A stretch of 56,516 nucleotides of DNA from the NCBI GenBank assembly GCA_017962495.1, contig JAGCVH010000062.1, positions 1 through 56,516 of the forward strand, written 5' to 3'. The position numbers and the translations under genes are program-made. Shown here one piece after another: positions 1 to 56,516 of the stretch; position 1 is the stretch's first letter; each line of letters starts with the position of its first letter. The DNA comes from Bacteroidaceae bacterium. GTDB lineage: Bacteria; Bacteroidota; Bacteroidia; Bacteroidales; Bacteroidaceae. The notes under the pieces are model-generated. The model saw only the letters and a program-made list of their open reading frames with translations, did not search any database and was not told where the DNA came from.

Positions 1-1
1 G

Positions 2-1228
2 TGCTATCGCAAGGGTGCCTATATGGCCAATCCCTCTTATGTACAGATTCACCCCACCTGCATTCCCGTTCATGGCGACAAGCAGTCGAAGCTGACCTTG
101 ATGTCCGAGTCTCTGCGTAACGATGGTCGTATCTGGGTTCCCAAGAAGTTGGAGGATGCCAAGAAATTGCAGGAAGGTACATTGCAGGGTTGGGAGATTC
201 CCGAGGAAGACCGCGACTATTATCTCGAGCGTCGCTATCCCGCCTTCGGTAACCTCGTTCCTCGTGATGTTGCCTCTCGTGCTGCCAAGGAGCGTTGCGA
301 CAAGGGCTATGGTGTGAACAACACCGGTCTTGCCGTGTTCCTCGACTTCTCCGAGAGTATCAACCGCCTCGGTCTCGATGCCATGAAGCAGCGTTATGGC
401 AACCTCTTCGACATGTATGAGGAGATTACCGACGTTTATCCTGGCGACCTGGCTAACGAAATCAATGGTGTGAAGTACTACAAGCCCATGATGATCTATC
501 CTGCCATCCACTATACGATGGGCGGCGTTTGGGTTGACTACGAGCTGCAGACCAGCATTCCCGGCCTGTTCGCTATTGGTGAGTGCAACTTCTCTGATCA
601 TGGTGCCAACCGTCTGGGTGCTTCTGCTTTGATGCAGGGTCTGGCCGATGGTTACTTCGTACTACCCTACACTATCCAGAACTATCTTGCTGATCAGGCT
701 ATCTGGCCAAAGGTAAGCACCGACCTTCCCGAGTTTGCTGAGGCAGAGAAGGCCGTTGAGGCTGAAATCGACCGCCTGATGAACATCAAGGGTAAGCGCT
801 CAGTTGACTCTATCCACAAGGAACTTGGCCACATTATGTGGGAGTACGTGGGTATGGGTCGTACTGCCGAAGGTCTGAGGACTGGTATCCAGAAGATGAA
901 GGAACTGCAGAAGGAGTTCGACACCAACCTGTTCGTGCCTGGTACGAAGGAAGGTCTGAACGTAGAGCTTGACAAGGCTATCCATCTGCGTGACTTCTTC
1001 ACGATGGGCGAACTCGTGGCTCACGATGCTCTCTCTCGTAACGAATCTTGCGGTGGTCACTTCCGTGAGGAATACCAGACCGAGGAAGGCGAAGCCAAGC
1101 GTGACGATGAGAACTACTTCTATGTTGGTTGCTGGGAGTATCAGGGCAAGGACAAAGACCCCGAACTCATCAAGGAGCCCCTGGAGTATGAGGCAATTAA
1201 GGTACAAACTCGTAACTATAAGAATTAA
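2..1228 (+). CDS. frdA: Fumarate reductase/succinate dehydrogenase flavoprotein subunit, 3' part
   Basis: The reading frame is open from the window edge, so the N-terminal FAD-binding half is missing and about 408 residues remain. The visible part starts in the substrate/capping region ([19 protein letters not shown], with the conserved HPT). It continues with the FAD-contacting motif [17 protein letters not shown] and the C-terminal helical domain. The family is the membrane-anchored quinol:fumarate reductase/succinate dehydrogenase, FrdA/SdhA. In anaerobic Bacteroidetes it normally reduces fumarate to succinate with menaquinol. The iron-sulfur subunit follows after 5 bp, so the two are co-transcribed. 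The cytochrome b subunit would lie upstream, outside the window. Identity is secure; the direction of the reaction in vivo is inference. Confidence 0.95.
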
Positions 1229-1233
1229 AAGCT

Positions 1234-1992
1234 ATGGCTAAGAATATATCAGTTACTATCAAGTTCTGGAAGCAGAACGGCCCCAAGGAGAAGGGCCACT
1301 TCGATACCCATGAATTGAAGAACATACCCGACGACACCTCATTCCTCGAGGCTCTCGACATCATGAACGAGGAACTCATCGCTTCGGGTAAGGAACCCTT
1401 CGTGTTCGACCACGACTGCCGCGAGGGTATCTGCGGCATGTGCTCTCTGTACATCAATGGTACACCTCACGGTAAGACCGAGCGTGGAGCCACTACTTGC
1501 CAGCTCTATATGCGTCGCTTCAAGGATGGCGACACCATCACTGTAGAGCCTTGGCGTTCGGCTGGTTTCCCTGTTATTAAGGACTGCATGGTCGATCGTG
1601 GTGCTTTTGACAAGATTATCCAAGCTGGTGGTTATACCACCATCCGCACTGGTCAGGCTCAGGACGCCAATGCCATCCTCATTCCTAAGGAGGATGCTGA
1701 TGAGGCTATGGACTGCGCTTCCTGCATCGGTTGTGGTGCTTGCGTTGCTGCATGTAAGAATGGTTCTGCTATGCTCTTCGTTTCGTCGAAAGTTTCTCAG
1801 CTTGCCCTGCTTCCTCAGGGTCGCGTAGAGGCTGCCCGCCGTGCCAAGAACATGGTTGCCAAGATGGACGAACTGGGCTTCGGAAACTGCACCAACACCC
1901 GTGCATGTGAGGCCGTTTGTCCGAAGTGCGAGACCATTGCCAACATTGCCCGCCTGAACCGCGAGTTCATCTGCGCAAAGCTGGCTGACTAA
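1234..1992 (+). CDS. frdB: Fumarate reductase/succinate dehydrogenase iron-sulfur subunit
   Basis: The 252-residue protein transfers electrons between the flavoprotein and the quinone site. All cluster ligands are visible. The [2Fe-2S] motif is C62-x4-C67-x2-C70 with C89. A ferredoxin-like stretch [14 protein letters not shown] (residues 161-174) and a second set C219, C225, C229, C232 supply the [4Fe-4S] and [3Fe-4S] clusters. Length and motif order match the Bacteroidetes FrdB/SdhB type. It is the last gene of its operon, and an intrinsic terminator begins 25 bp after the stop codon. Confidence 0.96.
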
Positions 1993-2016
1993 GCAAATCG
2001 AGTACCTGTTATAAAG

Positions 2017-2052
2017 AAGAGGAATGGAGCATTTTGCTCCGTTCCTCTTTTT
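2017..2052 (+). terminator. Intrinsic terminator of the frdAB operon
   Basis: A 14-bp stem (arms 2017-2030 and 2036-2049, one T:G wobble) closes a 5-base loop and runs into a short T tract. It lies just after the iron-sulfur subunit gene. Confidence 0.9.
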
Positions 2053-2062
2053 CATATCTTTG
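2033..2062 (+). promoter_or_regulatory. Bacteroidetes-type promoter overlapping the terminator
   Basis: TTTG at 2033-2036 is followed after 18 bp by TATCTTTG at 2055-2062, close to the Bacteroides -33/-7 consensus. It would drive the 30-codon remnant ORF and possibly the genes beyond it. The upstream element sits inside the terminator hairpin. Confidence 0.55.
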
Positions 2063-2083
2063 CAGTCACAAAGGACTAGTGCA

Positions 2084-2176
2084 ATGAAAAAGAAACAGAT
2101 AAGAATCACTTTCTCCACCTACCTATATTATACTATAGGAACTGGAGTACGCGGAATAGAGATACTTTTGATTTAA
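2084..2176 (+). pseudogene. Truncated duplicate of the N-terminus of the following membrane-protein gene
   Basis: This 30-codon ORF (begins MKKKQIRI, ends GIEILLI then TAA) matches the first 30 codons of the gene that starts at 2268. The central 20 or so codons are almost identical at the DNA level, and similarity stops abruptly at the stop codon. The upstream sequence also carries the same kind of -7 box. The simplest reading is a partial tandem duplication that left a promoter plus 5' end. A short leader peptide is possible but unsupported. Confidence 0.6.
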
Positions 2177-2201
2177 AGAGACTTTTATAGTCTGCAAAAT
2201 T

Positions 2202-2228
2202 AATTGTCCGAATTGTCCGAATTGTCCG
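2202..2228 (+). repeat. Three tandem copies of the 9-mer AATTGTCCG
   Basis: AATTGTCCG occurs three times without interruption between the remnant ORF and the -7 box (TACCTTTG, 2239-2246) of the next gene. It lies where the upstream promoter element or an activator site would be. No function is known. Confidence 0.8.
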
Positions 2229-2267
2229 CCCTTTTTCGTACCTTTGCCACATCATAACTGGTATGCG

Positions 2268-2615
2268 ATGAAAAAGAAACGGATAAGGATAAACTTCTTC
2301 GACTACCTATATTATACTATAGGAACAGGAGTACGCGGAATAGAGATACTTCTCATACCTTTTCTTTGGTTGGCTGTGCTCATCTTTACCCAGATAAAGA
2401 CTTTTCCCATTGCCTGGGGCATACTCTTTGCAGTCGTTGTTGGGTTGTTGGATTATGGAATCCGTTGCATCTATGACAAGCGGGGTGAGGCCGTGCGGCA
2501 ATACTTTGACAAAACGAAGTATGGCAAGGCGAGGTGGAAATGGTTGACGTTTATGGTGTGGCTTATCGTGATGGGTGTCCTTCCGCTTTTAATTATAAGA
2601 GTGATATTGTTATGA
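2268..2615 (+). CDS. Small membrane protein of unknown function
   Basis: The 115-residue product starts MKKKRIRINFFDYLYYTIGTG. Two hydrophobic segments lie at about residues 24-55 (LLIPFLWLAVLIF, then GILFAVVVGLL) and one at the C-terminus (WLTFMVWLIVMGVLPLLII). A charged stretch separates them (YDKRGEAVRQYFDKTKYGKARWKW). The ATG at 2268 is preferred over one eight codons upstream, because the duplicate ORF begins at the same codon and because a TACCTTTG -7 box ends only 21 bp before it. I do not recognise the family. The downstream acyltransferase begins 20 bp after the stop, so the two may share a transcript. Confidence 0.7.
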   Translation: MKKKRIRINFFDYLYYTIGTGVRGIEILLIPFLWLAVLIFTQIKTFPIAWGILFAVVVGLLDYGIRCIYDKRGEAVRQYFDKTKYGKARWKWLTFMVWLIVMGVLPLLIIRVILL

Positions 2616-2635
2616 AGTAAAGATACTTAGAGGTT

Positions 2636-3754
2636 ATGTCAAAAAAAAGCATTAACAATCGTCTTGAATCGCTCGATGCCTTGCGAGGATTCGACATGTT
2701 CTTCATCACTGGCGGTGCCACGTTGCTCTGTGCCATTGCCGCTCTGTTTCCTGATTCCAACGTTTGGCAGGCCATAGACGAGAACATGCATCATGTGCCT
2801 TGGGACGGACTGCTGCATCACGACACCATCTTCCCCCTGTTCCTCTTCATAGCAGGCATCTCGTTCCCTTTCTCATTAGAGAAACAGATTGAGCATGGGA
2901 AGTCAAAGGCCAGCATCTACTGGAAGATTGTGCGTCGAGGACTGCTGTTGGTTCTATTCGGTATGATTTACAACGGAATGCTGAAGTTCGAGTTTGACAC
3001 CCTTCGGTGGTGCAGTGTTCTGGGTCGCATAGGTTTGGCGTGGATGTTTGCAGCACTCTTCTTTACTGCTACTGGCAAGAAACTATGGCCAAAGATAGCC
3101 GTTGTGCCTGTGATTCTCATAGGCTATTGGCTTGTCTCGGCCTTCGTCCATGCGCCTGGTGTTGACCCCTCGATAGATCCACTTACTCGCGAAGGCAACA
3201 TTGCTTGTTACATCGACCGCACACTGCTGGGTGCACATTGCTACAAGCCCGACTACGACCCCGAAGGCTTGCTCTCCACCATTCCAGCCATTGGCACAGC
3301 CATGCTGGGCATGCTCACGGGGTTGTTCGTGAAGCGTTCCAAACCAACGTGTAAGATGGCTCTTGCCTTGCTCGTGGCAGGCATTGTCTTTGCCTTGCTT
3401 GGTGCGGCTTGGAACACGATATATCCCATTAACAAGGCCTTGTGGAGCAGTTCGTTCGTACTGGCAGTGGCAGGTTACTCCCTCGTTATGTTCGCCCTGT
3501 TCTATTATTTAATAGAGGTATGCGGGTGGCGCAAATGGGCTTTCTATTTCAAGGTCATCGGCATGAACTCCATCCTCATCTACATGGCACCTAAGTTCAT
3601 CGATTTCGATAAACTGAACCACAGTGTCTTCGAAGGTGTCTTTGGCCTCTTCCCAGAGCAGTATTACGGGGTAGTGGAGAGTATAGGCTATCTGGCCGTG
3701 ATATGGCTCTTTGTTTACTTTATGTATCGTCAGCGCATCTTCCTCAAGGTGTAA
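2636..3754 (+). CDS. HGSNAT-like membrane acyltransferase (DUF5009/COG4299 type)
   Basis: This 372-residue polytopic membrane protein has the family signature near its start (ESLDALRGFDMF). This is followed by HHVPWDGLLHHDTIFPLFLFIAG, which contains the conserved histidine and the D-x-IFP-x-FLF motif. About ten hydrophobic segments follow. The family is related to heparan-alpha-glucosaminide N-acetyltransferase and is thought to move acetyl groups across the membrane onto sugars. The bacterial substrate is unknown. It is followed by cyclophilin and glycosyltransferase genes in the same direction with short gaps. A role in modifying a surface or periplasmic glycan is inference. Confidence 0.82.
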   Translation: MSKKSINNRLESLDALRGFDMFFITGGATLLCAIAALFPDSNVWQAIDENMHHVPWDGLLHHDTIFPLFLFIAGISFPFSLEKQIEHGKSKASIYWKIVRRGLLLVLFGMIYNGMLKFEFDTLRWCSVLGRIGLAWMFAALFFTATGKKLWPKIAVVPVILIGYWLVSAFVHAPGVDPSIDPLTREGNIACYIDRTLLGAHCYKPDYDPEGLLSTIPAIGTAMLGMLTGLFVKRSKPTCKMALALLVAGIVFALLGAAWNTIYPINKALWSSSFVLAVAGYSLVMFALFYYLIEVCGWRKWAFYFKVIGMNSILIYMAPKFIDFDKLNHSVFEGVFGLFPEQYYGVVESIGYLAVIWLFVYFMYRQRIFLKV

Positions 3755-3774
3755 TCCGAAATTGATTTTATCCG

Positions 3775-4425
3775 ATGAAACCGCACTTTTTTCTTTGCCT
3801 TCTCCTTTGTTTCGCACTGAATGCCGAAGCCAAGAAACATAAGCCAGCAGTGGTCAGGCTGGAGACCACGATGGGTGTGATTCGTGTCGAACTTAGTGAT
3901 GAGACTCCGAAGCATCGCGACAACTTCCTGCGACTTGCTCGTGAGGGACGACTCGATAGCACACTCTTTCATCGTGTCATCAAGGATTTCATGATACAGG
4001 GCGGAGACCCTCAAAGTCTTGTGAAAACACGCGATTCCATCGACTATACACTTCCTGCCGAATTCCGTCTTCCCTGGCTCTACCACGTGCGTGGGGCATT
4101 GGCTGCAGCTCGAGAGGGCGATGACGTGAACCCTGAGATGCGTTCTTCTGGTTCGCAGTTCTACATCGTCTATGGGAAGTCGTGGGGAACAAATTCCTTG
4201 GGCAAAGTACGTGGGATGCTTGATGAGAAGGGAATCGAGATGAATCGCGACATGTGGGATGCCTATTTACAATATGGCGGTTCGCCCCATCTCGATGGCA
4301 CTTACACCGTATTCGGGCATGTTATTGACGGCATGAAGGTGTTGAAGGAGATACAGGCAGTTGCCACCGATTCCACTGACCGACCCATCGAGAATGTAAT
4401 CCTGTTAAAGGCTATTGTGGAATGA
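3775..4425 (+). CDS. Periplasmic cyclophilin-type peptidyl-prolyl isomerase
   Basis: The 216-residue protein has a signal peptide (MKPHFFLCLLLCFALNAEA) and a single cyclophilin domain. Recognisable motifs are FHRVIKDFMIQGGDP (about residues 63-77, with the catalytic-site F, R, M and Q) and SGSQFYIVYG. An insertion between the two halves of the domain (EKGIEMNRDMWDAYLQYGG) is common in Bacteroidetes members. It would catalyse cis-trans isomerisation of prolyl bonds in exported proteins. Its stop overlaps the start of the glycosyltransferase gene by 4 bp (ATGA), so the two are translationally coupled. Confidence 0.92.
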   Translation: MKPHFFLCLLLCFALNAEAKKHKPAVVRLETTMGVIRVELSDETPKHRDNFLRLAREGRLDSTLFHRVIKDFMIQGGDPQSLVKTRDSIDYTLPAEFRLPWLYHVRGALAAAREGDDVNPEMRSSGSQFYIVYGKSWGTNSLGKVRGMLDEKGIEMNRDMWDAYLQYGGSPHLDGTYTVFGHVIDGMKVLKEIQAVATDSTDRPIENVILLKAIVE

Positions 4426-5336
4426 CAGAACAACCGCTTGTAACCATCGCCATTCCTGCATATAAAGCCGGTCATCTTCGCGAAAGCATAGCCTCGGCTT
4501 TATCTCAGACCTATGAGAATATCGAGGTTGTCGTTGTCAATGACCAATCGCCAGAGGACGTGGCCGCCGTCGTGGATTCGTTCAGTGATACCCGTATTCG
4601 ATACTTCGAGAACGCCCGAAACATGGGGAAGGAAGACCCCAGTCTCAACTGGAACGAGTGCCTCCGACAGGCTCGAGGCGAATGGTTCTGTCTATTGTGC
4701 GACGATGATGTGTATGATTCGCGATTTGTTGAGGAATTATTGTGCATTTCCGAGCGTTATCCCAAGTGCGATGTGTTGCGTTCAGGTGTGGTCATGATTG
4801 ATGGCGAAGACAAAGAAATAAGTGTCTATCCCGAATCGCCTGAGTTTGAAACTGTGGAGCAATATATGTGGGAATTTTTCCATAGTCGTCGTCGCCAAAC
4901 CATCAGTGAATTCATGCTTCGTCGCTCTGCCATCATACAGCTAGGAGGCTACGTAAATCTGCCCTATGCATGGGGTTCGGACAACCTTTCTATCTTTCGC
5001 TTTGGCATGAAGAACGGCATTGCCTCCACACCACTCCGTTTGATGACCTTCCGCGATAGTGGAGAAAACATTTCCAGTGACAGGAAACACATGGATGTGA
5101 AGCTCAAAGCCTTCCTGCAATACATCAATCAGACAAAGGAGATGGTCAGGAAAGAAGGTTTCCGACAAGATTTACTCCCTGTGCTTGACAATTATTATCG
5201 CAGGGCTTCCGTTGCTCATATGGTAGAGGCAAACGCGGAAGACCTAAGGTGCATCGTCCGAAGACCTAAGGCTTACCATATAGGCATTAAGTGTGTGTTG
5301 AAGGCCTTGCTTAGGCGTTGGTTTTTGTCACACTAA
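4422..5336 (+). CDS. Family 2 glycosyltransferase with a repeat-derived C-terminus
   Basis: This 304-residue GT-A enzyme has the N-terminal nucleotide-binding part (VTIAIPAYKAGHLRESIASALSQ..., then VVVVND) and the metal-binding DxD (CDDDVYD, about residue 90). No membrane segment is evident. The acceptor and donor are not predictable, and it is not inside a polysaccharide cluster. The last 33 or so codons are made of four 22-bp dyad-repeat units (5238-5325), giving a tail EDLRCIVRRPKAYH... that is unlikely to be part of the ancestral fold. The gene ends 9 bp inside the convergent dprA gene, with no terminator between them. Confidence 0.88.
   Translation: MTEQPLVTIAIPAYKAGHLRESIASALSQTYENIEVVVVNDQSPEDVAAVVDSFSDTRIRYFENARNMGKEDPSLNWNECLRQARGEWFCLLCDDDVYDSRFVEELLCISERYPKCDVLRSGVVMIDGEDKEISVYPESPEFETVEQYMWEFFHSRRRQTISEFMLRRSAIIQLGGYVNLPYAWGSDNLSIFRFGMKNGIASTPLRLMTFRDSGENISSDRKHMDVKLKAFLQYINQTKEMVRKEGFRQDLLPVLDNYYRRASVAHMVEANAEDLRCIVRRPKAYHIGIKCVLKALLRRWFLSH
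5238..5325. repeat. Four 22-bp dyad-repeat units inside the glycosyltransferase 3' end
   Basis: Units begin at 5238, 5260, 5282 and 5304. The first two share GAAGACCTAAGG and have CCTAAGG at the same phase; the last two are degenerate (GCATTAAG, GCTTAGGCG). The 22-bp step means each unit is read in a different frame. Same family as the intergenic arrays at 12.3, 24.6, 33.2 and 51.3 kb. Confidence 0.75.
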
Positions 5337-6440
5337 CTTATACGTGCCACCACTAAGCAGGCGGACAACACCTCGCAATTCCATTTCGAAGAGGATGCTA
5401 CTCAAGCGACCGATGGGTATGTTTGTCTCTACGGTCAGCAGGTTTAGGTGCTTGCCTTCAGAACCCTTCAAAGCTTCAAAAACCACCATTTCATCGGAAG
5501 AAAGTTCAGGGAATAACTCACGCTGAACGGGTTCACTCTCGCTTTTCGCAGTTGCCCATCCCATAGCCTTAACAAACTCTTCGGCTGATTGCAGAAGGCC
5601 TGCTCTGTTTTCGCGTATCAACAGATTGCATCCTGCCGAAGCCTTATCGCCAACACGCCCAGGTATGGCAAACACATCACGCCCATAACCCTCTGCTATT
5701 CCAGCCGTTATGAGACTTCCGCCCTTTTCTGCCGACTCCACCACAAGCGTGGCATCTGCCATTCCTGCCACGATGCGATTGCGGGCTACAAAGTTTATCT
5801 TGTCGGCAACCGACAGGCTCATGAATTCCGTAAGCAATCCCCCTTGGTGTAACATCTCGATGGCTGTTGTCCGATGCATGCGAGGATAGATTTGGTCTAA
5901 CCCGTGTGCCAGAACAGCGATGGTGGAGAGTCCGTTGGCAAGTGCTTGCCGATGAGCATTAATGTCTATGCCATAAGCCAAACCGCTGACTATCAGTGTG
6001 TCAGGACAAAGCGCAACTAAGTCTTTGAGGAAGCGCTGGCAAAACGCCTTGCCATATTCCGTAGCCCTTCGAGTGCCTACAATGCTCAGTATGTGCCTGC
6101 AATTCAGGTCGGCCGAACCTCTATAATAAAGTATGCAGGGCGCATCATCGCAATCGCGCAGGCGGGCACTATAATCCACATCGTTACGTGTGAGAATCTG
6201 GATGTGATTCTTTTCGGCAAAAGCCATTTCCTGCTCTGCTCTCGAAAGGTGATTGCCCATCTGCGAAACTAGGGCGACCAGCCGATCGGAAACATCGGGA
6301 ATAAGCTCCTTCAAACTATGGCGTGCTTCATAAAGCGCCTTTGCCGAACCCGCTGTTTCAAGCAACTGGTTCTGCACTTGCGACTGATAAGGCAGTACGC
6401 GAGTCAGGGCTATCGCATAGAGAACTTCTTCTTGTTTCAT
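5328..6440 (-). CDS. dprA: DNA-processing protein A
   Basis: The 370-residue protein has the DprA/Smf architecture. An N-terminal helical region is followed by a Rossmann-like core with SIVGTRRATEYGK and IVSGLAYGIDINAHRQAL. The GGSLITAGIAEGYGRDVFAIPG segment and a C-terminal winged-helix domain follow. DprA binds incoming single-stranded DNA and loads RecA during transformation. It is the last gene of a three-gene minus-strand operon, and its start overlaps the thioesterase stop by 4 bp. A second competence-type gene, comM, lies 15 kb away. Natural transformation in this organism is inference. Confidence 0.95.
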   Translation of the reverse strand: MKQEEVLYAIALTRVLPYQSQVQNQLLETAGSAKALYEARHSLKELIPDVSDRLVALVSQMGNHLSRAEQEMAFAEKNHIQILTRNDVDYSARLRDCDDAPCILYYRGSADLNCRHILSIVGTRRATEYGKAFCQRFLKDLVALCPDTLIVSGLAYGIDINAHRQALANGLSTIAVLAHGLDQIYPRMHRTTAIEMLHQGGLLTEFMSLSVADKINFVARNRIVAGMADATLVVESAEKGGSLITAGIAEGYGRDVFAIPGRVGDKASAGCNLLIRENRAGLLQSAEEFVKAMGWATAKSESEPVQRELFPELSSDEMVVFEALKGSEGKHLNLLTVETNIPIGRLSSILFEMELRGVVRLLSGGTYKLV

Positions 6441-6823
6441 TGTAGCAGGCAGTCAAGTTCAGGACATTCGGCAGCTAATTTCCCATTGATAATGGCGACA
6501 ATTATCACTTCGGCTCGACAAGAGAGATGCTCGTCGCTGAGTCGGATGATGTCTTGGTTAAAGATGTATTTCACACCCTCTTTTCTTACTCGTGATTTCA
6601 CCAGAAACTCATCGGCACAATGCAATGGAACTTTGTAATTCAGGGTTATGCGAGCCACCACGACATCGATACCTCGTTGGTGAAGGTCGGCAAATGAGAC
6701 ACCCAGAGATTGCAGAAACTCGTGTCGTGCATGCTCGGTATAGTGCTGATAATTGGCGTTGTTGACAATGCCTTGCAGGTCGCATTCGTAGTCGCGAACC
6801 TTCATCTTTAATTCGTGTGTCAT
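6437..6823 (-). CDS. Hotdog-fold acyl-CoA thioesterase (YbgC/FadM-like)
   Basis: The 128-residue protein has the 4-hydroxybenzoyl-CoA thioesterase fold. The signature YECDLQGIVNNANYQHYTEHARHEF carries the family's D-x-x-G-x-V-x-x-x-x-Y pattern, with D near residue 14. It would hydrolyse short acyl-CoA or acyl-ACP thioesters in the cytoplasm; the substrate is not predictable. Four-base overlaps with the DUF2851 gene upstream and dprA downstream show a tight operon. Confidence 0.88.
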   Translation of the reverse strand: MTHELKMKVRDYECDLQGIVNNANYQHYTEHARHEFLQSLGVSFADLHQRGIDVVVARITLNYKVPLHCADEFLVKSRVRKEGVKYIFNQDIIRLSDEHLSCRAEVIIVAIINGKLAAECPELDCLLQ

Positions 6824-8133
6824 AGTCGGGATTTTAGATATTCGTAACCGAAATTGCAGCGCAAGCAGTCATGTCGGTCACAGTATTGTTTTTTCAGTTG
6901 AATGAGTCCTTGGCTATCTGCTGCCGAATCCACTTTCAGTCCGCAATCTGCCCACTGTCGCAGGATGAAGTTGTTTTCTGCAGGAAGCAAGCGCAACATA
7001 TCGAGCACGCGCTCTCTCAAGTCCCAGCTGTCGTGATTCATGGCATAGGCATACATGACTGGCACTACGGTGTTGATGATGAGCAAGTTCTGTGAAGCCT
7101 GACTTAGGTGTAGTTGCCGTTTCTCGATGGGTTGACCGAACATGAGATGGGTGTGCCAGTATTCCGATGTCGTCGCAGTCAAGATTTTTCGTAGGCTTTC
7201 AAGCGATTTCTCTTCCATCATCGCGTCTTTCAATCGCGACAGAGTGGCATCGCCCTTATGATACATCCAAGCCAATTCTGCAAGTCGGATATGTGGGAAA
7301 TTTTGTGGACGCAATCGAAGATATTTCCATTGCTGGTAAGGCATAATCGCACCCAAGTTGAAAAGGCGGCACTGATATTTGAACTCGCGTTTGAGTGAGA
7401 GGAAATAATCGTCACAGATTCCCGTTTCCTTCGAGTTTGGCGGTAGGCTCTCGGTCTCCAGTAAACCTGCCATTCCCAGAAAGATAGCCTCGATTTGGAA
7501 TAATTCGTCACGATGTTTGCCTATTTTATCCAATGGAATGCGTTTTGCCCATGTCTCGAAGGTGTCGCCGTTCAAACCAAAGCCAAAGTTTCGGGCAAGC
7601 GTGATGAAAAGTGTCCATTCCCAATTGCCATTGGTCTTCTGCAATCGCTTTTCCACTTGCTTGCGTCGTTCTTCGAGTCGTTCCACTACAAGGGTGTCGA
7701 GCCACGAGTGAACCTTAAAGATGTCGATGGAAGGAATGATGCGATGGCAACGAGGATAGTCTTCTGTCTTTTGCAAGGTTTCGTAACGCAAATGCAAGTC
7801 GGCAGGAATGTCCAGTTGCAATTGTGGAAGACGTTTGCCTGAGCACGTGGTCACTTCCTCGTCAAGGACTGAAGCCACATGCAGAATGACGTTGTCGTAA
7901 GCCTCGTCGGTATCATGGCCGTGACGGTACCAGTCGCTCGAACGCAGGTGTATTTCCACATTTCCTGCCCACATGGTTTCGCCAATGCGAATCTTTGCAT
8001 TGAAGAAGTCAGGACCAGCATTGGGATTCGACAACCCTGGGTCTATGATTTCCACTTCCTCACCGTCACTTGTCAACAAAGCACGCAGGGGCAACATCTT
8101 ATGCTTCCAAACGTAATGCAACAACTTCTCCAC
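6820..8133 (-). CDS. DUF2851 family protein
   Basis: The 437-residue soluble protein matches the Bacteroidetes DUF2851 family over its length. Its start (MEKLLHYVWKHKMLPL) and the NPNAGPDFFNAKIRIG and WAGNVEIHLRSSDWYRHGHD segments are characteristic. The C-terminus has a conserved Cys cluster (CDRHDCLRCNFG). No function is established. It is first in an operon with a thioesterase and dprA, an arrangement common in Bacteroidetes, so a nucleic-acid role is possible but unproven. A TACTTTTG box (minus strand, 8189-8196) could be its -7 element. Confidence 0.88.
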   Translation of the reverse strand: MEKLLHYVWKHKMLPLRALLTSDGEEVEIIDPGLSNPNAGPDFFNAKIRIGETMWAGNVEIHLRSSDWYRHGHDTDEAYDNVILHVASVLDEEVTTCSGKRLPQLQLDIPADLHLRYETLQKTEDYPRCHRIIPSIDIFKVHSWLDTLVVERLEERRKQVEKRLQKTNGNWEWTLFITLARNFGFGLNGDTFETWAKRIPLDKIGKHRDELFQIEAIFLGMAGLLETESLPPNSKETGICDDYFLSLKREFKYQCRLFNLGAIMPYQQWKYLRLRPQNFPHIRLAELAWMYHKGDATLSRLKDAMMEEKSLESLRKILTATTSEYWHTHLMFGQPIEKRQLHLSQASQNLLIINTVVPVMYAYAMNHDSWDLRERVLDMLRLLPAENNFILRQWADCGLKVDSAADSQGLIQLKKQYCDRHDCLRCNFGYEYLKSRL

Positions 8134-8153
8134 CGTCTTTTCTCTTAAATTAT

Positions 8154-8225
8154 CCTAACAAAAGTGTGCTTTTCTTAAAAACACCTAACAAAAGTACGCT
8201 TTTTCACCGATAATCCCTATCTTTG
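8154..8225. promoter_or_regulatory. Divergent promoter region between the dprA operon and dapB, with a 30-bp direct repeat
   Basis: CCTAACAAAAGTGTGCTTTT starts at 8154 and recurs at 8184 as CCTAACAAAAGTACGCTTTT, a 30-bp step. The second copy contains TACTTTTG on the minus strand, a possible -7 box for the DUF2851 operon. TATCTTTG at 8218-8225 is a good plus-strand -7 box 22 bp before dapB, but no clear -33 element was found for either direction. Confidence 0.5.
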
Positions 8226-8247
8226 CAGAAATTTTTATCTATAAAGA

Positions 8248-9003
8248 ATGAAAATAGCCTTAATTGGATACGGCAAAATGGGTAAAATGATAGAAGAGAT
8301 TGCCCTTAGCCGTGGTCATGAGATTGTTTGCATTATTGACATTGATAATCAGCAGGATTTCGACAGTCCTCAGTTTCAAAGTGCCGATGTTGCGATTGAG
8401 TTTACAGCCCCTCATGTGGCTTATGACAATTATCTTCGTGCTTTCCGCCATCATGTGAAAGTTGTCAGTGGAAGTACGGGTTGGCTTGCCGAACATGGCG
8501 ATGATGTGCGTCGAATGTGTGTCGAGGAAGGGCAGACCCTGTTCTGGAGTTCCAATTTCAGTTTGGGTGTGACCATCTTTCGTGCTGTCAATCGCTATCT
8601 GGCTCGCATTATGAACCAGTTCGATTCGTATCGTCCCACGATGGAGGAAGTACACCATATCCACAAACTCGACCATCCCAGTGGCACTGCCATCACGCTT
8701 GGCGAGGAATTGGTGGCAGAGGTGGACAGACTGAGCAATTGGAAGTTTGGATTGCTGACTCAGCCCGATGGAACAGTGGAGGGAACTGCAGAAGTACCTG
8801 CCGATTGCCTTCGCATCGATAGCATCCGTCGTGATGAAGTGCCAGGCATTCACACCATTACTTGGGATTCGGAGGCCGACGAGATAAGCATAACCCATTC
8901 TGCCCATAGCCGTAAGGGCTTTGCCTTAGGTGCAGTGCTTGCTGCTGAGTACACGGCCAAGCATACGGGTTTGCTAACGATGAGCGATTTGTTTAACTTT
9001 TAA
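8248..9003 (+). CDS. dapB: 4-hydroxy-tetrahydrodipicolinate reductase
   Basis: The 251-residue enzyme reduces the cyclic precursor of diaminopimelate/lysine with NAD(P)H. Visible are the nucleotide-binding GYGKMGKM at the N-terminus, VVSGSTGWLAE, and the catalytic segment EVHHIHKLDHPSGTA, with the family's histidine pair and lysine. Length is typical of the shorter Bacteroidetes form. It heads the dapB-lepB-wbqC-M16 series; lepB starts 50 bp after the stop, across an unusual 9-bp tandem repeat. Confidence 0.95.
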   Translation: MKIALIGYGKMGKMIEEIALSRGHEIVCIIDIDNQQDFDSPQFQSADVAIEFTAPHVAYDNYLRAFRHHVKVVSGSTGWLAEHGDDVRRMCVEEGQTLFWSSNFSLGVTIFRAVNRYLARIMNQFDSYRPTMEEVHHIHKLDHPSGTAITLGEELVAEVDRLSNWKFGLLTQPDGTVEGTAEVPADCLRIDSIRRDEVPGIHTITWDSEADEISITHSAHSRKGFALGAVLAAEYTAKHTGLLTMSDLFNF

Positions 9004-9007
9004 ATAA

Positions 9008-9052
9008 TCTAGAAAATCTAGCATTTCTAGAACATCTAGGAAATATAGAAAA
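9008..9052 (+). repeat. Five tandem 9-bp units of the type TCTAGAAAA
   Basis: TCTAGAAAA, TCTAGCATT, TCTAGAACA, TCTAGGAAA and TATAGAAAA follow one another exactly in the gap between dapB and lepB and end one base before the lepB start codon. They occupy the whole lepB leader within the presumed dapB-lepB transcript. Confidence 0.85.
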
Positions 9053-9053
9053 T

Positions 9054-10505
9054 ATGAAAAAGAAAGAAGAAAAGAAACTAACCTGGAAGGATTGGGTTCA
9101 GTGTATTGTGTACTGCGGTCTGCTCATCCTCTTCCTTTTATGGATTAAGGCACCTTGGTGGGGTTATCTTTCTGTGCCCCTTCTCTTCGACGCCTATATT
9201 ACTCGTAAGATTAAGTGGGGATGGTGGAAAGAGCTTGAGAACCCCGTCACTCGCACGATTATGAGTTGGGTCGATGCTATTGTTTTTGCCTTGGTTGCCG
9301 TCTATTTTGTCAACATCTATTTCTTTCAAAACTATACCATTCCATCGAGCAGTTTAGAGAAGAGCCTGCTTGTGGGCGACTATCTCTATGTGTCGAAAAC
9401 GGCTTATGGACCTCGTGCTCCAATGACTCCACTTTCTATGCCTTTGTGCCAGCACACCTTGCCTATCGGAGGCATTCAAAGTTACATTTCTTGGCCTCAG
9501 TGGAAATATAAGCGCGTGTCGCCCAACCCCGTGCAACTAAATGACATTGTTGTCTTCAACTATCCTGCAGGCGATAGCGTGGCACTATCTCCCCGTTATC
9601 AGGCGGCTGACTATTATATGCTATGCTATGTCTATGGCAAGCAGATCTATCAGCAGAACTTCGGTTCTCTTCCTTCGGATAGTGGCGATGCGCACTCTCT
9701 TCGAAAGCTTTACGACCAGTACTATGCAATGGGTAGCAACTACATCAAGGACAATCCGCAGGAGTTTGGTCTGGTGGGTTGGCGTCCTGTTGACCGCCGT
9801 GAGAATTACGTGAAGCGTTGTGTGGGACTGCCCGGTCAGACACTGCAAATCAAGGATCGCATCATCTATCTCGATGGTGTTGCAAACAAGGAACCCGACA
9901 ATGTTCAATACAACTATCAAGTGTCCTTGAGTGGACGTCTGCCAGACGATTTCATTCGTGAGATTGACCTCTCGTTCAGCGACTTGCGCGATTTGTATCA
10001 GACAGGCATTTGCCCTTTGACGCAGAAGATGAAGGAGGCAATGGAGGCTCGTCCTGACTTGGTGGATAGCCTCAAGATAAATAAGCCTACGGAAACCGAT
10101 GTCATCTATCCCCTGAATGGTCACAAGGGCTGGACGGTGGATAACTATGGTCCCATTTGGATTCCTGCCAAGGGTGCATCGATAACCCTGAATCTCGACA
10201 ATCTGCCCGTCTATGAGCGTTGCATCCGAGTCTATGAAGGCAACACCTTGGAGGTTACTGAGCAAGGCGACATCCTCATCAATGGCGAGAAGGCTAATTC
10301 CTATACGTTCAAGATGGACTACTACTGGATGCAGGGCGACAATCGCCACAATTCTGCCGACTCGCGTTTCTGGGGCTTTGTGCCTGAAGACCACATCGTG
10401 GGAAAGCCTGTCATGATTTGGATGTCTCGCAACAAGGATTACAGCCTCTTCGATGGTGGCATTCGCTGGAACCGCTTGTTCCGTTGGGTGAAGAACATCA
10501 AGTAA
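9054..10505 (+). CDS. lepB: Signal peptidase I
   Basis: The 483-residue inner-membrane serine protease is long, as is usual in Bacteroidetes. Hydrophobic segments lie at about residues 15-30 and 70-90. The catalytic serine is in IPSSSLEKS (S100 by alignment with the PSxSM box). The general-base lysine is K254 in YVKRCVGLPG. The C-terminal box MQGDNRHNSADSRFWGFVP is intact. It removes signal peptides from exported proteins, of which this window has many. The stop overlaps the next start as TAATG. Confidence 0.95.
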   Translation: MKKKEEKKLTWKDWVQCIVYCGLLILFLLWIKAPWWGYLSVPLLFDAYITRKIKWGWWKELENPVTRTIMSWVDAIVFALVAVYFVNIYFFQNYTIPSSSLEKSLLVGDYLYVSKTAYGPRAPMTPLSMPLCQHTLPIGGIQSYISWPQWKYKRVSPNPVQLNDIVVFNYPAGDSVALSPRYQAADYYMLCYVYGKQIYQQNFGSLPSDSGDAHSLRKLYDQYYAMGSNYIKDNPQEFGLVGWRPVDRRENYVKRCVGLPGQTLQIKDRIIYLDGVANKEPDNVQYNYQVSLSGRLPDDFIREIDLSFSDLRDLYQTGICPLTQKMKEAMEARPDLVDSLKINKPTETDVIYPLNGHKGWTVDNYGPIWIPAKGASITLNLDNLPVYERCIRVYEGNTLEVTEQGDILINGEKANSYTFKMDYYWMQGDNRHNSADSRFWGFVPEDHIVGKPVMIWMSRNKDYSLFDGGIRWNRLFRWVKNIK

Positions 10506-11035
10506 TGCTTGTACTCCCTTCCTATTATCTTGCTCCCATTTCGTACTATGCCCGATTGGCACAGTGCGATGAATACAGCATTGACACGGATGAGGCCTAT
10601 CGCAAGCAGACACTCAGGAATCGGTGTTACATAGCCTCACCAAATGGTCCTTTGGCTCTTACTGTTCCTGTGGTTAAGTTTGTGCCCTATCACACTCCCA
10701 TGCGCGACATTCGCATCAGTGATCACGGCAATTGGCGTCATCTGCATTGGAATGCCTTACAAAGTAGTTATGGACGCACACCCTTTTTTGAATTTTATGC
10801 CGATGAATTCGCTCCTTTTTATGAGAATAGGTACGAATTCCTGATAGATTTCAACCAAGTGTTGCAGGAAAAAGTGTGCGAACTGATAGACATAGGTTCC
10901 TTACCTTCTAAGGAAGAGACAAGGAGAGGGTCTTCCTATTATCAACTCTTCTCCGACCGTCATGGTTTCATGCCTGACCTTAGTATTGTCGACTTGCTCT
11001 TCAATATGGGACCTGAAAGCATATTCTACTTATGA
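10505..11035 (+). CDS. WbqC-like family protein
   Basis: The 176-residue product starts at the ATG of the TAATG junction with lepB (MLVLPSYYLAP). A longer reading beginning inside lepB is not credible. Family features are the N-terminal LPSYYLAPISYYARLAQ, then YRKQTLRNRCYI and NWRHLHWNALQSSYGRTPFFEFY. WbqC-like proteins occur beside O-antigen genes and, in Bacteroidetes, beside lepB and dapB. Their reaction is not established. The stop overlaps the M16 peptidase start by 4 bp. Confidence 0.85.
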   Translation: MLVLPSYYLAPISYYARLAQCDEYSIDTDEAYRKQTLRNRCYIASPNGPLALTVPVVKFVPYHTPMRDIRISDHGNWRHLHWNALQSSYGRTPFFEFYADEFAPFYENRYEFLIDFNQVLQEKVCELIDIGSLPSKEETRRGSSYYQLFSDRHGFMPDLSIVDLLFNMGPESIFYL

Positions 11036-12252
11036 TAAATACTACAACTTTAGATAACGGACTACGAATTGTAGTCTATCAACGCCCAAGTCAGGTAGTC
11101 TATTGCGGTTTGGCTGTTGATGCTGGTACTCGAGACCAGCTTGATGGCGAGTCGGGCATGGCCCATCTGATCGAGCATATGTCGTTCAAAGGCACACAAC
11201 GCCGACGTTCGTGGCACATCATCAACCGCATGGAGGCTGTTGGAGGCGACTTGAATGCCTATACAGGCAAGGAACACACGGTCTATTACTGCGCCACCCT
11301 ACGGCAACACCTTGCTCGTGCACTCGACCTGCTTTTCGACATCACGCTTCACAGCACCTATCCCCAGCGCGAACTCGAACGCGAGGTGGAGGTTGTAATC
11401 GATGAGATAGAGAGCTACAACGATTCTCCTTCGGAACTCATCTATGACGATTTCGACCAACTCTTCTTCCCCAATCATCCCCTTGGGCGCAACATCCTGG
11501 GCAATGCCGAACGCCTGCGCCAGTATTGTACTGAAGACTTGCAATGCTTTACCCGTAGGCTCTACCATCCCTCTCGTATGGTACTCTTTGTCTTGGGAAA
11601 CATTGATATCAAGCAGGTCGAACGTATGGCTCTTCGTATGTGCCACGAGGAACGTGACAAGGGTCTTTCAGGCATCAGAACAGCACCTAAAGTTCAAAGT
11701 TCAACGCTTAATGTTCAATGCGAGAAGCACACCCACCAGTCGCATGTCATCATTGGGTGCAAAGCTTATTCTTTGGCCGACGAACGGCGTTTGGGTCTGT
11801 CCTTACTCAACAACATTTTGGGTGGTCCAGGCATGAATTCTCGCTTGAATATAAGTCTTCGCGAGCGTCGTGGATTGGTCTATACCGTTGAGAGTAGTAT
11901 GGCAAGTTATACCGATACGGGTTTGTGGACAACCTATTTCGGTTGCGACCACAAGGATGTGGAACGCTGTTTGCGTTTGGTTCGGCAGGAGCTCACTCGC
12001 CTATGCGATGCTCCTCTCTCGTCCAGTCAGTTGGAGGCGGCAAAGCGACAGCTAAAGGGACAAGTGGCTTTGTCGTGGGAAAACGGCGAGAATGTGGCCA
12101 TTGGCATGGGACGTCGCCTCTTGCATCTCGGCCAGACACAGACGCTACAGCAACTTTGTGACAACATCGACAGCCTTACCTCTGCCCAGCTTTGGGATAT
12201 TGCTCAGGATTGTTTTGTTCCCGAGCGCATGATGACGTTAGTCTATAAGTAA
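11032..12252 (+). CDS. M16 family zinc metallopeptidase carrying an in-frame heptad-repeat insertion
   Basis: The 406-residue protein has the inverted zinc motif HLIEH (H45, E48, H49), with the downstream glutamate in EREVEVVIDEIES. The inactive C-terminal half holds the usual R/Y motif (RLNISLRERRGLVYTVES). No signal peptide is seen, so it is probably cytoplasmic, like the processing-peptidase-like PqqL/YmxG group. Residues 220-229 (KVQSSTLNVQ) are encoded by four tandem 7-bp units, at the junction of the two M16 halves where a linker can tolerate extra residues. Confidence 0.92.
   Translation: MINTTTLDNGLRIVVYQRPSQVVYCGLAVDAGTRDQLDGESGMAHLIEHMSFKGTQRRRSWHIINRMEAVGGDLNAYTGKEHTVYYCATLRQHLARALDLLFDITLHSTYPQRELEREVEVVIDEIESYNDSPSELIYDDFDQLFFPNHPLGRNILGNAERLRQYCTEDLQCFTRRLYHPSRMVLFVLGNIDIKQVERMALRMCHEERDKGLSGIRTAPKVQSSTLNVQCEKHTHQSHVIIGCKAYSLADERRLGLSLLNNILGGPGMNSRLNISLRERRGLVYTVESSMASYTDTGLWTTYFGCDHKDVERCLRLVRQELTRLCDAPLSSSQLEAAKRQLKGQVALSWENGENVAIGMGRRLLHLGQTQTLQQLCDNIDSLTSAQLWDIAQDCFVPERMMTLVYK
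11689..11716. repeat. 7-bp tandem repeat inside the M16 gene
   Basis: AAAGTTC, AAAGTTC, AACGCTT and AATGTTC follow each other directly. The repeat lies in frame in the M16 coding sequence and resembles the heptad repeats upstream of luxS and trkH. Confidence 0.75.
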
Positions 12253-12320
12253 TCCCGTCCGGAAGTTTTGGTCAGCGCCAGAATAGAGTCTTTTCCTAAA
12301 TCGGTTGCTTGTCTATGGAT

Positions 12321-12408
12321 TATTGAACATAGGTTCGATTGCAAACGAACAATTGTTCGAGGCGCTTCGAATAAGCGTTCGATATGCATCGAGCATGCGG
12401 GGGAGGAA
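12321..12408. repeat. Array of four 22-bp dyad repeats
   Basis: Units start at 12321, 12343, 12365 and 12387. The first three keep the pattern T(T/C)GAAnnnnnnnTTCGA, for example TTGAACATAGGTTCGA and ACGAACAATTGTTCGA; the fourth is degenerate. Same phase and core as the larger array upstream of susC. Confidence 0.8.
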
Positions 12409-12563
12409 AGAGTAGTGAAGAATATGGAAGAGAAAGGCGCAGATAGCATGTTTTTATATTCTTAACGGACAATGATAGGCGTAGTTACGAGAAGAATTCG
12501 TATCTTTGAGTCTCTGGCGAGGTTCGAAGATTCTCTCGCTTGGAAATAAATATGATGAATCAT

Positions 12564-12594
12564 TTTGTATTTCGCTCACTAAATCGTATCTTTG
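12564..12594 (+). promoter_or_regulatory. Strong Bacteroidetes promoter for the OmpA/TPR gene
   Basis: TTTG at 12564-12567, then 19 bp, then TATCTTTG at 12587-12594: a near-perfect -33/-7 pair 38 bp before the start codon. It probably drives the run of genes up to GH97. Confidence 0.8.
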
Positions 12595-12632
12595 TGCGCG
12601 AATTAAAAATAACGTAAAACTTTTATACAGAA

Positions 12633-14324
12633 ATGAAAAAGACTCTTTTCTTTGTTATGAGTGCAGCGCTCGTGCTGACGGGTTGCTCGAAACTGGGTAA
12701 TCTGACCTCTAAGGACTTTAAAGTAACTCCCACACCCCTCGTGGAACAGGGTGGAGAGGTGCCCACCCAGGTAACCGTGACCTTCCCTCAGAAGTTCATG
12801 AAGAAGAAGGCTCAGGTGACCATGACTCCCGTGCTTCGCTATCAGGGTGGCGAGGCTGGTGCACAGAGTGTGACCTTCCAGGGCGAAAAGGTAGAAGGCA
12901 ACGGTACGACCGTCAACTACAAGCAGGGCGGAATGCATAATATGCGTGCCAATTTCCGTTATACTCCCGATATGCTGAAGAGCGACCTTTATATGACTTT
13001 CGACGCACGAAAGGGTAAGAAGGCCGTGAAGATGCCCGACGTGAAGATAGGTTATGGCATACTGGCTACGGAGGATTTGCTGGGTCGTTGCCTCGACAAG
13101 AGCGGTGCAGCCTTGGCCCCCGACCAGTTCCAGCGCATTATCCAGCAGAAGCAAGAGGCCAACATCAAGTTCCTCATCGGACAGGCTAACCTGCGTACGA
13201 GTGAACTGCAGAGTGTGGGCATCAGGGATTTGGCTCGTGTCTTGAAGGAAATCAACGACGATGCCGAAGGACGTGCATTGGAGGCCATCGAAGTCAGTGC
13301 GTACGCCTCGCCCGATGGTAGCTATCTGGTCAACGAACGTCTGGCCGAACGCCGTCAGAACGTGAGTGCTGACTATCTGAAGAAGGAGTTGAAGAAGATA
13401 AAGATGGATGCTAACATCGACACCCGCTACACGGCTGAGGACTGGGACGGCTTCCAGGAACTGGTGAAGCAGAGCAACCTGCAGGACAAGCAAATCATCC
13501 TCTCCGTTCTGTCGATGTATGACGACCCCGAAGAGCGTGAGCAGCAAATCCGCAACATGAGCCACATCTACACCGATATCAAGGATGGTATCCTGCCCGA
13601 ACTGAGACGCGCACGCCTCATCGTTAATTACGAAATCATCGGTAGAAGTGATGAGGAGATTCTGGCTCAGTATAAGCAAGACCCCTCGAAACTGAGTGTA
13701 GAGGAACTGGTATATGGAGCCAATGTGCTGGTGGACGATCCTGCACAGCAAAAGCAGTGGAACCAGACCATCCAACGCCTTTTCCCCAACGACTACCGCG
13801 CTTTGAACAATCTGGCTCTGTTGGCTTACAACGAAGGCGAATACCAGCAGGCTACAAGCTATCTGCAACAGGCTAAGAACGTGAATGCGAAGGCCGCTGA
13901 GGTGAACACCAACCTTGCACTGATGGCTTTGCGTGAAGGCAATCTGCAGCAGGCCGAGAACTACCTGGCACAGGGCTTCGGAGCAAACACCTACAACGAG
14001 GTCATGGGTTCGTACAATCTTGCTAAGGGCAACTATCAGCAGGCTGCCCAGAACCTGATGGGTGTAAAGACCAACACTGCCGCTCTGGCCCAACTGCTCA
14101 GTCAGGACTATGCTTCGGCTCGCCAGACGCTGGCCAACGTGAAGAATGCCGATGCCACAACGGCTTATCTGCAAGCAGTTCTTGCTGCTCGCACTGGCGA
14201 CACCTCCACCTTGGTTAACAGCCTGCGACAGGCCTTCGAAAAGGATGCTTCCCTGAAGGCTCGTGCTAAAGACGACTTGGAATTTGCCTCTTACGCAAGC
14301 ACGATTGCAAGTCTGCTGAAATAA
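12633..14324 (+). CDS. Outer-membrane lipoprotein with OmpA-like and TPR regions
   Basis: The 563-residue protein has a lipoprotein signal (MKKTLFFVMSAALVLTGC, Cys18). A beta-rich N-terminal region follows. Around residues 215-260 comes an OmpA-C-like stretch (AIEVSAYASPDGSYLVNERLAERRQNVSADYL), the usual peptidoglycan-binding pattern. The C-terminal third holds TPR-like repeats with many N and Q (ALNNLALLAYNEGEYQQATSYLQQAKNV). It is a common Bacteroidales envelope protein, probably linking outer membrane and cell wall; its exact role is unknown. It has its own strong promoter. A long open frame on the opposite strand is a codon-bias shadow. Confidence 0.85.
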   Translation: MKKTLFFVMSAALVLTGCSKLGNLTSKDFKVTPTPLVEQGGEVPTQVTVTFPQKFMKKKAQVTMTPVLRYQGGEAGAQSVTFQGEKVEGNGTTVNYKQGGMHNMRANFRYTPDMLKSDLYMTFDARKGKKAVKMPDVKIGYGILATEDLLGRCLDKSGAALAPDQFQRIIQQKQEANIKFLIGQANLRTSELQSVGIRDLARVLKEINDDAEGRALEAIEVSAYASPDGSYLVNERLAERRQNVSADYLKKELKKIKMDANIDTRYTAEDWDGFQELVKQSNLQDKQIILSVLSMYDDPEEREQQIRNMSHIYTDIKDGILPELRRARLIVNYEIIGRSDEEILAQYKQDPSKLSVEELVYGANVLVDDPAQQKQWNQTIQRLFPNDYRALNNLALLAYNEGEYQQATSYLQQAKNVNAKAAEVNTNLALMALREGNLQQAENYLAQGFGANTYNEVMGSYNLAKGNYQQAAQNLMGVKTNTAALAQLLSQDYASARQTLANVKNADATTAYLQAVLAARTGDTSTLVNSLRQAFEKDASLKARAKDDLEFASYASTIASLLK

Positions 14325-14340
14325 TAGCCGACCCCTCACC

Positions 14341-15162
14341 ATGAAAAAAAATAACAGGCCCATCTTCACCCCCTTCTTCGCAGGAAGGGGTCGAGGGTGG
14401 GTCTGTGTTTTTATCTTTCTTCTCCTTGCCTCCTGCGGTCCTCAGAAAGGAAGGCTGCGCATTAGGGGAGAGTTTGAAAATCTTCCTCAAGCCGACCTTT
14501 TGCTCTATAGTCCCGATGGTGGGATTATGAGTATCGACACCCTGCACATCGTAAAGGGAAGCTTCGACTATGAGACGCGTCCGGAGGATGGCGAACCACA
14601 CACCTACGTCATTATTTATCCCAACTTTACTACCCTTTCGTTCATGGCTCGATCGGGTTCCGACATTCGCATTGAAGGCGATGCTTTGAGTCTGTCGCAA
14701 GTCAAGGTGGAAGGTGCCGACAGCCTTGTTAGAGACGAGGCACACAGGGGCAAAAGTCCTTTGGCTATCGGTAAGAAGATGCCCCAGTCCAACATCATCA
14801 AACAGAAGCCTGGACACTATCTGCTCATCAGTTTCTGGGCCGAATGGAAGCATGGTTCAAATGTAGTCAACTACAACACCCGACTGGCCTTGCGAGAACA
14901 TCCCGATAGCCTGACAGCCTTTACCTATTCACTCGACATGCAACGTGCAGAGAGGCCTATGAACGACTATTATGAGGACTCCCTGCGATGGCGAACCTAT
15001 TGCGATTATCAGGGATGGGGTGGTCCCTTGCTGTCGAAGTTGGGTATCCGCAACATTCCGTATATGATACTGCTCAATCCCAAGGGAACCATCATAGCCA
15101 TGGGTAGCGACTATAATCGTGACATAAGTCCCACGATGCAGAAGATACAGGATAAACGATAA
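14341..15162 (+). CDS. DUF4369/thioredoxin-like lipoprotein lacking the redox CXXC
   Basis: The 273-residue lipoprotein has its lipobox at LLASC. The first half resembles the N-terminal DUF4369 domain of Bacteroidetes thiol-disulfide proteins (GEFENLPQADLLLYSPDGG...). The second half is thioredoxin-like (HYLLISFWAEWKHGS...), with a cis-Pro loop (IRNIPYMILLNPKG). The position normally holding WCxxC reads WAEWKHGS, so the domain cannot do standard thiol chemistry. The N-terminus before the hydrophobic core is unusually long. It contains FTPFFAGRGRGW, encoded by a GC-rich hairpin (CCCCTTC/GAAGGGG). The gene follows the OmpA/TPR gene by 16 bp. Confidence 0.75.
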   Translation: MKKNNRPIFTPFFAGRGRGWVCVFIFLLLASCGPQKGRLRIRGEFENLPQADLLLYSPDGGIMSIDTLHIVKGSFDYETRPEDGEPHTYVIIYPNFTTLSFMARSGSDIRIEGDALSLSQVKVEGADSLVRDEAHRGKSPLAIGKKMPQSNIIKQKPGHYLLISFWAEWKHGSNVVNYNTRLALREHPDSLTAFTYSLDMQRAERPMNDYYEDSLRWRTYCDYQGWGGPLLSKLGIRNIPYMILLNPKGTIIAMGSDYNRDISPTMQKIQDKR

Positions 15163-15203
15163 AGAAACATAATTAAATTAAAACATCTAATACTTAAAGC
15201 ACT

Positions 15204-18200
15204 ATGAAGAGAATATCTCTTTCCCTGCTAACTTTGTTTGCTCTTCTGAGCAGCCTTGTTGCAACCAATGTAACAATTGCAGATTTTTCAAACCTGCCAA
15301 CTACTTATGGCAGTATCAGTGGAAACACGTTTACCACCAATGCAGCCTCAGGAATGGCTGGAGTAAAGCTTACGGCATCGGGTGTCACTTTAGGCTCGAG
15401 TTATGTAAATGCAAATTATGGTAATTGCCTAAGTTTTACAACCTCAGACACCAACGCCCATACCATTACCCTGACAGCACCCACAGGCCACACCATTAAA
15501 GGCTACAGCATCGGGGCATCGGCCAATACGTCAAGTAATAAGCATGTACTGACAGCAGCAGACGGAACTTCAGTTACCTTTAATTCTTTGGGATATAATA
15601 ATGGACAATTCCAGTTCCTGAATGTCTCGGGATTAGATGCCAGTTCTACAAGCTTTACCATTCAGACGCAAAATGGAGGAAATACTCTTTATGCCGCCTA
15701 TATCACCGTTTACCTTGATGCGAATCAGGAGTATGCTTTGAATATCGTCAGTGGTAAATACTATCGTCTGCACAGCTACTATACGACAATGAATATGAGC
15801 CAGTTAGGTTCAGGGGTTTGCAGTGTGAATGCTGACAATGATTCGTATTCCCAGTTGTGGCAAATCACGGCTTCGGGCGACTATTATACATTCAAGAATG
15901 TTTTGACGGGTAACTACATTCAACCCAATACCCAGCAAAGTGGGCAATGGACAATGGGTTCAACGGCCTGCAATTTCACATCATCGATGAAAACGGTAAG
16001 TGGGGATATTTGGTTCTCATTCAAAAATAGTAGCAATTCATACGGATTGCATACCTCTGCCTCACAAAACAATATGGTGGTGGCGTGGAATTATACTGCA
16101 GAGGCCTCGTATTGGCGATTGGAAGAAGTGGAACTTACAAGTGCACAACTGGCAGAGATTGCTGAGATACAATCGCTTACTGCAACCAATCACACAACAG
16201 CCCTTGCGAATTTCTTTACGGATAACGCCTGCACAACCCTGAAGAACAACTATGTTTCGATGACAGATGCTCAACTGCGTTCGGCAATGAGCAGTTTACC
16301 GACAGCCCTGCAGGATATGGCCGTTAGTGTGAAGAATAATACATGGGACAGCAGTAAGGATGCCACATGGAACACATATGCCAAGGACTTTCGCATACAC
16401 TCGTATGAAATATTCTCAAACTCTTATCAGTGGGCATCGAAAACGGGAACAGGGCCCTTTGCTCACTTGTTCCACCCCACCGGCATACGAGCCAATGCGG
16501 GAGACATCGTATGTCTGTTTGTCGATAACGACGTGGCAGACAGTGATGCCTCGTTGCAAGTGGAGTGTGTGGTAGGAGTTGACTGCTCGGGTGATGCCTT
16601 TACGATACAGAAAGGTTACAATGCCATCTATGTGCCTTACGAGTGCGAATTGTTCATCTCTTACTTGCTGAACAACACGTCGAAGTCTTGTAACGATTAT
16701 CCCGACATTAAGGTTCACATCGAAGGTGGAACCTGCAATGGATGCTTCGACATGCGTGGGCACGGACACACGAATAGCGACTGGGAATGGTTGAAGACGA
16801 ATATGTTCACCAATACTTATCTTCATGTGAAGGGTAATTCAAACATGTTGAATACCTATCGCGAACGAGTGGTGAATCCCAGTGGCACACAGAATGTCGA
16901 GGGCATCATGAATATCTTTGACTTTATATTTGATAAACTGCAGAGCCTTGCTGGTTGCGATCAATGGAAGACGACAGGACAATACAAGATGATGGCCAAC
17001 AACTATGATGTTTCTGAGGGGAATCCACATTGGGCAAATAACTATGGTTATGCTCAGCCTGGAATATACTACGACGGTATCTTCAACTACAATAATCTCA
17101 CGAATGTAGGAAAAGACGGAGGTCATATTTGGGTAATTGAGCATGAATTGGGACATGGCCACCAAGGTCCTATTAACCTCTCGGGACAGACGGAATCGTC
17201 GAATAATTCGTTAGTACAGTGTGTCAATTTCCTCACTACAACCGATCCCGTGGGACAACAGTTGTTTGCGACTACACGTTCTAGTCGAGGTGATGGAGTG
17301 AAAGCTATGATTTCGCGTTTCAACAATGGGTATTCATGGATTGACTATGGTGGTATGCGTACCCAGACGGGTACATATGATGATGTATGGATTTCCAATA
17401 AACTCATCTTCCAACTTTGGTTATACTTCGATTATATGGGTAATTATCAACCCGATGGAGGTAATACGGGTTTCTCCTTTATGACAGCCCTTTATGACAA
17501 GTTGCGTGCCAATGGCCTTAGAAAGAGTACGGACTCTAGTAATCCTGCCAATGCCACACAGGATTATCTCCTGATAGCCAAATATGCTGCAGAAATTACG
17601 CAAACCGACCTGTCGGAATACTTCGATGCATGGGGATTCTGGGAGACGGAACCCACGGTGTCAAATAGTAATGATATTCCAGACTCACACATTTATTATT
17701 TCCCTGATTACAACAATACTTATGTGAAGGTCACCGAGAGTATGGTCAACAGTGTTCGATCGGCCATGCAACTATATACGAAAAAGGCTAGCAATATCAT
17801 GTTCCTTGAGGATCGTTGTACTGGTTCTACCTTGCCCACCTACAATAATGCTTCGGTAAGTAGCTTTGGCGAAACGGGATATTATGCGACGTATGGCGAA
17901 AGCGTGACTGGAACGTACAAGTATACTACAAGTGGCACAAAAGTGACTATAAGTGGTGATGGCGCTGGGGCAGTTGGTTTCAAGATTTATGACAATAATG
18001 GCAATCTGGTGGCTATCTCTAACACAAAGACGTTTAATGTCAAAAGCGATGTTGTCACTGGGTTGGCAAATGGAACTTATAGAATGGTGGCAGCCCAAGG
18101 TGATGGAAACGATGTTGCCGTCCCATCTACGGGTGCTAAGTCGATAACCTACATTCTTAAGTATGAAGGAACAGAAGTGGAAAGGGTGGAGAATGTAATG

Positions 18201-20660
18201 GTTATCCCTAACAGTAGCACGGAGGCAAATATGCCGAATGAATTGAAGGAACTGGGCAACTTTGGCGATTGGATGGATTTTACTTACTCGCCTACTACTA
18301 CAACTTCGAGCACTACTACCGTAAATGTAACAGCCACGTGGAATGGTCCGTTTAGCATTTCTACAAATTACGATGGAGCCAGTTGGTATAAATTACGTCA
18401 ACGTGCTGACGAATGGGGAATTGTGGGTTATGCTACATATGATAGTGAAAAAGACCCCAACATTATTATGCCTAGTACAAATGCCGATACCGATGCCACA
18501 AAATGGGCGTTTATAGGAAATCCATACACAGGATTGACTATTGTGAACAAGGTGGCTGGTAGTGGCCTAAAATTAGTAAGTGAAAGCCCAGAAAATGATG
18601 ATAATACAGGAGGCAACACCTATGCTACGATGTCAGTAAGTGGAACCTTCTCAAACTGGTTCGTCACACCCAGTCCATACCATAAGGATGGATTTTTTAT
18701 AAGTAACTCGGATGGCTATGCTTTTAATTGGCGAAGTTACAACAATATGGCATATTGGACAGGAGGCAAGGATCGAGGTTCCACATTCACCATTTGGGAT
18801 ACCTCAGATTTTCTACCAGGTATAACCGATTTGACAAACTTGAGCAATAATAAGGCTTATCTTATTACAAATGCCCGTCGTACCTGGAAGACTGCTGTTA
18901 ACGAAGTGGAAGAGGCTATGGAGTATTCTTTAGGAACCACAGTAATGTTTGAACCTACAATGTTGGAATCTCAGTATGCAATCATTAAGTATAACGATAG
19001 CTATTATTTATATAGCATAACGGCTCAACAATTCCTTACAAATACAGGGAAGTTTAGTGAAACGCCTCAGAAGATATCCATTTCGCCAACCAACAATGAT
19101 AATTATCCTTGGCTTTTTAGTTTTGATGACACGCACATTGTTAATATAAATAGCGAAGGAAATGTCGTAGTTAATGATTGGAATACTATTGACGAGGGTA
19201 ATAGCAATGCTATTATTGAGGCTGTTGATTTCGATCCCTCGTATGCTATGGCACTATTAAGCAATACGGTTGAGGTAACTTATAATTTGGTCTATAATGG
19301 AGAGACCATTAAAACAGGAGTTATAGTTAAGGAAATTGGTTCTACACCCAACATCTCTGACATGAGTGGGTGGGATAATGGTTTGATGAGTTACAGCTAT
19401 GATGTGGAAAGCATAACGGCTTCTTCAAAAGTAGTCAATATTACTGCCACGTGGAATGGTCCGTTCAAGTTATCCACAGATTATGCAAATGCTATATGGT
19501 ACATTTTGAAGTTGAAGGATGAAACTTATCCCACCTATGTCGGCAATGTGACACCCAATGTGACATTACCCACAACAGGAAGTGTTGATGATACACAACG
19601 TTGGGCATTTATAGGAAATCCATATACTGGTTTGACTATTATAAATAAAGCTGCAGGAAGTAACTTAAAACTGGTTTACGATGAACCTACGGGCGATGGT
19701 GGCTCAACATATGCCACATTACAAAGCAGTGGGGCTAACGAGTTGTGGATTCCTAAGGTTAGTTCCCATCTAACCAATGGTTTCTATCTATATACAACAA
19801 GTGGTAATTATGCTTTAAATCAGCGTAGCAATGCCAATCTGGCTTTTTGGAGCGGTGCCGATAAAGGCTCTACATTTACCGTAGAAGAGATTCCCGATAA
19901 TTGGGCAGAACATGTTATAAAAGACTGTGGCCCATTCTTCTCTACTGATATTTATGATACATATTTCACCATTCCTTTGTCAGTAAAGAATGAATGGCAG
20001 ACACGATACGAAGACTATAGTGTAAATGCTACCGAAGCACAATATAAAGCCATTAAGGAAGCAATAGAGGGTAGTGTTATATATCCTTCAGCAGGTAAAT
20101 ATCGCATTAAAAGTAGTGGATCGCGGGATAATGGAACTCCTACTTACATCTATTGCGAGAATGATGTCCTAAAGACATCAATTGACCCAGATGCTTCTGT
20201 CTCCACGTTTATATTTACTGGAGAGTATCCTAATTTTAAGATCTCAGTAGCAGGCAAGAATGTACAGATATTTCCTCCCGCATATTCTCAACCAGTCGAA
20301 GTATCAGAGGATGAGGGTAATACTATTGTGTTTAGTTCTTTGGAACCTGGATATTGTGTAATAGACAATTATTATCATCAATTATTCTTCCATGAGGATG
20401 CCAATCATAATGTTGTCGGTTGGTATAGTGATGCTGCAGCGTCTAAGTGGATGCTGGAGAGAGTATCTGTTATAGGCGATGTGAATGACGATGGACAGGT
20501 AAGTATTGCCGATGTTACGGCACTTGTCAATATTATACTGGGAAAGGACAATACACAACCTTATCAGTACAACCACGATGCTGCCGATGTCAATGGGGAT
20601 GAAAGTATCTCCATTGCCGATGTGACGGCACTTGTCAATATAATATTAGGAAAACAATAA
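15204..20660 (+). CDS. Large secreted M60-type (mucin/glycoprotein) metallopeptidase with dockerin-like tail
   Basis: The 1818-residue protein has a signal peptide (MKRISLSLLTLFALLSSLVA). A beta-rich N-terminal domain is followed by a ricin-like region (about 180-310) and the M60 unit (about 390-860). The zinc motif is HELGH at residues 647-651, with a glutamate 13 residues on (E664), fitting HExxHx(8-28)E. Two copies of a module with ATWNGPF and WAFIGNPYTGLTI lie at about 1040-1200 and 1410-1560. The end holds two dockerin-like Ca-binding segments (SIADVTALVNIILGK twice, from about residue 1758). M60 enzymes cleave O-glycosylated proteins such as mucins. The stop overlaps the comM start as TAATG. 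Confidence 0.88.
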   Translation: MKRISLSLLTLFALLSSLVATNVTIADFSNLPTTYGSISGNTFTTNAASGMAGVKLTASGVTLGSSYVNANYGNCLSFTTSDTNAHTITLTAPTGHTIKGYSIGASANTSSNKHVLTAADGTSVTFNSLGYNNGQFQFLNVSGLDASSTSFTIQTQNGGNTLYAAYITVYLDANQEYALNIVSGKYYRLHSYYTTMNMSQLGSGVCSVNADNDSYSQLWQITASGDYYTFKNVLTGNYIQPNTQQSGQWTMGSTACNFTSSMKTVSGDIWFSFKNSSNSYGLHTSASQNNMVVAWNYTAEASYWRLEEVELTSAQLAEIAEIQSLTATNHTTALANFFTDNACTTLKNNYVSMTDAQLRSAMSSLPTALQDMAVSVKNNTWDSSKDATWNTYAKDFRIHSYEIFSNSYQWASKTGTGPFAHLFHPTGIRANAGDIVCLFVDNDVADSDASLQVECVVGVDCSGDAFTIQKGYNAIYVPYECELFISYLLNNTSKSCNDYPDIKVHIEGGTCNGCFDMRGHGHTNSDWEWLKTNMFTNTYLHVKGNSNMLNTYRERVVNPSGTQNVEGIMNIFDFIFDKLQSLAGCDQWKTTGQYKMMANNYDVSEGNPHWANNYGYAQPGIYYDGIFNYNNLTNVGKDGGHIWVIEHELGHGHQGPINLSGQTESSNNSLVQCVNFLTTTDPVGQQLFATTRSSRGDGVKAMISRFNNGYSWIDYGGMRTQTGTYDDVWISNKLIFQLWLYFDYMGNYQPDGGNTGFSFMTALYDKLRANGLRKSTDSSNPANATQDYLLIAKYAAEITQTDLSEYFDAWGFWETEPTVSNSNDIPDSHIYYFPDYNNTYVKVTESMVNSVRSAMQLYTKKASNIMFLEDRCTGSTLPTYNNASVSSFGETGYYATYGESVTGTYKYTTSGTKVTISGDGAGAVGFKIYDNNGNLVAISNTKTFNVKSDVVTGLANGTYRMVAAQGDGNDVAVPSTGAKSITYILKYEGTEVERVENVMVIPNSSTEANMPNELKELGNFGDWMDFTYSPTTTTSSTTTVNVTATWNGPFSISTNYDGASWYKLRQRADEWGIVGYATYDSEKDPNIIMPSTNADTDATKWAFIGNPYTGLTIVNKVAGSGLKLVSESPENDDNTGGNTYATMSVSGTFSNWFVTPSPYHKDGFFISNSDGYAFNWRSYNNMAYWTGGKDRGSTFTIWDTSDFLPGITDLTNLSNNKAYLITNARRTWKTAVNEVEEAMEYSLGTTVMFEPTMLESQYAIIKYNDSYYLYSITAQQFLTNTGKFSETPQKISISPTNNDNYPWLFSFDDTHIVNINSEGNVVVNDWNTIDEGNSNAIIEAVDFDPSYAMALLSNTVEVTYNLVYNGETIKTGVIVKEIGSTPNISDMSGWDNGLMSYSYDVESITASSKVVNITATWNGPFKLSTDYANAIWYILKLKDETYPTYVGNVTPNVTLPTTGSVDDTQRWAFIGNPYTGLTIINKAAGSNLKLVYDEPTGDGGSTYATLQSSGANELWIPKVSSHLTNGFYLYTTSGNYALNQRSNANLAFWSGADKGSTFTVEEIPDNWAEHVIKDCGPFFSTDIYDTYFTIPLSVKNEWQTRYEDYSVNATEAQYKAIKEAIEGSVIYPSAGKYRIKSSGSRDNGTPTYIYCENDVLKTSIDPDASVSTFIFTGEYPNFKISVAGKNVQIFPPAYSQPVEVSEDEGNTIVFSSLEPGYCVIDNYYHQLFFHEDANHNVVGWYSDAAASKWMLERVSVIGDVNDDGQVSIADVTALVNIILGKDNTQPYQYNHDAADVNGDESISIADVTALVNIILGKQ

Positions 20661-22210
20661 TGCTTGTTAAGATTAATACGGCAGCAGTACAGGGACTGGA
20701 GGCCATACCTGTAACAGCAGAAGTGAATGCTTCGAGAGGCATACATTTCTTCCTTGTAGGACTGCCCGACAATGCAGTAAAGGAAAGCTATCAGCGCATA
20801 GTAGCCGCTATTAAGAACAGTGGTTATCGCTTTCCTACACAAAGCATCACCGTGAACCTGACTCCTGCCGACCTTAAGAAGGAAGGTTCTGCCTACGACC
20901 TGCCTATTGCCATCGGTATAATGGCTACGGCTGATGAAATCGACCATGACCTTTTGCCTCACTATATGATGGTGGGTGAACTTAGTTTGGACGGTTCTCT
21001 TTTACCCATTCGCGGTGCATTGCCCATTGCCATTATGGCTCGAAAAAAAGGATTCGAAGGACTTATAGTTCCTCAGCAAAATGCTCGGGAAGCAGCTGTA
21101 GTTAATCGGCTCAAGGTCTATGGCGCTCGTAACATTCAAGAGGTGATGGATTTGCTCAATAATTCCACAACAGCCATTTCGCCTACTGAAGTCGATACAC
21201 GGGCAGAGTTCTACCAACGACAGAATAACTATGAACTCGACTTTGCGGATGTCAAAGGTCAAGAAGCCGTGAAGCGTGCTATGGAAGTAGCTGCTTCAGG
21301 CGGACACAACCTGATTATGATAGGCCCGCCAGGCAGTGGAAAGTCGATGATAGCCAAGCGTTTGCCTACGATTTTGCCCCCTTTATCTCTTAGTGAAAGT
21401 CTGGAAACGACACAAATACATTCAGTGGCAGGCAAACTTGGACGCGATGCCTCGCTCATAGCCCAGCGTCCCTTCCGCAGTCCGCACCATACCATATCGC
21501 AGGTGGCTCTTGTTGGTGGAGGACAAAATCCGCAACCAGGGGAAATTAGTCTCGCCCATAATGGGGTACTTTTCCTCGATGAATTACCGGAATTTTCGCG
21601 TGCTGTACTCGAAGTGCTTCGTCAACCACTCGAGGATAGAATCATTAATGTTTCCCGTGCCAAATATTCAATTACGTATCCCGCATCATTCATGTTCGTG
21701 GCATCGATGAATCCTTGTCCATGCGGTTATTATGGAGACCCAACGCATCATTGCACTTGTACTCCTGGTCGCATTCAGCAATACATGAGTAAGATATCGG
21801 GACCTTTACTCGATAGGATAGACATTCAATGCGAGATTTGCGGGGTTCCCTTCTCTGAGTTAAGTACAATGAAGCCTGGAGAACCGAGCGAAAAGATACG
21901 GGAAAGAGTTATTAAGGCAAGACAAATACAGGAGGTTCGTTTCAAGGATTTCAAGGGCATTCATTGCAATGCTCAAATGACAGAGCGAATGCTTCATCAG
22001 TTTGCTGAACCTGATGAAGCATCCATGAATATGTTGCGTATGGCAATGGAGAGACTAAAGTTGTCTGCACGTGCCTACAGCCGCATCCTGAAGGTTGCAA
22101 GAACGATTGCAGACTTAGATAATTCAGAGAACGTTCAAAGCCATCATATCGCTGAAGCCATCGGATATAGAAATTTGGACAGAGGCGATTGGGCAGAAAG
22201 AGGAGTATAA
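20660..22210 (+). CDS. comM: ComM/YifB-type Mg-chelatase-like AAA+ ATPase
   Basis: The 516-residue protein has the three parts of the family. An N-terminal ribosomal-S5-like domain (ASRGIHFFLVGLPDNAVKES) comes first. An AAA+ core follows with Walker A GPPGSGKSMIAKRLP, Walker B VLFLDELPEF and the zinc-like CPCGYYGDPTHHCTC loop. The Mg-chelatase C-terminal domain ends it. ComM is a hexameric helicase that promotes branch migration during natural transformation. It is translationally coupled to the M60 gene and followed after 2 bp by GH97, an odd place for a housekeeping gene. Confidence 0.94.
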   Translation: MLVKINTAAVQGLEAIPVTAEVNASRGIHFFLVGLPDNAVKESYQRIVAAIKNSGYRFPTQSITVNLTPADLKKEGSAYDLPIAIGIMATADEIDHDLLPHYMMVGELSLDGSLLPIRGALPIAIMARKKGFEGLIVPQQNAREAAVVNRLKVYGARNIQEVMDLLNNSTTAISPTEVDTRAEFYQRQNNYELDFADVKGQEAVKRAMEVAASGGHNLIMIGPPGSGKSMIAKRLPTILPPLSLSESLETTQIHSVAGKLGRDASLIAQRPFRSPHHTISQVALVGGGQNPQPGEISLAHNGVLFLDELPEFSRAVLEVLRQPLEDRIINVSRAKYSITYPASFMFVASMNPCPCGYYGDPTHHCTCTPGRIQQYMSKISGPLLDRIDIQCEICGVPFSELSTMKPGEPSEKIRERVIKARQIQEVRFKDFKGIHCNAQMTERMLHQFAEPDEASMNMLRMAMERLKLSARAYSRILKVARTIADLDNSENVQSHHIAEAIGYRNLDRGDWAERGV

Positions 22211-22212
22211 AT

Positions 22213-24159
22213 ATGAGAAAGTTGTATTTCGTGGCAGTATTGCTTCTAGTGGGAACTATTGCCAGCGCGCAGAAGAAAGTAAGCGCGAGTAGTCCGGACG
22301 GACAGACAAAAGTGACGGTAACGATTTCTGACCGCATCTACTACGATGTTGAGAGTCATGGTGAAAAGCTTTTCGAGAAGTGCCACATCGGCATGACCCT
22401 CAGGGACCGCACTCTTGGAGAGAAGCCTGTTCTTAAGGGTAAGAAGGTGACAACCTTCAATGAAACCATCACACCCATCCATCCCCTCAAGTCCAAGAAT
22501 GTGAAGAACAATTACACCTTGCTCACTCTCACGATGGGTGGTAACTATAAGGTGGAATGGCGAGTCTATGATGATGGTGTGGCATACCGTTTCATAACGG
22601 CCATTGCAGGCGATATCGAGGTGATGAGCGAGGACGGCACATGGCAACTTGCCACTCCTTCCAGGCTCGTGCTGCAACAGCCCAACGGCTTTAAGACAAG
22701 TTGTGAGGAGAATTATTCCGTAGTGCCGAGCAACGAGTGGAAGAGCAGTGACAAGATGAGCGAACTTCCTATCCTCGTCATGGGCGAGAGTCAAAAGGTG
22801 CTCATATCTGAGTTCGACCTCTTTGATTATCCCGGCACATTCCTCAAGTCCAATGGCGACAATGCCTTCTCTATTATTCAGCCCAAGACCCCACTTGAGT
22901 ATGAGGATAGTGGCGATCGCAGTCAGAAGATCCTTAAGGAAGCCGACTACATTGCCAAGACCGCAGGCACACGCACTTTCCCATGGCGGTATATGCTTAT
23001 CACACAGAGCGATACCCAGTTGCCTGAGAACGCAATGCCCGTGCGCCTTGCTCCTGCCAATGTCATAGGCAATACGGATTGGATTAAGGTCGGGCAGACT
23101 TGCTGGGACTGGCTCAATGGCATTCCCTATGGTCCGGATGTGACTTTCAAGTCGGGCATAAACCTTGACACTTACAAGTATTTCGTTGACTTTGCCGCTC
23201 GCAATGGTGTAGGATATATGCTTATGGACGAAGGCTGGGCTCTTGACACCCGCGACCCCTTCCAGACGAACCCCGAAGTGCATCTGCCCGAACTTATTGC
23301 CTATGGCAAGAGCAAGGGCGTGGGCATCATCGTATGGTTGCCTTGGCTCACCGTCGAACACCATATGAACCTCTTCGAGAAATTCGAGGAGTGGGGCATC
23401 AAAGGCGTGAAGATTGACTTCATGGATCGCCAGGACCAGTGGATGGTCAATTTCTACGAACGCGTCGCGAAAGAAGCCGCGAAGCATCACATCTTTGTTG
23501 ATTTTCATGGAGCTTTCCATCCGAGCGGACTTGACTATAAGTATCCCAATGTGCTTACCTACGAAGGCGTGCGCGGAATGGAGTTCAACGGCTCGTGCCG
23601 ACCTGATAACAGCGTCTGGTTGCCCTTCATTCGCAACGCTGTGGGACCAATGGACTATACGCCCGGATCTATGCTCTGTTACCAGCCCGAACGCCATCAT
23701 GGCAATCGTCCCATCTGTTCGGGTGTTGGCACAAAGGCATTCAATATGGCAGTGTTCGTGCTTTTCGAGAGCAATCTGCAGATGCTCATGGACAATCCCT
23801 CGCGCTATGATCAGTGGCCCGACTGCCGCGACTTCCTCACCAGTGTTCCTGTCAACTGGGACGAGACTCGCGTTCTTGCCGCCGAAGCTGGCCAGTACTG
23901 TGTAACCGCAAAAAGGAAGGGCAACAAGTGGTACATAGGTGGCATTACCAATAGTACTGAACGCGACCTCCAACTTAAACTCGACTTCCTGCCCGCAGGC
24001 AAGAAATACCCCATGACCAACTTTGCCGATGGCATCAATGCGAACATAATCGCGATGGACTATTTGTGGCAAGAGAGCGAGGTGGGGAAGAACACCACGC
24101 TTTCCATCCACATGGCTCGCAATGGCGGTTGGTGCGGTTGCATCGACCTTGATAAGTAA
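22213..24159 (+). CDS. Family GH97 glycoside hydrolase, retaining (alpha-galactosidase-like)
   Basis: The 648-residue secreted enzyme starts at MRKLYFVAVLLL; an upstream in-frame ATG inside comM would bury the signal peptide. The N-terminal beta-sandwich, the central barrel (DEGWALDTRDPFQTNPEVHL; GVKIDFMDR) and the C-terminal sheet are all present. D402 in VKIDFM occupies the nucleophile position of the retaining GH97 subgroup, and E451 in TYEGVRG is a candidate acid/base. In the inverting SusB-type enzymes the nucleophile position is not an aspartate. An alpha-galactosidase-like activity on glycoprotein sugars is therefore more likely than alpha-glucosidase, but this is inference. Confidence 0.9.
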   Translation: MRKLYFVAVLLLVGTIASAQKKVSASSPDGQTKVTVTISDRIYYDVESHGEKLFEKCHIGMTLRDRTLGEKPVLKGKKVTTFNETITPIHPLKSKNVKNNYTLLTLTMGGNYKVEWRVYDDGVAYRFITAIAGDIEVMSEDGTWQLATPSRLVLQQPNGFKTSCEENYSVVPSNEWKSSDKMSELPILVMGESQKVLISEFDLFDYPGTFLKSNGDNAFSIIQPKTPLEYEDSGDRSQKILKEADYIAKTAGTRTFPWRYMLITQSDTQLPENAMPVRLAPANVIGNTDWIKVGQTCWDWLNGIPYGPDVTFKSGINLDTYKYFVDFAARNGVGYMLMDEGWALDTRDPFQTNPEVHLPELIAYGKSKGVGIIVWLPWLTVEHHMNLFEKFEEWGIKGVKIDFMDRQDQWMVNFYERVAKEAAKHHIFVDFHGAFHPSGLDYKYPNVLTYEGVRGMEFNGSCRPDNSVWLPFIRNAVGPMDYTPGSMLCYQPERHHGNRPICSGVGTKAFNMAVFVLFESNLQMLMDNPSRYDQWPDCRDFLTSVPVNWDETRVLAAEAGQYCVTAKRKGNKWYIGGITNSTERDLQLKLDFLPAGKKYPMTNFADGINANIIAMDYLWQESEVGKNTTLSIHMARNGGWCGCIDLDK

Positions 24160-24216
24160 TTTGCCGACGGCATAAATAGTTATTGCTTACCCAAAGAGAT
24201 TATAACAATAAAGGAC

Positions 24217-24537
24217 ATGATACTGACAACAACCCCACAGATTGAAGGTCACACCATCCGCGAATATAAGGGTGTGGTGACGGGCGAAACCATTATTGGT
24301 GCTAACTTCGTAAAGGATTTCTTCGCAGGTATCCGCGACATCGTTGGCGGACGCTCGGGCAGTTACGAGAAGGTGCTTCGCAAGGCGAAGGACACCTCAA
24401 TGAAGGAGATGATGGAGCGCGCTCGCGAGTTAGGTGCCAATGCCGTTGTAGGCATCGACATCGACTATGAGACCATAGGCGAAACCAATTCCATGCTGAT
24501 GGTTGCAACCAGCGGAACTGCCGTCCTGGTAGATTGA
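24217..24537 (+). CDS. YbjQ family (DUF74) protein
   Basis: The 106-residue protein matches the YbjQ family throughout ([38 protein letters not shown], then [20 protein letters not shown]). These small proteins assemble as rings and are sometimes called heavy-metal-binding; the role is unproven. It is the last gene before the large 22-bp repeat array and may end the upstream transcription unit. Confidence 0.93.
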
Positions 24538-24564
24538 CAATTGATGAGGCTTAAGTCTATGGTA

Positions 24565-24784
24565 AAACGAACCTAGGCTCGAGCTTCATCGAACATAGGC
24601 TCGAGGCGCATCGAATATAGGTACGAGACGCATCGAACATAGGTTCGAGGTCTGTCGAATGCAGGTTCGAACCTCATCGAACCTAAGGTGCAAAAAAATA
24701 AGGCCTAAGGCGTTCGGACGGAAGGCCTTAGGTCCTCTTGTATAAGACTTATGGTTTTCATGTTGAAGGCCTAAGCCTTCATTC
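24565..24784. repeat. Array of exactly ten 22-bp dyad repeats upstream of susC
   Basis: Ten contiguous units start every 22 bp from 24565. Units 1-5 have the core TCGAACATAGGTTCGA or close variants, a 6-bp inverted repeat around a 4-bp centre. Unit 6 is a hybrid (TCGAACCTAAGGTGCA). Units 7-10 have the second core (AAGGCCTAAGGCG, GAAGGCCTTAGG, GAAGGCCTAAGCCTTC). All dyad centres stay in the same phase. The array ends about 57 bp before the -33 element of the susC promoter. Confidence 0.9.
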
Positions 24785-24841
24785 CCTCACACCTTTCTTT
24801 GAAAGTTTCCAGGCAAAAGTGTGCTTTTACCTTATTAATAC

Positions 24842-24872
24842 TTGTTTGGTAAAACAATTTTTTGTAGATTTG
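24842..24872 (+). promoter_or_regulatory. Promoter of the susC-susD-GH85 operon
   Basis: TAGATTTG at 24865-24872 matches the -7 consensus, with TTG at 24842-24844 twenty bp upstream. A motif GGCAAAAGTGTGCTTTTACC just upstream (24812-24831) resembles the repeat found before dapB. Confidence 0.65.
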
Positions 24873-24902
24873 CCCAGTAATACTATGCAAAAACATTTAA
24901 TC

Positions 24903-27900
24903 ATGATGAAAAGCATTGAATCATCGCTATTCGTTAGGGTAGTCCTGTCGGTAGCATTGTTGGTGTTCGGCATCTGTCCTGCGATGGCACAAGAGCACGC
25001 CGTCAGGGGTGTGGTATCTGACGACCTTGGCGAGCCACTGACGGGTGCAATCGTTCGCGTGAAGGGTGTCGATAACAAACTTTCCAGTTGCGACATCGAC
25101 GGGCGTTACTCGCTTACCGGCATTAGGAGGAACGACGTTCTGGTGGTTAGTTTCGTGGGCTTCAGCCCTCAGGAGATACCCGTCAATGGGCGTTCCGTCA
25201 TCGATGTAAAGATGAAGGAAGAGAACAACACCATGAACGAGGTCGTCGTTACGGCTATGGGCATCTTGCGTAAGGAGAAATCTCTGACCTATGCGACCCA
25301 AAAGGTGTCGTCCGACGACTTTATGAAGGTTCAGGACGCCAATGTGGCTAACTCGCTGGAAGGCAAGGTTGCGGGTATCGTCATTACCCCAAGTGCGGGC
25401 GGTGCAGGCGGTGCCTCGAAGATCATGCTTCGTGGCAACAAGTCGATGATGGGCGCATCCGAGCCTCTGATAGTAATCGATGGAGTGCCTATGACAAACG
25501 GCACGCGAGGTCGCATAACTTCGGCCGAGAACCTTACTTATCAGGGTCTGACCGAGGGAGCCGACCCCTTGTCGATGATAAACCCCGACGACATCGAGAG
25601 CATAAATGTGCTGAAGGGCGCAAACGCCTCGGCTCTGTACGGAACGCGTGCAGCAAACGGTGTGCTCATGATTACGACCAAGAAGGGTCGGCAGGGTAGA
25701 ATCGAGGTCGCCTATACGGGCAATGTCACCTTCGACACTCCATTGATGACGCCTAAGATACAGGGCACATACGGCGCTTCCGTGAATCCGTTGACGCAAA
25801 CCATTGGTGCCAACGGATGGGGGGGCAAGATTTCGGACACTCCTGCTGGAACGTTCACAGTGCCTGCCGATAGCAAATACTTCCGCGATGGCGCAACCAA
25901 CGAAGTTCATCTGCGCAATTATAATAATGATGATGTGTCCGACTTCTATCGCACGGGCGTAACTGCGAACAATTCCGTAAGCGTAAGCGGAGGTTCGGAA
26001 TTAATACAGAACTATGTTTCGATTGCCAATTCGCACGCACTCGGACTCATACAAGAGAACAACTACAACCGCAACAGTGCGGCTTTGCGCCAGACTTACA
26101 ATCTCTTCAAAAACAGGTTGAAGATAGATGTTTCGCTCAATTACATCCAGACGAAAACGAAGAACCGCACAGGTGGAGGCACGGTCATGAATCCCATCTA
26201 TCACTTATACATGACTCCGCGCAACATCGACATGGGTTACTATCGCAATCATTATGTGGTGCAGAATGGCGAATGGCATTCAAGCCCTACAGGCAAAATC
26301 TACGAGCGCAACGACGCAGGTGGTTACGACTATGTGGTCAAGCAGATCGACTTGGCCGGTCCTCGCCAGGAGTGGGCTTACTTGCAGAGCGATTTCAATA
26401 ATCCCTATTGGCTCATGAAACAGAACAACGGCGTGAACAAGGATGAACGAATATTCGGAGGCGCAACTGCAACCTTGCAGATATGGGATGGCTTGTCGTT
26501 CCAAGCAAGATATAACTTTGACAACACCCGTTATGATAGCGAGTCGAAACGCTATGCCACCACCTTCATCCCCTCCACTATGGAGTATGTGGGCCGTTAT
26601 TGGAAGACGTTTAATAAAACGCGTGAGGTGTACACCGATTATCTGCTTTCCTATAACAAAACCTTTAAGGAAGACTGGTCAGTAAGCGTTACTGCCGGAT
26701 GGGTCGGTCATACGATAAAGGGCGAAAACCAGACCACTGCTCCGCAGGCAACTTATGTCTATGGCTTGAAAGATAACATCTCAGATATGGTAAATATGTT
26801 CATGACGAATGCAGGCGATGCAGGAGTGACGACGACAAACTACACGTCCGACTGGGATCATGCGACCGTCGTTACCGGACAATTGGGATGGAAGGACAAG
26901 ATATATGTTGACGGTTCGTATCGTCGGGATTGGTATCGCACTATGCGCCAGTTCAAGCATCGAGGCAATCCCGCAAGCTTCGGCTACTTCGGTTTTGGAG
27001 CCAATGCCATCATAAGCGATCTGGCGAAACTGCCCGAGTGGTGGAACTACTTTAAATATAGACTCAGTTATGCCGAAGTGGGTAATGGATATCCTCAGGA
27101 TATGCTTACGACATCCTATAACCTGCAGACAGGAGCCTTGTTGCCCAACCAATGGTCGTACTATCAGCATCCCATTCCCGAGAAGGTGGCTTCCCTTGAG
27201 ACGGGTCTCGATATGCAGTTCCTTGACGACCGATTGAGTGTTGACCTTACCTTCTATAATATGGTATCGAAAAACCAGTTTATGGTCGGATACAACCAAA
27301 AGGGACAATCCATCCCCATGAACACAGGTAAGGTTCGCAATAGAGGCTTTGAAGCCACCGTGGGATATAACTTCCATTTCGGAAAGGACTGGCGTTGGAA
27401 GACAAGCTTTAATTTCTCTTACAACAAGAACAAGATTGTGAAGACCGCCTACAACGAGGATGGCTCTGAGTCCCTGTTCTATAAGGATGTGGCTGGGGTA
27501 CGCGTTCGTTTCCGTGAGGGTGGCTCGTATGGCGACATGTACATCAATGACTTCCAGCGCAATGAAGATGGTACGCTGAAGCTCAATAGTAATGGCAAGC
27601 CCATGTTGGAAACTGCTGCCAACAAGATATACGGAGTTAAGATTGGCAACATGAACTCGAAGTATCAGTTGGGATGGAGCAATACCATCAATTACAAAAA
27701 CTTCCAGTTGTTCTTCCTTATTAATGGTCGCGTAGGTGGAAAGGTAATTTCGTTGACGGAAGCATTCTTGGACGAAGCCGGTCTTTCGCAACGCACAGCC
27801 GATGCACGCCTTGGTGCTGAGGCCAACGGACTTACGCTTAACGGCAAGCCTGCAATGGAACTTCCCGACGGCAGCGGGCGTATGATTGCCGTTGAAGATT

Positions 27901-28190
27901 GGTACACGACGGTTGGAGCAAAGGGCAAACAGTATTCGCCTAATTACGTTTACAATGCCACAAACTTCCGTTTGCGTGAGTTCTCCATTGGATACACCTT
28001 CCGCAACCTTTTGGGTAACGGCAAGAACCTAGGTCTTTCGTTCATCGCACGCAATCTGTTCTTCTTCTACAAGGATGCGCCAGTCGATCCCGATATTTCT
28101 CTCTCCACAGGCAACGGGCTAGGCGGATTCGAAATATTTAATATGCCTTCCACTCGTTCTTATGGCTTTAACGTGAAACTCAATTTCTAA
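24903..28190 (+). CDS. SusC/RagA-type TonB-dependent outer-membrane transporter
   Basis: About 1095 residues with a signal peptide ending AMAQ. The start is placed at the paired ATGs (24903/24906) downstream of the -7 box; earlier in-frame ATGs lie in repeat DNA or at the predicted transcription start. The carboxypeptidase-regulatory-like domain (VRGVVSDDLGEPLTGAIVRVKG) comes first. The TonB-box region (MNEVVVTAMGILRKEKSLTYATQKV), plug (GKVAGIVITPSAGG; PLIVIDGVPM; NVLKGANASALYGTRAANGVLMI) and C-terminal barrel with final aromatic (NVKLNF) follow. It imports oligosaccharides with its SusD partner, which starts 8 bp downstream. The linked GH85 suggests an N-glycan substrate. Confidence 0.95.
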   Translation: MMKSIESSLFVRVVLSVALLVFGICPAMAQEHAVRGVVSDDLGEPLTGAIVRVKGVDNKLSSCDIDGRYSLTGIRRNDVLVVSFVGFSPQEIPVNGRSVIDVKMKEENNTMNEVVVTAMGILRKEKSLTYATQKVSSDDFMKVQDANVANSLEGKVAGIVITPSAGGAGGASKIMLRGNKSMMGASEPLIVIDGVPMTNGTRGRITSAENLTYQGLTEGADPLSMINPDDIESINVLKGANASALYGTRAANGVLMITTKKGRQGRIEVAYTGNVTFDTPLMTPKIQGTYGASVNPLTQTIGANGWGGKISDTPAGTFTVPADSKYFRDGATNEVHLRNYNNDDVSDFYRTGVTANNSVSVSGGSELIQNYVSIANSHALGLIQENNYNRNSAALRQTYNLFKNRLKIDVSLNYIQTKTKNRTGGGTVMNPIYHLYMTPRNIDMGYYRNHYVVQNGEWHSSPTGKIYERNDAGGYDYVVKQIDLAGPRQEWAYLQSDFNNPYWLMKQNNGVNKDERIFGGATATLQIWDGLSFQARYNFDNTRYDSESKRYATTFIPSTMEYVGRYWKTFNKTREVYTDYLLSYNKTFKEDWSVSVTAGWVGHTIKGENQTTAPQATYVYGLKDNISDMVNMFMTNAGDAGVTTTNYTSDWDHATVVTGQLGWKDKIYVDGSYRRDWYRTMRQFKHRGNPASFGYFGFGANAIISDLAKLPEWWNYFKYRLSYAEVGNGYPQDMLTTSYNLQTGALLPNQWSYYQHPIPEKVASLETGLDMQFLDDRLSVDLTFYNMVSKNQFMVGYNQKGQSIPMNTGKVRNRGFEATVGYNFHFGKDWRWKTSFNFSYNKNKIVKTAYNEDGSESLFYKDVAGVRVRFREGGSYGDMYINDFQRNEDGTLKLNSNGKPMLETAANKIYGVKIGNMNSKYQLGWSNTINYKNFQLFFLINGRVGGKVISLTEAFLDEAGLSQRTADARLGAEANGLTLNGKPAMELPDGSGRMIAVEDWYTTVGAKGKQYSPNYVYNATNFRLREFSIGYTFRNLLGNGKNLGLSFIARNLFFFYKDAPVDPDISLSTGNGLGGFEIFNMPSTRSYGFNVKLNF

Positions 28191-28197
28191 ACACCTT

Positions 28198-29997
28198 ATG
28201 TATATGAAAACTAATAGATTCTTTATAGCGCTTTCACTGACGTTTGTGACCTTTGGTCTTTCGTCATGTTTAGATTTTGACGACCCTGAAGATACTTATC
28301 AGGCAACTAACAAGAAGTCGGAAGACGTTGTCATGCATGGTGCGGCCGACTCCATAAACTATCTCTATTACGAACCCAATCAGGCGGGAGTGGACTCGGC
28401 CATAGTTCGCCTTGACGATTATTTCCGTAAGGCCATCACTTCACAATATGCCCTGCGTGGCGGAAAAGAGGGTAGCATGCCTGGCGAACACGCCTATCAG
28501 CGCCAGTTCTCCTTGGGTCCCGACAACTATGCCCAGTATAGCACGGTTCCCCATTACGATTTCATGTACGGGACATTGGAATCGAGCTATGACATAAGCG
28601 ATGATTTCAACCCCGGTCCTAATAGCATGTTCACGATGTCGATGAACGAGCTTGTCCCCATCCTGAACCATCCCGACATCGATTCCATTCCCGAGATGAA
28701 GGCCATCTATCTATTGTTGCTGGACTTCGGTTCGCAGGAGATAGCCGACATCTATGGGCCTTTCCCCTATGGCGACTTTAAGAGCAACAAGTCGGGAAAT
28801 CCCTTTACCTATAACGACCTAAAGAGCATCTATTATACCATAGAAGCGAACATCGACACCATTGTCAATTGCTTGCGTTACTTCGAACAAAGGCCTGATT
28901 GGTATAAGGCAAAGGTTCAAAAGGTGATGGACGACTTCACGATGGTTTCGCAAGACATATTCACGGGTCGCACAGGTATGGAGTCGTGGATTCGCTTTGC
29001 CAACTCTTTGAAGTTGCGCATGGCTATGCACATTGTGAAGATAGAGCCCGCGACTGCTAAGAAATGGGCAGAAGAGGCTGTGGCTGGAGGTGTAGTGGAG
29101 ACGGAGGATGATGAATTCTCCTTTGCACCCCTGAATCTGGGCTTCACCAATCCCTTGTTGCAGATATGGAATGGTTGGGGCGACAATCGCCTGAGTGCTT
29201 CTTTCGAGAGTCTGCTGATGAGTCTCGGCCACCCCTATGCCGAATATCTGTTTGCCAAGAACAGTAATCAATTGATCAACGAAAAGACGGGCGAGGTGCT
29301 GCCAAAGGAGACTCGTATCGTAGGCCTTCGAGAGGGTATCCATCCTGGACAAGGACAAGGCTTCGCCACAAATCCCATGATCGGATACAGCGCCTTTGTT
29401 CCCGATGCCATATCCATAGCTCCACTTTACTTGATGAAGGTGTCCGAAGTCGATTTCTTGCGTGCTGAGGGTGCCTTGCGCGGATGGAACATGGGAGGTA
29501 CAGCCGAGGAGTTCTACAATCGGGGCATAGAAAGAGGATATCTCGACGAAAGGCTCATTGGTGCTCCGGATTACGAGGACGCAATGCCCGAATATATGGC
29601 TTTGGAACAGGCAAAGGAATATACCTATCACGATCCCTTAGGCCGTGTTGACGATGAACCTAGTGTCACCAAGATTGGAGTGAAATGGAACGAAGGTGAC
29701 GACCAAGAGACCAAGCTTGAGAAGATAATTACGCAGAAGTACATAGCCGCCTTCCCCATTAGCTTCGAGGCTTGGGTCGACCTTCGCCGTACGGGCTATC
29801 CCAAGTTGTTCCCTGTGCTCAACCCCGATGATGGAGATGGGAGTCTGCAAGAAGGCGATATTATTCGTCGATGTGTCTTCCCAAATACGGATGATGCTTC
29901 TCTTAAGGACATTCAGGAGAGCGGTCTCGATGCCTTGGGCGGTCCCGACCAGCAGGCAACTCGCCTATGGTGGGATGTCAATGGTCCTAATTTCTAA
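28198..29997 (+). CDS. SusD/RagB family surface glycan-binding lipoprotein
   Basis: The 599-residue lipoprotein has its signal ending at GLSSC; ATG codons at 28198 and 28204 are both possible starts. It has the helical, TPR-containing SusD fold (for example the SEVDFLRAEGALRGWNMGGTAEEFYNRGIERG helices near residue 415). The C-terminal segment is typical of the SusD/RagB-2 group (ITQKYIAAFPISFEAWVDLRRTGYP). It forms the lid on the SusC barrel and captures glycans at the cell surface. It is followed by the GH85 enzyme after 51 bp. Confidence 0.93.
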   Translation: MYMKTNRFFIALSLTFVTFGLSSCLDFDDPEDTYQATNKKSEDVVMHGAADSINYLYYEPNQAGVDSAIVRLDDYFRKAITSQYALRGGKEGSMPGEHAYQRQFSLGPDNYAQYSTVPHYDFMYGTLESSYDISDDFNPGPNSMFTMSMNELVPILNHPDIDSIPEMKAIYLLLLDFGSQEIADIYGPFPYGDFKSNKSGNPFTYNDLKSIYYTIEANIDTIVNCLRYFEQRPDWYKAKVQKVMDDFTMVSQDIFTGRTGMESWIRFANSLKLRMAMHIVKIEPATAKKWAEEAVAGGVVETEDDEFSFAPLNLGFTNPLLQIWNGWGDNRLSASFESLLMSLGHPYAEYLFAKNSNQLINEKTGEVLPKETRIVGLREGIHPGQGQGFATNPMIGYSAFVPDAISIAPLYLMKVSEVDFLRAEGALRGWNMGGTAEEFYNRGIERGYLDERLIGAPDYEDAMPEYMALEQAKEYTYHDPLGRVDDEPSVTKIGVKWNEGDDQETKLEKIITQKYIAAFPISFEAWVDLRRTGYPKLFPVLNPDDGDGSLQEGDIIRRCVFPNTDDASLKDIQESGLDALGGPDQQATRLWWDVNGPNF

Positions 29998-30048
29998 TCA
30001 TGAGTCCCGGAATTAATAAAGAATTACTAACCTATAATTATCAGTGTC

Positions 30049-33000
30049 ATGAAGAAAAAACTATTCCTTTCGATGGTTGCATTGCTGTTGGGTGTAACGT
30101 CTGCATTCGCACAATACAGCCCTTCTGCTGCAACGGAGGTGTTCAAGTTCTCTCCGTTCAACGACAGCAATCTGCTGACGCTCTTCTACAATGCCTTGCA
30201 GGATGGTCGTCAGTATCCAACAACGGCTGAGTTTGAGGCCGCTGGCTTTGATATGAACGACATCGAGTTCGTGCGCTCTCATGTGCGTCGAGCCGAAGTT
30301 ATTGACGATCAGGCTAACCAACTGATGCCTTCGATCAAGAACACTCGTCGCTTCTGGATGAATACGCCCATGGGAACAGCCAAGCTAACAGGTGGATATC
30401 CCAACACGAATACGGGCGACGACACTTATTCGATGTGGAACTACACCCACATGTTTGGTTCGTGGAATCATGGACTCTTTCAGGCTCCTGGTTGCTGGAT
30501 TGATGCCGCTCACCAGAATGGAACCGACATTCTCTCCGGCATTAAGTTCTTCGAGAGTTGGACTCCCGGCTCCGGCGACGCGGCCTATAGTAAGCTCATC
30601 AGTGAGAAGAATAGCGATGGGACTTACAAGTATGTCGAACCCCTCATCAACATACTCCTGTTCTTCGGAAGCGATGGTATCAACTACAACTGGGAGGATT
30701 CCTCTTATGGCGACGCTGATGTCGTAGGCTTCCACAAGGCTTTGTACAAGAAGGCGGCAGAAAAGGGCTTCAACAACTTCCACATAGGTCTTTACACCTC
30801 GCAGTCAACCTTGACGTCCCGTAATGCTAATTCCATCTTTGGTGATGAAAGCGGTCGAACGGCCGACACCTTCCTTAACTACATGGGCAACGACTTTGCA
30901 ACCACCTTCTCTGCTTCGTTGAAAGCCGCCCAAACGGCTATGGGAACCACCGATGGCCTATATGCAGGAGCATGGATAGTTACGATGAACCGTTCTTGGA
31001 CTCGTTTCAAGGACAACGATATGGGTATGGTTCTGTGGGGCGAACATGAGAACAGCCGCTTCTGGAGCAATAATGTGGGCACTGACGCCTCTTCGTTCCA
31101 GGCCAATCTGCAGGCACTCTACGAACGTGCGTTCTCAGGTGGAAACCGCAATCCGGCAAGGCGTCCGACGATGCAGGATTCGGGCAACGAGTGGGGATGG
31201 AACGGTACGACTCCTCCCTTGTCTAAGTTCGGAGGCATTAGCACCTATTTCCCAGAGCGCTCGGCCATTCAGGGCAAGCTTCCCTTCCACACGTACTTCA
31301 ACACGGGTGCGGGCGAGGTTTACAACTATAAAGGAAAGCAGACGGCTGGCTCGTGGTATAACATGTCCACTCAGGATATTGTTCCCACCTATCGTTGGCT
31401 TGTTTACCAGGCAGGTAAGACGGCCGTTAACAATAAGATTCAACCCGAATTCACCATCGATGATGCCTACATGGGAGGTGCCTGCCTTCGCTTGTCTGGT
31501 CAGTTGGACGATAACGGAGCCGACATCATCCTCTTCCGCACGAAGCTGACCGGAAACTCGGGTACTCCCTATGCCAAGATGGCTGTGAAGACGGGACTCG
31601 AAGGCGAGAATGCCACCAACCTATACCTTATTATTAAGATAGGTTCCGAGTGGAAGGAATTCCCCGTAGGTTCGACGACTGGCAAGACTTGGGAAGAGAA
31701 GATCATACCATTGACAGGCATCAGCTCGAGCGACCAGATAGACTTCGTAGGCCTTCGTGCCAAGGGCTCGAACCCCAATTACAAGGTGATGATAGGTCAA
31801 TTGGAACTGAACGACGACGTAAAGACGCAACCTGCTGCAGTTAAGGACCTTCTGGTCGATGTCCGCAAGGAGACCACCAAGAAGTTAAGCGTGAAGCTCA
31901 GTTGGCAAGTTGACGCCACCGGCACAGATAGGGCTGCTTATGGTATGGTATTTAATGACGACGCCAACATCGACCACTTCGAAGTCCTCTACAAAGATGG
32001 CGAGGATGGTCGCGTAAGCTTGGTAAGTCATGTTCGGAGTTGGGCATCGTTTGTGGGAGACATACCTATGGAGGCCGACACGAAACCGTTCATCGGCGTT
32101 CGTGCGGTTAGTTCCGACCTGAAGACCTATAGCGAACCCGTTTGGGTGGAGGTTCCACGCAGTTCGAACGTACCTGCTGAGGATCAGGGCGATGGTCCGA
32201 CCTATGGTACAAGCACGACCGACCCACAGGCTAACGGTTATCTGACGGCAATCAAGACTCGTTATCTGACCACTGTAACAACTACTGGAGCCACCAATGC
32301 AAACTTGAACTACGTGAATGGAAAGGCCAATATCGACAGCACGAACTATTTTCTGATTAAGGATTGTATCTTGAAGGTGAAGCAGGGAGATAATATCAAC
32401 TTCAACTATGTTTATTTCGATTCAAGCGACGGACTTCAGTGGTGCATCATGAAGGCCTATGTCGACTGGAATTGCAACGGTTATTTCGAGGGTTCCACAG
32501 ACGAGCTTATCGTCGAGCAAGGAACGGCAAACACGTGCAACAGCGTGGAGAATACGCCTGAAGGCTCTGTTACGGGAAGCCCCCTGCATGCGAATGGTTG
32601 GAGTCGTAGCCCGCTTATCCCCTTCTCGTTCAAGGTTCCTGATGATGCCGTTCGCGGGAAGTGCCGTCTGCGTATGGTATTTACCGACGCATGGGCTGCT
32701 CATCCTGGTCCCACCGGACTTACGGCTAAGGGCTTAACGATTGATTTCCCTGTTGAGATTACGGGCGATAACAAGGAACGCGAAGTAATTAAGGTTCGCG
32801 ACGAAGGCGAAGCCGACGAGCCCGAAGGCTTGACTGATGGCATCAAAGCAACGAAGGGAGAGGTTAGCAACGCATTTGTGGCCAATGGCAAACTGCAGTT
32901 CGACAACGTGCAGAAGGCTTGGATTTACACCACAGACGGCAAGCTTGTTCGCTTCGTGAAAGATCCCAGCATGCTCAACACCTCCAGCTTTGCTCCTGGC

Positions 33001-33063
33001 CTCTACATCATCAAGATGCAGAACCAAGGCGTGATTCGCTCCAGAAAGTTGGTGATTAAGTAA
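30049..33063 (+). CDS. Secreted family GH85 endo-beta-N-acetylglucosaminidase
   Basis: The 1004-residue protein has a signal peptide (ending SAFAQ) and a GH85 barrel in its first half. Typical segments are MWNYTHMFGSWNHG, GCWIDAAHQNGTDILSGIKFFESW and INILLFFGSDGINYNWED. The last of these gives the N-x-E pair of the substrate-assisted mechanism (N214, E216). Beta-sandwich domains follow, with a GEVED-like region near residue 770 (AYVDWNCNGYFEG). A T9SS-like sorting domain ends the protein (GLYIIKMQNQGVIRSRKLVIK). GH85 enzymes cut the chitobiose core of N-glycans. Third in the operon after SusC and SusD, it defines this locus as a probable N-glycan utilisation system. Confidence 0.87.
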   Translation: MKKKLFLSMVALLLGVTSAFAQYSPSAATEVFKFSPFNDSNLLTLFYNALQDGRQYPTTAEFEAAGFDMNDIEFVRSHVRRAEVIDDQANQLMPSIKNTRRFWMNTPMGTAKLTGGYPNTNTGDDTYSMWNYTHMFGSWNHGLFQAPGCWIDAAHQNGTDILSGIKFFESWTPGSGDAAYSKLISEKNSDGTYKYVEPLINILLFFGSDGINYNWEDSSYGDADVVGFHKALYKKAAEKGFNNFHIGLYTSQSTLTSRNANSIFGDESGRTADTFLNYMGNDFATTFSASLKAAQTAMGTTDGLYAGAWIVTMNRSWTRFKDNDMGMVLWGEHENSRFWSNNVGTDASSFQANLQALYERAFSGGNRNPARRPTMQDSGNEWGWNGTTPPLSKFGGISTYFPERSAIQGKLPFHTYFNTGAGEVYNYKGKQTAGSWYNMSTQDIVPTYRWLVYQAGKTAVNNKIQPEFTIDDAYMGGACLRLSGQLDDNGADIILFRTKLTGNSGTPYAKMAVKTGLEGENATNLYLIIKIGSEWKEFPVGSTTGKTWEEKIIPLTGISSSDQIDFVGLRAKGSNPNYKVMIGQLELNDDVKTQPAAVKDLLVDVRKETTKKLSVKLSWQVDATGTDRAAYGMVFNDDANIDHFEVLYKDGEDGRVSLVSHVRSWASFVGDIPMEADTKPFIGVRAVSSDLKTYSEPVWVEVPRSSNVPAEDQGDGPTYGTSTTDPQANGYLTAIKTRYLTTVTTTGATNANLNYVNGKANIDSTNYFLIKDCILKVKQGDNINFNYVYFDSSDGLQWCIMKAYVDWNCNGYFEGSTDELIVEQGTANTCNSVENTPEGSVTGSPLHANGWSRSPLIPFSFKVPDDAVRGKCRLRMVFTDAWAAHPGPTGLTAKGLTIDFPVEITGDNKEREVIKVRDEGEADEPEGLTDGIKATKGEVSNAFVANGKLQFDNVQKAWIYTTDGKLVRFVKDPSMLNTSSFAPGLYIIKMQNQGVIRSRKLVIK

Positions 33064-33090
33064 GGAAAGCCTTTTAGAGTACAAACGAAA

Positions 33091-33124
33091 GCGAGGCTGC
33101 AACCCATCGGGATTGCGGCCTCGC
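33091..33124 (+). terminator. Hairpin after the GH85 gene
   Basis: Arms GCGAGGCTGCAACCC and GGGATTGCGGCCTCGC pair with a short loop 27 bp past the stop codon. The T tract is weak (ATGTTTATG), so termination may be partial. Confidence 0.7.
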
Positions 33125-33125
33125 A

Positions 33126-33387
33126 TGTTTATGCCTATATTCGATGTGCCTCGTAATCGGATGCGAAGCTACGCTTGCCTAGAGTAACGGAGCAAGAACC
33201 TATGTTCGATCGTCTCGAGCCTATGTTCGAAGTGCCTCGAACCTATATTCGATGATGCTCGTGCCTATATTCGATGAAACTCACGCCTTAGGCCTTCCGA
33301 AATAATCCCTAAGGGCTTCCGAAATAAGGCCTAGGCCTTCGAGGATAATCCCTAAGGCTTAATTGATAACGCCTAAGTCTTTCGGCC
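33126..33387. repeat. About twelve 22-bp dyad-repeat units between convergent GH85 and rfbB
   Basis: The left part has the first core in the opposite orientation (CCTATGTTCGA, CCTATATTCGATGA). Units are at 33126, 33148, 33190, 33212, 33234 and 33256, with one disturbed interval at 33170-33189 that holds another dispersed repeat. From 33278 to 33387 five units carry the second core (for example CCCTAAGGGCTTCCG and the perfect palindrome AAGGCCTAGGCCTT). The array stops 6 bp short of the rfbB stop codon. Confidence 0.88.
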
Positions 33388-33393
33388 TTCGGA

Positions 33394-34536
33394 TTAGCGT
33401 CCGGCGTACATGTCCTCGTAATACTTTTCGTATTCACCCGAGGTGATGCGGTCCATCCACTCTTGATTGTCGAGGTACCAACGGACGGTCTTTTCAATTC
33501 CCTCTTCGAACTGGAGGCTGGGTTCCCAACCCAGTTCGCGTTGCAACTTACGCGAGTCGATGGCGTAACGCAGGTCGTGTCCGGCTCGGTCGGTCACATA
33601 GGTGATGAGGTCCATGTCTTCCCCTTCCTTCCGGCCAAGCAAGCGATCGACGGTGTTAATAAGCACTCGGATGATGTCGATATTTTTCCACTCATTGAAC
33701 CCGCCGATGTTGTAGGTCTCGGCCACTTGTCCGCGATGGAAGATGAGGTCGATGGCACGGGCGTGATCCTCCACATAGAGCCAGTCGCGCACGTTCTCTC
33801 CCTTTCCGTAAACAGGTAAGGGCTTTCGGTGGCGTATGTTGTTGATAAAGAGAGGAATAAGTTTCTCTGGGAACTGATAGGGACCGTAGTTGTTCGAACA
33901 ATTGGTTACGATGGTAGGCATTCCGTATGTATCGTGGAAAGCCCTTACGAAATGGTCGCTCGACGCTTTCGCGGCAGAATAGGGCGAATGTGGTTGGTAC
34001 TTCAGGTCCTCGGTAAAGAACTTCTCGCCATAGGCCAAGTGATGACTGCCCGATGAGGCCGTCGTGGTGAATGGTGGTTCGATGCCTTCCGGATGGGTCA
34101 TCTCGAGTGCTCCATAAACCTCGTCAGTGCTGATGTGATAGAACCTTTTGCCTTCGTACCTTTCCGGAAGGCTCTCCCAATATAGGCGTGCGGCTTGCAG
34201 CAAGGAGAGTGTCCCCATCACGTTCGTACGTGCAAAAGTGAAGGGGTCTTTTATGGAGCGGTCCACATGGCTTTCTGCTGCTAAATGCACGATTCCATCG
34301 ACATTTTCTTCCTTCATTAGTTGGAGGAAAGCATCAAAGTCGCAGATGTCCATACGCACGAATCGATAGTTTGGAGCCTGCTCTACATCCTTCAGGTTCT
34401 CAAGGTTGCCGGCGTAGGTCAATTTGTCGAGACAAATGATGCGGTATTCCGGATATTTGTTCACAAAGAGGCGAACCACATGATTCCCAATGAATCCTGC
34501 ACCGCCCGTAATCACAATGCTTCTTTTATAATTCAT
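33394..34536 (-). CDS. rfbB: dTDP-glucose 4,6-dehydratase
   Basis: The 380-residue short-chain dehydrogenase has the Rossmann motif GGAGFIGNHV near the N-terminus. HLAAESHVDRSI and the catalytic ISTDEVYG and SPYSAAKASSDH (Y-x3-K) follow. It converts dTDP-glucose to dTDP-4-keto-6-deoxyglucose for dTDP-L-rhamnose. It is the last gene of the minus-strand rfbA-rfbD-rfbB cluster, 17 bp after rfbD. Confidence 0.95.
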   Translation of the reverse strand: MNYKRSIVITGGAGFIGNHVVRLFVNKYPEYRIICLDKLTYAGNLENLKDVEQAPNYRFVRMDICDFDAFLQLMKEENVDGIVHLAAESHVDRSIKDPFTFARTNVMGTLSLLQAARLYWESLPERYEGKRFYHISTDEVYGALEMTHPEGIEPPFTTTASSGSHHLAYGEKFFTEDLKYQPHSPYSAAKASSDHFVRAFHDTYGMPTIVTNCSNNYGPYQFPEKLIPLFINNIRHRKPLPVYGKGENVRDWLYVEDHARAIDLIFHRGQVAETYNIGGFNEWKNIDIIRVLINTVDRLLGRKEGEDMDLITYVTDRAGHDLRYAIDSRKLQRELGWEPSLQFEEGIEKTVRWYLDNQEWMDRITSGEYEKYYEDMYAGR

Positions 34537-34553
34537 AAATCAAACGAATATTA

Positions 34554-35450
34554 TCATAACAGGTTTCGGAGACAATGGCTTAGCGAATCCACCCAATAAG
34601 GGATGGACAAACCGAACGTATGCTTTATCTTCGATTTGTCAAGGACTGAATAGGACGGACGATGGACCGGACTGGGGAACTCATCGCTGTGGCAGGGCTG
34701 GATATCGCATTCGGTGTGACCGGCCAATTGTGCAATCGTCTTCGTGAAATCGTACCACGAAGTTACACCTTCGTTCGAGTAATGATAGATACCCGTCTTC
34801 GAGTAATTGCCCTTTTCCTTTCCGTAATCTTCGATTACTTTTGAAATAGCCTGAGCCAAATCGAGGGCATAAGTGGGCGTACCTACCTGGTCGAACACTA
34901 CCTTCAGTTGGGGCTTCGTGGCAGTAAGGTTGAGCATCGTCTTGACGAAGTTCTTTCCGAATTCCGAATAGAGCCAAGCCGTGCGGATAATCACATAGTT
35001 GCAACCGGTCGCTATGATGGCTTGTTCTCCCTCTAATTTCGTCTGTCCGTAAACGCCCGTCGGAGTGCCCTTCTGGTCTTCTCTGCAAGGCGTGTTATAA
35101 AGGTCTCCTCCGAAGACATAATCGGTGGAAATGTGAACAAGCAATCCTCCTCGTTGTTTCATGGCTTCGGCCAGGACCTGTGGAGCATAGGCATTCAGGC
35201 GACGGCAAAGTTCCTCGTCGCTTTCTGCCTTATCGACATTGGTGTATGCAGCGCAATTTACAATGACCTCGACCCCTTCGTCTTCCACCATCTGACGGAC
35301 GGCTTCCTTGTCGGTCATATCAAGCATGCGAGTCTCCAAGCCTTCGGCTTCCACCACATCAGTGAAGATGTAGTTGTCGGTGGTCGCTTGGCTTACGAGT
35401 CTCATCTCACGGCCCAATTGGCCGTTGGCCCCTGTAACAAGTATCGTCAT
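34554..35450 (-). CDS. rfbD: dTDP-4-dehydrorhamnose reductase
   Basis: The 298-residue protein has the N-terminal [20 protein letters not shown] and the Y-x3-K site in YGQTKLEGE. It carries out the last reduction to dTDP-L-rhamnose. Its start overlaps the rfbA stop by 4 bp. The epimerase gene rfbC, which normally acts before it, is not in this cluster. Confidence 0.95.
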
Positions 35451-36352
35451 TCTATTTCCTCCTGTCCGAAGCGCTTGACGTCTTCAATGACCTTCAGCAG
35501 GTATTGCCCGTATTGATTCTTTATCATCGGTTGGGCATTCTGGCGCATTTTCTCTTCTGTAATCCATCCTTTGCGATAGGCTATGCCTTCGAGGCAAGCC
35601 ACCTTTAATCCTTGTCGCTTCTCCAAAACCTCGATGTAGGTCGAAGCCTCGCTAAGCGATTCGTGCGTACCTGTGTCCAACCAGGCGAAGCCGCGTCCAA
35701 GGGTGAGAACCTTCAATTCTCCGTCGGCAAGGAATCGCTGGTTCACCGTCGTGATTTCCAGTTCGCCTCGAGCCGAAGGCTTAATAGTCGCGGCTACGTC
35801 AACAACCTTGTTCGGATAGAAGTACAAGCCCACGACGGCATAGTTCGACTTGGGTTGTTGAGGTTTCTCCTCAATAGAAAGGCAGTTGCCTTGTTTGTCG
35901 AACTCTGCCACACCATAGCGTTCGGGGTCGTTAACCCAATAGCCAAAGACGGTGGCCTTATGTTCTTCCTCTGCCGTGCGTACGGCTTCCTGCAACAGGG
36001 CGGAGAAGCCTGCCCCATGGAAGATATTGTCGCCTAATACCAAACAAGCGCAATCGTCGCCCACGAACTCGCGTCCGATGATGAAGGCCTGTGCCAAACC
36101 GTCGGGACTCGGTTGTTCGGCATACTCAAACCTTACGCCAAAGTCCGACCCATCGCCCAGCAAACGGCGGAAGCCGGGCAGGTCATGAGGCGTGGAAATA
36201 ATCAAAATCTCACGTATACCTGCGGTCATCAGCACCGAGATAGGATAATAAATCATCGGCTTATCGTATATGGGCAACATCTGTTTGCTCACTCCTTTAG
36301 TAATGGGATAAAGACGTGTGCCACTCCCTCCTGCTAAGACAATTCCTTTCAT
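35447..36352 (-). CDS. rfbA: Glucose-1-phosphate thymidylyltransferase
   Basis: The 301-residue nucleotidyltransferase has the activation motif [20 protein letters not shown], followed by [14 protein letters not shown] and VLGDNIF. It makes dTDP-glucose, the first committed step to dTDP-rhamnose. It heads the cluster and has a promoter upstream on the minus strand. Confidence 0.96.
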
Positions 36353-36370
36353 GCTTATGTTATTTTAACG

Positions 36371-36399
36371 CAAATATACCTCTTTTATAATATAATCAA
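36371..36399 (-). promoter_or_regulatory. Promoter of the rfbA-rfbD-rfbB cluster
   Basis: On the minus strand TATATTTG (36378-36371) is a -7 box, preceded by TTG at 36399-36397 with an 18-bp spacer, 18 bp before the rfbA start codon. Confidence 0.6.
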
Positions 36400-36435
36400 C
36401 GTACGAAACGCGCAAAAAGTATGAACAACGCAAAA

Positions 36436-36470
36436 AATAATGAATTATGAATTGCGGATTATGAATTATT
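36436..36470. repeat. 7-bp tandem repeat in the luxS promoter region
   Basis: AATAATG, AATTATG, AATTGCG, GATTATG and AATTATT follow each other exactly. The third unit supplies the TTG of the luxS -33 element. Confidence 0.75.
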
Positions 36471-36481
36471 TTGTACTTTTG
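36452..36481 (+). promoter_or_regulatory. luxS promoter
   Basis: TTG at 36452-36454, 19 bp, then TACTTTTG at 36474-36481. The box ends only 8 bp before the ATG, so the transcript would be leaderless or nearly so. Confidence 0.7.
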
Positions 36482-36489
36482 CACCCGAT

Positions 36490-36966
36490 ATGGAGAAGAT
36501 ACCAAGTTTCACCATCGATCATGAGCGTCTTTTAAGAGGCATTTATGTCAGTAGGAAGGACCAAGTGGGAGGGGAAGTGATAACGACGTTCGACATCCGT
36601 ATGAAAGAGCCTAACCGAGAGCCCGCTATCGGCTTCGGGGCCCTTCACACAATAGAGCACCTGGCTGCAACTTACCTGCGTAACAATCAGGAATGGAAAG
36701 ACAGGATTGTGTATTGGGGACCAATGGGATGTGCAACGGGTTGTTACCTATTGGTTAAAGGCGATTTGGAGAGTCGCGATATTGTGGACGTAATAAAGAA
36801 AACGTTCCATTTCATCGAAGATTTCTCAGGTGAGGTACCAGGCGTGGCACCGCGTGATTGCGGGAATTATCTCCTTCACGATTTACCTATGGCGCGTTGG
36901 GAAGCTCACCGATATCTGGAAACATTAGAGAACATTCGCGAGGAGAATCTCAACTATCCAGATTAA
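36490..36966 (+). CDS. luxS: S-ribosylhomocysteine lyase
   Basis: The 158-residue protein has the metal site HTIEH (H53, H57) and C124 (RDCGNY), plus the catalytic cysteine C81 in GPMGCATGCY. It cleaves S-ribosylhomocysteine to homocysteine and the precursor of autoinducer AI-2, as part of the activated methyl cycle. Length is normal. The start is fixed by the conserved beginning MEKIPSFTIDH. No other methyl-cycle gene is adjacent. Confidence 0.96.
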   Translation: MEKIPSFTIDHERLLRGIYVSRKDQVGGEVITTFDIRMKEPNREPAIGFGALHTIEHLAATYLRNNQEWKDRIVYWGPMGCATGCYLLVKGDLESRDIVDVIKKTFHFIEDFSGEVPGVAPRDCGNYLLHDLPMARWEAHRYLETLENIREENLNYPD

Positions 36967-36972
36967 CTTATT

Positions 36973-37059
36973 GGAGAGATGCCAGAGTGGTCGAATGGAC
37001 CGCACTCGAAATGCGGCGTACGGGCGACTGTACCCTGGGTTCGAATCCCAGTCTCTCCG
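36973..37059 (+). tRNA. tRNA-Ser (anticodon CGA)
   Basis: The 87-nt sequence folds as a class II tRNA. The 7-bp acceptor stem is GGAGAGA/TCTCTCC with discriminator G. The anticodon loop has CGA at 37007-37009. A long variable arm and a T-loop GGTTCGAATCC are present. CCA is not encoded. Confidence 0.95.
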
Positions 37060-37060
37060 C

Positions 37061-37091
37061 AAAGCAGCAGGAATCCCCTGCTGCTTTTTTT
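37061..37091 (+). terminator. Intrinsic terminator of tRNA-Ser
   Basis: AGCAGCAGG and CCTGCTGCT pair across a 5-base loop and are followed by seven T. It starts 2 bp after the tRNA. Confidence 0.93.
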
Positions 37092-37139
37092 GTACCACGG
37101 TCAATTCCAGTCTTTTTGTTTACTCCTTTCGCAAGTTTA

Positions 37140-37171
37140 TTTGCATAACTCATAGATTATCCGTACATTTG
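37140..37171 (+). promoter_or_regulatory. Promoter of the GH3 gene
   Basis: TTTG at 37140-37143, a 20-bp spacer, then TACATTTG at 37164-37171, 36 bp before the start codon. Confidence 0.75.
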
Positions 37172-37207
37172 CATCGTTGACTGAAAATAATCAAATATAA
37201 TTATGCT

Positions 37208-39778
37208 ATGAAACACTTCTTTGTACTGTTGCTGTCAAGCATGTTCTTGACTGTGCAAGCCCAAGTGCTGCCCTACCAGAATCCCGAGTTGAGTGCAAAA
37301 GAACGCGCTCGTGACCTATGTAGTCGACTGACGTTGGAAGAGAAAGCCCAGCTGATGCTCGACGAATCGCCCGCTATTCCTCGACTGGGTATTAAAAAGT
37401 TCTTCTGGTGGAGTGAGGCTCTTCATGGAGCTGCCAATCAGGACCACGTCACGGTGTTTCCTGAGCCCATAGGCATGGCCTCGTCATTTAACCCCGACTT
37501 GCTTTACCGTGTATTCGATATTGCCAGCACCGAACAACGTGCCCAATACCACCATCGCATGGATAATGGAGGAGAGGACGAGAAATTCCATAGCCTTTCG
37601 GTATGGACGCCCAATGTAAATATCTTCCGTGACCCACGATGGGGGCGTGGACAAGAGACCTATGGCGAAGACCCTTATCTCACGAGTGTTATGGGAACGC
37701 AGGTTGTAAGAGGATTGCAAGGTCCCGAGGATGCCAAGTATCGCAAGTTGTGGGCATGTGCCAAACATTATGCCGTACACAGTGGTCCTGAATATACACG
37801 CCATTCGGCCAATCTCACAGACGTTTCCCTTCGCGATTTGCAGGAGACTTATCTGCCCGCTTTCAAGACTCTGGTTCAAGATGCTAAGGTTCGCGAGGTT
37901 ATGTGTGCCTATCAGCGTCTCGATGATGAACCCTGTTGTGGCAATGCTCGTCTGTTACAGCAAATCTTGCGCGACGAATGGGGCTTCCAGTATCTGGTAG
38001 TGAGTGATTGTGGAGCCGTTAGCGATTTCTATAGTTCGCATAAGAGTTCGAGTGACCCCGTTCATGCTTCTGCAAAGGCAACAGTGGCTGGTACCGATGT
38101 TGAATGTGGTTTCGGTTATGCATATAAGAGCATTCCCGAGGCTGTTCGTCGTGGCCTCATTAGTGAGGCAGAGGTTGACAAGCATGTCTTGCGCTTGCTG
38201 GAAGGACGTTTTGACTTAGGTGAGATGGACAATCCCTCTCTGGTGGAATGGTCAAAGATTCCTTATTTGGTAATGTCTTCTAAGGAGCACGCCCAAGTTG
38301 CGCTTGAGATGGCTCGCCAAAGTATTGTGCTTTTGCAGAACAACGGCAATGTACTCCCCTTAAAGAAGAATGCCGAACGCATAGCTGTCATTGGTCCCAA
38401 TGCCGACAACGACCCGATGATGTGGGGTAACTATAACGGTATGCCTAATCATACCATCAGCATCCTTAACGGTATTAAGGCTAAGCAGAAGAAACTGACG
38501 TATCTGCCTGGTTGTGACCTTACAGATGACAAAGTGTTGGATTGCCTTCTCTCCAACTGTTGTCAGGCTGAAGGCAAGCGAGGATTGCGAGGCACGTTCT
38601 GGAATAATACCGAGATGGAAGGAACACCCGTAACCACTGAATATTACATCAATCCTCTGGCTGTTACCACTGCAGGTATGCATGTCTTTGCCCCTGGTGT
38701 TAAGATTGAGGATTTCTCTGCCAAATACGAAACCACATTTACTCCGAAAGAGTCGGGCGAATATGTCGTGAATGTTGAGGGTTGCGGACACTTCGAAGTG
38801 TTTATCGATGGGGAACGCAAGCAACGCGTTCACTCTTGGCGCACCACACCCACTCGTACTGTCATTCAAGGCGAGGCCGGGAAGTCTTATAAAATAGAAG
38901 TGCTTTTCCAGTTCGTGAAGACATGGAATGCCAACATGAAGATAAATGTGGCACGTGAACACGTCATCGACTATGATGCCATCATTGCCCAGTTGCGTGG
39001 CATACAGAAGGTTATCTTCGTAGGTGGCATCTCTCCTGCACTCGAAGGTGAGGAAATGCCCGTCAACATCGATGGCTTCAAAGGTGGTGACAGAACGAAT
39101 ATAGAACTTCCCGCCGTACAGCGCAACTTCCTGAAGGCGTTGAAGAAGGCAGGAAAGACGGTCATCTATGTCAACTGCTCTGGTTCGGCCATTGCTTTAC
39201 AGCCCGAGACGGAATCTTGTGACGCCATTGTTCAAGCTTGGTACGATGGTCAGGAAGGTGGAACGGCTGTTGCCGACGTTCTCTTTGGCGAATTCAATCC
39301 TTCGGGCAAACTTCCTGTCACGTTCTATAAGAATAGCGACCAATTGCCTGACTATGAAGATTATTCGATGAAGGGTCGCACCTATCGTTACTTCTCCGAC
39401 CCCCTCTTTGCATTCGGATATGGCCAGAGCTACACACAATTCCAGGTGGGCGAAGGTAGGATTGTCAAGCAAGGCGACAACTTCACGCTTACAGTTCCTG
39501 TAAAGAATATCGGTAAGCGCGATGGTACAGAGGTTGTGCAGGTCTATGTTCGTGACCCACAGGATACCGAAGGTCCGTTACGTTCTCTTCGTGCTTTCCA
39601 ACGTGTCGATGTAAAGGCAGGAAAGACAGCAGAGGCCGTGATAACGCTTACCCCACGTACGTTCGAACTGTTTGATACGAAGACGAACACCATGCACGCC
39701 CATTCCGGTGTTTATCATGTGTTCTATGGAAACAGTTCACGTCCAGAAGACTTGAAGCAACTGGACGTGAATCTATAA
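37208..39778 (+). CDS. Secreted family GH3 glycosidase with PA14 insertion (beta-xylosidase/glucosidase-like)
   Basis: The 856-residue enzyme has a signal peptide (ending TVQAQ) and the GH3 N-terminal barrel, with WWSEALHG and GRGQETYGEDPYL. The nucleophile is D267 in LVVSDCGAVSDFY. The alpha/beta sandwich domain is interrupted at about residues 455-595 by a PA14-like domain (TFTPKESGEYVVNVEGCGHFEVFIDGE). A fibronectin III-like domain ends the protein. The EALHG form of the substrate-binding motif is typical of xylosidase/arabinosidase-type members. Exact specificity is uncertain. The gene stands alone with its own promoter. Confidence 0.92.
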   Translation: MKHFFVLLLSSMFLTVQAQVLPYQNPELSAKERARDLCSRLTLEEKAQLMLDESPAIPRLGIKKFFWWSEALHGAANQDHVTVFPEPIGMASSFNPDLLYRVFDIASTEQRAQYHHRMDNGGEDEKFHSLSVWTPNVNIFRDPRWGRGQETYGEDPYLTSVMGTQVVRGLQGPEDAKYRKLWACAKHYAVHSGPEYTRHSANLTDVSLRDLQETYLPAFKTLVQDAKVREVMCAYQRLDDEPCCGNARLLQQILRDEWGFQYLVVSDCGAVSDFYSSHKSSSDPVHASAKATVAGTDVECGFGYAYKSIPEAVRRGLISEAEVDKHVLRLLEGRFDLGEMDNPSLVEWSKIPYLVMSSKEHAQVALEMARQSIVLLQNNGNVLPLKKNAERIAVIGPNADNDPMMWGNYNGMPNHTISILNGIKAKQKKLTYLPGCDLTDDKVLDCLLSNCCQAEGKRGLRGTFWNNTEMEGTPVTTEYYINPLAVTTAGMHVFAPGVKIEDFSAKYETTFTPKESGEYVVNVEGCGHFEVFIDGERKQRVHSWRTTPTRTVIQGEAGKSYKIEVLFQFVKTWNANMKINVAREHVIDYDAIIAQLRGIQKVIFVGGISPALEGEEMPVNIDGFKGGDRTNIELPAVQRNFLKALKKAGKTVIYVNCSGSAIALQPETESCDAIVQAWYDGQEGGTAVADVLFGEFNPSGKLPVTFYKNSDQLPDYEDYSMKGRTYRYFSDPLFAFGYGQSYTQFQVGEGRIVKQGDNFTLTVPVKNIGKRDGTEVVQVYVRDPQDTEGPLRSLRAFQRVDVKAGKTAEAVITLTPRTFELFDTKTNTMHAHSGVYHVFYGNSSRPEDLKQLDVNL

Positions 39779-39790
39779 CTTCTTCACTTC

Positions 39791-41026
39791 CTAGCCTCTC
39801 TTCTTCATAACGGAATTCACCACGCGGATGCTCGACACGAGTTTATCCGTGCTGGTGAATACGTCTACGTTCCAAACATGACTCGAACGGCCCAGATGGA
39901 CGGGTGTGCATACGGCTCTTACCGTGTCGCCTTCGTGAGCACTCGAAACATGATTGCCACTTACTTGCATTCCTACGACAAACTCGTCGGGCTGACAGGC
40001 AATCATCGAACCCAAGCCCGCTACTGTCTCTGCCAAAGCCAGTGTTGCCCCACCATGCAGGATGCCAAAGGGCTGACGCGTACGATGGTCGACAGGCATG
40101 GTAGCCTCCACCCGATCGGCGCTGGCAAAGGTGTATTGAATGCCAAGATTTCCCATCAAGGTCGAACCGCTCTGGGCATTCATCGCGTCGATGGGCACAT
40201 CGGCAATGCGTGCCTCCTGCACGATGGCTTTCTCTATAGCCAGTGCGGCACCATCTTGGTCATTGCTAAGCGTGGTGAAGTCGGCACAACGGCGCACTCC
40301 CTCGGTGGCATTTGCCATTGCAACGCCTGTACCAGCCATCTGAATCATATTGATGTCTGCCTCACCGTCACCAATAGCCAGAACCTCGTCGAGTCCGATG
40401 CCCATCTTCTGCACAAGTGCACTCATGGCGTAGCTTTTACCCACCTGATATCCCACGATTTCCAGATAATAGGGATTCGAGTGTATGGTGTCCATAACAC
40501 CATTGAGGTGGCGTTGCATGTGCTGTTCCAGACTGGAAAGTGCCTCCTCGTCGTCACTCACGAGCATCACCTCGGCAGGCCAGTCGTCCATGGAGAGTGA
40601 GAGCACATCGTCCTGTCGCAGGGTCATACCGTTCATTTCGGCTTCGTCCACGATATGGGGGTTCGTGATATCCGTGCTTACTACTTCGTTCCCGTCGTAG
40701 TAGGCCATTGTCAGCCCCATCTTTGCAGCTTTCTTCTCCAGATAAGGCACCATTTGCGGGTCGATACGGCGTTCGAAGATAATCTGTCCTGTCTTGGCCT
40801 CCATCACCTGTGCACCATTGTACGAGATGATGTATCCGTCATAGACCCCAAGGTCGATGGCTTGTGCCAGTGGCAGTATGCCATAGGTGGGTCTTCCCGA
40901 TGCCAGTGCTACCCGAATACCCATTTGTTGTACCTTGCGCAGGGTTTGAGCCGTGCGCTTCGTCAATTCGCGGTTGCTGTTCAGCATGGTACCGTCCACG
41001 TCAAGAACAATGAGTTTGTATTTCAT
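39791..41026 (-). CDS. Fusion of a HAD-IIB (Cof-type) phosphatase and a hotdog thioesterase
   Basis: Residues 1-270 form a Cof-type HAD phosphatase, with nucleophile motif DVDGTMLNS (D9, D11), ASGRPTYG and metal motif GDGEADINM. Residues 285-411 form a PaaI/MenI-like hotdog domain with PFGILHGGATLALAETVAG. The family is known for DHNA-CoA hydrolysis in menaquinone synthesis. Both halves keep their catalytic motifs. The fusion may supply the missing thioesterase for menaquinone, which fumarate reductase needs. It is followed by the convergent GH3 gene after 12 bp. Its start is 2 bp after the dacB stop. Confidence 0.85.
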   Translation of the reverse strand: MKYKLIVLDVDGTMLNSNRELTKRTAQTLRKVQQMGIRVALASGRPTYGILPLAQAIDLGVYDGYIISYNGAQVMEAKTGQIIFERRIDPQMVPYLEKKAAKMGLTMAYYDGNEVVSTDITNPHIVDEAEMNGMTLRQDDVLSLSMDDWPAEVMLVSDDEEALSSLEQHMQRHLNGVMDTIHSNPYYLEIVGYQVGKSYAMSALVQKMGIGLDEVLAIGDGEADINMIQMAGTGVAMANATEGVRRCADFTTLSNDQDGAALAIEKAIVQEARIADVPIDAMNAQSGSTLMGNLGIQYTFASADRVEATMPVDHRTRQPFGILHGGATLALAETVAGLGSMIACQPDEFVVGMQVSGNHVSSAHEGDTVRAVCTPVHLGRSSHVWNVDVFTSTDKLVSSIRVVNSVMKKRG

Positions 41027-41028
41027 GG

Positions 41029-42261
41029 CTATTTACATAAAGTTTCACACACTTTGTCTTGGAAGTTCCTTCCTGTTGCAGTCTGGCGCACGCCTTGGTT
41101 GATGATACTGAAGACGAGTACGTGTCCCTCAGGCGATGTGCAGTAGCCCGATAGGCTGGAGACACCCTCCACTGTACCCGTCTTGGCACGAACGTTCCCT
41201 TGAGCCAGGGTTTTGAGCATGCGTCTCTCTAAAGTGCCGTCGATGCCTGCTATAGGCAAAGAGGGGAGCAAGTGGGAGCGGATGGGCTCATTAATATAAG
41301 CATACTGGAGCAGCTTTACTAACAGCTCGGGCGACACATAGTTGTAGAGCGACAAGCCACTGCCGTCGGCAATCTGGTACTGAGCAGGGTCGAGTCCTGT
41401 TTCTCGGATAATCATATCGATGTATCCCGTTGCTTCACTTCGTCCGGCAGGGCGGTGCCCACTTAGAGAAGCCAGTTGATAGAAGAGACATTCGGCAAAG
41501 AAGTTGTCGGAGCGCTTCATCATGCGGTCAAGCACTTGGTCGATGGTATGAGTCACATCGCACAACAGACGGGCAGAAGTCGGACATTTGGCTTGCACAA
41601 TGCGGTCGATGCTCGCTCCTTTCACACCCAGCAACCTGAGGTCGGTAAGCATTTCGCTCACGAAATGGTCTTTCTTATCCACCATAAGCGGGCGCAGGGG
41701 TACCGTCTTGTCGTCCCAGCACCAACCCCATCCCATATCGTCCTGACTCTTCATCGTGAGGTCGAGATAGATGACACCTGCCAGCGAGTCGATGCCGACG
41801 TCCTTGAGTGCCTTCGTCATTTGATACACCTCGCCTTGCGAGAGCAGGGGGTCCATCCCGCCTACGAAGCATACATCCCCCATGAGCACACTATCCCTCA
41901 CTTCACCTGTCACCAGCATTTGCGTGTGCAGTTTGTAGTTCCCGCCCAGATGGCGAATGGCACCAATGGCGGTAATTACCTTCTGACAACTGGCAGGGCG
42001 CATACGTTGGCGATGGTTCACGCACACCAAGTCACGTCCCTCCGTCAAGTCGCGGACATAGAGCCCAAGTTGTGTCGTCTCGAAGATGGGCAGATTGATG
42101 AGCGAATCCATTTGTCGCTGCATCCTTCCCGTCCACGTCGTCGTGTCGTCGAGTGCTATCGTGTTCACGTTATACTGAGCCTTCGGGATTTCCTTCTCAT
42201 CGGCCCATGCACCCATGCACACGCATAATATAATGTATAGTAAAAGTGTCTTTTGTTTCAT
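41029..42261 (-). CDS. dacB: D-alanyl-D-alanine carboxypeptidase/endopeptidase (PBP4-like)
   Basis: The 410-residue exported penicillin-binding protein has a signal peptide (ending GAWA). The three active-site motifs are present: S91-C-Q-K94, SDN (in RSDNFFAECLF) and KTG (RAKTGTVEGVSS). It trims and cleaves peptidoglycan cross-links in the periplasm. The intervening domain is shorter than in E. coli PBP4. It probably forms a two-gene unit with the HAD-hotdog fusion. Confidence 0.94.
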   Translation of the reverse strand: MKQKTLLLYIILCVCMGAWADEKEIPKAQYNVNTIALDDTTTWTGRMQRQMDSLINLPIFETTQLGLYVRDLTEGRDLVCVNHRQRMRPASCQKVITAIGAIRHLGGNYKLHTQMLVTGEVRDSVLMGDVCFVGGMDPLLSQGEVYQMTKALKDVGIDSLAGVIYLDLTMKSQDDMGWGWCWDDKTVPLRPLMVDKKDHFVSEMLTDLRLLGVKGASIDRIVQAKCPTSARLLCDVTHTIDQVLDRMMKRSDNFFAECLFYQLASLSGHRPAGRSEATGYIDMIIRETGLDPAQYQIADGSGLSLYNYVSPELLVKLLQYAYINEPIRSHLLPSLPIAGIDGTLERRMLKTLAQGNVRAKTGTVEGVSSLSGYCTSPEGHVLVFSIINQGVRQTATGRNFQDKVCETLCK

Positions 42262-42589
42262 AAGATATGATGTCTTTCGGGGATAAAGATACGAATAAGC
42301 GAGTAATCTCCCAAATTTATTTGAGGAAATTCGAGTGGGAGTATCTAAGAGACTTCACCTTGGAGTTCCGAACTTTGTATCACAGCCCCTGCGTCGGAGC
42401 AAACTGATGATGGACGAAGGTTCTTTCGCCCGAAGGCCTAAGACAAGGGAGAGGCTTGAGCCGAGAACAAATGCCTGCGGCGACTCATACAGGAGTTACC
42501 TCGGTGTGTTTATAAAGAAAAAACGGCTTTTCCTCGCCATTATGAAAAAAAATGAGTAACTTCGCATGCAGAAACGCAAATAAGGTACC
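42262..42589. other. 328-bp gene-free region between divergent dacB and nadB
   Basis: It holds the dacB promoter, a dispersed repeat (AAATTTATTTGAGGAAATT, 42311-42337) and one or two degenerate 22-bp-type units near 42416-42460 (CGAAGGCCTAAGAC). A 74-codon ORF through the middle has no protein character. No clear nadB promoter was found. Confidence 0.6.
42284..42315 (-). promoter_or_regulatory. Promoter of dacB within a dispersed sequence
   Basis: On the minus strand TATCTTTA (42291-42284) is a near-consensus -7 box with TTTG at 42315-42312, 20 bp upstream. The block AAAGATACGAATAAGCGAG recurs before the radical SAM gene at 49.19 kb. Confidence 0.55.
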
Positions 42590-44179
42590 ATGATACGTAA
42601 ATTCGATTTCCTAATTATCGGTGGAGGCGTGGCAGGAATGAGCTACGCCCTGAAGGTGGCAAAGAGTGGCAAGGGAAAGATTGCCCTGGTGTGCAAGACT
42701 ACGCTCGACGAGGCCAATACGGCTAAGGCACAGGGCGGTATTGCAAGTGTGACTAACCTGAAGGTGGACAACTTCGAGAAACACATTCAGGACACGATGA
42801 TTGCAGGCGACTACATTAGTGACCCTGCCGCCGTGGAACAAGTGGTGAGGAATGCCCCGAAGGGTATTGCCGACTTAGTGAAGTGGGGTGTGAACTTTGA
42901 CAAGAACGATGAAGGAGAATTCGACCTGCATCGCGAAGGTGGTCATTCCGAGTTCCGTATCCTGCACCATGCTGACGACACGGGCTTTGAGATTCAGCGT
43001 GGACTGATGGAAGCCGTGCGTCGCAATAAGAAGATTACGGTGTTGGAGAACCACTATGCTGTGGAAATCATTACTCAGCATCACTTGGGACGCGAGGTGA
43101 ACCGCCATATGACGGACATAGAGTGCTATGGTGCCTATGTCTTAGACCCCGACACACAGAAGGTGGACACCTTCCTTTCGCGAGTAACGCTGATGGCTAC
43201 AGGGGGTACGGGTGCAGTCTATGCTACCACCTCGAACCCTAATATTGCTACGGGCGACGGTATAGCTATGGTATATCGTGCGAAAGGTATAGTGAAGGAT
43301 ATGGAGTTCGTACAATTCCATCCGACCGTGCTCTTCAACCCTGCCGAGACCCATCCCGCTTACCTCATCACAGAGGCCATGCGTGGCTATGGAGGCATCC
43401 TGAAATTGCCTAATGGCGAGGAGTTTATGCAGAAGTATGACAAGCGCCTGTCGTTGGCTCCACGCGACATTGTGGCTCGCGCTATCGACCGCGAGATGAA
43501 GATTCACGGTATCGACCACGTTTGTCTCGACGTCACTCACAAACCAGCCGAGGAGACGAAGCATCACTTCCCCAACATCTATGCAAAATGTCTTAGCATC
43601 GGCATCGATATTACGAAGCAGATGATACCCGTATGCCCTTCAGCTCACTACATGTGCGGCGGCATCAAGGTAGACCTCGATGGGCAATCGACCATCCACA
43701 GGCTTTATGCCGTAGGCGAATGTTCTTGCACGGGTTTGCATGGTGGCAACCGTCTGGCTTCGAACTCGCTTATCGAGGCAGTGGTGTATGCCGACAAGGC
43801 AGCACAGCACTCGATAGAACACATCGATGAATACAGCTTTAACGACGAGATTCCCGAGTGGAACGACGAAGGAACGATGTCGAATGAGGAAAAGGTGCTC
43901 ATCGCCCAAGACATGCGTGAGGTGGGACAAATCATGTCGAACTACGTGGGTATTGTAAGAAGCGACTTGCGTCTGCATCGTGCCTGGACACGTCTCGACC
44001 TGCTGTACGAAGAGACGGAAGAACTCTTCAAGCGTGTGAAACCTACGAAGGACATCTGCGAACTCCGCAACATGATTAACGTGGGCTACCTCATAACCCG
44101 CCAGGCATTGGAGCGCAAGGAGAGTCGTGGCTTGCACTACACCATCGACTATCCCAAGCACGCCTATGATCAGAAGTGA
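42590..44179 (+). CDS. nadB: L-aspartate oxidase
   Basis: The 529-residue flavoenzyme has the N-terminal FAD motif IIGGGVAGMSYALKVAKSG, followed by TAKAQGGIASV, GGTGAVYATTSNPNIATGDG and HGGNRLASNSLIEAVVY. It oxidises aspartate to iminoaspartate, the first step of NAD synthesis. In anaerobes it can use fumarate as electron acceptor. nadA and nadC are not adjacent. It is related to FrdA, but length, the SxHYMCGG motif and the C-terminal domain mark it as NadB. Confidence 0.95.
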   Translation: MIRKFDFLIIGGGVAGMSYALKVAKSGKGKIALVCKTTLDEANTAKAQGGIASVTNLKVDNFEKHIQDTMIAGDYISDPAAVEQVVRNAPKGIADLVKWGVNFDKNDEGEFDLHREGGHSEFRILHHADDTGFEIQRGLMEAVRRNKKITVLENHYAVEIITQHHLGREVNRHMTDIECYGAYVLDPDTQKVDTFLSRVTLMATGGTGAVYATTSNPNIATGDGIAMVYRAKGIVKDMEFVQFHPTVLFNPAETHPAYLITEAMRGYGGILKLPNGEEFMQKYDKRLSLAPRDIVARAIDREMKIHGIDHVCLDVTHKPAEETKHHFPNIYAKCLSIGIDITKQMIPVCPSAHYMCGGIKVDLDGQSTIHRLYAVGECSCTGLHGGNRLASNSLIEAVVYADKAAQHSIEHIDEYSFNDEIPEWNDEGTMSNEEKVLIAQDMREVGQIMSNYVGIVRSDLRLHRAWTRLDLLYEETEELFKRVKPTKDICELRNMINVGYLITRQALERKESRGLHYTIDYPKHAYDQK

Positions 44180-44239
44180 GGCAGGGGATGAAGGTTAATG
44201 CCCACATATGCCGAGCGATATTTTTGTAAAGCACAATAG

Positions 44240-44318
44240 GCGTGCGGACCAAGTGAGTCTTACTTCAAACCGCGATCCTTTGGATTACTTCAGATTCACA
44301 ATTTCCGCACGCTTCTTT
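44240..44318 (+). ncRNA. Candidate structured RNA or long terminator after nadB
   Basis: GCGTGCGGA (44240-44248) pairs perfectly with TCCGCACGC (44304-44312) around a 55-base interior that can form small hairpins such as ATCCTTTGGAT. A run TTCTTTTAA follows. It could be a terminator for nadB or a small structured RNA. No known family was recognised. Confidence 0.35.
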
Positions 44319-44344
44319 TAATAAAGTAGTAATATAAAGAAGTT

Positions 44345-46603
44345 TTGAATACCGTCGCCCTTCGATACCAAGCCATTTATCTTGATGTAACTGACATCGA
44401 TATGAGTCGTCAGGCATCACCAGCCACGTTAGCCTTTGTTGCCCGTCTGCGAGAGCGAGGCTATACGCTTACGGAGGAACTCTTCCGTGCCTTGTGTGCC
44501 GTGCCTGCTACTACATTGGCAGACATCACGAAGGATATTGATGAGGCATTGGGAGTTGACCTGAACTGGGCACCCTTGGTAAAGGGCTGGGACGTGCCTA
44601 CAGGCGAAACTTTCCTCGACCATCTGGTGACGTGGTTCGTTAATGTAACAGGTGCAGACGTGCCTGGCACGGAGTTACCTTGTGGGCATCTGATTCCAGA
44701 CGGAACCTTTCCGTTGGATCGCTATAATGGTTGTCCCTATTGCGGTCGACCTTTCGTGACGACGAACTACGTCTATAAGGGGCAAGGCAGTAAATTGAAG
44801 GAATTGCGCCTCTTCCGCCTGTCCGACATGCAACACTTGTTGGAAACCCTGCTCACGTCTCCCACTCCACTTGATGCCACACAATTGGATTCCGTTAAGA
44901 AATTAATTCATAATTCACAATTTACAATTCATAATGTGGTTGTGCCACAGATGCGCGAAACGCGAATGGTGGTTGTCAAGTGCTTGATGGAACAAGGTAG
45001 AGGCGATGAGGCTCAACCGCTGATGGAGACTCCTACTGACATTCTTCGCTATTTGTGGTATGAGAAGACGGGACAATTGCAGTTGATAGAACCTCGTACG
45101 CTTATAGCCCATGCAGGCAGACTGAATCGTCATCTGTGGCCAATGGCCGATCGAAGTCAAGAAGCCATAGGTTCAATGCGCAATGAACTTAGGCTCAAGT
45201 ACAATCGAACCTATGTTCGTTGCGTGGCGCGTTGGCTCAACAATTTGGACATGCCTGCCTGGCAGGCGGCAGAGCAGATGCATCCAAAGCGAGGGATGTG
45301 GGTAAGAATGATACGCGCCTTGCGTCTGGGAGAGATGAGCCGAAAGCCTGGCTTCAAACGGCTAAAGGAACTGCTCGATGTCTTCTACCATCAGAACTAT
45401 GAGACTTGGCAAGGGAAGTTGGATGATGCCCATAGGGAAAACGACAAACAGAAGGCTCTATCTATGCTTTGTGAGCGACCTGGCCTGTTTGCCCGTTGTC
45501 TATTCTCCACCATGCTTCGTTATGGACGTGAGGAAACGATGCAAGCCTTCGGTCAGGTTACTGACAAGTTGCCTACCCGATTATTGCTTTCACTGAGTAA
45601 TGCCGCCGAAACATATTTCAATCCTGAAGGCATAGCAGGCGATCGCATAGTGCGTCCCATTACGGGTTCGCCTAAAACCATCGAACTGAACAAGATGTTG
45701 TCGCTATATAGCCTTGAGGAAAGGAGAAAAATGGTCGATTCCATCGAAGAAATATATCTGAAGACGATGGCAAGGCGATTCTCACAACTTGGACAAAAGG
45801 AAGAGGGGCGACGTGTCTATATCGCTCAAGAGTTGTACCATATTCCTTTGGCCGTTGGCGATCGCTCAACAACAATACAAGATACCGCCTGCGCCTTGCA
45901 AGGTACGCGTTTTCCTATTGAAGGCGATAGTGTGCGTCTCTTCCTGCAATGGGGTAAGGGTTTGCCAGCCCAGCATCTTGACATGGACCTCAGTGCACGC
46001 ATAGTCAAGCAGGATGGAGAGGTGGTGGAATGTGCCTTTTACAACTTATCACCAACTGGAGCTAAGCATTCAGGCGACATACGCGAGATTCCCGACCAGG
46101 TGGGAACGGTGGAGTATATTGAACTTGAATTGCCCGAACTGGAACGCTCGCAAGCCGAATATGTTGTCTTCACCTGTAACGCTTACAGCAATGGTGCCCT
46201 CTCGCCCAACCTGATGGTAGGCTGGATGAACTCGGCATACCCAATGTCCGTTTCCGACAAGGACGGTGTGGCCTACGACCCGTCCTGTGTTCAACACTTG
46301 GTACGCATCAGTGAAACCAACCTGTCAAAGGGATTGGTCTTTGGCATATTGAAGGTAAAGGAACGGGAAATCGTTTGGATGGAGGTTCCCTTCACCGCAC
46401 AGACTGTTGGTAAACTGGATGGTCGAGTGGTGGAGGCTATGTTGAAGCGTCTCGAAAACAAGGCCACGATAGGCCAATTACTGGAATTGAAGACACAGGC
46501 ACAAAAGAGTTCGCTCGTCGAAACTCCTGATGAAGCCGACGAGCGATATACTTATGAGTGGGCACTCAATCCTGCCGAAGTGGCTAAAGTCCTCTTTCTG
46601 TAA
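44345..46603 (+). CDS. Zinc-finger (RING-like) protein with TerD-like C-terminus, carrying two repeat insertions
   Basis: 752 residues from a TTG start; an ATG 19 codons later (44402) is an alternative. C113, H115, C130 and C133 (CGHLIPDG...GCPYC) form a RING-like zinc site. The C-terminal third resembles TerD-type domains (VRLFLQWGKGL...DMDLSARIV...SGDIREIP...). The set is like the MXAN_6230/SCO0854 group, of unknown function, related to tellurite/stress genes. Residues 189-199 (LIHNSQFTIHN) come from a 7-bp tandem repeat. Another 22 codons (45159-45224) are three 22-bp dyad repeats. No partner ter genes are nearby. The domain assignment is tentative; the gene is real. Confidence 0.7.
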   Translation: MNTVALRYQAIYLDVTDIDMSRQASPATLAFVARLRERGYTLTEELFRALCAVPATTLADITKDIDEALGVDLNWAPLVKGWDVPTGETFLDHLVTWFVNVTGADVPGTELPCGHLIPDGTFPLDRYNGCPYCGRPFVTTNYVYKGQGSKLKELRLFRLSDMQHLLETLLTSPTPLDATQLDSVKKLIHNSQFTIHNVVVPQMRETRMVVVKCLMEQGRGDEAQPLMETPTDILRYLWYEKTGQLQLIEPRTLIAHAGRLNRHLWPMADRSQEAIGSMRNELRLKYNRTYVRCVARWLNNLDMPAWQAAEQMHPKRGMWVRMIRALRLGEMSRKPGFKRLKELLDVFYHQNYETWQGKLDDAHRENDKQKALSMLCERPGLFARCLFSTMLRYGREETMQAFGQVTDKLPTRLLLSLSNAAETYFNPEGIAGDRIVRPITGSPKTIELNKMLSLYSLEERRKMVDSIEEIYLKTMARRFSQLGQKEEGRRVYIAQELYHIPLAVGDRSTTIQDTACALQGTRFPIEGDSVRLFLQWGKGLPAQHLDMDLSARIVKQDGEVVECAFYNLSPTGAKHSGDIREIPDQVGTVEYIELELPELERSQAEYVVFTCNAYSNGALSPNLMVGWMNSAYPMSVSDKDGVAYDPSCVQHLVRISETNLSKGLVFGILKVKEREIVWMEVPFTAQTVGKLDGRVVEAMLKRLENKATIGQLLELKTQAQKSSLVETPDEADERYTYEWALNPAEVAKVLFL
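44905..44932. repeat. 7-bp tandem repeat inside the TerD-like gene
   Basis: AATTCAT, AATTCAC, AATTTAC and AATTCAT, preceded by AATT, lie in frame and encode the low-complexity peptide IHNSQFTIHN. The region is far more AT-rich than its surroundings. Confidence 0.8.
45159..45224. repeat. Three 22-bp dyad repeats (66 bp) inside the TerD-like gene
   Basis: Units at 45159, 45181 and 45203 match the core used in the susC-upstream array at 14, 15 and 17 of 22 positions by my count (for example TCGAACCTATGTTCG). The block is 66 bp long, so it keeps the frame and adds exactly 22 codons. Confidence 0.7.
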
Positions 46604-46651
46604 TTTGGTTTGTTTGGGGATTTTTTACTCCATCACTTGACCTTTGGTCTT

Positions 46652-46825
46652 CCTCTGTCGCGACTCGGAAAAACTCAAACAAGTTTGGCTCTTCCCTCGC
46701 TGCTCCATCGTTTCATCACTCCATCACTTCTTCACTTGAGGCTTTGCCTCGAGTCTGCTCACGCTCGACATAATGCAAATGAATTTGCCTTCTGCTCTCG
46801 CTCAATCGCAGACTTCCTCACTCCT
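46652..46825. repeat. Copy 1 of a modular dispersed intergenic element
   Basis: Shares CTCTGTCG-GACTCGG, GAGGCTT-GTCTCGAGTCTGCTCA, AATGCAAAT-ATTTGCCTTCTG and CTCGCTCAATcGCAGAC with the copies near 49.5 and 50.9 kb, in different order. An ORF through it is spurious. It reaches the trkH stop codon. Confidence 0.75.
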
Positions 46826-48315
46826 TAAAGTCTCCATGCCTTAGGCATGAAGAGAATCAATACAGTAAATATCTCGAGACGACCCACTACCATCAGGAAA
46901 CTCAGCAACCACTTACCAGCTGCAGGCACAGCAACGAAGTTGTCGGCAGGTCCCAGACTACCCAATGCAGGTCCTGTATTACCAAAACTGGACACAACCG
47001 CACCAAAGATTGTCGTTAGGTCGAAATCCGTGATTAACGTCATGGCAACACAGCTAAAGATAAGGATGAATACGTATAAGACAAGGTAGGAGATTACACG
47101 ATGGATGTGGCGGTCATGAATGACTCTTCCGTTGAACTTAATGCCTATGACGGCATGTGGATGCAGGAACGTGCGGAACTCACGCATGGCATACTTCAGG
47201 TATATGAGCACACGCATCATCTTCATTCCACCAGCCGTACTGACAGTACATCCTCCCAAAATCATCATCATGATAGTTGGCATCCAGAAAGGTATTCCCC
47301 ATCCCACATAGTCGTAACATTCGGCTTGGAATCCGCTGGAACTGATAATCGTGGCAACATGGAACAGACTGGTGCGGAATATTTCCTCGCCCGTCTCAGG
47401 CGCTCTTACTCCAACATCATGCATCGAGAAGCGGAACAATAGGCAGAACACAGCCACCAATCCCATGACGGTAAGTAGGAAGGCTTTTACCTCTTCGTTC
47501 TTCAAACATTCGCGTCCGCGCCTTATCGACAGATAGTAATAAATACCGAAGTTAAGACTGGAAATCAACATAAAGGTAGCGCAAACGTATTCGATGTAAG
47601 TTGAGTGGAAGTAACCTATGCTAGCAGTGTGTGTGCCAAATCCTCCTGTGGCAATAGTAGAGAACGAGAAGCATACGGCATCGAACAACCCCATGGGACC
47701 TACCCAGTACATCAGCGTACAACAAATGGTGAGAATGAGGTAGATGAGGAGTAAGCGTCGTGAGGTGGCACCAATCTTGGGCTGTAGGCGGTGAATGGTC
47801 AGTCCCGACATCTCGGCAATGAACATCGTGGAGTTCTTCATATCCTTCACTGGCAACATGGCAAAGGAGAATACGACAATTCCCAAGCCTCCCATCCACT
47901 GCATCATACTTCGCCACATAAGTATGCCGTGAGGCATAGCCTCGATGTCGGGGATAATGGTTGCTCCCATGGTGCTAAACCCGCTCATCGTCTCGAAATA
48001 GGCACTGGATATATCTACGTCCAGCCCCTCATATAATATAAAAGGAAGCATGCCGAACAGGGAGAATACGACCCACGTCAGTCCTACGACGATGAATGCT
48101 CCGCCACGTGACAGTTGTTTTTCGGTACGGCCTATATCCGTATGGCCATAGGCGGTAAGTATGGCTCCGCAGACGAAAGTGATGGCTGTCGTAATGGCAA
48201 AGGCCTTCCAATCCTGTTCGCCTTGTGTGTAATGGTAATATAAGGCAACCAAGGATATCGTGCCTAAGAACAGGCTCTCCATCACCAATAGCATGCCAAA
48301 TATACTTTTTTTCAT
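46825..48315 (-). CDS. trkH: TrkH-type potassium uptake channel subunit
   Basis: The 496-residue membrane protein has the four-fold pore pattern of TrkH/KtrB. Typical segments are ETMSGFSTMGATI, SFSTIATGGFGTHTAS, GGCTVSTAGGMKMMRVLIYLK and SSFGNTGPALGSLGP, where the filter glycines lie. It takes up K+ across the inner membrane. The regulatory TrkA subunit is usually adjacent in Bacteroidetes but is not in this window. Upstream lies a 7-bp tandem repeat and no clear promoter. Confidence 0.94.
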   Translation of the reverse strand: MKKSIFGMLLVMESLFLGTISLVALYYHYTQGEQDWKAFAITTAITFVCGAILTAYGHTDIGRTEKQLSRGGAFIVVGLTWVVFSLFGMLPFILYEGLDVDISSAYFETMSGFSTMGATIIPDIEAMPHGILMWRSMMQWMGGLGIVVFSFAMLPVKDMKNSTMFIAEMSGLTIHRLQPKIGATSRRLLLIYLILTICCTLMYWVGPMGLFDAVCFSFSTIATGGFGTHTASIGYFHSTYIEYVCATFMLISSLNFGIYYYLSIRRGRECLKNEEVKAFLLTVMGLVAVFCLLFRFSMHDVGVRAPETGEEIFRTSLFHVATIISSSGFQAECYDYVGWGIPFWMPTIMMMILGGCTVSTAGGMKMMRVLIYLKYAMREFRTFLHPHAVIGIKFNGRVIHDRHIHRVISYLVLYVFILIFSCVAMTLITDFDLTTIFGAVVSSFGNTGPALGSLGPADNFVAVPAAGKWLLSFLMVVGRLEIFTVLILFMPKAWRL

Positions 48316-48320
48316 GTGAA

Positions 48321-48355
48321 TGTTATATGTTAAATGTCAAATGTCAAGTGTCCGC
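48321..48355. repeat. 7-bp tandem repeat upstream of trkH
   Basis: TGTTATA, TGTTAAA, TGTCAAA, TGTCAAG and TGTCCGC follow each other. They lie 6 bp upstream of the trkH start codon, so they form its leader. The sequence is the same type as the heptads in the M16 gene. Confidence 0.75.
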
Positions 48356-48372
48356 TCGGCGACGTCAGGAGA

Positions 48373-48398
48373 CGCTTGCGTAGAGCAACGGAGCAAGA
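48373..48398. repeat. Copy of a dispersed 26-28-bp repeat
   Basis: Contains CTTGCGTAGAGCAACGGAGC. Related copies lie at 33171-33198, 49266-49286, 49309-49336 and, inverted, 51554-51580. Confidence 0.75.
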
Positions 48399-48412
48399 AA
48401 TGTCAACTGTAT

Positions 48413-49177
48413 TTAGTATGATACACTGCAACTGATGCCGAGTTGTCGCACTTTATCGGCGATTTCATCGAGGATTTTTGGTTGTGCCTTCAGCAGTCCT
48501 TGGACGGGAGTTTCCCTGTCGATGGTGTATATCATCACTTGTCTGGGCTTCACAGTCTGTAGAGCTTCGAGCCATGGTTTGATGTATTCGTCTGTTGTGT
48601 TATCAAGTCCGTTGCCTGTCAGGAACATGGTTTGGATGATAACCTTCGGACTCATCTGCGCCAGATAGTTGACGATTGTTTCCACATCATATCGACCTTG
48701 AGGACGGTCGACTTTTTCGATGAAATCGGCAGAAACGGTATCCAGCTTCATGATAGGGTTGTCCGTTCGTAGAAGGGCTTTGCGCACCTTAGGTTTACCT
48801 ATCTGTGTCGAATTACTCAATACCGATATCTTCGCTTGGGGGAAATATTGATCGCGTAAGGCAGTCACATCATCTACAATAGTGGGGAAATCGGGATGCA
48901 GGGTAGGTTCCCCGTTTCCGGCAAAGGTAAGCACATCGGGCTTTGGTCCCTTCTGTCGCATCTTTTGCAACTGCTTTTCCAAGGCATCTTTCACCTCTTC
49001 TCTTGTTGGCAAGGGCATGGTAGCTCGTCGCTCAGCATTCAGTCCGCACTCGCAATATATGCAATCAAACGAACACCATTTACCATCGGCAGGCAACAAG
49101 TTGATGCCCAACGACACTCCCAGTCTTCGGCTCATGATAGGCCCGAAAATGGGTGAAGGATATACAATCGTACTCAT
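48413..49177 (-). CDS. Radical SAM protein
   Basis: 254 residues from the ATG at 49177 (MSTIVYPSPIFGPIMSRR). A longer frame begins upstream of the promoter and is rejected. The [4Fe-4S] motif is C35-x3-C39-x2-C42 (CSFDCIYC), followed by LTFAGNGEPTLHPDF, the usual GxGEP SAM-binding segment. The family resembles small Bacteroidetes radical SAM proteins of unassigned function. No partner peptide or substrate gene is seen next to it. Confidence 0.88.
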   Translation of the reverse strand: MSTIVYPSPIFGPIMSRRLGVSLGINLLPADGKWCSFDCIYCECGLNAERRATMPLPTREEVKDALEKQLQKMRQKGPKPDVLTFAGNGEPTLHPDFPTIVDDVTALRDQYFPQAKISVLSNSTQIGKPKVRKALLRTDNPIMKLDTVSADFIEKVDRPQGRYDVETIVNYLAQMSPKVIIQTMFLTGNGLDNTTDEYIKPWLEALQTVKPRQVMIYTIDRETPVQGLLKAQPKILDEIADKVRQLGISCSVSY

Positions 49178-49635
49178 ATTACGGGGACAAAGATACGAAT
49201 AAGCGAGCACAAATACCAAAAAATGGAAAGAAAAACCATAGAAAAGTGAACAATCGCTCGTAAGTTTGCGTAGAGAGACGGAGCATGTAATCGGACGGAC
49301 AAAGTCCTACGCTTGCGTAACGAAGAGGAGCAAGAATATGTGAGGGATTTTCCAAATTCATTTGAGAAAAACCGAGTGTGAGAACTTAAAACCGCGCTAA
49401 ATATAAAGTTGCATGATGTAATTAGAGTAATTATTAGGAATATACAATCAATAGATTAGTACACCTGTTTTCACATTGAGGCTTCGTCACGACCCTGCTT
49501 ACGCTCGGAATAGCTCAAACGGTTTGAGTTCCTCGAACTCAGACGCGACTCGGCAGAAATATAACATGTTTTTATTTGCTCTCGCTGCTACTTCGTTTGG
49601 CTCTTCTCTCGCTCAATCGCTGCCTTCTTCATTAT
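49178..49635. other. 458-bp gene-free region rich in dispersed repeats
   Basis: In order: the radical SAM promoter, two copies of the CTTGCGTAG-type repeat (49266-49286, 49309-49336), one copy of the AAATTCATTTGAGAAAA repeat (49352-49378), a short AT-rich stretch, and copy 2 of the modular intergenic element (49478-49640). No gene is supported. Confidence 0.75.
49188..49220 (-). promoter_or_regulatory. Promoter of the radical SAM gene
   Basis: On the minus strand TATCTTTG (49195-49188) with TTTG at 49220-49217, 21 bp upstream. The box ends 10 bp before the ATG, giving a very short leader. The block AAAGATACGAATAAGCGAG is shared with the dacB promoter. Confidence 0.6.
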
Positions 49636-49640
49636 TCAAT
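49478..49640. repeat. Copy 2 of the modular dispersed intergenic element
   Basis: Shares GAGGCTTCGTC, CTGCTTACGCTCGG, GCGACTCGGC, TTGCTCTCGCT and CTCGCTCAATCGC with the copies at 46.7 and 50.9 kb. Its end runs into the 3' end of the ATPase gene. Confidence 0.7.
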
Positions 49641-50805
49641 AGGCCGAAGGCCGCTCATTATTCACTCCGAAAGTTTTCTCCAGCCAGAGTTGGAAGAAAC
49701 GGTCATAGACATAGTAAACATTGTCTGTCTGTGTGATGAAGTCCTTCTCTAGTAGTCCCCTGGTGGCAGAAACGACTGAACTGGGCGAAGGAAGATGATA
49801 CTTATGGACAAATTTTCCGCCAGAAATATTTTTTACTTGCCCCTCTGCGCCGATGGCAAGGAATACGTTGCGCTGTTTCTCTGGCATCTGGCGAAGCAAC
49901 TCAGCATAGTATTCAGACGATAGTCTCAGATAGGTATCAATGGCGCGGTCAATCATTTCCTTTCCACAGCACTCACCCTTAGGCGTAAGCATATAAAGCA
50001 TGTTCATGATGCGCTGAACGTTGGCTGTAATGCCTTCAAACCGATGATAAACCATCTCCACTGTCTCGTACGTTATCTTCCGATTCCCATTCTTGGCAAA
50101 CTGCGGTTCGGCGAAAGCCCAATAGCGATCCAGTTCTATCGGAAAGAGACTCATAGGAACCACCGACTGATAGAAGGGACGAGACGGCGAAAGGAACATC
50201 TCACTCATAAGGTGGCGTTGTGAACCTGCAAAGATGAAGTTTGCATTAGGGCACTGCTGAATATGAGTCCTTAGTGAGGCTTCGATGTTCCGATTGTCGC
50301 TGTAGTAGAGGACTTGCTGAAACTCATCAATCGCTACCAGACAGTGCTTGTCGGCCGTACGCAGGTAGGCGAATATCTCGTCCAGGGTTGTCTGTGGTGG
50401 GGTCATATTTCCCACGCCCAATCCCCACGTGGGATTACCATTGATGTCGAACGATATCTCTGAGCGCACCGACAACAACGCGTTCAGGAATCCTTCCCAC
50501 ACCCTGCGCCCTTTGGGCTTCAGTGCTTCAAGGATGGACTTACCAAACATATTGACGAAGTCGTGTAGCGAGTTCGTAGCATAGATGTCGATGAGGAAAC
50601 AGTAGTATTCGTCTTTTACGTTTTCCTGTTGGAAACAGTGCTTTATCAAATCCGTCTTACCCACACGTCGTGGCGACATCAACGCAACGTTATTGCCGTT
50701 GGTCAGCAGGTCTGTCAATAAGGCAGTTTCTTCCACGCGGTCACAGAAATACTCCGGTCCTGCATAACCATTCGTAACAAAGGGATTATCAATCATATTT
50801 TTCAC
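49636..50805 (-). CDS. Archaeal-type/STAND-like AAA ATPase with C-terminal winged-helix region
   Basis: The 389-residue protein has Walker A SPRRVGKTDL (about residue 45), Walker B CLVAIDEFQQ and sensor-like FIFAGSQRHLM. A C-terminal helical/winged-helix region follows (HLPSPSSVVSATRGLLEKDFI). Such ATP-binding proteins are common in Bacteroidetes and often stand alone; their function is unknown. The last residues (NNERPSAY) are encoded by an intergenic-type hairpin (GGCCTTCGGCC), so the original C-terminus may have been replaced. The start is either ATG at 50805 or 50796. Confidence 0.85.
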   Translation of the reverse strand: MKNMIDNPFVTNGYAGPEYFCDRVEETALLTDLLTNGNNVALMSPRRVGKTDLIKHCFQQENVKDEYYCFLIDIYATNSLHDFVNMFGKSILEALKPKGRRVWEGFLNALLSVRSEISFDINGNPTWGLGVGNMTPPQTTLDEIFAYLRTADKHCLVAIDEFQQVLYYSDNRNIEASLRTHIQQCPNANFIFAGSQRHLMSEMFLSPSRPFYQSVVPMSLFPIELDRYWAFAEPQFAKNGNRKITYETVEMVYHRFEGITANVQRIMNMLYMLTPKGECCGKEMIDRAIDTYLRLSSEYYAELLRQMPEKQRNVFLAIGAEGQVKNISGGKFVHKYHLPSPSSVVSATRGLLEKDFITQTDNVYYVYDRFFQLWLEKTFGVNNERPSAY

Positions 50806-50816
50806 TTATTACACGG

Positions 50817-50872
50817 CAAAGATAACGCAATTATTGTAATTGTCAAAAAATAATTATCAAAAAATGACAATT
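50817..50872 (-). promoter_or_regulatory. ATPase promoter overlapped by an inverted repeat
   Basis: On the minus strand TATCTTTG (50824-50817) has TTTG at 50847-50844 with a 19-bp spacer. AATTGTCA (50838-50845) and TGACAATT (50865-50872) form an 8-bp inverted repeat over the -33 element, a possible operator. Confidence 0.65.
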
Positions 50873-50877
50873 TCTTC

Positions 50878-51055
50878 ATTTGAGGCTTCGTCTCGAGTCT
50901 GCTCATGCTGGCTTCGCCTTCCTCTGTCGTGACTCGGCATTGCTAAAGCCAGTTTTCCATTGCTCTCGCTACTTCATCGGTTCGGCATAATGCAAATACA
51001 TTTGCCTTCTGTACTCGCTCAATTGCAGACCTTTATCACTCCATCATTTCATCAC
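50878..51055. repeat. Copy 3 of the modular dispersed intergenic element
   Basis: Contains GAGGCTTCGTCTCGAGTC, CCTCTGTCGTGACTCGGC, TTGCTCTCGCT, AATGCAAATACATTTGCC and ACTCGCTCAATTGCAGAC, each with a counterpart in copy 1 or 2. Confidence 0.75.
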
Positions 51056-51092
51056 TTCATCACCCTTTCCTCCAATCCCTCCCTTACGTATT

Positions 51093-51119
51093 CCAAATTC
51101 ATTTGAGAAAATCCGAGTG
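51093..51119. repeat. Copy of a dispersed 27-bp repeat
   Basis: CCAAATTCATTTGAGAAAA followed by TCCGAGTG. The other copies are at 42311-42337 and 49352-49378; all three are intergenic and in the same orientation. Confidence 0.8.
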
Positions 51120-51143
51120 CATGTACCCAAAACCACAAGTGAC

Positions 51144-51277
51144 AACAGTGACATCAGTGACATTGATTCTATAACATTTTATTATTTTTAATAAATAAAC
51201 CTGTACTATGGTGGTACAGGTTTTTATATTTATTTTTATATAATCTATATAAAAGTGACGTCACTGATGGCACTGTT
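51144..51277. other. AT-rich island bounded by 21-bp inverted repeats
   Basis: AACAGTGACATCAGTGAC (left) and its near-complement on the right (three mismatches in 21) flank about 92 bp of very AT-rich DNA. In the centre AACCTGTAC/GTACAGGTT form a 9-bp stem followed by five T. It has no ORF. Confidence 0.6.
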
Positions 51278-51310
51278 TTCTTCCTGTATTTCACAATCAG
51301 TCATACAGGT

Positions 51311-51395
51311 TCGTCCTAAGGCTAGGCCAAATAACCCCTAGGGCTTCTGCAATAACCCCTAGGGCTTCCGTCATAATCCCTAAGGCTTATTACAG
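51311..51395. repeat. Four 21-22-bp dyad repeats (second core)
   Basis: CTA centres lie at 51316, 51338, 51359 and 51380. The units contain TCCTAAGGC, ACCCCTAGGGCTTC (twice) and TCCCTAAGGC, as in the right half of the rfbB-side array. Confidence 0.8.
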
Positions 51396-51479
51396 GCGTT
51401 TGCAAGCCTTTATGCCTGTAGTACATTGACTGTTTAACCATTAAACTCTTATCGTTAATCTCTGTACCTTTATAAAAAC

Positions 51480-51534
51480 AAGCGCCCCGCAGACATTCTC
51501 CCCCTAAAGGGGGCTGGGGGGTCTACGGGCGCTT
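51480..51534 (-). terminator. Large hairpin downstream of the cohesin/Ig/dockerin gene
   Basis: AAGCGCCC and GGGCGCTT, then GCAGAC and GTCT-C, pair around an inner CCCCCTAAAGGGGG hairpin. Read on the minus strand it is followed by TTGTTTTTA. It lies about 95 bp past the stop codon. Confidence 0.65.
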
Positions 51535-51629
51535 ATTTCTTATCCGTTAAACGTTCTTGCTCCTCTTCGCTACGCAAGCGAGCAGAGCTCGAGCGAAACA
51601 GGGCAAAGCCCGATTAAACTGTTAAACTT

Positions 51630-52898
51630 TTATGGTTTGCCCAGTATAATATTCACCAGCGCCGTCACGTCGGCAATGGAGATGTTGCCGTCGCGATTAA
51701 TGTCACCTAATGAGATTACAGTTACTGGAAAAGGTGTACTTGACTGCCCATTTACCGTACAGGTTATGGTAGCGCTGCCTTGTTTTACACCCGTTACCAC
51801 ACCATCGTTAGTTACGGTGGCAACAAGAGGATCGCTGCTTGTCCACGTAGCATTTGCAGGACTTGGACTTACAACGAGTGCTTGCGACGTTCCTGTCAGC
51901 AGGTTCAAAGAATTAGACGATACGGTCAAGCCCGTTGCAGGGGTGGAACCGCCCACTGTCACCGTAGTTTGCGTGTCATCCAGGGAATAACGCACCGAGG
52001 TGGCCGTTGAAAACACTATGTTTCTGAGAGCTACATAAGGCTCAGAGTGCTCAGCCTCAACCTTAGCGATGGTCCAGTATGCCTTGTCGCCAGACTTAGC
52101 AACAGACTTGTCTGTGTAGCAAGGCGAACCGTCTGTCTCATTGTCAGTGGCAATCATACCCTTAGCCTCGTTCAGAGTGTAATAAACAACACCGTCAATC
52201 TCAACGGGAGTTGGGTTGATGATCATCTTCTTCTCAGCGTTGGCAGACATGGTCCAGTTGGTTGTTCCGGCGAAGCCTACGGCACCCTCCTCATTAGTGA
52301 GATAGTAGCCACCTTCTCCAGCCTCAAACGTGAAGGCCTGAGCGGTCTCAGAAATCATAACCTTGTCATTTGCAGCATCCAAAGCCAGATACAGACCACT
52401 AGACTTCTGCTGGAACGTGTATGTGTTCATTATATCTGATATGAATAATTCTCTGCAAACTGGGCAAATCACGATGGTCTGTTGGTTGCTTGTTGTTCCT
52501 GAAAATGAATCACAGGCTTTTAGTTTGAAGGTTACTAGCGCTCCACTTGTATCTCTGATGGTCTGCACGGTGCTTCCTATCGTCTGTGTTAGCATTAGGC
52601 GCACGGCGCCGTCTGCCTGCACTGCCGATCCAATGGCCATGCGGCTTTTTGCGCGTGTTGTGAGTGAGAACGTGAAGTACTCGTCATCTTCCTCATTGTA
52701 CTGTTCCACCAGTTCCAGTCCCTCTGGCAGGTACAAGTCAGCTTGGAACGATGCGAAGTCTGTCACCTCATTGTCAAGCATGATGGAAACGTCCACTGTT
52801 TCACCTGGATTGATACTAAAATCATTGATGTATAATCTATTGTCTGCCATTGCATGCAGCGCAAGTAAACAGAATAGAATGGAAAAGATCTTTTTCAT
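51630..52898 (-). CDS. Secreted cohesin-like/Ig-like protein with dockerin-like tail
   Basis: The 422-residue protein has a signal peptide (ending LHAMA). A cohesin-like beta-sandwich lies at about residues 22-130 (INPGETVDVSIMLDN...FQADLYLPEGLEL). A middle region resembles a beta-trefoil-like module. A BIG2-type bacterial Ig domain lies at about 315-395 (ATWTSSDPLVATVTNDGVVTGVKQGSATITC). One dockerin-like segment ends the protein (GDINRDGNISIADVTALVN...). The tail is nearly identical to that of the M60 peptidase. It begins 8 bp after the upstream LRR gene and is probably in its operon. Function is unknown; a surface scaffold or adhesin is inference. Confidence 0.82.
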   Translation of the reverse strand: MKKIFSILFCLLALHAMADNRLYINDFSINPGETVDVSIMLDNEVTDFASFQADLYLPEGLELVEQYNEEDDEYFTFSLTTRAKSRMAIGSAVQADGAVRLMLTQTIGSTVQTIRDTSGALVTFKLKACDSFSGTTSNQQTIVICPVCRELFISDIMNTYTFQQKSSGLYLALDAANDKVMISETAQAFTFEAGEGGYYLTNEEGAVGFAGTTNWTMSANAEKKMIINPTPVEIDGVVYYTLNEAKGMIATDNETDGSPCYTDKSVAKSGDKAYWTIAKVEAEHSEPYVALRNIVFSTATSVRYSLDDTQTTVTVGGSTPATGLTVSSNSLNLLTGTSQALVVSPSPANATWTSSDPLVATVTNDGVVTGVKQGSATITCTVNGQSSTPFPVTVISLGDINRDGNISIADVTALVNIILGKP

Positions 52899-52906
52899 AA
52901 TTATCT

Positions 52907-55747
52907 TTATTTAATTAAAACTTTTTTCCCGTTAATGATGTAAACGCCCTTCTTCAGACGCACTTCTGTAACTTTACGTCCAGTCAAGTCATAGCAGTTG
53001 GCCTCTGCCGGCATCATGCTCTCAATGTCGCTAATACCCGTAGGCAGTGTTCCATGAACACCACTTAGATGCATTACAGATGTATTGGGTCTTACGAGAG
53101 TAATGCCCTCGACGTCTATGTCGCCAAATGCCTCCTTATTCTTGCTGGTCAGTTTCAGAGTCAGCAGACTGTGGTCGGCCAGGTTTACTGTTTTGCCGTC
53201 CATCGTACCGTACAATAGTCGCCATGCACCATTTTGGAGTTGTGCATAAGAGAGGTTGCGTGTCTGCTTTGCCTTGCTCATGTTCGCCCCATAGATTTCA
53301 ATGCCTTCTGGCAGGAAGATGTCTATTTGGAATGCAGAGAACGTGGGAGTGTTATGCAACAGCAATTCTACGAGCCCATCTTCCGTTACTTCCATTCCCA
53401 TCCAAGGCGATGCCTGTTCGGTTGTCAGGGCCTTGATGGCATTCGCGTTGTTAGCTTGGGGGCCTTGATAGTTTCCATAGAGGATGATGTTGGCTACGCC
53501 CAAATAGTCGGCCACGTCCACATTGCTGTCTTGGGTTACATCAGCAGCTGCTTCATTGAATGTGGTAGGAGCCTGTCCCAAAATGTAGTTGGCAATAGTC
53601 AGGTAGTCAGAAACGTCCACGGCATTGTCGCTATTTACATCGCCTGCGGTGAATTCTATGTCTTCAATGATTTCCCTAAACTCATTCCAGTAATCCGCAG
53701 CCTCGTAAGCCGCCTTACAACCTACAGGAACATACAGCGTGGCATTGGTGCGGTTGCTGAACACGTTCGAGGTTATAGTGATGGGAGTTTCCACATTCAC
53801 CGTTACGGATGTCATTCCACTGCATTGATTAAACGCATAACTACCAATGCTTGTGACGCTGTTGGGAATGTTGATTGAAGTCAGGCCACTACATCCCCAG
53901 AACGCAGAACTGCCAATGCTTGTCACGCTGTTGGGAATGTTGATTGACGTCAGTCCACTGCAGCCACAGAACGCATAATCGCCAATGCTTGTGACGCTAC
54001 TGGGGATGACGGTGTTTTGGCAGCCGGCAATGAGTTTGTTGGTTGAAGTCTCGATGATAGCATTGCAGTTATCACGTGAATCATATACCGCATTGCCGCT
54101 TTCAACTGAAATTGATGTCAGTCCACTACAACCATTGAACGCATAACTGCCAATGCTTGTGACACTGTTGGGGATGACTATCTCTGTCAGCCCTGTGCAG
54201 TTGTTGAAGAACCAGTCTCCCATGCTGGGAATTCCTTCTGGTAGGGTGATGCTCGTCAGACTGCTGCAATCCGAGAAGGCAGCACCATCTATGAAGGTAA
54301 TGGTCGCGGGCAGGTTAATCGATGCCAAGGCATAGCAGTCGTCGAAAGCAGAATAACCTATCTGCGTGATGTTATCGGGAATAACCACTGATGCCAAGCT
54401 CGTACATTTGTAGAAGCACTTTCGTGGAATCTCCGTCAACCCCGTGAAGTGCTGCAACTCATCGAACGAAGTTATCTGGCTATTGTTTTCGAACACGTTG
54501 CTTAAACTGGTCACCGCTGCCGCCTCCTCATAACTCAACTCTCCGTCGCTATTGATATCCCAGTTGGCAACGCAGATTGCTTTAACGTTGGCATCGGCGA
54601 ATGTGATGTTGGATGATGGTGCCTCCATCTCTATAATTTCCTTAAAATCTTTCCAGTAGTTAGCTGCTTCGTAGGCGGTTTTACTGCCTGCTGGGACATA
54701 AAGAGTAGCATTGGTGCGGTTGGAGAAGGTGCTAAATATAATGGACAATGGATTTTTGATATCCACTTTTACCAATGTCAGTCCACTACAACCATAGAAC
54801 GCATAAATGCCAATGCTTGTCACGCTGTTGGGGATGGTCACCGATGTCAGTCCACTGCAGCCAGAGAACGCAAACTCGCCAATACTCGTGACGCTGCTGG
54901 GAATGTTGATTGAAGTCAGTCCACTACAACCATAGAACGCATGACTGCCAATGCTTGTCACGCTGTTGGGAATGTTGATTGAAGTCAGTCCACTACAGTT
55001 CCGGAACGCATAACTGCCAATGCTTGTCACGCTGTTGGGAATGTTGATTGAAGTCAGTCCACTACAGTTCTGGAACGCAGAACTGCCAATGCTTGTCACG
55101 CTGTTGGGAATGTTGATTGAAGTCAGTCCACTACAGCTCTGGAACGCATCATAGCCAATGCTTGTCACGCTGTTAGGTATCTCTATTGAAGTCAATTCTG
55201 TGCAGCCTTGGAACGCTAAATCACCAATGCTTGTGACGCTGTTGGGGATGGTAACGGATGTAAGGCTTTTGCAATCAGCGAACTCTCCATACCCAATGCT
55301 TGTTATGCTATTAGGTATGGTTACGGATTTTAGTCCGCTATGAGTGAATGCTTCAATGCCAATCGAGGTCACACTATTAGGAATGGTAACCGATGTTAGT
55401 CCTTCACATAGATAAAACGCCAACTCGCCAATACTCGTGACGCTGCTGGGAATGTTGATTGATGTCAGTCCACTACAACAATGGAATGCAGAAAAACCAA
55501 TACTTGTGACGCTGTTAGGTATGATGGTGCTCATGCAACCAGTTACTAACTCGTTAGATGAAGTTTTGATGATGGCATTGCAATTATCACGGGAATCATA
55601 TACGGGATTTCCGCTTTCAACTGAGATTGATGCTAGTTTACTACAACAATTAACCAATTGAATGCCAATACTCGTGACACTTTTGGGTATAGTAAGGGAT
55701 GTTAGTCCACTACAACCAAAGAATGCACATTGGCCAATTGATGTCAC
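52907..55747 (-). CDS. Main open segment of the BspA-type LRR protein, with dockerin-like, cohesin-like and T9SS-like C-terminus
   Basis: 946 residues from the first Met after the second TGA; there is no signal peptide, so it is probably not a natural start. LRR blocks (about 1-345 and 400-660) enclose an EF-hand-like stretch (NWDINSDGELSYEEAAAV). A paired dockerin-like region (GDVNSDNAVDVSDYLTIANY; QDSNVDVADYLGVANII), a cohesin-like domain (FSAFQIDIFLPEGIEIYG) and a sorting tail (GRKVTEVRLKKGVYIINGKK) follow. A cell-surface binding role is inference from the BspA family. Confidence 0.75.
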   Translation of the reverse strand: MTSIGQCAFFGCSGLTSLTIPKSVTSIGIQLVNCCSKLASISVESGNPVYDSRDNCNAIIKTSSNELVTGCMSTIIPNSVTSIGFSAFHCCSGLTSINIPSSVTSIGELAFYLCEGLTSVTIPNSVTSIGIEAFTHSGLKSVTIPNSITSIGYGEFADCKSLTSVTIPNSVTSIGDLAFQGCTELTSIEIPNSVTSIGYDAFQSCSGLTSINIPNSVTSIGSSAFQNCSGLTSINIPNSVTSIGSYAFRNCSGLTSINIPNSVTSIGSHAFYGCSGLTSINIPSSVTSIGEFAFSGCSGLTSVTIPNSVTSIGIYAFYGCSGLTLVKVDIKNPLSIIFSTFSNRTNATLYVPAGSKTAYEAANYWKDFKEIIEMEAPSSNITFADANVKAICVANWDINSDGELSYEEAAAVTSLSNVFENNSQITSFDELQHFTGLTEIPRKCFYKCTSLASVVIPDNITQIGYSAFDDCYALASINLPATITFIDGAAFSDCSSLTSITLPEGIPSMGDWFFNNCTGLTEIVIPNSVTSIGSYAFNGCSGLTSISVESGNAVYDSRDNCNAIIETSTNKLIAGCQNTVIPSSVTSIGDYAFCGCSGLTSINIPNSVTSIGSSAFWGCSGLTSINIPNSVTSIGSYAFNQCSGMTSVTVNVETPITITSNVFSNRTNATLYVPVGCKAAYEAADYWNEFREIIEDIEFTAGDVNSDNAVDVSDYLTIANYILGQAPTTFNEAAADVTQDSNVDVADYLGVANIILYGNYQGPQANNANAIKALTTEQASPWMGMEVTEDGLVELLLHNTPTFSAFQIDIFLPEGIEIYGANMSKAKQTRNLSYAQLQNGAWRLLYGTMDGKTVNLADHSLLTLKLTSKNKEAFGDIDVEGITLVRPNTSVMHLSGVHGTLPTGISDIESMMPAEANCYDLTGRKVTEVRLKKGVYIINGKKVLIK
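54778..55345. repeat. Near-identical 69-bp LRR-coding tandem repeats
   Basis: Each 69-bp unit encodes one 23-residue repeat. Several neighbours differ at only a few positions (shared blocks such as CAATGCTTGTCACGCTGTTG and GAAGTCAGTCCACTAC). Similar units continue at 55660-56516. Such identity favours recombination and can also cause assembly error. Confidence 0.85.
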
Positions 55748-55912
55748 GTTGCTTGGAATAATTATCTCAGCAAGCCCGCTGCAGTTCTCGAACGCCCACC
55801 CATCAATCTTCGTGACGCTGTTGGGTATTGTGATGGATGTAAGACCACTACAACCAGAGAAAATTGCATTTGCAATGGTGGTGATGCCGTTAGGTAGTGT
55901 GACAGATGTTAG

Positions 55913-56329
55913 TCAACTACAACCAGCGAATGCACCTTGGTAAATTGATTTCACACTGTTGGGAATAGTAACAGAGGTCAGACCACTGCAATTAGCGAAT
56001 GCCAGCATGCCAATGGCCGTCACGCTGTTGGGAATAGTAACAGATGTCAGGCCACTACAATTCCTGAACGCATAACTGCCAATGCTTGTTACGCTGTTGG
56101 GAATAGTAACAGAGGTCAGAGCACTACAGCCTTCGAACGCATAACTGACAATGCTTGTGACGCTACTGGGGATGACGGTGTTCTGGCAACCAGCAATGAG
56201 TTTGTTGGTTGAAGTCTCGATGATAGCATTGCAATTATCACGGGAATCATATACGGGATTTCCGCTTTCAACTGAAATAGATGCCAGACTGGTGCAACCT
56301 GAGAAAGCATGTTCACCAATAGTTGTCAC
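55913..56329 (-). pseudogene. LRR fragment between the two in-frame stops
   Basis: A 138-codon stretch with five to six LRR units, including a non-LRR block (VESGNPVYDSRDNCNAIIE) that occurs in nearly the same form twice more downstream. It ends in TGA where sister repeats have GGA. It lacks a signal peptide and is part of the broken gene. Confidence 0.7.
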
Positions 56330-56516
56330 TCTGTTGGGAATAGATACCGATGTCAGTCCACTACATCAATGGAACGCATAATCGCCAATGCTTGTTACGC
56401 TGTTGGGAATAGTAACAGATGTCAGAGCACTACAGCCTTGGTATGCATAACTGCCAATGCTTGTCACGCTGTTGGGAATAGTAACAGATGTCAGGCCACT
56501 ACAGTTCAGGAACGCA

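Follow-up and report, generated by a model that had tools for sequence, protein, structure and literature searches.

A 22-bp phased palindrome array upstream of a SusC/SusD-like gene pair looks like one member of a rapidly evolving family of small DNA elements that spread

What is an array of ten phased palindromes doing upstream of SusC and SusD-like genes? The question is raised by positions 24565–24784 of contig JAGCVH010000062.1 from a Bacteroidaceae bacterium. We refer to the whole analysed stretch of 56,516 nucleotides as the window; it corresponds to contig C14 in the draft genome G000 (2.95 Mb in 104 contigs, 85% complete). A first, sequence-only reading of the locus had proposed three possible roles, namely operator arrays, nucleoid-protein sites or the remnants of a replicating element.

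As that reading had claimed, the interval 24565–24784 is filled by ten contiguous units of 22 bp. The first six are TCGAA-N6-TTCGA dyads in a 22-bp phase on the forward strand (24567–24692, with starts at 24567, 24589, 24611, 24633, 24655 and 24677), matching this pattern at 8, 9, 9, 10, 10 and 7 out of 10 positions, respectively. Four CCTAAGG-type units follow in the same register (24697–24784, forward strand) and match the pattern at 0–3 positions. The earlier division into five units with a shared core, one hybrid and four CCTAAGG units is thus right in so far as six TCGAA-type units are followed by four others in register, but the exact core TCGAACATAGGTTCGA is present in only one unit of the array (at 24633). 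Likewise, the register and a CCTAAGG-like dyad can be recognized by eye in the last four units, but these units have no TCGAA core. The longest 22-bp-phased chain comprises six dyads in the real window as compared to one (29 times) or two (21 times) in 50 two-base-block shuffles. The statement that all dyad centres face one side of the DNA is inexact, since simple arithmetic at 10.5 bp per turn would give an advance of about 34 degrees with each 22-bp step.

Among the downstream genes, SusC (TIGR04056) and a SusD-like protein were both confirmed. The third protein (30049–33063) resembles the endo-beta-N-acetylglucosaminidase HS (PDB 9x1i) over its full length with an E-value of 6.4e-264, but neither a GH85 nor any other glycoside hydrolase model in Pfam or NCBIfam matched it. 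A T9SS sorting domain is present at the end of this third protein.

Five further array sites had been named in the window, of which two are solid. One (12321–12408, forward strand) lies 70 bp past a peptidase M16 gene and has three or four units of 22 bp whose cores change (CATAGG, CAATTG, TAAGCG and degenerate). The other, named at 33126, contains five TCGAA-type units between convergent genes (33151–33274, reverse strand), is broken by a 43-bp module and is extended by CCTAAGG-type units (33286–33385, reverse strand). The site at 51311 is a CCTAAGG/CCTAGG-type array with a pitch of 21–22 bp (51315–51390, forward strand). The remaining two claims fared less well: the site at 5238 has just two CCTAAGG units, 22 bp apart, inside the coding part of a glycosyltransferase-2 reading frame, at its 3' end (5230–5273, forward strand), and that at 45159 has weak degenerate units inside the open reading frame 44345–46603 (45139–45220, strand unassigned) and is an uncertain member. 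The 43-bp module (TAATCGGACGCGAAGCTACGCTTGCGTAGAGAAACGGAGCAAG-like) is close to two units long and recurs at the same unit point in several arrays of G000 and of its sister species described below (window 33152–33194; L035 2078; L036 2110 and 2175; L058 7786; L062 2083; L099 2820; L111 5880). Two other kinds of repeats are present in the window, a 9-bp tandem repeat at 9006–9053 and long 69-bp tandem repeats across reading frames at 53832–56504, the latter presumably leucine-rich-repeat-like.

The family extends over the whole G000 genome. A search with the core at up to one mismatch gave 39 + 40 = 79 matches and the reversed-pattern control gave none. Stretches around every core match were examined (45 stretches plus the window); in these, neighbouring dyads are spaced by 22 bp 95 times, by 21 bp three times and by 23 bp once. 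The genome scan suggested with the sequence-only reading thus finds the core to be non-random and phased. Grouping these dyads gives 53 arrays, each with one to seven dyads detected, or 52 if L034 and L065 are, as is probable, opposite ends of an array that the assembly broke (L034 was left out of the spacer-sharing and adjacent-spacer analyses); among the 46 stretches, L042 has no array under the grouping rule. Beyond the conserved units, phased dyads of other sequence are only weakly indicated in G000 (z of 2.7 at 22 bp and 2.5 at 44 bp, stemming partly from the CCTAAGG units), and none convincing were found in the congeners G013 and G002.

Outside G000, the core is rare. Among 60 congeners, six have one match each and 54 have none, and three of 40 order-mates have one or two. 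A looser pattern of two dyads with three mismatches allowed is present at 137 places in G000, 20 in G017, 8 in G015, 6 in G025, 4 in G046 and 0–2 elsewhere, where counts of one or two mean little as the reversed control gives 0 in G000 and 0–2 elsewhere. Across 84,980 species genomes, the exact two-dyad pattern occurs in 36 stretches, and three Bacteroidales MAGs account for 26 of these (RUG14659 for 10, UBA939 for 8 and RUI084 for 8). Since RUG14659 has the cores of G000 and 80–91% DNA identity to it over alignments longer than 1 kb, it is, judged from sequence, a sister species of G000. In UBA939 (L094, L097, L120) and RUI084 (L102, L110), elements made of 22-bp units can be seen by eye to have inverted sequences, resembling TTGCATAAATCTTTTCG and CTTCTTTGTTCGG, at their ends. 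A phage origin was rejected, as the two-unit pattern of the G000 core had no exact match in viral contigs.

How the arrays came to lie between genes can be seen at orthologous sites. At 20 of 29 congener loci, the genes for peptidase T and an S4-domain protein abut (gap of −8 to +85); one of these loci is that of G046, the nearest of the 60 sampled congeners as judged by two proteins, in which the genes overlap by 4 bp (gap −4). G000 has 169 bp between the two genes, occupied by three core units and about four CCTAAGG-type units; in RUG14659 the gap is longer still and the peptidase stop codon lies within array-like sequence. Because the pair abuts in so many congener loci, that of the nearest congener included, we infer an insertion, most simply dated later than the divergence from G046 but earlier than that from RUG14659. 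Inspection by eye of the two sites compared gave no sign of a target-site duplication, which counts against a spreading element. The C-terminal codons of peptidase T together with its stop seem to be supplied by the array, clearly in RUG14659 (L306) and less so in G000 (L026), in both on the minus strand of the locus. At a site 3' of phosphofructokinase, the downstream gene is kept in five relatives and the array is absent in G046, G038 and G017; this comparison is not counted as evidence. Large other palindromes are visible by eye right after phosphofructokinase, at the site of the G000 array, in L210 (G026), L211 (G014) and L213 (G021).

Arrays of the same pitch but built from other palindromes are present in congeners. 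A de novo scan for similar palindromes at any pitch of 14–40 bp, covering 1.15 Mb from 25 congeners, gave 38 clusters: 14 at 22 bp, 4 at 21 bp, 7 at 18 bp and the others scattered. In the controls, none of the four clusters in 20 order-mates (273 kb) and neither of the two in two block-shuffled copies had a pitch of 21–22 bp. The scan is not very sensitive: in the window, it recovered a single cluster at 22 bp. The 21/22-bp clusters come from 8 of the 25 congeners sampled and are mostly intergenic (16 of 18, with two inside called genes). Only the 15 first stretches were blind, and four of these 15 congeners have a 21/22-bp cluster (G001, G002, G012 and G013); further stretches of these four were chosen after arrays had been found in the first. 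Moreover, 22 of the 60 scanned congener stretches (L135, L138–L141, L158–L161, L182–L184, L186–L190 and L194–L198) lie on contigs flagged by the earlier core or looser-pattern searches, and these contribute 6 of the 18 clusters. No 21/22-bp cluster was found in G003, G004, G011 and G046, with 60–100 kb sampled, which counts against the spreading-element reading given below. Palindromes at other pitches, a further point against it, also occur between genes of congeners, at 9 bp (CTATAG, TCTAGA) and 7 bp (CAATTG) (L130 1988–2060; L147 4376–4412; L200 1928–1973; L201 9725–9802), and 22 bp is the leading but not the sole pitch of intergenic palindrome arrays.

The cores of these arrays are AAGACGCGCGTCTT in G001, AACTCCCCTAGGCGAGTT in G002, TTTTCACGTCATGAAAA in G013 (21 bp), GTGCCACAGATGGCAC and TCGAACCATGGTTCGA in G017, CGCAACGTGGTGCG in G025, TCCCACTGGTGGGA in G041 and GGAACAATGGTTCC in G043, with three cores in G012. 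Judged by eye, GAAC/GTTC arms are common to G000, the second G017 core and the G043 core, so not every congener core is unrelated to that of G000, while the others look unrelated. A species may have several cores, again by eye: three in 100 kb of G012 and two each in G001, G013 and G017. The G013 core gives 158 matches in G013 and none in the other 60 genomes; the G002 core gives 107 strand-hits in G002, some places being counted on both strands, and one each in the order-mates G071 and G084. These two cores are species-private. One G017 core is found at 9 places in G017 and once each in G022 and G080. All 22 spacings in G002 are of 22 bp, and all 26 in G013 are of 21, 42 or 63 bp. In L274 and L276 of G013, repeats of about 22 bp (TTTTgCgaCrCGtCgggAag-like) seem, by eye, to extend outward beyond the 21-bp dyad array. 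The earlier observation that spacing is kept while sequence drifts is therefore seen both within G000 and across congeners with other cores. The selection on phase that it was taken to suggest is unsupported, as the copying mechanism may itself give a constant pitch.

Each unit is composed of a dyad of about 16 bp and a spacer of about 6 bp, and the two behave differently. In seven orthologous array pairs of G000 and RUG14659, identity is 308/352 in dyads, 404/457 in flanks and 34/84 in spacers, register shifts from gain or loss of units contributing to the low spacer value. Spacers thus turn over far faster than dyads or flanks between the sister species. Adjacent spacers of G000 are directly alike in 188 letters over 59 pairs against 133.4 ± 9.1 (none of 3000 permutations reached 188) and are alike as reverse complements in 98 against 127.6 expected; in RUG14659, 11 pairs gave no direct likeness (30 against 30.3, P = 0.56). 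Identical spacers make up 74 of 5683 comparisons between G000 arrays (1.3%) and 10 of 95 within arrays, where column composition would give 0.40 ± 0.11%. As adjacent-spacer likeness and spacer sharing both exceed expectation, the pattern fits tandem duplication of units together with exchange between arrays. Compensatory change at mirrored dyad positions of G000 does not go beyond chance except for the central pair (10 against 1.5), and the dyad symmetry therefore looks inherited from a founder unit. In G002, the whole element looks like one hairpin. All 22 of the elements found are 76 bp long, with a pattern that allows only spacers of 4–6 bp; all 22 fold as a single hairpin with RNA energies, and five do likewise with DNA energies. 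The outer spacers of G002 are more complementary than permuted ones (53 against 40.6 ± 4.2, P = 0.0034), as compared to G000, where no reverse-complement relation between first and last spacers was found (P = 0.93, 13 arrays).

We consider the arrays to be, with a probability of about 0.58, spreading palindromic elements of a REP/BIME-like kind that are tag-less and modular in steps of 22 bp. The array upstream of SusC looks like part of a family of small DNA elements that spread and evolve rapidly, and not like a one-off regulatory site. Of the three roles proposed by the sequence-only reading, remnants of a replicating element fits best, on the grounds of insertion, private families, unit duplication and spacer sharing. 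According to this proposal, short non-coding palindromic elements would spread between intergenic sites and the arrays would grow through tandem duplication of the 22-bp unit. A host enzyme might recognize foldback DNA rather than its letters and copy or insert it in quanta of 22 bp, a length that would reflect the geometry of the copier or of a bound protein. Recombination between arrays would then homogenize the dyads within a species. The 3' positions would mostly be what selection tolerates, and any effect on mRNA ends or nucleoid proteins would be secondary. A bolder form of this idea is tentative and rather doubtful: a genus-wide system which amplifies DNA foldbacks in quanta of 21–22 bp (two helical turns), reads shape and length instead of sequence, keeps a private palindrome alphabet in each species and works without a Y1/RAYT transposase.

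The same data could also come from phased protein-binding arrays, in which a dimeric chromosomal protein sits on each dyad, at steps of two helical turns, and forms a filament, and a fast-changing specificity drags the core along. A pitch of 21–22 bp kept by differing cores, dyads conserved at the level of the flanks while spacers change and a single dominant core per family genome-wide would all suit such a protein. However, the arrays lie between genes that abut in relatives and are absent in the nearest sampled congener, the several cores of G012, G001, G013 and G017 would each require their own protein, and the dyads of G000 lack compensatory change beyond the central pair. Unit exchange can, moreover, account for the spacer turnover. 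We regard this explanation as unlikely.

Position relative to genes bears on the spreading-element reading as well as on any role in gene expression. Intergenic G000 arrays flanked by two genes number 47, of which 25 have codirectional, 18 convergent and 4 divergent neighbours; for the gaps of 30 bp or more in these stretches, the corresponding numbers are 79, 27 and 26 (n = 132, array gaps included). Four of the 53 arrays are inside genes and two at stretch edges; none of 24 clusters in G013 and none of 22 in G002 are inside genes. Codirectional arrays are closer to the 3' end of the upstream gene in 23 of 25 cases in G000, 11 of 15 in G002 and 7 of 9 in G013. The arrays are thus palindromic, multicopy and mainly extragenic with a 3'-side and convergent preference, like REP and BIME elements in the broad sense. 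An operator of the SusC/SusD operon is rejected, and the operator arrays of the sequence-only reading are not supported, because dozens of arrays adjoin unrelated genes, mostly on their 3' side and often between convergent genes.

These positions could point to elements that act in RNA, as transcribed tandem hairpins which protect mRNA 3' ends, take part in their processing or terminate transcription. The 3' placement and the excess of convergent sites in G000 would suit such a role. So would the orientation of the asymmetric core (ATAGG strand), which in the 25 codirectional G000 arrays is sense in 19, anti in 5 and tied in one; this bias is unexpected for a pure DNA parasite and counts against the spreading-element reading. 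The window array also folds better than its own shuffles as RNA (z −5.0), but it does so more strongly as DNA (z −7.0). In G013, convergent placement is raised (8 of 23 placed arrays against 14 of 92 gaps), but divergent placement is not depleted (6 of 23 against 17 of 92) and orientation is unbiased (3 sense, 3 anti, 3 tied); in G002, 9 arrays are sense and 6 anti. Sense bias is no stronger for cores whose sense strand has a G-T pair (20:8) than for cores lacking one (29:8). No intrinsic terminator (stem-loop plus T-run) was found in 24565–24784 or 33126–33394, the two array intervals scanned, which dismisses this identity, and terminator-like sites over the whole region number 8 against 7.8 expected. 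An RNA-level role is distinctly improbable. A known structured RNA was also rejected, as the only Rfam match above gathering score in the window is a tRNA (36973–37059) and the arrays are unmatched. Least probable by far is a pure mutational by-product of replication slippage and template switching at chance palindromes without dedicated machinery, which would agree with tandem unit duplication in G000 and with the 7- and 9-bp palindromic pitches of congeners but alone fails to explain one core at dozens of sites, the common 21–22 bp pitch of differing families or the G002 76-bp element (22 of 22 found, with 4–6 bp spacers allowed).

If the arrays are spreading elements, a transposase might be expected in the same genomes. 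No Y1_Tnp domain (PF01797) was found in G000, G046, RUG14659, UBA939 and RUI084, nor in G001, G002, G012 and G025; these are draft MAGs, from whose assemblies a transposase may be missing. Across the genus, 22 of 61 genomes have a match at E ≤ 0.001, 17 of them above the cut-off and many partial; the match is full-length in G013 and partial in G017, G041 and G043. Mobilization by a RAYT is rejected for G000 and its sister RUG14659, as no Y1_Tnp was found in either. The tags of known REP families are not enriched: within 8 bp of G002 units, GTAG and CGTC both occur in 0 of 44, and near 156 G000 units GTAG occurs in 3% against a background of 10% and CGTC in 17% against 23%. All 50 G013 units have CGTC within this distance, but here the tag is part of the core used for the search. 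G000 therefore carries neither the mark of tagged REPs nor that of RAYT-mobilized elements, its tags being unenriched and no Y1_Tnp being found.

Among REP-like repeats, those studied best depend on a single transposase and a single tag, and the genomes tested here are without both marks, while the differing palindromes of related species have a common pitch and a recent spread. With a sister species of the same core and relatives with the empty site, the arrays offer a natural experiment in which to ask how the size of palindromic repeats and their spread are determined. They also imply that strongly phased palindromes upstream of polysaccharide-utilisation genes are not necessarily operators.

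Among the titles and abstract openings searched, with few subscription journals covered, no 22-bp phased palindrome arrays are described in Bacteroidales. The earlier statement that no element of this form is known is only partly right, since REPs, BIMEs and REPINs, as far as the available parts of their descriptions go, share most of the general behaviour. CRISPR arrays have repeats of 24–48 bp, unique spacers and cas genes, as compared to spacers of about 6 bp here. The neisserial NIME/dRS3 elements are intergenic mosaics of a short inverted repeat whose arms are constant and whose core varies; they differ from the arrays here in sequence and phylum and, by description, in having no contiguous 22-bp tandem.

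BIMEs, in the available part of their description, are mosaics in which palindromes follow one another at regular distances, some units being flipped, and are built of REPs linked to RAYTs (PMC2817692). The arrays are similar in being mosaic, in their regular spacing and in their flipped units, but the BIMEs of that description are RAYT-linked and five genomes here (G000, G046, RUG14659, UBA939 and RUI084) have no Y1_Tnp. In comparison to Pseudomonas REPINs, as far as these are described in the accessible text (PMC3116915), the G002 element is alike in its terminal inverted dyads, single hairpin and compensating spacers, but differs in lacking Y1_Tnp, in its internal 22-bp modules and in its length of 76 bp, and the G000 arrays have no hairpin-type spacer symmetry. 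The GTAG and CGTC super-families of REPs are presented, in the part of the source available, as short multicopy palindromes, some families being species-specific, which lie mostly outside genes, downstream of coding regions and between unidirectional and convergent genes, with some intragenic units (PMC3733652). Their units are singlets or dimers, mostly 20–100 bp apart, and CGTC families are known in Bacteroidetes and also without an associated transposase, according to the same partial text (PMC3733652). Against that account, our arrays are likewise multicopy, extragenic, 3'-biased and species-private palindromes; they are distinguished by contiguous 22-bp tandem units, by differing cores that share one pitch and by tags that are unenriched in G000 and G002. 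Since G013 units hold CGTC and CGTC-tagged REPs occur in Bacteroidetes, the G013 family may be closer, or distantly tied, to those REPs.
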